NCBI GenBank assembly: GCA_021793235.1
Contig: JAJYTD010000040.1
Location: 1 to 33,071 of the forward strand
Source of the DNA: Actinomycetes bacterium
GTDB taxonomy: Bacteria; Actinomycetota; Actinomycetes; Streptosporangiales; Streptosporangiaceae
Length of the DNA: 33,071 nt
Reading direction: 5' to 3'
Below the pieces are notes generated by a model that saw nothing but the letters and a program-made list of their open reading frames with translations, ran no database searches and was not told where the DNA came from. This document shows, piece after piece, positions 1 through 33,071 of this stretch (position 1 is the first letter of the stretch; every line of letters starts with the position of its first letter). A program made the position numbers and the translations under genes.

Positions 1-819
1 GGGTTCGACTACGAACTGCGCTACGCGGGCGACTCCGCCCGGGTCGCCTCGGCCCAGAACCTCACCGTGTGCCTCGACCCCGAGCCCGCTCCTCTGCGCC
101 CCGATGACCTGGTGATCGTGCCCGGCTGGGACAGCGGCTTCCCGGGGGCCGGGGCGCTGAGCGACCGGCTCTTGGGAACCATCCGCGACCACCACGCCGC
201 AGGCGGGACGGTCGCTAGTGTCTGTGCCGGGGCCGACGCCCTCGGGCGGGCCGGCGTCCTCGACGGGCGCCGATTCACCACCCACCACGCCCTGCAGGAC
301 ACCTTCGCCGGGCGGTACCCGGCGGCGACGATGGTGCGCGACGTTCTGTTCGTCACCGACGGCAACGTCGCCACCTCCGCCGGAATCACCTCGGGTATCG
401 ATCTCGCCCTGCACCTGCTGGCAATACGCCACGGGCAGGCGACCGCCGCACGCATCGCCCGGGCCATGGTCGTCTATGCCCGCAGGAACGGCGGTGAGGC
501 GCAGCTCAGCGCCATGCTCGAACACCGTTCCCACCTCGACGAACTCGTGCACAGGGTCCAGGACACCATCGACGCGGCCCTGGACGAGCCGCTGACACTG
601 GCGCAGTTGGCCCGCCGCTGCCTGGTCAGCCCGCGCACACTGACCCGCCACTTCGTCGCCGCGACCGGCATGACACCCCAGGCCTACCGGCAGCGCGCCC
701 GATTGGAGCGGGCTGAGAAGCTGATCGCCGCGGGCACGGGAATGGAGAGCGCGGCGCGGGCCGTCGGATTCGCCGACGCGCGCATGCTGCGACGGCTGCG
801 CGCGAAGGCGGGCGGCTGA
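1..819 (+). CDS. GlxA-family AraC-type transcriptional regulator, 5' truncated
   Basis: The reading frame is open from the first base, so the start lies outside the window; 272 residues are visible. The N-terminal part is a DJ-1/PfpI-like (class I amidotransferase-like) domain with the nucleophile-elbow-like stretch SVCAGADALGRAGVLDGR and the following TTHHAL. The C-terminal part (about residues 175-272) is an AraC-type double helix-turn-helix, with LTLAQLARRCLVSPRTLTRHF as the first helix pair (key residues Leu, Ala, Ser-Pro-Arg-Thr) and MTPQAYRQRARLERAEKLI as the linker helix. This order is that of GlxA/FtrA-like regulators, where the first domain is thought to sense a ligand or serve as an oligomerisation platform. 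The HTH ends rather abruptly, at LRRLRAKAGG. The target is unknown. It converges on the PabAB gene. Confidence 0.9.
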   Translation, partial: GFDYELRYAGDSARVASAQNLTVCLDPEPAPLRPDDLVIVPGWDSGFPGAGALSDRLLGTIRDHHAAGGTVASVCAGADALGRAGVLDGRRFTTHHALQDTFAGRYPAATMVRDVLFVTDGNVATSAGITSGIDLALHLLAIRHGQATAARIARAMVVYARRNGGEAQLSAMLEHRSHLDELVHRVQDTIDAALDEPLTLAQLARRCLVSPRTLTRHFVAATGMTPQAYRQRARLERAEKLIAAGTGMESAARAVGFADARMLRRLRAKAGG

Positions 820-890
820 CCCGACAGCCGCGGCGCGCCTGCACACGCACCGATGCCCTCAGGAGCCCCCGGAGAACCGCTGGCGCGGCC

Positions 891-928
891 CCGAGCGGCT
901 CGAGCCCGCCGCAGATCCCGCCGCTCGG
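891..928. terminator. Candidate bidirectional hairpin terminator
   Basis: CCGAGCGGC (891-899) and GCCGCTCGG (920-928) form a perfect 9-bp stem around a 20-nt loop. It lies between the convergent GlxA-type and pabAB genes, 16 bp beyond the pabAB stop. There is no U-run on either side, which is common for actinobacterial terminators but weakens the call. Confidence 0.4.
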
Positions 929-944
929 CCCGGGAGCCATGGGG

Positions 945-3056
945 TCAGCGGCGCGGCCCCTGCCGTCCGCTCATGGGGACGGCGGCTTTGAGCAGCATCT
1001 CCTCGTACTCTTCCTGCGGGTCGGAGTCGAGGACGATCGCGCCTCCGGCACCCACGGTCATCTCCGTACCGGTCCGTACGGCCGTGCGGATGACGATGCT
1101 CAGATCGGTGGTCCCGTTGTGGGAGAGGTAGCCCAGCGCCCCCGAGTACACGCCGCGCGCCGAGGACTCCAGGCGGTCGATGAGCTCCATGGTGCGCGGT
1201 TTGGGCGCACCCGTCATGGATCCGCCGGGAAAGCAGGCGCGGATCGCGCCGACCGGTGTGGTATCGGCCCGGAGCCGCCCGCGGACCGTGGAGACGAGCT
1301 GGTGCACGGTCGCATGGGACTCCGTGTACATGAACGCGGGGACCTCCACGCTGCCGACCTCGCATACCCGGCCGAGGTCGTTGCGCAGCAGGTCGACGAT
1401 CATCAGGTTCTCCGCGCGCGTCTTGGCCCCGGTGCGCAGCGCCTCGGCGATCCGCGCGTCGGCGGCCGGGTCCGGGTGGCGCGGCGCGGTGCCCTTGATG
1501 GGGCGGCTGTCCGCCGTTCCGTCGGTGTCGATGCGCAGGAAGCGTTCGGGTGAGGCACTGAACACCGTGGCCTCGCCCAGGCGCAGCAGCGCGGCGTAGG
1601 GGGCGGGCGCTGATGCGCGCAGCCTTCGGTAGAAGGCCAGATCGTCCTCTGGGGCGGCCAGGCGCAGCCGGTTGGTCAGGCAGATCTCGTAGCTCTCCCC
1701 CGCCGTGAGGTATCCCAGGCACTCTTTGATGTCGGCGAGGTAGTCCTCGCGCGGGCGCTCCAGCAGGTGCTCCAGTCCGGCGCCCGGCAAGGCCGGCGGC
1801 GGGGGCGGGAGGGGCGGCAGGACGGCGAGCGTGTCGGCGGTGCTGTCCACCCACGCTTTGTCACTGTCCTGGCCGCCGACCGCCACCACGTAGGTCTGTT
1901 CTCGGGCGTGGTCGACGGCGACGAACCGGTCGCAGCGCATCCAGACCGCGTCGGGTGCGGGCGAATGGTGCGCGGCCCGCCCGCCGCAGTCGGCTTTGAG
2001 TTCGTAGCCGAAGTAGCCGACGTAGCCGCCGGTGAAGTCGAAGGGCAGGTCGGTGCCGCGGGAGGGGCGGCGCGGCACGCGCCGCTCCAGCGCATCGAAG
2101 ATCGTTCCGGGTTCGCGCCTGACGTCGGTGCTGGTACGGCGGACGGCCACGGTCCCCTCCCCCACACGGTAGGTGAGCACCTCCGCCCGGGGGCCGGTCC
2201 CGTCCCCCAGGAAGGAGAACCGTGCTGTGGCGCCGAGGCGGCTACTGTCCAGCCAGAACGCATACGGCGATGTGGCGTAGAGGCGGGCGAAGGCGCGTTC
2301 GGTGTCCACCGCGTGCGGCAGCACCCGGTAGCAGACCGCGCCGGGCCGCGGCCGCTGGGGTTCCTCCGGTGGCCCGGGGCTGTGGTTTTCGCGTTCTCCG
2401 GCTGCACGCCGTGGGAGCCGGGCCGCGCCAGTGCCGCCGCGGGCCGCGGGCGCCGGGCGCTTGTGCTGTGCCCGCCCGGCCAGGCGGGTGAAATTGGCGA
2501 TGAGTTCGCGTCCGTACTCGCTGGCGACCGACTCCGGATGGAACTGCAGGCCCCACCGCGGCAGCTCGCGGTGGGCCAGGGCCATGACGACGCCGTCCTC
2601 GGCCCAGGCGGTCGCCTCCAGCGGTTCCGGCAGGGGTGCTGGGACCGCCAGGGAGTGGTAGCGCACAGCGGTGAAGTTCTGCGCCACACCGGTGAACAGC
2701 CCGCTCGCGGTGTGTCGGACCCGGCTGAGGTAGCCGTGGCGCGGCATCGGCGCCGACACCACGGGGGCGCCCGCCATGTACGCGATCGCCTGGTGGCCCA
2801 GGCACACTCCCAGGACGGGCAGACCGGGGTCGGCCAGCACGCGCGGCACCTGCCCCAGGTCCCGCTGGTGCTGCGGGCGGCCCGGCCCTGGGGAGATGAC
2901 GGCGGCGCCGAAGCCGGCGAGGTCGGGCCGCCCCATGCGCGCCAGTCGGGGGTCGTCGTTGGTCAGCACCACCGGTTCGGCACCGAGGACGCCGGCGATC
3001 AACTGGTACAGGTTGTAGGTGTAGGAGTCGTGGTTGTCCACGAGCAGTACACGCAT
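945..3056 (-). CDS. pabAB: Fused aminodeoxychorismate synthase (PabA-PabB), 703 aa
   Basis: This single protein should convert chorismate plus glutamine to 4-amino-4-deoxychorismate, the precursor of p-aminobenzoate. Residues 1-190 are a class I glutamine amidotransferase: GVCLGHQA holds the nucleophile Cys85, and QFHPESV supplies His173 and Glu175. A Pro/Arg-rich linker follows (about 190-235). The C-terminal half is a chorismate-binding domain with PIKGT, LRNDLGRVCEVGSVEVP, CFPGGSMTGAPK and GVYSGALGYL. The Lys in PIKGT is typical of PabB; anthranilate synthases have Ala there (known family rule). The ATG at 3056 was chosen over an upstream frame opening because it starts the canonical MRVLLVDNHDSYTYNL and is preceded by a purine-rich GGGAAGGGAA. 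No pabC-like lyase gene is seen nearby. Fused PabAB proteins occur both in folate supply and in antibiotic clusters; nothing here shows a cluster. Confidence 0.93.
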   Translation of the reverse strand: MRVLLVDNHDSYTYNLYQLIAGVLGAEPVVLTNDDPRLARMGRPDLAGFGAAVISPGPGRPQHQRDLGQVPRVLADPGLPVLGVCLGHQAIAYMAGAPVVSAPMPRHGYLSRVRHTASGLFTGVAQNFTAVRYHSLAVPAPLPEPLEATAWAEDGVVMALAHRELPRWGLQFHPESVASEYGRELIANFTRLAGRAQHKRPAPAARGGTGAARLPRRAAGERENHSPGPPEEPQRPRPGAVCYRVLPHAVDTERAFARLYATSPYAFWLDSSRLGATARFSFLGDGTGPRAEVLTYRVGEGTVAVRRTSTDVRREPGTIFDALERRVPRRPSRGTDLPFDFTGGYVGYFGYELKADCGGRAAHHSPAPDAVWMRCDRFVAVDHAREQTYVVAVGGQDSDKAWVDSTADTLAVLPPLPPPPPALPGAGLEHLLERPREDYLADIKECLGYLTAGESYEICLTNRLRLAAPEDDLAFYRRLRASAPAPYAALLRLGEATVFSASPERFLRIDTDGTADSRPIKGTAPRHPDPAADARIAEALRTGAKTRAENLMIVDLLRNDLGRVCEVGSVEVPAFMYTESHATVHQLVSTVRGRLRADTTPVGAIRACFPGGSMTGAPKPRTMELIDRLESSARGVYSGALGYLSHNGTTDLSIVIRTAVRTGTEMTVGAGGAIVLDSDPQEEYEEMLLKAAVPMSGRQGPRR

Positions 3057-3069
3057 CCCATGTTCCCTT

Positions 3070-3103
3070 CCCCGGTGCGGTACCAGATTAGGCCGCACCG
3101 GGG
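3070..3103 (-). terminator. Strong hairpin between sugar-porter gene and pabAB
   Basis: An 11-bp perfect stem (3070-3080 with 3093-3103) encloses a 12-nt loop. It lies 21 bp past the stop of the sugar-porter gene and directly upstream of the purine-rich ribosome site of pabAB. It may be the terminator of the upstream gene, or an attenuator/leader hairpin of pabAB. There is no clear U-run. Confidence 0.5.
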
Positions 3104-3123
3104 GCGGGAAGCGGAAGGGGTTC

Positions 3124-4557
3124 TCAGCCCCGCGCCGATGCGGGGGTTTGCCCCATTTCCTCAAGGGTTTTGCCTTTTGTCTCTGGTATGGATTTCCACA
3201 CGAAGAAGAAGGACAGCGCCGCGAAGGCCGTGTAGATGATGTAGGTGCCGCTCAGGTTCCAATCGCTCAGGCTCGGGAATGTCACGGTGACCAGCCAGTT
3301 CGCGACCCACTGGGTGGCGGTCGCCACGGCCATCGCCGCGGCGCGGATCCGGACCGGGAACATCTCGCCCAGCAGCACCCAGGTGACCACACCCCAGGAC
3401 AGGGCGAAGAACAGCACGAACGAACTGGCGGCGGCCAAAGCGACAGCGCCCCACGCGAACGACAGCGATGCCTGGTCGCCGACCACGGTGGCGTGGCCGA
3501 ACGCGTAGGCCGCCACACCCAGGGCCACGGTCATCCCGGCTGAACCGGTCAACAGCAGCGGTTTGCGGCCGAGGCGGTCCACCAGCATGATCGCGACCAG
3601 CGTGCCGATGATATTGACGATCGAGGTGAACAGGCTGAGCAGCAGCGAGTTGGTCTCCTCCACGCCCACCGACTGCCACAGCGACGCCGAGTAGTAGAAG
3701 ATCACGTTGATGCCGACCAGCTGCTGGAATGCCGACAGCGCCATACCGATCCAGACGATCGGCAGCAGCCCGAATCGGCCTTTGAGGTCGCGCAGCCGCG
3801 GCCGGGCCTCCGTGCCCAGGGCGCGGCGGATCTCCCGGATCCGCCGGTCGACGTTGCCGCCTTCGACATCGGCGAGGACGCCGCGCGCCCTGGCTTCGCG
3901 GCCCACCCGCACCAGGTAGCGGGGGGACTCGGGGAGGGTCAGGCTCAAGACGATGTACAGCAGAGCGGGCAGCAGCTCCACACCCAGCATCCAGCGCCAG
4001 GCCGGCAAAGGCCCCAGGGGGTTCAGCGCGCTGCCGTCGGCCGTCGCCGCCAGCGCGTAGTTGACCAGCTGTGACAGTGCGATGCCGAGCACGATCGCGA
4101 GCTGCTGCAGGGAGGAGAGGCGGCCGCGGTAGGCGGCGGGGGACACCTCGGCGATGTAGGTCGGGGCGATCACCGAGGCCATGCCGATGGCGATACCGCC
4201 GACGACGCGCCAGGCGGCCAGGTCCCACACGGTGAACGCCAGCGCCGATCCGATGGCGCTGGCGGCGAACAGCGCACCGGCGATCTGCATGACGCGGATG
4301 CGGCCCAGCCTGTCGGCCAGACCGCCCGCTGTGGCCGCACCCACGGCCGACCCCAGCAGGGCCGCGGCGACAGTGAAGCCGGTGACGGCCGGGCTGACGT
4401 CGAAGCGGACTTCGATGGCGCTGACGGCGCCGTTGATGACGGAGCTGTCATAGCCGAAAAGGAAACCGCCCATCGCCGCCGCTGCGGCGATCAGTGTCAC
4501 ATAGGCGATGTTCAGTTCACCGGCGGAATCCTTCCCCGCCGGATCCGGTCCTGCCAC
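3124..4557 (-). CDS. Sugar porter family MFS transporter, 477 aa
   Basis: A 12-helix major facilitator of the sugar porter family, expected to bring a hexose or pentose into the cell with protons. Family signatures seen in order: GFLFGYDSSVINGA in TM1, GGLADRLGRIR in loop 2-3, PTYIAEVSPAAYRGRLSS, PESPRYLV before the central loop, QQLVGINVIFYYS in TM7, VDRLGRKPLLL in loop 8-9, and PETKGKTLEEM near the C-terminus. The start is a GTG at 4557 with an AAGGAGGA ribosome site; a longer open frame upstream has no support. A 26-bp perfect palindrome sits just upstream of the ribosome site, suggesting repressor control or a leader hairpin. pabAB follows on the same strand after 67 bp. The exact sugar cannot be read from sequence. 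Confidence 0.93.
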   Translation of the reverse strand: MAGPDPAGKDSAGELNIAYVTLIAAAAAMGGFLFGYDSSVINGAVSAIEVRFDVSPAVTGFTVAAALLGSAVGAATAGGLADRLGRIRVMQIAGALFAASAIGSALAFTVWDLAAWRVVGGIAIGMASVIAPTYIAEVSPAAYRGRLSSLQQLAIVLGIALSQLVNYALAATADGSALNPLGPLPAWRWMLGVELLPALLYIVLSLTLPESPRYLVRVGREARARGVLADVEGGNVDRRIREIRRALGTEARPRLRDLKGRFGLLPIVWIGMALSAFQQLVGINVIFYYSASLWQSVGVEETNSLLLSLFTSIVNIIGTLVAIMLVDRLGRKPLLLTGSAGMTVALGVAAYAFGHATVVGDQASLSFAWGAVALAAASSFVLFFALSWGVVTWVLLGEMFPVRIRAAAMAVATATQWVANWLVTVTFPSLSDWNLSGTYIIYTAFAALSFFFVWKSIPETKGKTLEEMGQTPASARG

Positions 4558-4573
4558 GATTCCTCCTTGCCGT

Positions 4574-4599
4574 GTCCGGCCCCGTGCACGGGGCCGGAC
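4574..4599. promoter_or_regulatory. 26-bp perfect palindrome upstream of the sugar-porter gene
   Basis: The two 13-base arms (4574-4586 and 4587-4599) are exactly self-complementary, with the core CCCGTGCACGGG. The palindrome lies 17 nt upstream of the GTG start of the transporter, just beyond its Shine-Dalgarno, in the divergent region shared with the TIGR03086-family gene. An operator for a dimeric repressor or an mRNA leader hairpin is inferred. Confidence 0.55.
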
Positions 4600-4726
4600 C
4601 TGTTGATCGGTCGGTCTCTTCGGGAGGGCCACCGGCGGTGCCAGACAGGCGGGGAGAGGAGGTTGGGTACTCGGGCCATGGGGGTAGGACCTCTCCTCGC
4701 AAAGGCGTCGTTTCAAGGGAGTGGCC

Positions 4727-5287
4727 ATGCCGGATTTGGCGGACCTGCACGGACAGGCCATGGCGGAGTTCGACCGCCGCGTGCGCGCTGTGGAGATGAC
4801 GCAGTGGGCCGACCCCACCCCCTGCACCGACTGGGACGTCCATGACCTGGTCAACCACCTGGTGGGCGAGCAGTTGTGGAGCCCCTACCTGCTGGCCGGA
4901 GGCCGGATCGAGGACGCGGGCGACCGTTACGAAGGCGATGTCCTCGGCGACGAGCCCGTCGCCACCTGGGAGGTGGCTTCGCGGGAATCCCGCGCCGCCT
5001 GGCTGGCGCCCGACAGCACCGAACGCGTCGTGCACCTGTCCTTCGGCGATGCTCCGGGGTCGCTCTACCTGTGGCAGATGACATTCGACCTGGGGGTGCA
5101 CGCCTGGGACCTCGCCCGCGCGATCGGCGCCGACGAGAAGCTCGATCCCGTACTGGTCGACGCGCTCTTGGACTGGTTGGACGGGCAGCCGGCTGGGGAG
5201 AGCCTCCTGTTCGATCCTCCAGTGCCCGTCGCTGAGGGCACCGACCCGCAGACCCGGCTGCTGGCCCTGACCGGTCGGCGTGTTTGA
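4727..5287 (+). CDS. TIGR03086-family metal-binding / maleylpyruvate-isomerase-like protein, 186 aa
   Basis: The N-terminal WADPTPCTDWDVHDLVNHLV block is the signature of actinobacterial DinB-like / mycothiol-dependent maleylpyruvate isomerase-like proteins (TIGR03086 group). Candidate metal ligands are His39 and His43 and the His in FDLGVHAWDLARA. The start is ATG 4727 with AAGGGAG five bases upstream; a GTG at 4721 falls inside that ribosome site. It diverges from the sugar porter. Members are suspected mycothiol-dependent enzymes, but the substrate is unknown, so I do not assign a reaction. Confidence 0.85.
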   Translation: MPDLADLHGQAMAEFDRRVRAVEMTQWADPTPCTDWDVHDLVNHLVGEQLWSPYLLAGGRIEDAGDRYEGDVLGDEPVATWEVASRESRAAWLAPDSTERVVHLSFGDAPGSLYLWQMTFDLGVHAWDLARAIGADEKLDPVLVDALLDWLDGQPAGESLLFDPPVPVAEGTDPQTRLLALTGRRV

Positions 5288-5468
5288 GCGGGCGGCCGGT
5301 ACGGACCGCGGCGGCGAACGGCAAGCGAACATGGGCGGCAAGGTACCCGTGGGCCGCACGCCGAAACGGACACCAGCTCCGCGGCGTATCCGCGCCCATA
5401 CGGTCGGTTAGACAACGCCGCACGCGGATAGCGCACCAGAAAACACCGCCATCGACCGGGGGCTGACC

Positions 5469-6434
5469 ATGGTGCGCATCGGCTACACCCTCTCCACGGA
5501 GGAGCACGGACCGCGCGAGCTCATCGCACAGGCCAAGCAGGCAGAACAGGCAGGATTTGCGGCCCTGTGGATCTCCGACCACTTCCACCCGTGGCTGGAT
5601 GTGCAGGGGCACAGCCCGTTCGTCTGGTCGGTCATCGGAGCGATCGGCGAGGTCACGTCCTTGCCGATCGCCACCTCTATCACCTGCCCGATCATGCGGA
5701 TCCATCCGGCGATCATCGCGCAGGCGGCCGCTACATCAGGTGCGCTGGCACGGGGAGGGTTCGCCCTTGGCGTGGGCACCGGCGAAGCACTCAACGAGCA
5801 CATCTTCGGCGACCCGTGGCCGCCGGCCGCCAAGCGCCGGGCCATGCTCGAAGAAGCGGTCGCGCTGATGCGCGAACTGTGGGACGGCGGGCTGGTCACC
5901 CGTGACGGCGAGTTCTTCACCGTGGAGAACGCCCGGCTCTACACGCTCCCGGACCGTCCGCCGCCCGTCTATGTCTCGGCGTTCGGCCCCAAATCCGCCG
6001 AAACGGCCGGGCGTATCGGGGACGGTCTGGTGACGATGGGACCCGATCCCGAGGTCATCAAGATCTTCCGCGAGAGCGGCGGAGCGGGCAAGCCGATCCA
6101 GGGCGGCTTCAAGGCCAGTGTGGGCGACGACGCAGAGGAGGCCGCCGCCTACGCCCGCGAGCGCTGGCCCAACGACGCCCTGCCCGGGGAAGTGGGCCAG
6201 CTGCTGCCGCTGCCCCGCCATTACCAGCAGCTCACCGACGAGCTCATCACGCCGGAGCGCCTCAGGAAGATGATGCCGTGCGGCCCCGATCCCGAGGAGC
6301 ACCTGGCGGCGCTGCGGCCCTACATTGAAGCCGGCGTCGACGATGTCTTCGTCAACCAGGTCGGCAAACGGCAGGACCAGTTCTTCGAGTTCTACGCCGA
6401 GAAGATCCTGCCGCAGGTCGCCCGGATGGGCTGA
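5469..6434 (+). CDS. F420-dependent LLM-class oxidoreductase (TIGR03557-like), 321 aa
   Basis: A luciferase-like TIM-barrel enzyme, close to the F420-dependent glucose-6-phosphate dehydrogenase branch. Visible features are LWISDHFHPW near residue 40 (the Asp-His pair that in this group lies by the deazaflavin), GHSPFVWSVIGAI, the CPIMRIHPAIIAQAAAT block, GRGFALGVGTGEALNEH-like glycine-rich text (here ARGGFALGVGTGEALNEH), and AETAGRIGDGLVT. Length fits the family (about 320). The ATG at 5469 has only a weak G-rich upstream sequence. The 181-bp gap after the TIGR03086 gene suggests its own promoter. The substrate is not predictable; F420 rather than FMN use is inferred from family resemblance. 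Confidence 0.9.
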   Translation: MVRIGYTLSTEEHGPRELIAQAKQAEQAGFAALWISDHFHPWLDVQGHSPFVWSVIGAIGEVTSLPIATSITCPIMRIHPAIIAQAAATSGALARGGFALGVGTGEALNEHIFGDPWPPAAKRRAMLEEAVALMRELWDGGLVTRDGEFFTVENARLYTLPDRPPPVYVSAFGPKSAETAGRIGDGLVTMGPDPEVIKIFRESGGAGKPIQGGFKASVGDDAEEAAAYARERWPNDALPGEVGQLLPLPRHYQQLTDELITPERLRKMMPCGPDPEEHLAALRPYIEAGVDDVFVNQVGKRQDQFFEFYAEKILPQVARMG

Positions 6435-6465
6435 GGCCCCGGCCTGCGGGTCGGCCGCAGGGGCC
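6435..6465. terminator. Candidate bidirectional hairpin between convergent genes
   Basis: CCTGCGG (6443-6449) pairs with CCGCAGG (6455-6461) around a 5-nt loop, with outer GGCC/GGCC pairing. It fills the 33-bp space between the convergent LLM and YiaA-like genes. No U-run. Confidence 0.5.
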
Positions 6466-6467
6466 GC

Positions 6468-6761
6468 TCAGACCTCCTCCACTCTGAACGGGTCGTGCTC
6501 GGCGAGGAGCTTGTCGAGGCGGGCCTGGTCGACGCGGCTGGTGACGCTGCTCTCCTCCTGGCGGTCGCGGACGCACTTGGCGAGCGTGAACGTCGAGGTG
6601 ATGACGTAGAGCATGCCCAGTGCGAGGAAGGAGCGCATCCACATGTCGACGGGCAGGTAGGCGATGCCCGCCCCCAGGCCGAGGGCGGAGACGCCGAAGG
6701 AGATGGCGGACTGAATATAGAAGGCGGTGGTGGCCGTGGACTGTACGGGTGCTGTACTCAT
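6468..6761 (-). CDS. YiaA/YiaB family inner membrane protein, 97 aa
   Basis: A small membrane protein with two predicted transmembrane helices (about residues 13-34 and 42-63). The core TAFYIQSAISFGVSALGLG, then IAYLPVDMWMRSFLALGMLY and TSTFTLAKCVRDRQE, is the YiaA/YiaB domain. The C-terminal tail (about 30 residues) is charged and cytoplasmic by inference. The role of the family is unknown, though it is often stress-linked. The start at 6761 is ATG with a weak ribosome site. A TGAGTA/GACTCA element 35-58 bp upstream recurs upstream of the DUF2784 gene. Confidence 0.88.
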   Translation of the reverse strand: MSTAPVQSTATTAFYIQSAISFGVSALGLGAGIAYLPVDMWMRSFLALGMLYVITSTFTLAKCVRDRQEESSVTSRVDQARLDKLLAEHDPFRVEEV

Positions 6762-6795
6762 ACCGCCATCGTCGGCCCCGCCCCGGTACCGGCGC

Positions 6796-6819
6796 CTGAG
6801 TACGGGGACTCAAATGCCG
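6796..6819 (-). promoter_or_regulatory. Shared upstream element, copy 1 (YiaA-like gene)
   Basis: On the plus strand it reads CTGAGTA, five bases, then ACTCAAATGCCG. It matches 29444-29467 at 20 of 24 positions, in the same orientation relative to its gene. The core is an inverted repeat, TGAGTA-N4-GACTCA, with one mismatch. Likely a transcription-factor site; the factor is unknown. Confidence 0.55.
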
Positions 6820-6991
6820 TGGTCGGGTCTACTCGCACCGCCGATCACGCGCTGCGAGTCCGAGGATCGCCGCCGGTTGCCTGCGCGCTCCTGAACGGCC
6901 GCGCCGGGACCTCCGGCGGCCAGCGCCTTGGCCGCCCGCTGCCCCTTTCGGGCCTACTCGGCCCGTCCCCACAAACTCAGATTCTTCCTTC

Positions 6992-9067
6992 CTATCCCTT
7001 CTCGTGTCCCTCCAGGATCGATGAGGCCGCTTTGGAGAGTTCCGGGGCCAGCAGTTTCGAGTAGGTGGCCGTCAGGTGGTGGCTGTCGCGATAGACCAGG
7101 ACGTTGCCGATCACCGGCGGGCAGGTGCCCCCGGTGCAGAACCGGTCTCGCAGATCGATCACCTCGGCGTCGTTGTCGGGGCGGTCGGCCGCGCGCAACT
7201 GGGGGTCGTCGGAGGCGAACGCGTCGTCCCAGGTCTGCGCGCAGGAGTCGAGTTCGTCGAGGTGGCGGGCGACGCACTCGGGCAGGCGCGCCCGCGTCCG
7301 CGGAGTGTCCCTGATCACCACCAGTTCACTGCCGGCCTCCTCCAGCGGCTGCCACAGCCGGGCCATCCCTTCGGCGATCTCGGCTTCGCCCTCGGTGTCC
7401 GACTTCGCGCTGTAGGAGGTGGCCTGCACGCTGGAACTGGTGAACACCAGGTCCGGCTGCACATCAGAGACCAGTTTCTCCACCACCGCCTCGTTCCATT
7501 CGGGGCATTCGAAGTAGGGGCGGCCGTCGCGCTCGATCAGTGTGTCGGTGAACGCGCAGGAGGACTTGGTGAAGGTGTACAGGCGCCAGTTGCGGTCGCC
7601 GGCGAGTTCGCGCAGGGCCGGCACCCAGTGGGCGGCATGGGAGTCGCCGACGATCGCGATCGTGGTGTCGGCGTCTTCGGGGCCGTAGGAGCAGGGGTCC
7701 GGTGTGAGCACCGAAGGCGTGGCCTGGCAGTCGTCACCGTAGACGCTGGGCAGGTCCTCCAGTGCCTCCACCGGTGAAGGGTAGATGGGAGAGTCCGTGT
7801 CGCCCTCGGGGCTGGCGGTGGCCAGCGCTTGTGGGCCCACGTGCACCGACGGGTCGAACTCCACGTTACGCAGCAGCTGGAAGCGGGCGTACTGGCCGAC
7901 GCCCACGGTGCTCACCAGCACGACGGCGGCCAGCGCGAAAACGGCGGCGCTGCGTCCGGCTCGCAGCAGCCCGCCATCGCGGATCGGGTCCTCGACGGCG
8001 AGTTTGGTGGCCCAGGCGAGCAGCGTCGACAAGACGATGACGCCCGCGCCGCCCAGCCACGACAGTGACGATTTGCCGGTGATGCTCAGGGTGAAGACGA
8101 TCAGCGGCCAGTGCCACAGGTACAGCGCATAGGAGATGTCTCCGAAGAACCGGGCCGGCCGGGTGCTCAGCAGCCCATAGGCCGACCACGGGGTGATGCT
8201 CTGCCCCGCCGCGATGACGGCTACTGTGCCGAGGATCGGTGCGGCGGCGGCCCAGCCCGGAAACGCGGTCTGGTCGTCGTAGACGAAGGCGACGGTCAGG
8301 ATGGTGGCCAGGCCGGACCAGCCCAGGACCCACCGCGCGGCACCGGGGATCTGCCGATGCGCGAGCACGATGGCCAGCACTCCCCCGGCGGCAAGCTCCC
8401 ACATGCGGGCCTGCGGCAGGAAGTAGGCCGGCTGCGGGTCGTTCGCGGTCAGCCAGACAGAGCAGGCGAAGGAGGCGATGACGATGGCCGATGTCGCCGC
8501 CAGGATCGATTTGGCGGTCCGCCGCTTCGGGGGCAGTGCCGCCCAGCCCAGGAACAGCAGCGGCCACACCAGATAGAACTGCTCCTCGATGGCGAGCGAC
8601 CAGAAGTGCTGCACCGGGCTTGCGGCGGTCTCGGCCGCCAGGTAGTCCACCGACTGCACCGCGAGGAACAGGTTCTCCGCGTAGGCGGCGCTGGCGATCA
8701 GTTGCATCGCTGTGTCGTACAGCCGGGGGGAGGGCAGGAGGAAGAACGCGGCCGCTCCGGTGACACCCAGGACGAGTGTCGCCGCCGGGAGGATGCGGCG
8801 TATGCGGCGCACGTAGAAGCCGCCCAGCGACACCCGCCCGTGCTCACGCGCTTCACGCAGGAGCAGGGTGGTGATGAGGAAGCCGGAGATCACGAAGAAC
8901 ACGTCGACGCCGACGTAGCCTCCGGGAACCAATTCGTGGTCGACGTGGTACACGAGGACCAGACCCACTGCGAGCGCGCGTAACCCCTGGACTTCGGGGA
9001 AGAAACGGCGGGGCGCGACCGTCGCGGGTGAACGGCGGTCTGCTACGGCATGAGTCTTTGAAGTCAC
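6992..9067 (-). CDS. Membrane acyltransferase with C-terminal SGNH domain (OafA/YrhL-like), 691 aa
   Basis: The N-terminal about 370 residues are an acyltransferase_3 domain with about ten membrane helices: GLRALAVGLVLVYHVDHE carries the catalytic-type His, followed by GGYVGVDVFFVISGFLIT, FYVRRIRRILPA and SLAIEEQFYLVWPL. The C-terminal part is a periplasm-facing SGNH hydrolase-like domain with GDSHAAHW (nucleophile Ser) and YRDSHHLT (Asp-His pair) near the end. Such proteins O-acetylate cell-surface glycans or polymers. The GTG at 9067 was chosen: GGGAA lies eight bases upstream, and the extra 20 residues available upstream look unlike the family. No glycan cluster surrounds it, so the acceptor is unknown. 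Confidence 0.9.
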   Translation of the reverse strand: MTSKTHAVADRRSPATVAPRRFFPEVQGLRALAVGLVLVYHVDHELVPGGYVGVDVFFVISGFLITTLLLREAREHGRVSLGGFYVRRIRRILPAATLVLGVTGAAAFFLLPSPRLYDTAMQLIASAAYAENLFLAVQSVDYLAAETAASPVQHFWSLAIEEQFYLVWPLLFLGWAALPPKRRTAKSILAATSAIVIASFACSVWLTANDPQPAYFLPQARMWELAAGGVLAIVLAHRQIPGAARWVLGWSGLATILTVAFVYDDQTAFPGWAAAAPILGTVAVIAAGQSITPWSAYGLLSTRPARFFGDISYALYLWHWPLIVFTLSITGKSSLSWLGGAGVIVLSTLLAWATKLAVEDPIRDGGLLRAGRSAAVFALAAVVLVSTVGVGQYARFQLLRNVEFDPSVHVGPQALATASPEGDTDSPIYPSPVEALEDLPSVYGDDCQATPSVLTPDPCSYGPEDADTTIAIVGDSHAAHWVPALRELAGDRNWRLYTFTKSSCAFTDTLIERDGRPYFECPEWNEAVVEKLVSDVQPDLVFTSSSVQATSYSAKSDTEGEAEIAEGMARLWQPLEEAGSELVVIRDTPRTRARLPECVARHLDELDSCAQTWDDAFASDDPQLRAADRPDNDAEVIDLRDRFCTGGTCPPVIGNVLVYRDSHHLTATYSKLLAPELSKAASSILEGHEKG

Positions 9068-9162
9068 GGAATGTATTCCCAGGCGACGTTGCGAAGGTAG
9101 GACGAATCGTGGGGGCGGTGGTCGCACCCGAGGTCACCATGGTGCCGTGATGTAGTCGTTAC

Positions 9163-9346
9163 AAACAAGCCGTACGGCGAAAATTTCTGTGAATTCTCTC
9201 AGGAAGTCGTGCGAACCGGAGGGAATTTTCCAAATTGCCCCCTTTGCCGGAAATGCGGCAGCGCGGCGGCGCCATCGAAACCGAGGAGTGTCTTATAATA
9301 TGAGATTACTATTTCATATAATGGAACGTGTGGGTAGGGTTCCGGC
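9163..9346. promoter_or_regulatory. AT-rich intergenic island with twin TATAAT boxes and palindrome
   Basis: The divergent region between the acyltransferase and methyltransferase genes is unusually AT-rich for this window. TATAAT occurs at 9294-9299 and again at 9317-9322. Arms 9295-9305 and 9312-9322 form an imperfect inverted repeat (9 of 11) that ends 24 bp before the methyltransferase ATG. This suggests a promoter with an overlapping operator; no good -35 box was found. Confidence 0.5.
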
Positions 9347-10102
9347 ATGGCAGAACAGCAGTGGAACGCCGACCTCTACGACACCCGCCATTCCTTTGTC
9401 TCCGCTTACGGGGCCGACCTGCTCGAACTGCTGGACGCCCGGCCGGGCGAGCACGTACTCGACGCCGGATGCGGAACCGGGGAGCTGACGGCGGCGCTGC
9501 GCGATGCCGGCGTCGAGGTCATCGGTATCGACACCAGCCCCGACATGGTCGAACGCGGACGGCAGCGCTTCCCCGACGTCGACCTGCGCGTTGCCGACCT
9601 GCGGGATCTGGGGCTGCACCACGAGTTCGACGCCGTGTTCAGCAACGCCGTGCTGCACTGGATCCCCGAGGCCGGCCGCGCCGCGGCCGCCATCCACGCG
9701 GCCCTGCGCCCCGGCGGCCGCCTCGTCGCCGAACTGGGCGGGGCCGGAAACATCGCCGCGATCGACGGCGCTGTCCGCTCCCTGCGCGCCGAGCAGGGCC
9801 TCGATGCGCCCGAGGACCCGTGGTACTTCCCCGGCATCGCCGACTACGCCGCGGTCCTGGAGCGCGCCGGTCTGGAGACCACCGGAGCGTGGCTGTTCGA
9901 CCGCCCCACCCGGCTGGAGGGAGACGACGGACTGGCGGCATGGGTCCGGATGTTCGGCTCCCACCTGCTCGCCGGGGTCGAGGACCCCGACGGCTTCCTG
10001 ACCGAACTCCGCAAGCGCCTGCGCCCGGTCCTGTACCGCGACGGAACCTGGTGGGCCGACTACCGGAGGCTGCGCGTCACGGCGGTCAAACCCGGGACCT
10101 GA
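9347..10102 (+). CDS. Class I SAM-dependent methyltransferase (trans-aconitate methyltransferase-like), 251 aa
   Basis: A Rossmann-fold methyltransferase. Motif I is VLDAGCGTGELTAAL (about residues 41-55); the acidic end of beta-2 is VIGIDTSPDMVERGR; motif II/III is FDAVFSNAVLHWI followed by LRPGGRLVAEL. The opening text WNADLYDTRHSFVSAYGADLL and the SNAVLHWI block resemble the Tam / malonyl-ACP methyltransferase-like group. The ATG at 9347 lies behind the AT-rich island; AGGG ten bases upstream is a modest ribosome site. The substrate is unresolved. The DMT exporter follows after 74 bp on the same strand. Confidence 0.88.
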   Translation: MAEQQWNADLYDTRHSFVSAYGADLLELLDARPGEHVLDAGCGTGELTAALRDAGVEVIGIDTSPDMVERGRQRFPDVDLRVADLRDLGLHHEFDAVFSNAVLHWIPEAGRAAAAIHAALRPGGRLVAELGGAGNIAAIDGAVRSLRAEQGLDAPEDPWYFPGIADYAAVLERAGLETTGAWLFDRPTRLEGDDGLAAWVRMFGSHLLAGVEDPDGFLTELRKRLRPVLYRDGTWWADYRRLRVTAVKPGT

Positions 10103-10176
10103 CTCCGCCCGCGCACGCCGATCGCGAGCGCATCGTTTCGGTACGGGCCGAACAGTGCGGCGGATAGCTTCTCGCC

Positions 10177-11160
10177 ATGAACCAGCAGACAGTGCGGCCG
10201 GAGCGGCCGAAAACCACGGGCAAGTACGCGGCTCTGGCCGCGGTCTCGGTGACGGTCATCTCCTGGGCCTCGGCGTTCGTGGCGATCCGATGGGTCGGGG
10301 AGAGCTTCGCCCCGGGCCCGTTGGCGCTGGGGCGGCTACTGGTCGGCAGCGCCGCTTTGGGTGCGGTCCTGCTCGCCCGGCGCGCCTGGACCCGGCCGAG
10401 CCCCCGGGAATGGGCGCTGACGACCGGGTGCGGGCTCGCCTGGTTCGGCATCTACAACGTCGCGCTCAACGCTGCCGAACTGCGTGTCGACGCCGGAACC
10501 ACCGCGATGCTCGTCAACATCGGCCCCATCCTCATCGCGCTGTTCGCCGGGGCGCTGCTGGGAGAGGGGTTCCCCAGGTGGCTGCTGGCCGGGGTGGCGG
10601 TCGCGTTCGCGGGCGTGCTGATGATCGGGGCGACGACAACCCGGTCGGCCTCCGTCGACCTCCTCGGCGTGCTGCTGTGCCTGGTCGCCGCCGTCACCTA
10701 CGCCATCGGGGTCCTGGCGCAAAAGCCCGTCCTGCGCCGGCTGCCCGCGCTCCAGGTGACCTGGATGGCCTGCACCGTGGGGGCGATCGCCTGTCTGCCC
10801 TTCGGTCCGGGGCTCGCCAGCGAGCTCCACGCCGCCCCCGCCGGCGCGGCCGCCGGGCTCCTCTACCTCGGGCTCGTGCCCACCGCTCTGGCATTCGGCA
10901 CCTGGGCTTACGCCCTGGCCAGGATGGACGCCGGGCGGCTGGGCGTCACCACCTACCTGGTGCCGCCCCTGACGATCGCCATGGCCTGGCTGCTGCTGAA
11001 CGAGGCCCCGCCGCTCTTGGCGCTCTTCGGCGGCGCCGTGTGCCTGGCCGGCGTGGCGGTTTCGCGCCGACGGCCAAAAACGGACATCAATCAGCAGCCA
11101 GGGCTCCCCGGCGCTCCCAACGGCCGCTCCTTCCAAGACACTGATGGCAAGAGCGGATAA
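10177..11160 (+). CDS. EamA/DMT superfamily transporter, 327 aa
   Basis: Ten predicted transmembrane segments arranged as two EamA repeats (about residues 17-147 and 160-292). Typical text includes TVISWASAFVAIRWV in TM1, AELRVDAGTTAMLVNIGPI in TM4 and TYLVPPLTIAMAWLLLNE in TM9. DMT proteins of this kind export amino acids or metabolites; the cargo is not readable here. The C-terminus ends in a polar tail of about 30 residues. An ArsR-type regulator starts 48 bp downstream and probably belongs to the same transcript. Confidence 0.9.
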   Translation: MNQQTVRPERPKTTGKYAALAAVSVTVISWASAFVAIRWVGESFAPGPLALGRLLVGSAALGAVLLARRAWTRPSPREWALTTGCGLAWFGIYNVALNAAELRVDAGTTAMLVNIGPILIALFAGALLGEGFPRWLLAGVAVAFAGVLMIGATTTRSASVDLLGVLLCLVAAVTYAIGVLAQKPVLRRLPALQVTWMACTVGAIACLPFGPGLASELHAAPAGAAAGLLYLGLVPTALAFGTWAYALARMDAGRLGVTTYLVPPLTIAMAWLLLNEAPPLLALFGGAVCLAGVAVSRRRPKTDINQQPGLPGAPNGRSFQDTDGKSG

Positions 11161-11208
11161 GCCGCACCCGGACCTTTCGGGCCGCCCGAACGACTTACGG
11201 AGGGACCG

Positions 11209-11916
11209 ATGCTCATCGCTGCGGAGTCGGTGGCGCGGTTCGCGTCCCTGCTGGCCGACAAGAGCCGGGTCTCGATATGCCTCGCGCTGCTCGACGGCCG
11301 CGCCTGGACGGCCGGGGAGCTCGCCCGCCACACCGGGATCAGCCCCTCCACCGCCAGCGAGCACCTTTCGAAGCTGGTGGAGGCCGGACTGCTGAGCGAG
11401 GAGCGCCAGGGGCGCCACCGCTACGTACGCCTGGCGGCCCCCGAAGCCGCCCAGGCCGTGGAGGACCTGGCCGCGCTCGCCGGGTCCCCGGCCGCGCCGC
11501 GCTCCTCCCTGCGGGCGGTCCGGGCCCACAGCGAGCTCGCCGCGGCGCGCACCTGCTATGACCACCTCGCCGGGCGGCTCGCAACAGAGATCTTCGATGC
11601 GATGACGGCGAAAGGACTGCTTTCGGAACGGGACGGGCTGGCCCTCACCGCGGAGGGCCGGGCCTGGTTCACCGAACTCGGCTGGGTGCCCGCTCCCGGA
11701 GCCTCCGGCCGGCGGCCGCTGGTGCGCTCATGTCTCGACTGGACCGAGCGCCGCCCCCACCTGGCCGGGGCGGCCGGAGCGGCACTGCATGACCACCTTC
11801 TCGCGCGGTCGTGGATCACCAAGGGCCGACGCCACCGCGCGGTCACGGTCACCCCCGACGGGCACCGCGCCTTAACCGGCCTCCTGGGCATCGACACCGA
11901 GGGCCTGGGCGGTTGA
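11209..11916 (+). CDS. ArsR-family winged-helix regulator with C-terminal extension, 235 aa
   Basis: Residues about 8-85 are an ArsR-type winged helix; the recognition region is GISPSTASEHLSKLVEAGLL and the wing is EERQGRHRYVRL. The metal-sensing ELCVCDL-type motif of classical ArsR/SmtB is absent. The C-terminal half, with LTAEGRAWFTELGW and a Cys-Leu-Asp-Trp-Thr-Glu-Arg-Arg-Pro-His block, matches the long actinobacterial ArsR-like proteins whose ligand is unknown. GGAGGG at 11199-11204 lies four bases before ATG 11209. Close behind the DMT exporter, it probably controls that gene. Confidence 0.88.
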   Translation: MLIAAESVARFASLLADKSRVSICLALLDGRAWTAGELARHTGISPSTASEHLSKLVEAGLLSEERQGRHRYVRLAAPEAAQAVEDLAALAGSPAAPRSSLRAVRAHSELAAARTCYDHLAGRLATEIFDAMTAKGLLSERDGLALTAEGRAWFTELGWVPAPGASGRRPLVRSCLDWTERRPHLAGAAGAALHDHLLARSWITKGRRHRAVTVTPDGHRALTGLLGIDTEGLGG

Positions 11917-11984
11917 CCGCACCGGGGACCGGGCCGCGGCGCTGCTGGACGAAGCCTTACCAGACGGTCCGCGACATGGCCCGG

Positions 11985-12926
11985 TCACCGGCGTCGGCGA
12001 GGCAGGGGAATGGTGGCCAGGTCGGTGGCGAGGACGATCTCGCCGTCGAACCAGCGGGCGGCTTCCGCGGTGAAGCGGGCGTCGTCGCCGGTCTCGTAAC
12101 GTTCGGAAAAGTGCGTCAGCACCAGGGTGCCCACCCCCGCCTCGGCGGCGATGCGGGCGGCCTGGCCCGCGGTCAGGTGGCGGTAGTCGGCCGCGAGCGC
12201 CGCCTCCTCCTCCAGGTATGTGGCCTCGATCACCAGCATGTCGGCGCCTTCGGCCAGGCGTACCGCGTTGGCGCAGGGGGCGGTGTCCATCACGAACGCG
12301 AACACCTGCCCGCGCCGTACAACAGCGCACTCGGCCAGTTCCACGCGCTCCCCCGCGTCGTTGCGGACCTCGCCTTCCCGCTGGAGCCTGCCGATCGCGG
12401 GGCCGAAGACGCCGCGCTCGGCGAGCCGCTCCGGCAGCATCCTCCACCCGTCGGGTTCGGCCAGCCGGTAGCCGTAGGTGTCGATGCGGTGGTCCAGGGG
12501 AAGCGCCGTCAGGGTGAAGTCCTTGTCGCCGATCGGGCACGCCCCGTCCCCGCTGACCGGCTGTTCGACGATGACATCGGTGTCGCCGAAGGAGGTGGCG
12601 CGGCGCAGCCTGCGCCAGTACCGCATGCCCGATGCGGGAAACGCCGCCCGCACCGGATGGGGGGCCTGGTCCCGGGCGATGCGCTGGATGAGGCCGGGGA
12701 CGCCCAGGGAGTGGTCGCCGTGGAAGTGCGTGACGCAGATCCGCGTGATGTCGTGGGCGGACAGCCCCGCGAAGCGCAACTGGCGCTGTGTTCCCTCGCC
12801 GGGATCGAAGACGATGCCGTGGGAGTCCCACCGCAGGAAGTAGCCGTTGTGGTTGCGCCGCTTCGTCGGCACCGCGCTGGAGCTGCCCAGGATCACGAGT
12901 TCACGCGCTGACATGGGCGCCATCAT
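11985..12926 (-). CDS. rnz: Ribonuclease Z, 313 aa
   Basis: A metallo-beta-lactamase-fold endonuclease expected to trim the 3' end of tRNA precursors. The zinc motif is THFHGDH with His67, His69, Asp71 and His72; further ligands are the Asp of FVMDTAPCANA and the His of LTHFSERY. The opening LVILGSSSAVPTKRRNHNGYFL and DPGEGTQRQLRF are classical RNase Z text, and the length is normal. The start ATG at 12926 (tandem ATG ATG) has GGAG five bases upstream; ATG 12914 is a shorter alternative without a ribosome site. It sits 56 bp downstream of the SDR gene and may share its transcript. Confidence 0.92.
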   Translation of the reverse strand: MMAPMSARELVILGSSSAVPTKRRNHNGYFLRWDSHGIVFDPGEGTQRQLRFAGLSAHDITRICVTHFHGDHSLGVPGLIQRIARDQAPHPVRAAFPASGMRYWRRLRRATSFGDTDVIVEQPVSGDGACPIGDKDFTLTALPLDHRIDTYGYRLAEPDGWRMLPERLAERGVFGPAIGRLQREGEVRNDAGERVELAECAVVRRGQVFAFVMDTAPCANAVRLAEGADMLVIEATYLEEEAALAADYRHLTAGQAARIAAEAGVGTLVLTHFSERYETGDDARFTAEAARWFDGEIVLATDLATIPLPRRRR

Positions 12927-12982
12927 GGCAGCTCCGCGCCCCCAACCTGAACGGGAATCGCCCTCGGCGCCTCGGGAGCGGG

Positions 12983-13762
12983 TCATGCGAGGCCGCCGTT
13001 GCTGTACAGGAGTTGGCCGTTGACCCAGCCGCCCCGCTCCGAGCACAAGAACGCGACCAGGTTCGCGCAGTCCTGCGGTACACCGAGCCGCCCCAGCGGT
13101 GTCGAGTCCGCCATCTCGGTTTTGAGGTCGTCGGTCATCCAGCCCGTGTCGACCGGCCCGGGATTGATCGCGTTCACGGTCACCCCGAGGTGGGCGAGTT
13201 CGCGGGCAGCGGCCAGGGTGATGCGGTCCGCGGCACCCTTGCTCGCCCCGTAGGGCAGGTTGGCCACGGTGTGGTCGCTGGTCAGGCTGATGATCCGGCC
13301 GGTGCCGTGCGCGCCGCGGAAGCGCAGCCCGAATTCCCGGATCAGCAGCCACACCGCCCGGGTGTTGACGGCGAAGTGGCGGTCGAAGCTCTCGACCGTG
13401 GTGTCCAGCAGGCCGGAGTCCACGGATTCGCAGTGGGCGATGACCAGCGCGTTGACCGGGCCCAGTCCGTGCTCGACCGCGGTGAACAGCTCGCTTGGTG
13501 CGGCGGGGTCGCTCAGGTCCGCTTCGACCGCGAGCGTTCGCGCCCCGATGCGCTCCAGCCGGTCCCTCAGCGTTTGGGGCGCCGATTCCTCGACGCCCCA
13601 GCTCATGCGTGCGTCGTAGGGACTCCAGTAGGTGAACGCCACATCCCACCCGGCCCGGGCCAGGTCCGCCATGATGGCGGCGGCGATGCCGACCGTCCGT
13701 CCCGCTCCGGTGACCAGTGCCAGCGGCCTGTCCGGCCGCTGCCCGTGCGGCTGGTTGCCCAC
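12983..13762 (-). CDS. SDR-family oxidoreductase, 259 aa
   Basis: A short-chain dehydrogenase/reductase. The glycine-rich cofactor loop is TGAGRTVGIA (residues 18-27), catalytic Tyr171 and Lys175 lie in YGASK, and a Ser sits near residue 159-162. The C-terminus NPGPVDTGWMTDDL and GGWVNGQLLYSNGGLA is typical of the classical subfamily. The usual NNAG motif is replaced by VIAHCESV. A GTG start at 13762 has AAGGAGGG five bases upstream. The 16-nt leader before this gene is identical to that of the sugar-porter gene. Substrate unknown. Lies between a hydrolase and rnz on the same strand. Confidence 0.9.
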   Translation of the reverse strand: MGNQPHGQRPDRPLALVTGAGRTVGIAAAIMADLARAGWDVAFTYWSPYDARMSWGVEESAPQTLRDRLERIGARTLAVEADLSDPAAPSELFTAVEHGLGPVNALVIAHCESVDSGLLDTTVESFDRHFAVNTRAVWLLIREFGLRFRGAHGTGRIISLTSDHTVANLPYGASKGAADRITLAAARELAHLGVTVNAINPGPVDTGWMTDDLKTEMADSTPLGRLGVPQDCANLVAFLCSERGGWVNGQLLYSNGGLA

Positions 13763-13854
13763 GTGTGCCCTCCTTGCCGTGTCCGTCCCGCATTGTGGCG
13801 GAGGGGCCCGCGGGCGCACGGGTTTTCCGTCTCGCGCGCCTGCTGCGGGGCGCC

Positions 13855-14682
13855 TCAGGCCCGCGCCGCGCCCAGGAAGTCGGTGAGGAGGCCGGTCAGG
13901 CGGGCGGGCGCGTCTTCCTGGACGAGGTGGCCCGCCCCGTCGAGCCAGCGCAGCCGCGCGCGCGGGATGTGCTCGGCCAGCCGCTCGGCGTGGTGCGGGT
14001 CCAGCCACCCGTCTTCGCGGCCCCAGGCCACGAGGACGGGGATGTCGAGTTCGCCGTAGCGGTCCTCCACTTCGCGGGTGTGGCGCTCGTCGGCCTGGGC
14101 GATCTGGCGGTAGAACGCCGCCTGGCCGGTCTCACCGAGCCAGGGGCGGGCGAGCGCGTCGAGGACTTCTGTGCGCGGTTTTCGGGAGCAGGCGGTGGAG
14201 ATGTAGCTGCGTACCAGTGCTTCGTGCAGGTGGGCGGGCAGCGCTGCGAAGACCTCGGTATCCGCATTGACCAGGCGGAAGAAGGCACTGCCCCAGGGGC
14301 GCAGGCTCACCGCGTCGACCAGCGCCAGGCGCGCGTAGTCGACACCGTCCAGCAGTGCCGCCCGCAGGGCGACCGCCCCGCCGAAGTCGTGGGCGACCAC
14401 GGAGGGGCGTTCCAGACCCCAGTGTTCGAGCAGGGCGGTGAAGACGGTCTGCTGGGCGGCCAGTGACACGTCCTGCCCGTCGTACATGTCCGACTGCCCG
14501 TAGCCGGGCATGTCCCACAGGTAGACCGCGTGCCGGTCGGTGAACGCGGCGGCGATGTCGCGCCAGACGTAGGAGGAGAAGGGGGTGCCGTGCAGGAACA
14601 CCACGGGTTCTCCCGCGCCCCGGCGACTCCAGCGGACGGTTCCGTGCGGTGTGGCGAGCCGCTCGTCCAGTTCCCAGGCCAT
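13855..14682 (-). CDS. Alpha/beta hydrolase with Asp nucleophile (haloalkane dehalogenase/epoxide hydrolase-like), 275 aa
   Basis: Alpha/beta hydrolase fold with oxyanion loop HGTPFSSYVW (residues 31-40) and nucleophile elbow VVAHDFGGAVAL, in which Asp99 takes the place of the usual Ser. WGREDGWLDPHH carries the likely acidic residue and GAGHLVQED the catalytic His near residue 245. An Asp nucleophile is the hallmark of haloalkane dehalogenases and epoxide hydrolases (family knowledge); the exact reaction is not clear. ATG 14682 has AGAGGGA upstream. It is transcribed away from the CGNR regulator gene across a tandem operator-like repeat, so control by that regulator is an attractive inference. 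Confidence 0.9.
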   Translation of the reverse strand: MAWELDERLATPHGTVRWSRRGAGEPVVFLHGTPFSSYVWRDIAAAFTDRHAVYLWDMPGYGQSDMYDGQDVSLAAQQTVFTALLEHWGLERPSVVAHDFGGAVALRAALLDGVDYARLALVDAVSLRPWGSAFFRLVNADTEVFAALPAHLHEALVRSYISTACSRKPRTEVLDALARPWLGETGQAAFYRQIAQADERHTREVEDRYGELDIPVLVAWGREDGWLDPHHAERLAEHIPRARLRWLDGAGHLVQEDAPARLTGLLTDFLGAARA

Positions 14683-14697
14683 GCCGATCCCTCTATG

Positions 14698-14762
14698 GTT
14701 ACCGCCATTTTCCATAAGAAGGTAACCATGGGTGTTACCGCCGTCAATTCGATGGCGGTAAC
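14698..14762. promoter_or_regulatory. Tandem 29-bp inverted-repeat operator (two copies, 36-bp period)
   Basis: Each unit is GTTACC, 17 bases, GGTAAC: unit 1 at 14698-14726 and unit 2 at 14734-14762. Both have exactly the same 6-17-6 layout. The outermost half-sites extend to a 12-base match, GGTTACCGCCAT (14697-14708), with its exact complement at 14752-14763. The array fills most of the 88-bp divergent space between the hydrolase and CGNR genes, ending eight bases before the CGNR ATG. Autoregulation by the CGNR protein is inferred. Confidence 0.7.
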
Positions 14763-14770
14763 CTCTCCGT

Positions 14771-15358
14771 ATGGCCTACACGCGACCGGCGGCTCCGGGC
14801 TCCCTGGAGCCCATCGAGGCGTTCTGCAACTCCGCCCGCTTCCTCTACGGGGAGGACGCTTTCGCCGATCTGCCGAGCGCGCGCGCATGGCTGCGCGGCC
14901 GCGGCTGGTCTGCGGCGGCGAACGCGCTGGACGAACCAGGGGTGCGGCGGCTGTACCGGGTGCGCGAGGCCATTCGCGACCACATTGCGGACCCCGGTGC
15001 GAAAGACGCGCGCACCGTGCTGAACGACCACGCCCGCGCCGTGCTCAAAGCTCCGCAATGGGCGCCGAGCGGCGAAGCGCTGATCCCGGTGGCCGCGCAG
15101 GAAGGGATCGACACCCTCATCGGCGCCCTGTTGTCGACGCTGGCCGTCGAAGAGCTCGCCGGTCGGCGCGCCCGGCTGAAAGTGTGCCGGTCCCCACAAT
15201 GCCGGTGGCTCTACTACGACCGCTCCCCCGGCAACAACAGCGTGTGGTGCAGCATGAACATCTGCGGGGCACGGCACAAGATGCGCTCCTACCGCGGCCG
15301 TCGCGGCGACGGCGCCCCTGCTCAAACGCCGCCGGATCGGCCCGCCGAGCGGGATTGA
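14771..15358 (+). CDS. ABATE/CGNR zinc-finger putative transcriptional regulator, 195 aa
   Basis: The N-terminal part (about residues 12-130) resembles the ABATE domain, thought to bind a ligand, and the C-terminal part is the CGNR-type zinc finger: Cys139, Cys144, Cys160 and Cys165 in a C-x4-C-x15-C-x4-C layout, with CGAR in place of CGNR, followed by the basic KMRSYRGRR. Proteins of this class are predicted DNA-binding regulators and remain little studied. No Shine-Dalgarno is visible before ATG 14771, so a leaderless or near-leaderless mRNA is possible. It diverges from the Asp-nucleophile hydrolase, and the shared intergenic DNA carries the tandem GTTACC operator. Confidence 0.88.
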   Translation: MAYTRPAAPGSLEPIEAFCNSARFLYGEDAFADLPSARAWLRGRGWSAAANALDEPGVRRLYRVREAIRDHIADPGAKDARTVLNDHARAVLKAPQWAPSGEALIPVAAQEGIDTLIGALLSTLAVEELAGRRARLKVCRSPQCRWLYYDRSPGNNSVWCSMNICGARHKMRSYRGRRGDGAPAQTPPDRPAERD

Positions 15359-15558
15359 GGAACATCGGCACAGAGCCCGGGGTCAAGAATGATCCCGTTC
15401 TACGTGTCCGGGAAACTGGGAAGGGCACCACTACACGGATACGGAGCCGGACACGCTGAGCGCGTATCCGACCCTCTTCTCAGAGCGTGTTACCTGCACA
15501 CCTATCATCGACGGGGCTCATTAGTCCAGCCCTGCACCACAATCCGGACGGAGTCTGA

Positions 15559-16944
<1,386 letters not shown>

Positions 16945-16971
16945 GGTTCGGGGACGACTTTACCAACCGGG

Positions 16972-16996
16972 GCGCTTCGGCAAAGGCGCCGAGCGC
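16972..16996. terminator. Candidate hairpin terminator after gdhA
   Basis: GCGCTTCGGC (16972-16981) pairs with GCCGAGCGC (16988-16996) with one bulged base and a 6-nt loop. It lies between the convergent gdhA and MarR genes and could serve both. No U-run. Confidence 0.45.
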
Positions 16997-17020
16997 ATCA
17001 CCGGCCGCGTCGGGGGGGGC

Positions 17021-17461
17021 TCAAATTCCGTCGATGGCATCGCGCATACTGCGGATCGACGCGATGAGCTCTCGGCGCACCCGGGGGTCGACCCCGCTGA
17101 AAACCCGCCGTTGCCGACTCCAGACGTGTTCCAAGTGGGCTTCCAGGGCAGTGGCCCCAGCCTCGGTGACGGTGACGGAGGTCAGGCGCTCGTCCCGTTC
17201 CGAACGGTGCCGGACGACCATGCCCTTGCGTTCGAGCTGCTGCAGCATGCGCGTGGCCGAGGGAGAGGCGATCCCGGCGACCTGTGAGATCTGGCCGACA
17301 CTGGGGTGATCGAGATCGGAGACGATCTGGAGCAGGAGGACCTGGGCGAGGGTGAGTTCACGCTCGCTGGTGGTCGTGCTGCGGCCGCGCGCTCGTACGA
17401 CAGCGGTCAGCAGCTCACGCCAGGCCTGGGAGAACTCGGCGAACCCTGCGTCTTCGTCCAC
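17021..17461 (-). CDS. MarR-family transcriptional regulator, 146 aa
   Basis: A winged-helix MarR protein: LTLAQVLLLQIVSDL as helix 2, VGQISQVAGIASPSATRMLQQLERKGMV as the HTH (key Ser-Pro-Ser-Ala-Thr at the recognition helix), and the wing HRSERDERLTSVTVTEAG with the conserved Asp-Glu-Arg. I chose GTG 17461, which has AAGGG seven bases upstream, over a TTG at 17476 without a ribosome site. It diverges from the mrp operon across a 223-bp region bearing AT-rich palindromes (17504-17528) that overlap a plausible mrp-side promoter, so it may control the antiporter operon, itself, or both. Confidence 0.88.
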   Translation of the reverse strand: MDEDAGFAEFSQAWRELLTAVVRARGRSTTTSERELTLAQVLLLQIVSDLDHPSVGQISQVAGIASPSATRMLQQLERKGMVVRHRSERDERLTSVTVTEAGATALEAHLEHVWSRQRRVFSGVDPRVRRELIASIRSMRDAIDGI

Positions 17462-17493
17462 GCGGCAGCCCTTCAACAGATCGCGCTGGTCAC

Positions 17494-17528
17494 TTGACCG
17501 ATAAATAGCATAGCTATTAAATAGCTAT
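17494..17528. promoter_or_regulatory. AT-rich palindromes and promoter between marR-type gene and mrp operon
   Basis: AATAGC-ATA-GCTATT (17504-17518) and TAGCTAT-TAA-ATAGCTA (17511-17527) are overlapping perfect inverted repeats. TTGACC (17494-17499) followed after 17 bases by TTAAAT gives a reasonable plus-strand promoter over the palindromes. MarR dimers usually bind AT-rich palindromes of this size that overlap promoters. Confidence 0.6.
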
Positions 17529-17672
17529 CGCACAGAAAAATGCGCCCGTCCATGCCGATGCGCCGTGGCCACGCATGCCGCAGGTAGCCGGTCACATACC
17601 GATCCTCCCGGGGGTTCGGGGGTTCCGGGCGGGATCACGCGGGCCGACCGTGACCGCCGCACAGCCCGAACG

Positions 17673-17776
17673 AAGGGGGACACATTGCTGGGGTTGCTGA
17701 CCGCGCTTTCGCCGCCGCGGCGCTGGCCCCCCTTCTGGTCCGGTGGTGGGGACGCACCGCCTTCCTGGCCCTGGCC
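17673..17776 (+). other. Displaced 5' end of mrpA (apparent frameshift)
   Basis: AAGGGGG (17673-17679), five bases, then TTG at 17685 is an ideal start. It encodes LLGLLTAL in one frame, after which the family-like text continues one frame back as FAAAALAPLLVRWWG and on into the long mrpA frame. The switch is at the TTT run near 17706-17709; one missing T would explain it. The joined N-terminus forms a normal first helix for MrpA. Sequencing error, true mutation or slippage cannot be told apart here. Confidence 0.6.
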
Positions 17777-20653
17777 GTGGTCCCCGCAGCCACCACCGCC
17801 TGGGCGCTGAGCCAAGCCCCCGGTGTGGTCGCCGGCTCCCCGGCCCGGCTCCACATCCCCTGGGCCAGGGAGTTCCACCTTGTCCTGGCGTTTCGGATGG
17901 ACGTCCTGGGCCTGGTGATGACGCTGATCGCGGCCGGAATCGGCACGCTGATCCTCATCTACTGCGCCCGCTACTTCACCGATGCCGAGCCCGGGCTCGG
18001 CCGCTTCGCCGGAGTCCTCACCGCCTTCGCCGGGTCCATGATGGGCCTGGTCCTGGCCGACGACCTGATCCAGCTCTACATCTACTGGGAGCTGACCACG
18101 GTCTTCTCCTACCTGCTCATCGGCCACTACACCGAGCGGCGCGACAGCAGACGCGCGGCCATGACCGCGCTCACGGTGACCACTCTGGGCGGCTTGGCCA
18201 TGCTGACCGGTGCGGTCATGCTCGGCGAGAGCGCCGGCAGCTACCTCATCTCCGACCTGCTCGCAGACCCGCCGAGCGGCCCACTGGTGTCGACGGCGCT
18301 CGTGCTGATCCTCGCGGGCGCGCTGTCCAAGTCGGCGATCACGCCTTTCAGCCTGTGGCTGCCCGCAGCGATGCAGGCGCCCACCCCGGTCAGCGGCTAC
18401 CTGCACGCCGCGGCGATGGTCAAAGCCGGTGTCTACCTGATCGCCCGGCTCGCCCCTGCCTTCAACGACGTCGCGGTCTGGCAGTACACGACGCTGGCCC
18501 TGGGCACGGTGACCATGGTCGCGGCCGGGTGGACGGCGCTGCGCCAGAACGACCTCAAGCTGCTGCTGGCGTACGGGACTGTGAGCCAACTGGGCTTTCT
18601 GACCGCTCTGCTGGGCGCGGGGACACGGGACGCCGCCCTGGCGGGGCTGGCGATGCTGTGCGCGCACGCGGTCTTCAAAGCTCCGCTGTTCCTTGTGGTC
18701 GGCATCATCGACCACAGCACCGGCACCCGGGACCTGCGTGAACTCTCCGGCCTGCGCACAAGCATGCCGGTCGTCTTCTGGACCTCGGTCCTGGCGGCCG
18801 CGTCGATGGCCGGCCTGCCGCCGATGGCCGGGTTCGCGGCCAAAGAGGCCGCGTTCGGCGCGCTCGTCCACGCCGGCGGCCCGCTCTACACGGCGGCCCT
18901 GGCGGGCGTGGTCCTCGGCTCCGTCTTCACCGTTGGATACAGCCTGCGCTTTTTGTGGGGGGCGTTCTTCACCAAGCCGGAGGTCCCCACCACTCCCGTG
19001 CACACCCCCGACGCGCTCTTCGTGGCGCCCGCGGTGGTACTGGCCGCCCTGGGGACGATCGGCGGACCGCTGGCGGCGGCAGTCGACCCCGTACTCGCCG
19101 AATACGCCGACACGGTCGCCTTCAACGCCGGAAACGACCCAGCCCACCTCGCCCTGTGGCACGGCCTCAACCTGCCGCTGGTCCTGTCGCTGCTGTGCGT
19201 GCTCGGCGGTCTGGGCCTGTTCGGCGCCCGTTCGGCTGTGGCGTGGGCGGGCAACCGGTTCGAGTTCACCGATCCCCACACGATCTACCGCCGAGCCCTC
19301 TCCGGCGTCAACACGTTCGCCATCCAGGTCACCGGCAGCACCCAGCGCGGCTCACTTCCGCTCTACCTGGGCACCATTCTCATATCACTGCTCGCGGTGA
19401 GCGCGGCCATGATCGTGCGGGGCCCGATATGGGGCATCGACCTCCCCCCGGTCCGGATCTGGGACTCCCCTCTGCAGCTGATCCCGGCGGCCGTCATCGT
19501 GGTCGCGGCGCTGTGGGCGCTGCTGGTCCGCAGCCGGCTGTTCGCCGTGGTCCTGGTCGGGGTCACCGGCTACGGCACCGCGACCCTGTTCCTGCTGCAC
19601 GGCGGCCCTGACCTGGCGCTCACCCAGTTCCTGGTGGAGACGGTCAGCCTGGTCGCGTTCGTGCTGGTACTGCGGCGGCTGCCCGCGCGCTTCTCCACCC
19701 CGGTGCTGCGCACCCGGCGCCTGGCCAACCTGGTGATCGGCGCGGCCACCGGGCTGCTGGTGGCGACCATGGCCTATGTCGCGCTGGCCGGACGTCAGAC
19801 CGAAGCGATCTCGCACGGCATGCCCGCCGCCGCCGAGGAGGCCGGCGGGCACAACATCATCAGCGTCATCCTGGTGGACCTGCGCGCCTGGGACACGATG
19901 GGAGAGATCTCGGTGCTGGCCGTCGCCGGGGCGGGAGTGGCCAGCCTGATGTTCGTCCGCCGCCGGGCCCTTCCCACCCGCCTCCGCCTGCGCGCCTCCC
20001 GCGAACAGTCGGCGGTCCTCCTGCCCACCACGCCGGTCCCCTCCGCTGCTCCCGCTGACAGCGCACAGGCGCCGTGGCGCCCCAGCGCGCTGCAGTTCGC
20101 CCCCCGGCAACTGTCCGTCCAGGCCAGATGGAACCCGATCTGGCTGACGGGGGCGCTCACGCTCTCAGCCGAACGGCGATCGATCGTATTCGAGGTGATC
20201 GCGCGGCTACTGTTCCCCGTCATCATCGTGCTGTCACTGTTCCTGCTGGTCACCGGGCATTCCCAGGTCGGCGGCGGGTTCGCCGGGGGGATCGTCGCCG
20301 GGTTGGGGCTGATGGTGCGCTACCTCGCAGGGGGCCGCTATGAGCTCTACGCGGCCAGCCCGGTCACGCCCGGTGTGCTGATCGGGCTCGGACTGGCCAC
20401 CGCCACGGCAACCGCGGTCGCCGGAGCGGTCATCGGAACGGAGGTCCTGCAGGCCGGCACCTGGGATCTGCACCTGCCGCTGATGGAGCCGGTCCACCTC
20501 AGCTCAACGCTGCTCTTCGATTTCGGCGTGTACCTGCTGGTGATCGGGCTGATCCTGGACATCCTGCGCAGCCTCGGCGCACGCATCGACGAACAGCTCG
20601 AAGAACATCCGAAGACCGGGCGCACCGACCAGGCCGAGGAGGCGACCGCGTGA
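17777..20653 (+). CDS. mrpA: Mrp cation/proton antiporter subunit A fused to subunit B (958 aa in the open frame)
   Basis: The large membrane subunit of the Mrp Na+/H+ antiporter, homologous to NuoL of complex I. Seen in order: DLIQLYIYWELTTVFSYLLIGHY (conserved Glu in TM5), KSAITPFSLWLPAAMQAPTPVSGYLHAAAMVKAGVY (the NuoL-type Lys and His run), LKLLLAYGTVSQLGF, then an MbhE/MbhD-like middle with GGPDLALTQFLVE. The last about 140 residues hold an MrpB domain (LLFPVIIVLSLFLLVTGH followed by GGGFAGGIVAGLGL). A-B fusion is common in actinobacteria. GTG 17777 is simply the first start in this frame and lacks the first helix; the true start is probably TTG 17685 with a frameshift between, for about 989 residues. 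It overlaps mrpC by GTGA. Confidence 0.93.
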   Translation: MVPAATTAWALSQAPGVVAGSPARLHIPWAREFHLVLAFRMDVLGLVMTLIAAGIGTLILIYCARYFTDAEPGLGRFAGVLTAFAGSMMGLVLADDLIQLYIYWELTTVFSYLLIGHYTERRDSRRAAMTALTVTTLGGLAMLTGAVMLGESAGSYLISDLLADPPSGPLVSTALVLILAGALSKSAITPFSLWLPAAMQAPTPVSGYLHAAAMVKAGVYLIARLAPAFNDVAVWQYTTLALGTVTMVAAGWTALRQNDLKLLLAYGTVSQLGFLTALLGAGTRDAALAGLAMLCAHAVFKAPLFLVVGIIDHSTGTRDLRELSGLRTSMPVVFWTSVLAAASMAGLPPMAGFAAKEAAFGALVHAGGPLYTAALAGVVLGSVFTVGYSLRFLWGAFFTKPEVPTTPVHTPDALFVAPAVVLAALGTIGGPLAAAVDPVLAEYADTVAFNAGNDPAHLALWHGLNLPLVLSLLCVLGGLGLFGARSAVAWAGNRFEFTDPHTIYRRALSGVNTFAIQVTGSTQRGSLPLYLGTILISLLAVSAAMIVRGPIWGIDLPPVRIWDSPLQLIPAAVIVVAALWALLVRSRLFAVVLVGVTGYGTATLFLLHGGPDLALTQFLVETVSLVAFVLVLRRLPARFSTPVLRTRRLANLVIGAATGLLVATMAYVALAGRQTEAISHGMPAAAEEAGGHNIISVILVDLRAWDTMGEISVLAVAGAGVASLMFVRRRALPTRLRLRASREQSAVLLPTTPVPSAAPADSAQAPWRPSALQFAPRQLSVQARWNPIWLTGALTLSAERRSIVFEVIARLLFPVIIVLSLFLLVTGHSQVGGGFAGGIVAGLGLMVRYLAGGRYELYAASPVTPGVLIGLGLATATATAVAGAVIGTEVLQAGTWDLHLPLMEPVHLSSTLLFDFGVYLLVIGLILDILRSLGARIDEQLEEHPKTGRTDQAEEATA

Positions 20654-21465
20654 ACGACACCCCCACCCTCCTCCTCGTCATCGTCGTCGGCGTACTGGTC
20701 GCCTCCGGTGTGGTGCTCCTCCTCGAACGGAGCCTGACGCGGATTCTGCTCGGCGTCATCCTGCTGGGGAACGGGATCAACCTGATGATCCTGTCCACCA
20801 GCGGAACCGCCGGCGGACCGCCGCTGCTCGGGCTCACCGACCCCGCCGCCATGGCCGACCCGCTGCCCCAGGCGCTGATCCTCACCGCCATCGTCATCAC
20901 GCTGGGCGTGACCGCGTTCCTGCTGGCCATGGCGCACCGCAGTTGGCAACTGCAGGGCAATGACGAGGTGCAGGACGATGCCGAGGACCGCCGCATCCTG
21001 ATCAAAGAGCAACGCGCCGAACTGCGGGCCGCCATCCGCGCCCAACGCCGCCGAACCAAGGAGAAGATCCGCGTGCAGCGTATGGAGCTGCGGCAGCGGA
21101 TCGCCGAAGCGGACCGCCGCGAAGCCGCGGAAAGATCGGCGATGCGGGCCGAACTCCAGGAAGCCCAGCAGGATCTGCGGAACTTCCTGGCAGAAGAGGA
21201 CACCGACGACACCCGCCGCCTGCGGATCGCCAACCGCCGACGCGACGTGGACGAGGGCATCCAGGCCGCCCGGGAACGGGTCCAAACCGTCCGGCAGGAG
21301 CTCGAGGAGCACGCCCGCGCCGACCGGGAGGCAGAGAAGCGGCAGCGCGGGGAGCTGCGCAGGCAGATCCGGGCGCAACGGCGGCAGCTGCGCATGCAGA
21401 TCCGGGCCGAACGCGAACGCCTCGCCCGGGCCGAGGACAGCGATCTGCAGGGGGCGGAGTTTTGA
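20650..21465 (+). CDS. mrpC: Mrp antiporter subunit C with long charged C-terminal extension, 271 aa
   Basis: The first about 100 residues are a NuoK-like MrpC with three helices (about 5-26, 31-52, 76-97), including LLGVILLGNGINLMILS and DPLPQALILTAIVITLGVTAF. The remaining about 165 residues are highly charged, rich in Arg, Glu, Gln and Ala, with heptad-like spacing and related segments such as IRAQRRRTKEKIRVQRMELR and IRAQRRQLRMQIRAERERL. Ordinary MrpC proteins end soon after helix 3 (about 110-180 residues). The tail should be cytoplasmic and coiled-coil; its role is unknown. GTG 20650 overlaps the mrpA stop, and the gene's stop overlaps mrpD, so the extension is in-frame within a tightly coupled operon. 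Confidence 0.9.
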   Translation: MNDTPTLLLVIVVGVLVASGVVLLLERSLTRILLGVILLGNGINLMILSTSGTAGGPPLLGLTDPAAMADPLPQALILTAIVITLGVTAFLLAMAHRSWQLQGNDEVQDDAEDRRILIKEQRAELRAAIRAQRRRTKEKIRVQRMELRQRIAEADRREAAERSAMRAELQEAQQDLRNFLAEEDTDDTRRLRIANRRRDVDEGIQAARERVQTVRQELEEHARADREAEKRQRGELRRQIRAQRRQLRMQIRAERERLARAEDSDLQGAEF

Positions 21466-23123
21466 GCGGCATACTGCACTACCTGGTCCCGCTTCCCGTT
21501 GTCCTTCCGTTGCTCAGCGCCGGTGTGCAGTTCGCATTCCGCGGTCGGGTGGCACTGGTGCAACGGTCGATCAGTATCGCCACGCTCTCGGCGGTCCTGC
21601 TGACCGGACTCGTCCTGATGGTGGGCACCGACACCTACGGCCCCCAGGCCGTCCACGTGGGCGGCTGGACGGCCCCCATCGGAATCGCGCTGGTGGCCGA
21701 CCGGCTGTCCGCGCTGATGGTGACGGTGTCGTCCGCCATCACCCTGGCGGTGATGGTGTACTCCATCGGGCAGGGCATGGCGGACAAGAACGAAGCGGCG
21801 CCGGTCGCCGTCTACCACCCCACCTACCTGATCCTGACCGCGGGTATCTCCGACGCCTTCCTGGCCGGCGACCTGTTCAACATGTACGTCGGCTTCGAGA
21901 TCCTGCTGACCGCGAGCTATGTACTGCTGACCCTGGGCGGCACCCAGGCGCGGATACGGGCCGGTGCGACCTATGTCGTCGTGTCGCTGCTGTCCTCGCT
22001 CATCTTCCTGATCACGGTCGGGCTGGCCTACGCCGCGACCGGAACGGTGAACCTGGCCCAGATGTCGGTGCGCCTTGCGGGCGTCCCCGACGAGCTGAGG
22101 CCGGTCCTGCAGGTCATGCTGCTGACGGCATTCGCGATCAAGGCGGCGATGTTCCCGCTGTCCGCGTGGCTTCCCGACTCCTACCCGATCGCGCCCGCAC
22201 CCATCACCGCGGTCTTCGCCGGCTTGCTGACCAAGGTGGGAGTGTATGCGATCATCCGCACGCAGACCCTGCTGTTCCCCGGCGACACGGTGAACGACCT
22301 GCTGATGTGGGCGGCATTGGCGACCATGCTGATGGGGATCCTCGGCGCCATCGCCCAGACCGACATCAAGCGGCTCCTGTCGTTCACCCTGGTCAGCCAC
22401 ATCGGCTACATGGTCTTCGGTATCGCGCTGGGCAGCGTGCACGGCATGGCCGGCGCGGTGTTCTACGTCGCCCACCACATCACCGTCCAAACCACGCTGT
22501 TCCTGGTCACCGGGCTGATCGAACGCCGAGGCGGCAGCACGTCGCTACCGGACCTGGGCGGTCTGGCCAAACTGTCGCCGGTGCTGGGGATCCTGTTCTT
22601 CCTCCCGGCGATGAACCTGGCCGGGATCCCTCCGCTATCGGGCTTCCTCGGCAAGCTCGGGCTGATGCAGGCCGGTGTCCAGCAGGGCACGCCGCTGGCC
22701 TACCTGCTGGTGGCGGGGTCGGTGCTGACCAGCCTGCTGACCCTGTACGCGATCGCCAAGACGTGGAACTACGCCTTCTGGCGCGCCCCGGCGGCCGGGG
22801 CGGTGGCCGCCCCCGGCACGGTCCTGGAAACCTCCGAGGACACGGCACCGACATCGGCGTTCGGCCCCATCAGCCAAGCGGTCGGCCCCTCGTCTCGGGT
22901 CCGCTCCTCCGCGAACCGCTCGGCCACCTTCGGCGGCAACCCGATCGTCACCTCCGAGACCCTCCCGCCCAGCATGCTCGCGGCGACCATCGCGCTCGTG
23001 GCCATGGGCGTCGCCTTCACCGTACTGGCCGGCCCGCTCATCGAATACAGCGCGCAGACCGCCGCAGAGATCATGGCGCAGACCCCCTACATCGATTCGG
23101 TCTTTCCCGGAGGTGTTGCGTGA
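21462..23123 (+). CDS. mrpD: Mrp antiporter subunit D, 553 aa
   Basis: A NuoN/NuoM-like membrane subunit with about 14 helices. Key text: DLFNMYVGFEILLTASYVLL (Glu of TM5), AFAIKAAMFPLSAWLPDSYP (Lys of TM7), APITAVFAGLLTKVGVYAIIR (second Lys), DIKRLLSFTLVSHIGYM and AGIPPLSGFLGKLGL. These are the proton-path residues of the MrpD branch. The start is TTG 21462 overlapping the mrpC stop (TTGA), with GGGGCGGAG upstream. The C-terminal region has a Ser/Thr-rich insert of about 50 residues (about 445-500) before the last helix, longer than I would expect. Part of the complete mrp set. Confidence 0.94.
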   Translation: MSGILHYLVPLPVVLPLLSAGVQFAFRGRVALVQRSISIATLSAVLLTGLVLMVGTDTYGPQAVHVGGWTAPIGIALVADRLSALMVTVSSAITLAVMVYSIGQGMADKNEAAPVAVYHPTYLILTAGISDAFLAGDLFNMYVGFEILLTASYVLLTLGGTQARIRAGATYVVVSLLSSLIFLITVGLAYAATGTVNLAQMSVRLAGVPDELRPVLQVMLLTAFAIKAAMFPLSAWLPDSYPIAPAPITAVFAGLLTKVGVYAIIRTQTLLFPGDTVNDLLMWAALATMLMGILGAIAQTDIKRLLSFTLVSHIGYMVFGIALGSVHGMAGAVFYVAHHITVQTTLFLVTGLIERRGGSTSLPDLGGLAKLSPVLGILFFLPAMNLAGIPPLSGFLGKLGLMQAGVQQGTPLAYLLVAGSVLTSLLTLYAIAKTWNYAFWRAPAAGAVAAPGTVLETSEDTAPTSAFGPISQAVGPSSRVRSSANRSATFGGNPIVTSETLPPSMLAATIALVAMGVAFTVLAGPLIEYSAQTAAEIMAQTPYIDSVFPGGVA

Positions 23124-23698
23124 CCCCGCCGACCGACACCGACCGGCCACTGATGTCCATCCAGGTCAAACGGCGCACGATCCGGCTCCACGCACTGCTC
23201 GTCCTGGCCGCCGCCTGGGTCGTGCTGTTCGGTGAACTGTCCGTGGCCACGGTGCTCTCCGGCCTACTCGTCGGGCTCGCCGTCATGCTGGTGTTCCCGC
23301 TTCCACCGCTGGGAGTCGGCCTGCGGCTGCGCCCATGGCCGACGCTGACGTTCTTTGCCCGTTTCGCCGCTGACCTGGTGGTGTCCAGCGCTCGCGTCGT
23401 GGCACAGGCCTTCGCGCTGGGTCGGATGCCGCACAGCTCTGTCGTCGCCGTACCCCTGCGGAGCCGTTCGGACCTGGTTTTGACGCTCACCGCGGTCACC
23501 GTCTCGGTGATCCCGGGAAGCGTCATCGTGGATGTCCGCTACGCGACCTCCACCCTGTTCGTGCACCTGCTCGGGGTGGAGGCCGACGCCGTGGAACCCG
23601 CCCGCAGGAATGTGCTGTCGCTTGAGCGGCGACTGGCGCGGGCCTTTGGTTCACGTGAGGACATCGAGCGGGTCGAGCAGGCAGGAGGCGCAACGTGA
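23120..23698 (+). CDS. mrpE: Mrp antiporter subunit E, 192 aa
   Basis: The MrpE/MnhE family: N-terminal helices (about 24-66), the RPWPTLTFFARFAADLVVSSA block, then LTLTAVTVSVIPGSVIVDV and the C-terminal FVHLLGV region. GTG 23120 has GGAGGT five bases upstream and overlaps the mrpD stop (GTGA), and the stop overlaps the mrpF start. MrpE is a small subunit needed for full antiporter activity in studied systems. The first about 20 residues are polar and may be a short cytoplasmic leader. Confidence 0.92.
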   Translation: MTPPTDTDRPLMSIQVKRRTIRLHALLVLAAAWVVLFGELSVATVLSGLLVGLAVMLVFPLPPLGVGLRLRPWPTLTFFARFAADLVVSSARVVAQAFALGRMPHSSVVAVPLRSRSDLVLTLTAVTVSVIPGSVIVDVRYATSTLFVHLLGVEADAVEPARRNVLSLERRLARAFGSREDIERVEQAGGAT

Positions 23699-23988
23699 TC
23701 TATCTCTGGATCGCCATCGCGGTGCTTTTGGGCGCGGGCTCACTGCTGAGCATGGCGCGCCTGGTGATCGGCCCCACCATCCTGGACCGGTCGCTCTCGG
23801 TGGATGTGCTGCTGGCCTCGGCGATCGCCGGTATCGGGGCCTACGCGGCGTTCCACCGCGATCCCACCGTGCTGCCGATTCTGCTGACGATGTCGGTCCT
23901 GGGGTTCGTGGGGTCGGTCAGTATCTCCCGCTTCGTCGCCCGCCGGCAGCTGGGGCGGACCGAACCGAATGAGGAAGGCACACCATGA
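23695..23988 (+). CDS. mrpF: Mrp antiporter subunit F, 97 aa
   Basis: A three-helix small subunit; LVIGPTILDRSLSVDVLLA is the MrpF/PhaF signature, with the conserved Gly-Pro and Asp-Arg. GTG 23695 has AGGAGG six bases upstream and overlaps the mrpE stop. Length is normal for the family. Confidence 0.92.
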   Translation: MIYLWIAIAVLLGAGSLLSMARLVIGPTILDRSLSVDVLLASAIAGIGAYAAFHRDPTVLPILLTMSVLGFVGSVSISRFVARRQLGRTEPNEEGTP

Positions 23989-24368
23989 TGGCGACCATTG
24001 CGGACTGGGCCGCGGTCGGGTGCCTGCTCGTGGGCGCGCTGCTGTCCTTCGCCGCCGGTGTCGGCCTCATCCGTTTCCCCGATCTGCTCTCGCGGATGCA
24101 CACCGCGGCCAAACCGCAGGTCCTGGGACTGCTGCTGATCCTGGTGGGCATCGGTATCCGGCTGGCACCCGAACCCCGCGTCGGCGTCCTGGTGCTCATC
24201 GCGCTCTTCCAGATCCTGACCGTTCCGGTGGCCTCCCACATCGCCGCACGCGCCGCCTACCGGACCGGGCGCATCCGCCGCGACCTCATCTCGGTGGACG
24301 AGCTCCAGGCTGAGCTGGACTCCGCCGAGGCGGCCGCGCAACCAGACCCCGGACCCGGCAGGAATTGA
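23985..24368 (+). CDS. mrpG: Mrp antiporter subunit G, 127 aa
   Basis: A MrpG/PhaG small membrane subunit with three helices (about 8-29, 41-58, 63-85). GVGLIRFPDLLSRMHTAAKP is the family signature, with the conserved Arg-Phe-Pro-Asp and Met-His residues, followed by LIALFQILTVPVASHIAARAAYR. ATG 23985 overlaps the mrpF stop (ATGA), with GAGGAAGG upstream. The charged C-terminal tail of about 35 residues is cytoplasmic by inference. It closes the operon; a hairpin begins right at its stop. Confidence 0.92.
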   Translation: MMATIADWAAVGCLLVGALLSFAAGVGLIRFPDLLSRMHTAAKPQVLGLLLILVGIGIRLAPEPRVGVLVLIALFQILTVPVASHIAARAAYRTGRIRRDLISVDELQAELDSAEAAAQPDPGPGRN

Positions 24369-24389
24369 CCCGGCCGGGACCTGGCCGGG
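24369..24389 (+). terminator. Hairpin terminator of the mrp operon
   Basis: CCCGGCC (24369-24375) pairs perfectly with GGCCGGG (24383-24389) around a 7-nt loop, starting at the base after the mrpG stop. No U-run follows. Confidence 0.55.
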
Positions 24390-24443
24390 GCCGTCGCAGC
24401 GGGATGGCATGAGCGTGGGAATCGAGTGCGAGAGGCCCCCGGC
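24390..24443 (+). repeat. 54-bp dispersed repeat, copy 1
   Basis: Matches 25565-25618 at 52 of 54 bases. It contains ATGAGCGTGGGAATCGAGTG and ends in GCGAGAGGCCCCCGGC. That end pairs with GCCGGGGGCC at 24516-24525, so the following insertion-element remnant lies inside a GC-rich palindrome. Confidence 0.75.
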
Positions 24444-24450
24444 TCTTACG

Positions 24451-24510
24451 GATCTCGAAGTCGTCCATCGCACCCCGTCAAGTGGGGTGTTGCAACGACC
24501 ACGAGAACCC
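24451..24510 (-). mobile_element. Remnant of IS30-like element ends
   Basis: GGTGTTGCAACGACCACGAG, continuing to GAACCC (24486-24510), is the near-complement of the left end of the 25629-25873 element. A weaker match to the opposite end lies at about 24451-24475, leaving only about ten bases between the two. No transposase sequence remains. It is flanked by the same arms as the second element. Confidence 0.45.
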
Positions 24511-24605
24511 AAGTTCGTCGCCGGGGGCCTTTTGCGTTGCGTCAGAACTGGTCGGATCCGGCTACTTGCCATTTCCTGTCAGGTATCCCGTGCTTGCCTA
24601 CGGGC

Positions 24606-25424
24606 ATGGTTGAAGAAGAGATTCTGGTTCTGGGCGCTACGGGTTCCACCGGCCGTCGGGTGGCGGACCGGCTGCGGGAGGCGGGGTACCGGGTACGTCC
24701 CGCATCCCGCAGCGGTGCGGTGCGGTTCGACTGGGGCGATCCCGCCACCTGGGAACCGGCCGTGGCCGGCGCGTCGAAGATGTACCTCATGGCGCCGGAC
24801 GGGGTCGTGGTCGACCCGTCGTTCATCACCTGCGCGGTCAACGCCGGGATCACCCGCATCGTGCTGCTCTCCAGCAGGGGCATCGAGGCCATGGGCGATG
24901 AGCGGCTGCTGTCCGCCGAGCGGACCGTGCGCGCCTCTGGGGCGGAGTGGACCATCGTGCGGCCGGACTGGTTCGCCCAGAACTTCGACGAGGGCGTGTT
25001 CCGCCCGGCCGTCATGGCCAAGGAACTCGTGCTGCCTTTGGGCGGGATACGCCAGGCCTTCGTTGACGCCGATGACATCGCCGCGGTGGCGGCCGCCGCG
25101 CTGACCGAGGAGGGCCATGCGGGGCGAAGCTATGAGCTGACCGGGCCGGACGCGCTGTCCTTCGCCGAGGCCCTCGCGGCCATCAGCCGGGCGGCGGGCC
25201 GAAGGGTCGAGTTCCGGGGAAGCGAGGAGGACTACCGCGCCGTACAGGCCGCTGCGGGGGCCGATTCCGCAGCGACGGAGGCCGAGCTCGCGGCGTTCGC
25301 CGCGCTGCGCGGACTCGGCGACGCGGAACCGACCGACACGGTGCGGCGGGTGAGGGGGCAGGCCCCGAAGACCTTCGCGGCCTATGCCGCCGAGGCGGCC
25401 GCCCGCGGGGCCTGGCGCGACTGA
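24606..25424 (+). CDS. NmrA-like NAD(P)-binding protein, 272 aa
   Basis: An atypical short-chain dehydrogenase of the NmrA/QorB-like group. The Rossmann motif is LVLGATGSTGRRVADRLREA (residues about 6-25); the region around residues 75-86 (NAGITRIVLLSS) and EWTIVRPDWFAQNF (about 115-128) are typical, and FVDADDIAAVAAAAL leads to the SYELTGPDALSF block. The Tyr-x3-Lys active site of classical SDRs is absent, so a redox-sensing or quinone-reductase-like role is possible. ATG 24606 has no ribosome site; a leaderless message may apply, with TTGCCA at 24566-24571 as a possible -35. It stands alone between two repeat copies. Confidence 0.88.
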   Translation: MVEEEILVLGATGSTGRRVADRLREAGYRVRPASRSGAVRFDWGDPATWEPAVAGASKMYLMAPDGVVVDPSFITCAVNAGITRIVLLSSRGIEAMGDERLLSAERTVRASGAEWTIVRPDWFAQNFDEGVFRPAVMAKELVLPLGGIRQAFVDADDIAAVAAAALTEEGHAGRSYELTGPDALSFAEALAAISRAAGRRVEFRGSEEDYRAVQAAAGADSAATEAELAAFAALRGLGDAEPTDTVRRVRGQAPKTFAAYAAEAAARGAWRD

Positions 25425-25564
25425 GTAGGGCGCCCTCCGGCGGGAGGCGCGACCATCAGCCGGACATCGGGGTAGTCGGCGAGGCGCAGTAAGACGCCCT
25501 CATCGAGGATTGCCCAGAACAGTTGAGCGTCGCCACCGCGCCGAGCGGCCGGGCTCTACCCGCT

Positions 25565-25618
25565 GCCGTCGCAGCGGGGTGGAATGAGCGTGGGAATCGA
25601 GTGCGAGAGGCCCCCGGC
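25565..25618 (+). repeat. 54-bp dispersed repeat, copy 2
   Basis: The second copy of the repeat at 24390-24443 with two mismatches. It ends in GCGAGAGGCCCCCGGC, the left arm of a palindrome whose right arm (GCCGGGGGCCTC) is at 25881-25892 beyond the 245-bp element. About 140 bp between the NmrA-like stop and this repeat hold nothing I recognise. Confidence 0.75.
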
Positions 25619-25628
25619 GATCCGTCTT

Positions 25629-25873
25629 GGGTTCTAGTGGTGGTCGCAACACCCTGACTTTGGGGAGGTTGCGACCACCATGTCGTTTTCGAAGAAGGAA
25701 CTGGCCCGTCTGCGAGCTCGGTTCCTGGAACTGATGGCAGAGGTCGGGAACGTCACCGAAGTAGCCCGAACGCTCGGCGTCAACCGGAACACGGCGTTCG
25801 GCTGGGAGCCCCCAGCCGAGCGTCTGGCTACACTCGTCTGACCAACGAGGTGTTGCGAGGACCCGTTGAATCC
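25629..25873 (+). mobile_element. Internally deleted, MITE-like IS30-family element, 245 bp
   Basis: The left end is 25629-25653 (begins GGGTTCTAGTGGTGGTCGCA) and the right end is 25849-25873 (begins GGTGTTGCGA); the two 25-bp ends match as inverted repeats at 19 of 25 positions. Inside is a 53-residue in-frame join of the first and last parts of an IS30-type transposase. It cannot move by itself but keeps both ends. The outside arms (GAGGCCCCCGGC and GCCGGGGGCCTC) form a palindrome, which may have been the target. Confidence 0.65.
25680..25841 (+). pseudogene. IS30-family transposase remnant (N- and C-terminal ends joined), 53 aa
   Basis: The N-terminal part is a small HTH with VTEVARTLGVNRNTAFGW; the last part GWEPPAERLATLV resembles the C-terminus of IS30 transposases, as also seen in the remnant near 32750 (TLGWDTPAERLAEL). 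The DDE core is missing entirely. The join is in frame at a Gly-Trp (GGCTGG), where both parts carry related sequence, so a deletion by short homology is likely. GGGGAGG upstream could still serve as a ribosome site. Confidence 0.65.
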
Positions 25874-25956
25874 GCCCGTCGCCGGGGGCCTCTTCGCGCC
25901 TACGGTCAGTCGAACCGACCGTCCTTGACCTCAGCCACAACTGCGGCCCACCTGCT

Positions 25957-26190
25957 GTGCGGCCACTTTCGCACTACACCCGCCGTGGCCGACGTCGAGG
26001 CAATCGAGACCGCACGCACTTGCGGGCGGCCTACTCCCTCCTCAGCCGCACCAGCGACCACCTGCGCGACGCCGACACCGAGGAGCACACCGCACTCGGG
26101 ACAGCCCTGGCCGGCCTCCAGGCCCAGGCCAGCCGACCCGCTCACGAGCTTGACGAGCTCATACAGCAGGAGAGGGGCGGTGACCGGTGA
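25957..26190 (+). CDS. Small hypothetical protein, 5' end uncertain (77 aa as open)
   Basis: Not recognised. The second half (LRAAYSLLSRTSDHLRDADT and on to ELDELIQQERGGDR) reads like a real helical protein. The first about 20 residues are an arginine-rich run that looks out of frame. In the neighbouring frame a GTG at 25985 gives VADVEAIETAR, which would join smoothly to HLRAAYSLL at about 26017 if one base were missing. The stop overlaps the next ORF by GTGA. The upstream promoter region may have been disturbed by the IS30-like element ending at 25873. Confidence 0.45.
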   Translation: MRPLSHYTRRGRRRGNRDRTHLRAAYSLLSRTSDHLRDADTEEHTALGTALAGLQAQASRPAHELDELIQQERGGDR

Positions 26191-26333
26191 CCACCGTGAT
26201 CGTCTACGACCGCGCCGGGCGGCCCGTGTGCGTCCAGGGCATCGCCCCCGAGGACATTCCGACCGTCGCGCAGAAGGAGCGGCCCACCACTGGGGCACAC
26301 CGGGCAGCCGAGCGGACGGAGGGCGGCCGGTGA
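26187..26333 (+). CDS. Tiny hypothetical protein, 48 aa
   Basis: Begins with GTG overlapping the preceding stop and ends overlapping the next start, both by GTGA, which argues for a real coupled gene. The start VTTVIVYDRAGRPVCVQGIA resembles a short beta-hairpin, followed by a polar tail. No family recognised. It is too short for ordinary gene callers. Confidence 0.45.
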   Translation: MTTVIVYDRAGRPVCVQGIAPEDIPTVAQKERPTTGAHRAAERTEGGR

Positions 26334-26545
26334 ACCGCGCCTACGCCCATTGCCACGCGGCCGCCGCGCGCCTGCAGGCCCGGCACCCCGGCGTGGTCGC
26401 CTGGTACGGCGAGACCTCGGGCCGCTGGTACGCCATGGACGCCGCAGGGCTGCACGACCACGCCACCCTCGACGGGCTGACCCTGCTGCTGTGGTGGCGC
26501 GCCCACCGGCCTCGTCCCCGCGGGGCGCACGCCGCGCCCCTCTAG
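26330..26545 (+). CDS. Small hypothetical protein, 71 aa
   Basis: Starts at GTG 26330, overlapping the previous stop, with GGAGGGCGG upstream. The text AHCHAAAARLQARHPGVVAW, then YGETSGRWYAMDAAG, resembles small actinobacterial proteins of unknown function with a predicted helix followed by two strands. The C-terminal LTLLLWWRAHRPRPRG is basic. It is the third member of a trio of coupled small genes; no function can be assigned. Confidence 0.55.
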   Translation: MNRAYAHCHAAAARLQARHPGVVAWYGETSGRWYAMDAAGLHDHATLDGLTLLLWWRAHRPRPRGAHAAPL

Positions 26546-26696
26546 AACGCCGCGCGCCGGTAGACAGCCCAGGGAACCGGTGCGCGGCCCCCACGCCGCC
26601 CGGCCGGACCTTCCCCAGAGCAGCCGGCAGGCCACATCGGCACCACCAAAGGACACGCCCTCGACTGGGCCGAACCGGCAGACTTTCATTCCGACA

Positions 26697-26723
26697 GCCC
26701 GCGGCCGGTCATCGGCCGTGGGC
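26697..26723 (+). terminator. Strong hairpin upstream of the DUF4383 gene
   Basis: GCCCGCGGCCG (26697-26707) and CGGCCGTGGGC (26713-26723) pair over 11 bp with one G-U, loop GTCAT, followed by CTTATTC. It is probably the terminator of the small-ORF trio, whose last stop is 150 bp upstream. The rest of 26546-26817 shows no gene. Confidence 0.55.
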
Positions 26724-26758
26724 CTTATTCGCGTGAACCGCATTCGAAAGTTCGGGGC

Positions 26759-26782
26759 GTGTCAGAACGGCGTGCCGGGGTA
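26759..26782 (+). promoter_or_regulatory. Possible SigB-type stress promoter of the DUF4383 gene
   Basis: GTGT (26759-26762), 15 bases, GGGTA (26778-26782) fits the loose G-N-N-T ... GGGTA pattern of actinobacterial SigB-like promoters, about 36 bp before the ATG. The final Y is G here. Weak call. Confidence 0.3.
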
Positions 26783-26817
26783 GCGGGCCGCTTCCAGCAA
26801 CCAGACGGAGGCTCATC

Positions 26818-27285
26818 ATGGGGAAGCCAACAACGGGCAGCAAAGCCCCGGTCTCTCCCGACGCCACCCGCGGTCCCGCACGGATGGTCGCCGGGATCGT
26901 CGGCCTCATATTCCTCATCGTCGGAGTGCTCGGCTTCATCCCGGGGGTGACGACGAACTACGACCAGATGCAGTGGCTCGGGCACGACTCTGGCGCCCAC
27001 CTGCTGGGGATCTTCCAGGTGTCGATCCTGCACAACATCGTCCACCTGCTCTTCGGTGTCGCCGGGCTTGCTGCGGCCACAACGGCCACACTGGCGCGCT
27101 GGTACCTCTTCGGCAGCGGGGTCATCTACCTGGCGCTGTGGCTGTACGGCCTGATCATTAACCAGGAGTCCGCGGCGAACTTCGTGCCGCTCAACAACGC
27201 CGACAACTGGCTGCACCTCGGGCTCGGCCTCGGCCTGATCATCTTGGGCCTGCTCGTCCGGCGCGGCAGCGGCGTACGTTCCTGA
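26818..27285 (+). CDS. DUF4383 membrane protein, 155 aa
   Basis: Four predicted membrane helices (about 24-44, 61-88, 95-115, 129-148). The HNIVHLLFGVAGLAAA block and NWLHLGLGLGLIILGLL near the end are the DUF4383 signature. The N-terminal 20 residues are polar. CGGAGG six bases before ATG 26818 is a strong ribosome site. Function unknown; family members are often in stress or general-stress regulons in actinobacteria, which agrees with the tentative SigB-like promoter and the hemerythrin gene next door. Confidence 0.9.
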   Translation: MGKPTTGSKAPVSPDATRGPARMVAGIVGLIFLIVGVLGFIPGVTTNYDQMQWLGHDSGAHLLGIFQVSILHNIVHLLFGVAGLAAATTATLARWYLFGSGVIYLALWLYGLIINQESAANFVPLNNADNWLHLGLGLGLIILGLLVRRGSGVRS

Positions 27286-27388
27286 ACCTGCCCCAAGGCC
27301 AGGGCAAAGGAGGCCGGGCACGACCACGGGAGGGGCGGGGCCACCGCTTCCTCCCTCGCCACGGCACTGCGAACGGAGTAGGGGATGC

Positions 27389-27952
27389 ATGATCTCCCGC
27401 TGCCCGAAGAGTCCGACATCGTCGATCGCCGACCACCGCGAGGTCGAGGACATGTTCCACCGGCTCATGTCCCCGGGGGCGCCCTGCGGCAACGAGCGCC
27501 GCGCCCTGGTCGACCGCGTGATCATCGAACTCGTCCGGCATGCGGTGACCGAGGAGGCGCACCTCTACCCCGCTGCCCGCCGCTACCTTCCCGACGGCGA
27601 CGCCGTGGCCGACCGGGAGATCGACGACCACAACGAAGTCGAGCGGCTCATGAAGGACCTGGAGAACCTGGACACCGACGATCCCCGGTTCGAGCACACG
27701 CTCGCGCGGCTGATCGCCGACGTCCGGGCCCATGTCGAGGACGAGGAGACGCGGCTGTTCCCTTCGCTGCGGGAGCACACCACCCGGACCGACCGCACCA
27801 TGCTGGGCGGCAAGGTCCAGGCCGCCAAGGCGTCGGCGCCGACCCGCCCGCACCCCAAAGCGCCGAGCACCGCGCCCGCGATCACGGCCCTCGCACCGGG
27901 GATCGGCCTGGTCGACCGCGCCCGTGACGCGTGCACCGGCCGGGGGCGCTGA
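27389..27952 (+). CDS. Hemerythrin HHE domain protein, 187 aa as open, 5' end probably frameshifted
   Basis: A four-helix hemerythrin-like domain that should hold a di-iron centre for oxygen, NO or oxidant sensing. Likely ligands: His16 in DHREVEDMF, His51 and Glu55 in RHAVTEEAHLYP with His58 close by, His81 in DDHNEVE, and His115/Glu119 in VRAHVEDEETRLFP. The C-terminal 45 residues are Pro/Ala-rich and probably disordered. The residues before the domain read poorly from ATG 27389, whereas ATG 27385, better placed behind GGAG, encodes MHDLPLPEESDIV in the adjacent frame. A small indel near 27424 would join them. The domain itself is intact. Confidence 0.85.
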   Translation: MISRCPKSPTSSIADHREVEDMFHRLMSPGAPCGNERRALVDRVIIELVRHAVTEEAHLYPAARRYLPDGDAVADREIDDHNEVERLMKDLENLDTDDPRFEHTLARLIADVRAHVEDEETRLFPSLREHTTRTDRTMLGGKVQAAKASAPTRPHPKAPSTAPAITALAPGIGLVDRARDACTGRGR

Positions 27953-28001
27953 ATCGCGCAAAGAGAGATCGTTCTGTGGCCGCTCCCGTACGGGCGGACG
28001 C

Positions 28002-28811
28002 TCACAGCGGGCTCTCCTGCCCCCGGCGCAGGAAGCGGATCCGGTCGAGCAGTCCGCGCCCGGACATCTCCCTGGTGAAGTCGCCCAACGGCGACTTGAA
28101 AACGCCGTAGTCGTCGAAGTGCACGGGAGACACGCGCGGGGTGCCGACCGCCTGGACCACGTCCGCCCCCTGCCGGCCGTCCATGGTCACCATCACACCA
28201 CCGGGCAGCGTCGTACCCCCGAGGTGGATCAGTGCCACATCGATGTCGGGAAACCGGTCGGGGATCTCCTTGATCCCGTCGAACATCAGCGTGTCACCCG
28301 TGACATATATGCGGATCTCCACCTCCGCCCCCTGCGGACCGAATTCGATCATGCTTCCCATCACCGGGGGCAGCAGCCGGTGCAGCAGCCGCGGCCCGTG
28401 CCGACCGGGGACCGCGGTCACCCGCATCCAGGTCGAACCGCGGTTCAGGACCCAGTCCTGCCACACCTCCAGGCCGACCGACCGGTCGAAACCGAAACCG
28501 CGCATCCGGCGCGCGGCCTGGCAAGTGGTGACAACGGGCAGGCCCCGGTCCAGGCCGCGCCGCGCCACCCGGTCGAAGTGGTCGCCGTGCAGGTGCGAGA
28601 GCACGATGCCGTCCAGCCTGGGCGTCTCCTCCACACCGAAGGCGGGTTCCTCTTTGCGGCGGGACACCAACCCTTTGCCGAGGTAGGCGAACTGCCCCCG
28701 GTGCAAGAAGTTGGGGTCGGTCATGACCGTGATGTCGTCCCAGCGGATGACCACCGTGGCGTTGCCCACGAACACGACCGACCGTGTCCACGGATTGTGC
28801 TCGCTACTCAT
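28002..28811 (-). CDS. UlaG-like MBL-fold metal-dependent hydrolase, 269 aa
   Basis: A metallo-beta-lactamase-fold protein of the UlaG / N-acyl-phosphatidylethanolamine phospholipase D-like branch. The metal motif is LSHLHGDHFD (His73, His75, Asp77, His78); IYVTGDTLMFDGI carries the bridging Asp, and VSPVHFDDYGVFKSPL supplies the last His. The opening VVFVGNATVVIRWDDITVMTDPNF matches the usual first strands. Start ATG 28811 with GGGAGAGG upstream. The substrate is unknown. Downstream it converges on the hemerythrin gene with 49 bp between. Confidence 0.9.
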   Translation of the reverse strand: MSSEHNPWTRSVVFVGNATVVIRWDDITVMTDPNFLHRGQFAYLGKGLVSRRKEEPAFGVEETPRLDGIVLSHLHGDHFDRVARRGLDRGLPVVTTCQAARRMRGFGFDRSVGLEVWQDWVLNRGSTWMRVTAVPGRHGPRLLHRLLPPVMGSMIEFGPQGAEVEIRIYVTGDTLMFDGIKEIPDRFPDIDVALIHLGGTTLPGGVMVTMDGRQGADVVQAVGTPRVSPVHFDDYGVFKSPLGDFTREMSGRGLLDRIRFLRRGQESPL

Positions 28812-28927
28812 GACCGGCCTCTCCCGTGCGGCGGTGGGGTATCGATAGAGCTGCGGCTACCCGCGGCGTCCCGCCCCAAGCATCCGCCCCGGAAAATCCC
28901 CGGTGTGGGGCAAGGGACAATTCCGTT

Positions 28928-28983
28928 GATCTTGACGCTGTGCACGTGCGAAACGCGGTTGAGAGGTGCACGGCGTCAAGATC
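28928..28983. repeat. 18-bp-arm inverted repeat (hairpin), candidate terminator of the DUF2784 gene
   Basis: GATCTTGACGCTGTGCAC (28928-28945) and GTGCACGGCGTCAAGATC (28966-28983) pair over 18 bp with a single G-U, around a 20-nt loop. It begins 12 bases after the DUF2784 stop. It is exceptionally long for a terminator and could also be a dispersed repeat. The rest of 28812-28995 shows nothing else. Confidence 0.65.
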
Positions 28984-28995
28984 GGCGCGAAGAGA

Positions 28996-29385
28996 TCAAA
29001 CCTTCGCGAGGCCGTCCCGAGCCGTGTCACCGCGCCCGCGGGCGAATCGCCACGCGGCACCGGCCCAGGAGGCGCCGACGATGGCCGCGATGACGACACG
29101 GGAGGTGAAGAGGTGCTTCCGCGGGTAGACGACGTCGGTGAGGTAGTGGTCGATGAAGCCGAATTCCATGACCTCGCGTCCAGTGTTGCTCCGCGCCCAG
29201 TTCTCGATCTCGGTGAGGAAGCAGGGCCAGTCGATGAGCACGATCCCCAGTGCGTAGGCGGCGACGAAGAGATGCGGCCAGAAGGCCTTCGGCCGTATCA
29301 ACGCGAGGAACCCGCCGAATACGACGTAGCAGAGAAACGCGAAGTGGAGGAGCATCGCCGCGTTTCCGATGAGTGCGTAAGCCAT
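28996..29385 (-). CDS. DUF2784 membrane protein, 129 aa
   Basis: Three to four predicted helices (about 7-27, 36-56, 95-112). The family signature is NTGREVMEFGFIDHYLTDVVYP, following WPCFLTEIENWARS. ATG 29385 starts directly at MAYALIGNAAMLLHFAFLCYVVFG, a normal first helix. Function unknown. The upstream region has the TGAGTA/TACTCA element shared with the YiaA-like gene, suggesting common control of two small membrane proteins. Confidence 0.9.
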   Translation of the reverse strand: MAYALIGNAAMLLHFAFLCYVVFGGFLALIRPKAFWPHLFVAAYALGIVLIDWPCFLTEIENWARSNTGREVMEFGFIDHYLTDVVYPRKHLFTSRVVIAAIVGASWAGAAWRFARGRGDTARDGLAKV

Positions 29386-29443
29386 GGCGCGAATCTAAGG
29401 CGGCCCCGGCCTTTGAAACATCCGTATCCACCACCGGTTCGGG

Positions 29444-29467
29444 CTGAGTATCCGTACTCAAATGCCG
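29444..29467 (-). promoter_or_regulatory. Shared upstream element, copy 2 (DUF2784 gene)
   Basis: CTGAGTA, five bases, ACTCAAATGCCG; the core TGAGTA-TCCG-TACTCA (29445-29460) is a perfect 6-4-6 inverted repeat. It lies about 60-80 bp upstream of the DUF2784 ATG. See the copy at 6796-6819. Confidence 0.55.
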
Positions 29468-29600
29468 CATGGAGCGTTCCTAGTACTCCAGCCGTATGCG
29501 GATCGTTCGGTGCCGCCCCGTACGTACAACGCACACCTTCGACGGGCCCGACCATCTCGGCGTACGCGGTCACCTGCCCGGGTGTCGGGTCCACTGGCGC

Positions 29601-29620
29601 CGCCGAGCCAACGCTCGGCG
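29601..29620 (-). terminator. Hairpin terminator of the DHFR-like gene
   Basis: CGCCGAGC-CAAC-GCTCGGCG is a perfect 8-bp stem with a tetraloop, nine bases after the stop of the minus-strand gene. The minus strand has AAAA before the stem (TTTT after it on the plus strand). Confidence 0.6.
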
Positions 29621-29629
29621 CGTTTTGAG

Positions 29630-30187
29630 TCAATGCCCGCCAATGCGGTAGTCGAGCAGCACGAGACGATCGTCGAGCACGGTGGTGTCGGCGAGGTTCA
29701 GGTCGACCACGGGCAACTCGGCGAAGACCGGCTCCTCTCCGGCCGTGCCGTGGATCATCGGGAAGACCATCACCCGGACCCGGTCGACCAGGCCGAGCCG
29801 GAAGAGGCTGCGAACCAGGGACGGGCTGCCGATGGTGCGCATCGGCAGCCCGTCCGCCATGGCTTTCAACGCGGGCACGGCCGTCTCGACCGGATCGTCG
29901 ACGATCGTAGTGTTCGCCCATGTCAGCGGCTGGCGGAGCGTCTTTGAGAAGACGATCTTGGGAAGCTCGGCCATCCGGGGAAAGGTCGGGTCGTCGCCGC
30001 TCGTGACGATTTCGGACATCTGCCGGTACGTCGTCGCGCCCATGAGCATGACGTGCTCCTCGGCGATCTGCGCGTGCATCCATTTGAACAGGTCCGGCCC
30101 GCCGTAGCCCCAATACGGAGCCGATCGCGGCCCGCCGGAACCGTACCCGTCAACAGTGCTGAACATGTCGACCCTTAGTTCACGCAT
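29630..30187 (-). CDS. Dihydrofolate reductase / RibD C-terminal family protein, 185 aa
   Basis: A DHFR-like fold protein of the YwjB/RibD-C group, expected to use NADPH. Visible features: LRVDMFSTVDGYGSG (start, with the first strand), a run MLMGATTYRQMSEIV around residues 55-70, PKIVFSKTLRQPLTW, and LVDRVRVMVFPMIHGTAGEEPVF, which is the typical RibD-C C-terminal strand pair. ATG 30187 has AGGAGGG five bases upstream. The product may be a reductase of unknown substrate; these proteins are common solitary genes in actinobacteria. It follows the EEP-type gene on the same strand after 94 bp. Confidence 0.88.
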   Translation of the reverse strand: MRELRVDMFSTVDGYGSGGPRSAPYWGYGGPDLFKWMHAQIAEEHVMLMGATTYRQMSEIVTSGDDPTFPRMAELPKIVFSKTLRQPLTWANTTIVDDPVETAVPALKAMADGLPMRTIGSPSLVRSLFRLGLVDRVRVMVFPMIHGTAGEEPVFAELPVVDLNLADTTVLDDRLVLLDYRIGGH

Positions 30188-30281
30188 GGACCCTCCTGAC
30201 CAGATTGGCACGGCACAAGGTGGAGCCGGAACGACTGATGCCCCGGCACCGCTCTGTATAGACCTCAGCGGCCGGGCAAAC

Positions 30282-31250
30282 TCATCGGTGCCTCCGGGGC
30301 GTGTCCGGGCCCGCCGCAGGCTTTCGTTGGATCTCTGCTTTTCTCGGGCTGGGGCCACTCGCTTTCCTCAGGTGCGCCGGTGAGATTCCAGGAGCACCAT
30401 AGAGACGGTGGGATACTCCTTTCGGAGGCGCGGTCCCCGCTTCGCGGATTTCCACCTCGAAGCCGACCGGGTAGTGGTCGGCCCCGGGCAACGGGCTCAC
30501 CTGGTACCCTCTGACTCCCAGGTTCTCGGTGATAAAGGCCCGGTCGATGGAGCGGCCGTCGGGCGTGGTCGCGGGCGGGATTCCCGACCCGAAAACATCT
30601 GCCAAGGCCGTATCTCCGATATAGGCGAAGAACTCACGAGGGTCGGGCATGTTCAGATCACCTGCGATGATCGCCCGTTCGACACCGATCTCGGTTAGTC
30701 TTCCACTGAGGAAATCCGATAGTTCCCGACCGAATTCCCGGCCTACTCCCTCGCGGTAGGAGTATTCGACACCTTCGGCGCTGCGGGCCATATGGATGGG
30801 ATGTATTTGCCCACCTACGATATGCACATCGCCTTCCGGGGTCTGGCACCGGGAAACCAGCAGCCCTTTCGGGTGCCATTCCAGCTTTTCCCCGGTGGAC
30901 CAGTGCAGCATGTCGAAGGGCGGATCCGGTAGGTCCACCCTGGTGATATCGTGCAGTGGGTAACGAGAAGCGATTCCGACTCCCAGTCGCCTAACCCCAG
31001 GAATATGGGAAGGGCTCCACGCGTGTTGGGCGGTCGCCTCGGGCGGTTGGCCCAGTGCGCGCTCCGCAAGCTGATCGAGCTGTTGTGATCCCGGGCCGCA
31101 ATCGAGTTCAGTGATGATCAGGATGTCAGGTCCGCCCGCTGCGAGCGCCGCGGCGAACTCCTCGGTCCGGTCGTGGGGCGCGTAGCCGCTTTTCGTACTG
31201 CGGTCGACGAGCCGCCCTCCGGCGACATTGGCCATGGTCACGCGAAGCAT
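30282..31250 (-). CDS. Endonuclease/exonuclease/phosphatase family protein, 322 aa
   Basis: An EEP-fold hydrolase (DNase I / phosphodiesterase-like). MLRVTMANVAGG forms the first strand, ILIITELDCGPG carries the metal-binding Glu, AGDLNMPDPREFF the Asp-x-Asn pair, SIDRAFITENL a further Asp and ADHYPVGFEV the terminal Asp-His. The ligand set is therefore complete. A Pro/Lys/Arg-rich tail of about 45 residues follows the domain. A GTG at 31268 would add six residues; the ATG at 31250 fits the fold better. Third-position bases are noticeably less GC-rich than in neighbours, suggesting transfer. Substrate (nucleic acid, phospholipid or small molecule) is unknown. Confidence 0.85.
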   Translation of the reverse strand: MLRVTMANVAGGRLVDRSTKSGYAPHDRTEEFAAALAAGGPDILIITELDCGPGSQQLDQLAERALGQPPEATAQHAWSPSHIPGVRRLGVGIASRYPLHDITRVDLPDPPFDMLHWSTGEKLEWHPKGLLVSRCQTPEGDVHIVGGQIHPIHMARSAEGVEYSYREGVGREFGRELSDFLSGRLTEIGVERAIIAGDLNMPDPREFFAYIGDTALADVFGSGIPPATTPDGRSIDRAFITENLGVRGYQVSPLPGADHYPVGFEVEIREAGTAPPKGVSHRLYGAPGISPAHLRKASGPSPRKAEIQRKPAAGPDTPRRHR

Positions 31251-31454
31251 CGTGGGGATCTCTTTCACTCGATAGGGCCGATTGGGAATACCGATTCGAC
31301 GCTCAGCCGATGCGGATGGTGCCTCTGGCCCGGTGCGCGCTCCGTAAGCCGGCCGATCCGCGTCGGCGACGCCCCCACCTGCTCCATCAAGGAGAATGGG
31401 GGTGCCCCGAGCACGGTGCAGCAGCGCTCACCCCACAGCAGGAGACCACCCACG

Positions 31455-32291
31455 TTGTCCCACGAACACGCATCCCCTTCCTCTGCCGGAGACCGCCTCA
31501 GCCTGCAGGCCGACTGCACGAACTGCTTCGGGTTGTGCTGTGTGGCACTGCCTTTCACCGCCTCGGCCGACTTCGCCGCCGACAAGGCCGCGGGGCAGCC
31601 GTGCACGAACCTGCAGGCGGACTTCCGCTGCGGCATCCACGCCCACCTCCGCGAGAAGGGCTTTCCCGGCTGTGTCGTCTTCGACTGCTTCGGCGCGGGG
31701 CAGAAGGTCTCCCAGACCACCTTCGGCGGACGGGACTGGCGGCGGGCGCCCCACACCGCACGGCAGATGTTCGACGTGTTCCCCGTCATGCGCCAGCTCC
31801 ACGAGCTGCTCTGGTATCTGAGCCAAGCACTGGAGCTGCCGCAGGCCCGCCCCGTCCACGGCGATCTCCGCCGCGCTCTGGAGGACATCGACCGCCTCAC
31901 CCGCGGCAGCGCCGAAACGCTCGCGGAAGTGGACGCGGCCGCGCTCCGCCACGACGTCAGCGATCTGCTGCTGCGTGCCAGTGAACTGGTGCGGGCCGAG
32001 GTCCCCGGCAAGAAGAACCACCGGGGCGCCGATCTTATCGGAGCCAGACTCAAAGGTGCCGATCTGAGGGGCGCCAACCTCCGCGGGGCCTACCTCATCG
32101 CCGCCGACCTGAGATGCGCCGACCTGAGGAGAGCCGATGTGATCGGGGTCGATTTCCGCGACGCCGACCTGAGCGGTGCCGACCTCACCGGAAGCATCTT
32201 CTGCACCCAGTCCCAGCTCAACGCGGCCAAAGGGGATGCCGCAACCACGCTGCCCCCGGAACTCACCCGCCCCGCGCACTGGCGGACCTGA
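31455..32291 (+). CDS. Cysteine-cluster plus pentapeptide-repeat protein, 278 aa
   Basis: The N-terminal part has eight Cys (21, 24, 28, 29, 50, 59, 73, 78) in a C-x2-C-x3-CC pattern followed by spaced Cys, resembling YkgJ-like metal- or iron-sulfur-binding clusters. A helical middle follows (about 95-185). Residues about 188-246 are pentapeptide repeats of the A(D/N)LxG type (about eleven), for example GADLRGANLRGAYL, forming a right-handed beta-helix. The start is uncertain: TTG 31455 has AGGAGA about ten bases upstream; GTG 31416 is an alternative. It diverges from the EEP gene across a 204-bp region in which I see no clear promoter. Confidence 0.8.
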   Translation: MSHEHASPSSAGDRLSLQADCTNCFGLCCVALPFTASADFAADKAAGQPCTNLQADFRCGIHAHLREKGFPGCVVFDCFGAGQKVSQTTFGGRDWRRAPHTARQMFDVFPVMRQLHELLWYLSQALELPQARPVHGDLRRALEDIDRLTRGSAETLAEVDAAALRHDVSDLLLRASELVRAEVPGKKNHRGADLIGARLKGADLRGANLRGAYLIAADLRCADLRRADVIGVDFRDADLSGADLTGSIFCTQSQLNAAKGDAATTLPPELTRPAHWRT

Positions 32292-32487
32292 GCAGCGGCA
32301 GGTGTCCTCGCCTGCGGTGCTGACCGGGTCCGCCGGACAATCAGGGGAACCGCTGTCAGGCCCTGGTCACCGGCTCCCTCGTTGGACAGCCTTCGCCGCA
32401 CGGCGCGCCGCGTGCCTCCCGATTGGCGTTCCACCGCAGAACCTCCCTAATCTTGGACGCGGCTTTACCCCCCGATGGAAGGACGAC

Positions 32488-32598
32488 ATGAACCCGGACA
32501 GCGAAGACATCGGCGAGCTCGCCGAAGCCATTGTCGAAGGCGATACCGAAGAGATCGTCGAGGAGACCCTTGAGGTCCTCTTCGGAATCGATCTGTGA
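32488..32598 (+). CDS. Acidic small protein, 36 aa
   Basis: ATG 32488 has GGAAGGA upstream at good spacing, and the frame runs 36 codons to TGA. Thirteen residues are Asp/Glu and none is Lys, Arg or His; Ile, Leu and Val recur at helix spacing (ELAEAIVEGDTEEIVEETLE). A hairpin starts ten bases after the stop. It looks like a real gene for a small acidic amphipathic protein, or the leader-like remains of a peptide precursor. No family recognised. The 196 bp between it and the previous gene shows no other gene. Confidence 0.55.
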   Translation: MNPDSEDIGELAEAIVEGDTEEIVEETLEVLFGIDL

Positions 32599-32607
32599 CA
32601 GGGTTCC

Positions 32608-32625
32608 CGGGACAGATCGGTCCCG
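32608..32625 (+). terminator. Hairpin after the acidic small ORF
   Basis: CGGGAC-AGATCG-GTCCCG, a perfect 6-bp stem ten bases beyond the stop of the 36-residue ORF. A few T bases follow further on. Confidence 0.45.
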
Positions 32626-32680
32626 TCGTGTGCTCTTGGATGGGTGGCGAAGCGCCCCCGGCACACGGCGGATCCCAGGG

Positions 32681-32790
32681 ACCGTTGCACCACGGCTGCT
32701 GGTCGTCTGTGGCTAGGAGCTCAGCGAGGCGCTCGGCCGGGGTATCCCAGCCGAGCGTTTTGCGTGAGCGCGAGACGAACTCGAAAACGG
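32681..32790 (-). pseudogene. IS30-family transposase C-terminal remnant
   Basis: On the minus strand the frame reads SRKTLGWDTPAERLAELL, the usual C-terminus of IS30-type transposases, followed by an end-like sequence (32680-32705) resembling the right end of the 25629-25873 element. The flank GCGAAGCGCCCCCGGC (32648-32663) also resembles that element's flank. Only the 3' part remains; nothing upstream (above 32790) resembles the rest. Confidence 0.6.
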
Positions 32791-32871
32791 CACCGCTCTG
32801 CGCGTCCCGCCTCACGGCCGGTGTTAGGTCGTGTTTGCCGAATCATTTCGGGCTCGCGGCCACCAGGCAGG

Positions 32872-32913
32872 GCCCCCGCTGCGCGACACTCGCGAAGCGC
32901 GCGCAGTAGGGGC
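32872..32913. repeat. GC-rich imperfect palindrome, copy 1
   Basis: GCCCCCGCTGCGCG (32872-32885) pairs with CGCGCAGTAGGGGC (32900-32913), 12 of 14 exact. Related to 33003-33053. The region 32791-33071 otherwise shows no gene. Confidence 0.65.
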
Positions 32914-33002
32914 CTCTCGCTGCGCCGATGTCGCTTGCCCAGCCAACCAGGATGATCTGCGCGAATCGTCTTGCGAGAGATTGCCTGGACGGCCGCTCGC
33001 GG

Positions 33003-33053
33003 GCCCCCGCTGTGCGATGCTGCGGAGCTTGCGGAGCAGCGCACAGTAGGGGC
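33003..33053. repeat. GC-rich imperfect palindrome, copy 2
   Basis: GCCCCCGCTGTGCG (33003-33016) pairs with CGCACAGTAGGGGC (33040-33053). Compared with copy 1, a C-to-T change in one arm is matched by G-to-A in the other, so pairing is kept. The inner part forms a further short stem around CTTGC. Confidence 0.65.
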
Positions 33054-33071
33054 GTCCGAAAGCCTTCGTCA

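Follow-up and report, generated by a model that had tools for sequence, protein, structure and literature searches.

In the window, the whole stretch of 33,071 nucleotides that was analysed, the gene of a CGNR zinc-finger regulator (P0001, 195 aa, 14771..15358, plus strand) lies divergently from the gene of an alpha/beta hydrolase, its presumed target (P0002, 275 aa, 13855..14682, minus strand). The intergenic gap has the 88 bp given in the sequence-only reading, with 14682 taken as the start of the hydrolase and 14771 as that of the CGNR gene. Most of this gap is occupied by the two GTTACC-N17-GGTAAC inverted repeats that were reported there, and both were confirmed to be exact. The hydrolase-proximal unit, O1, extends over 14698..14726 (half-sites 14698-14703 and 14721-14726) and the CGNR-proximal unit, O2, over 14734..14762 (half-sites 14734-14739 and 14757-14762). 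Neither unit is assigned to a strand and both are kept in orthologues; they start 36 bp apart and 7 bp lie between them. The 12-bp exact inverted match claimed for the outer half-sites was also found, with GGTTACCGCCAT at 14697-14708 and ATGGCGGTAACC at 14752-14763. A GAGGGA sequence on the minus strand (14688..14693) is the putative Shine-Dalgarno sequence of the hydrolase gene, its role being inferred.

When the whole assembly was searched (4,817,083 bp in 119 contigs), the exact pattern was found only as O1 and O2, and a reversed control pattern gave no match. With up to two mismatches allowed, 76 matches were obtained compared to 72 for the control, indicating that only exact or near-exact sites stand out; no wider regulon was detectable in this genome at that threshold. 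The four matches found in the window with three mismatches allowed were not above chance (shuffle mean 5.55). A one-mismatch unit, GTTACC-N17-GGTAAA, was seen elsewhere in the genome (L379, C34:170279-170307), where a GDSL lipase/acylhydrolase gene begins about 90 bp further on.

The zf-CGNR domain of P0001 (PF11706, 2e-16, residues 135-178, encoded at 15173..15304 on the plus strand) scored 59.9 bits against a gathering score of 24. Its cysteines C139, C144, C160 and C165, the zinc-binding residues of a treble clef, were invariant across 35 aligned homologues. The predicted fold of P0001 matched Jann_2411 (PDB 3h0n), which consists of an ABATE domain and a CGNR finger and is the founding member of PF07336 and PF11706. 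The match over residues 6-181 had a Z score of 11.3 in the VIA comparison (168 residues aligned at 16% identity and an rmsd of 6.1, the next match having Z 2.8) and an E value of 4e-7 with Foldseek, and Jann_2411 was the only clear solved structural relative of the model. In the model P0001 has the two-domain fold of Jann_2411, and the four cysteines are conserved; however, the N-terminal domain of P0001 was not recognised by the Pfam ABATE model (PF07336), which does match a Rhizobium relative (L362). CGNR zinc-finger genes are common: of 21 genomes sampled, 19 had 2 to 12 of them. One paralogue in the window's own genome (L003, C1:41157-41324, helix KA) is also next to a hydrolase of the alpha/beta type (25% identity to P0002), and its upstream DNA carries CTAACC-N18-GGTTAT.

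Jann_2411 was reported as a likely dimer, with the treble-clef finger proposed to bind DNA and the ABATE domain proposed as a ligand sensor (PMC2954205). The words operator, palindrom- and promoter are absent from the available part of that paper, so to that extent it gives no DNA target. In the accessible portions of PMC9976334, PMC3485107 and PMC4260502 the CGNR zinc finger is mentioned once each, in a gene table. Among the matches listed, no operator for CGNR zinc-finger proteins was found in the open literature; subscription papers were not covered.

P0002 matched Abhydrolase_1 (4e-25). Its nucleophile, assigned by motif only, is D99 in HDFGG, which aligned with HDYGG of 5w15 ('Alpha/beta hydrolase fold protein'), the nearest solved chain by sequence (E 1e-69), and H252 is the likely base, again judged by motif. 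The Asp-nucleophile motif assigned to this hydrolase in the sequence-only reading is supported; its identity as a dehalogenase or epoxide hydrolase could not be demonstrated, since P0002 fell below the NCBIfam cut-offs for haloalkane dehalogenases (76.5 bits vs 241, 63.7 vs 466 and 58.3 vs 265).

Orthologous loci were defined at E <= 1e-25 in 19 of 150 family genomes, the window's own included, and Amycolatopsis anabasis was added to give 20 loci. In all 20 a unit carrying no more than one mismatch directly preceded the CGNR gene. Absence of the repeats from orthologous divergent regions, the outcome that would have refuted the proposed binding sites, was therefore clearly not the case. A divergent hydrolase lay beside the CGNR gene in 19 of the 20 loci, with 54-76% identity to P0002 outside the window. 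At L009 there was no hydrolase in the stretch examined, and one unit still preceded the CGNR gene. With L054, L055, L066 and L067 included, the set comprised 24 loci, 19 with two units and five with a single unit. The spacer was 17 in 42 of the 43 units and 18 in the other one, while the gap between the units of two-unit loci was 7 in 12 loci, 0 in four, 8 in two and 6 in one. The nearly fixed spacer together with the loose gap indicates that one unit is the functional object and that the units act separately, not as one phased complex.

In the 150 family genomes the exact GTTACC-N17-GGTAAC pattern occurred 39 times and its reversed control 7 times. For 30 of the 39 sites the distance to a CGNR gene was no more than about 2 kb. 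CGNR orthologues accounted for 25 of the 39, and an exact site was present in 16 of the 19 orthologue-bearing genomes. One exact site each was found in 14 of the other 131 genomes, five of them adjoining a divergent CGNR gene or lying about 1.6 kb from one. Around the remaining nine sites zf-CGNR was not found within 1.5 kb on either side, and their number is about the control level. In two Rhodococcus plasmids (NZ_CP089607.1 and NZ_CP023721.1) the genes form a hydrolase-CGNR operon, the hydrolase being 48% and the CGNR protein 38% identical, and on both an exact unit starts 45 bp and ends 16 nt before the hydrolase start. Since the site stays with the CGNR gene where the hydrolase is missing (L009) and precedes the first gene of the tandem operon, its assignment to the CGNR protein, only an inference in the sequence-only reading, is now well supported by comparison, though without binding data. 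The two units of the window turn out to be one case of what appears, from comparison alone, to be a conserved site pattern of a poorly known regulator family.

Palindromic operators are common to many regulator families, and the sites might belong to another regulator, for example of the TetR or GntR type, that controls the module; the nine exact sites without CGNR in the stretch examined could be explained in this way. We find this barely credible: the CGNR protein is the regulator common to the loci, the site lies beside the CGNR gene of L009 without a hydrolase, it is also kept near CGNR genes of 30-40% identity having different neighbours, and its bases covary with a CGNR residue, as described below.

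In genus g33 (L032-L035; genomes G032, G082, G108 and G129; CGNR identity 33-34%), the gap between the CGNR and MFS genes contained a one-mismatch unit directly before the CGNR gene, and an exact unit at a distance of about 1.6 kb preceded a FAD-binding oxygenase-like gene. The gene order CGNR, MFS transporter, FAD_binding_3 oxygenase-like gene was read from the open frames of G108; in G032, G082 and G129 the DNA beside the exact unit was alike. These three genes make up another type of CGNR module, again with putative GTTACC operators. In genus g34, L047 and L048 both have an exact GTTACC-N17-GGTAAC preceding an apparent response-regulator gene, recognised by eye from its first residues, and zf-CGNR was not found in the stretch examined around the site.

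The CGNR-proximal unit is merged with a probable promoter. The last half-site of O2 runs into TAACCT (14759..14764, plus strand), a probable -10 element of the CGNR gene located 6 nt before the ATG, and a weak -35-like TTACCG (14735..14740, plus strand) is found inside half-site 3, 18 bp before TAACCT; both roles are inferred. On this side the last half-site ran into TAANNT in 24 of 24 loci, and in all of them ATG or GTG followed 6 or 7 nt on. This constant short distance to the start codon suggests that TAANNT is probably part of the promoter of a leaderless CGNR mRNA, an inference that draws on actinobacterial promoters. On the hydrolase side, a T at the equivalent -10 position was present in only 3 of the 24 loci, all with a single unit. 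TAACGT occurred on both sides of the unit at the single-unit loci L023, L066 and L067. At the other loci O1 ends close to the Shine-Dalgarno sequence, which means that the promoter of the hydrolase gene must be situated further inside; it was not located.

It could be argued from the invariable TAANNT 6-7 nt before the start codon, and from the -35-like TTACCG 18 bp upstream, that the conserved hexamers are merely the -35 and -10 elements of back-to-back promoters and that their symmetry is a by-product. We consider this highly improbable. The hydrolase-side half-sites are kept although the T at the -10 equivalent is present in only 3 of 24 loci, and a spacer of 17 in 42 of 43 units is tighter than promoter function demands, promoters needing less strict spacing than this. 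Moreover, other clades keep ACC-N17-GGT with the outer bases GAC, GTG or CAC, which abolish TAAC, and the spacer in Pseudomonadota is mostly 19. An RNA hairpin or attenuator was also considered and is not favoured, because the CGNR-proximal unit precedes the probable transcription start and the arms beyond 6 bp vary among loci.

From the observed sites and their conservation, linkage, geometry and covariation, we propose, with a probability of about 0.82, that O1 and O2 are two separate autorepressor operators through which the adjacent ABATE-like/CGNR protein represses both genes until it is released by a ligand. Binding, repression and ligand are all inferred, and there are no binding or expression data. 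In the proposed mechanism, each unit would be bound by a CGNR dimer, with one treble-clef finger per half-site; the half-sites, 23 bp or about two helical turns apart, would lie on one face of the DNA. The finger helix would contact the invariant ACC/GGT core, and Met171 would contact the neighbouring T, as inferred from covariation. With O2 overlying the promoter of the CGNR gene, whose mRNA is probably leaderless, and O1 covering the region where the hydrolase gene begins, binding is proposed to repress the two genes. Release of the dimer is attributed, by inference, to a ligand that is probably a substrate or product of the hydrolase.

Activation instead of repression is not excluded. The CGNR protein might bind and activate the hydrolase gene while repressing only itself, and since TAANNT is missing from the hydrolase-side half-site in 21 of 24 loci, the core promoter could lie outside O1. 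We nevertheless regard such activation as unlikely, as in many loci only a few bases separate the end of O1 from the Shine-Dalgarno sequence, a position suiting repression, and the single units of L023, L066 and L067 have TAACGT on both sides.

The geometry of such putative operators was evaluated in 87 non-redundant regions upstream of Actinomycetota zf-CGNR genes, most of the loci having been found by similarity to P0001. Exact xxxACC-N17-GGTxxx repeats were present in 28 of the 87, while spacer 18 was found in six, spacer 9 in four and every other spacer from 5 to 35 in 0 or 1. With the window's orthologues left out, ACC-core repeats remained in 19 of 76 regions at N17 and 6 of 76 at N18. 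Exact 6-bp inverted repeats of any sequence, for which GTTACC was not assumed, also peaked at N17, where 39 of 87 regions had one, compared to a mean of 9.9 for each spacer in 4 shuffles. Other odd spacers were raised as well (30 at 19, 27 at 11, 26 at 13 and 24 at 9), which we read as longer palindromes sharing the same centre. The outer triplet differed by clade, being GTT, GAC, ATA/GTA, GTG/ATG or CAC. The proposed operator class, xxNACC-N17/18/19-GGTNxx with a fixed spacer beside the CGNR or target gene, is met by the window with its two exact units and by its relatives.

A second sample consisted of 76 PF11706 regions, taken from 21 genomes and from a list ordered by E-value and not chosen by similarity to P0001. 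Here the exact ACC-core rule was met in only 3 of 76 at N17, 2 at N18 and 4 at N9. Allowing one outer mismatch raised the count at N17 to 10, but 7 were found at N9 and at N23 too, and repeats of any sequence gave a weak peak (23 of 76 at N17 vs 22 at both N7 and N19). The share of hits is probably an underestimate, because regions similar to those already used had been removed. The 3 of 76 at N17 indicate that the rule covers a large branch and not the whole zf-CGNR family; with 6 of 16 Pseudomonadota loci also lacking a site, it is not valid for all zf-CGNR proteins. Some branches appear to use spacer 16 (L099, L061 and L063). The small excess at spacer 9 (4 of 76) hints at another operator class, and the own-genome paralogue L002 is preceded by GTCACC-N9-GGTGAC as read by eye.

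Among Pseudomonadota plasmid loci, an alpha/beta hydrolase was found within the stretch examined in 13 of 16, and 10 of those 13 had AACC-type units. Over all 19 plasmid loci such repeats occurred 12 times at N19, twice at N18 and at no other spacer from 8 to 30. Two of the first seven plasmid loci, Frondihabitans (KA) and Sphingobium (KG), were without a site. When [GA]TAACC-N19 was predicted for 12 further Pseudomonadota loci, six had N19, one had N18 only and five had none; the six include two from Pantoea, close to the first one, and two from Paraburkholderia. In Rhizobium sp. CB3090 the hydrolase is preceded by two tandem N19 units and the CGNR gene by one, an arrangement similar in idea to that of the window. 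On large Pantoea plasmids (L363, L366 and L377) the divergent CGNR/hydrolase pair is flanked by a YbhB-like gene and proP.

The base next to ACC tracks, with exceptions, the residue X that follows the lysine in the zinc-finger helix CGxRxK-X. In P0001 (CGARHK-M-R) this is Met171 (codon 15281..15283, plus strand), a candidate base-reading residue by covariation, which the predicted structure (mean pLDDT 92; 72-80 for the block around this residue) places in the C-terminal helix 162-181. The rule pairs Met with T, Thr with C, Gln, Ala, Val or Ser with A, and Asn with G. For 139 representatives, mostly the data from which the rule was derived, N17 sites with T/C/A/G were counted as 19/0/0/0 for Met (24 representatives), 0/11/1/1 for Thr (27), 0/0/4/0 for Gln (4), 0/0/0/3 for Asn (3), 1/1/3/0 for Ala (22) and 0/3/0/1 for Val (38). 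A prediction stated in advance was then scored on 42 new independent loci out of 120. Asn had G in 2 of 2 and Ala had A at N17 in 2 of 4; of the 14 loci with Thr, five had C, two A, one G and six no N17 site. Ser, for which nothing had been predicted, had A in 2 of 2, and no new Met or Gln locus was parsed. Of eight loci that the pattern could not parse, L250 (KT with C) agrees, L355 (KM but C) is an exception, five are siteless, and L303 has GTTACC with no protein read. Val gave no signal in Actinomycetota and was found with A in Pseudomonadota CGNRxKV proteins; the Val-A entry, like the unpredicted Ser-A, was thus added after the fact.

In a tree test with 73 proteins the minimum number of changes was 12 for the base and 15 for the residue, giving 1-3 independent pairs on starred branches, too few for significance. 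The mean number of opposing pairs was 0.0 per comparison, with one opposing pair for Thr-C in a few of 200 random pairings. When 52 exact-arm loci were clustered at 45% identity, 15 of 18 clusters agreed (p 0.00005 with the rule fixed, 0.0009 with the rule refitted in each shuffle), the exceptions being L355 (Met/C), L336 (Thr/A) and L189 (Thr/G). Agreement was 19 of 22 at 50% and only 5 of 6 at 40% (p 0.03). The clusters are crude, one of 17 loci mixing Met and Gln proteins. A link between one zinc-finger residue and one operator base is probable from these comparisons; the rule appears strong within clades, with few independent origins.

Divergent pairs of an autorepressor and its target are known for regulators of the TetR or GntR type, and the window resembles them in having a regulator and an enzyme with palindromic operators over a shared promoter region. 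The DNA-binding domain differs, however, and the CGNR sites have short half-sites and a wide spacer of 17 (or 18-19). In the DNA-binding domains of nuclear receptors, treble-clef fingers read hexamer half-sites and P-box residues choose the bases. The likeness consists in a zinc-finger helix on a GGT-core hexamer, with one CGNR residue seeming to set the neighbouring base; no sequence relation is claimed, and CGNR proteins are bacterial and have one four-Cys finger per chain and inverted half-sites with spacers of 17-19. In a wider proposal, for which we see even odds, a large zf-CGNR branch in Actinomycetota and Pseudomonadota would consist of dimeric regulators reading xxNACC-N(17-19)-GGTNxx, in which X of CGxRxKX would set N (Met-T, Thr-C, Gln/Ala/Val/Ser-A, Asn-G) by a nuclear-receptor-like one-residue code, and their ancestral partner would be an alpha/beta hydrolase.

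With the predicted site and the residue-to-base rule, the regulons of many regulators not yet studied could be guessed from sequence. A target gene is also named, coding for an alpha/beta hydrolase that has the motif of an Asp nucleophile, and the CGNR family becomes directly testable by experiment.
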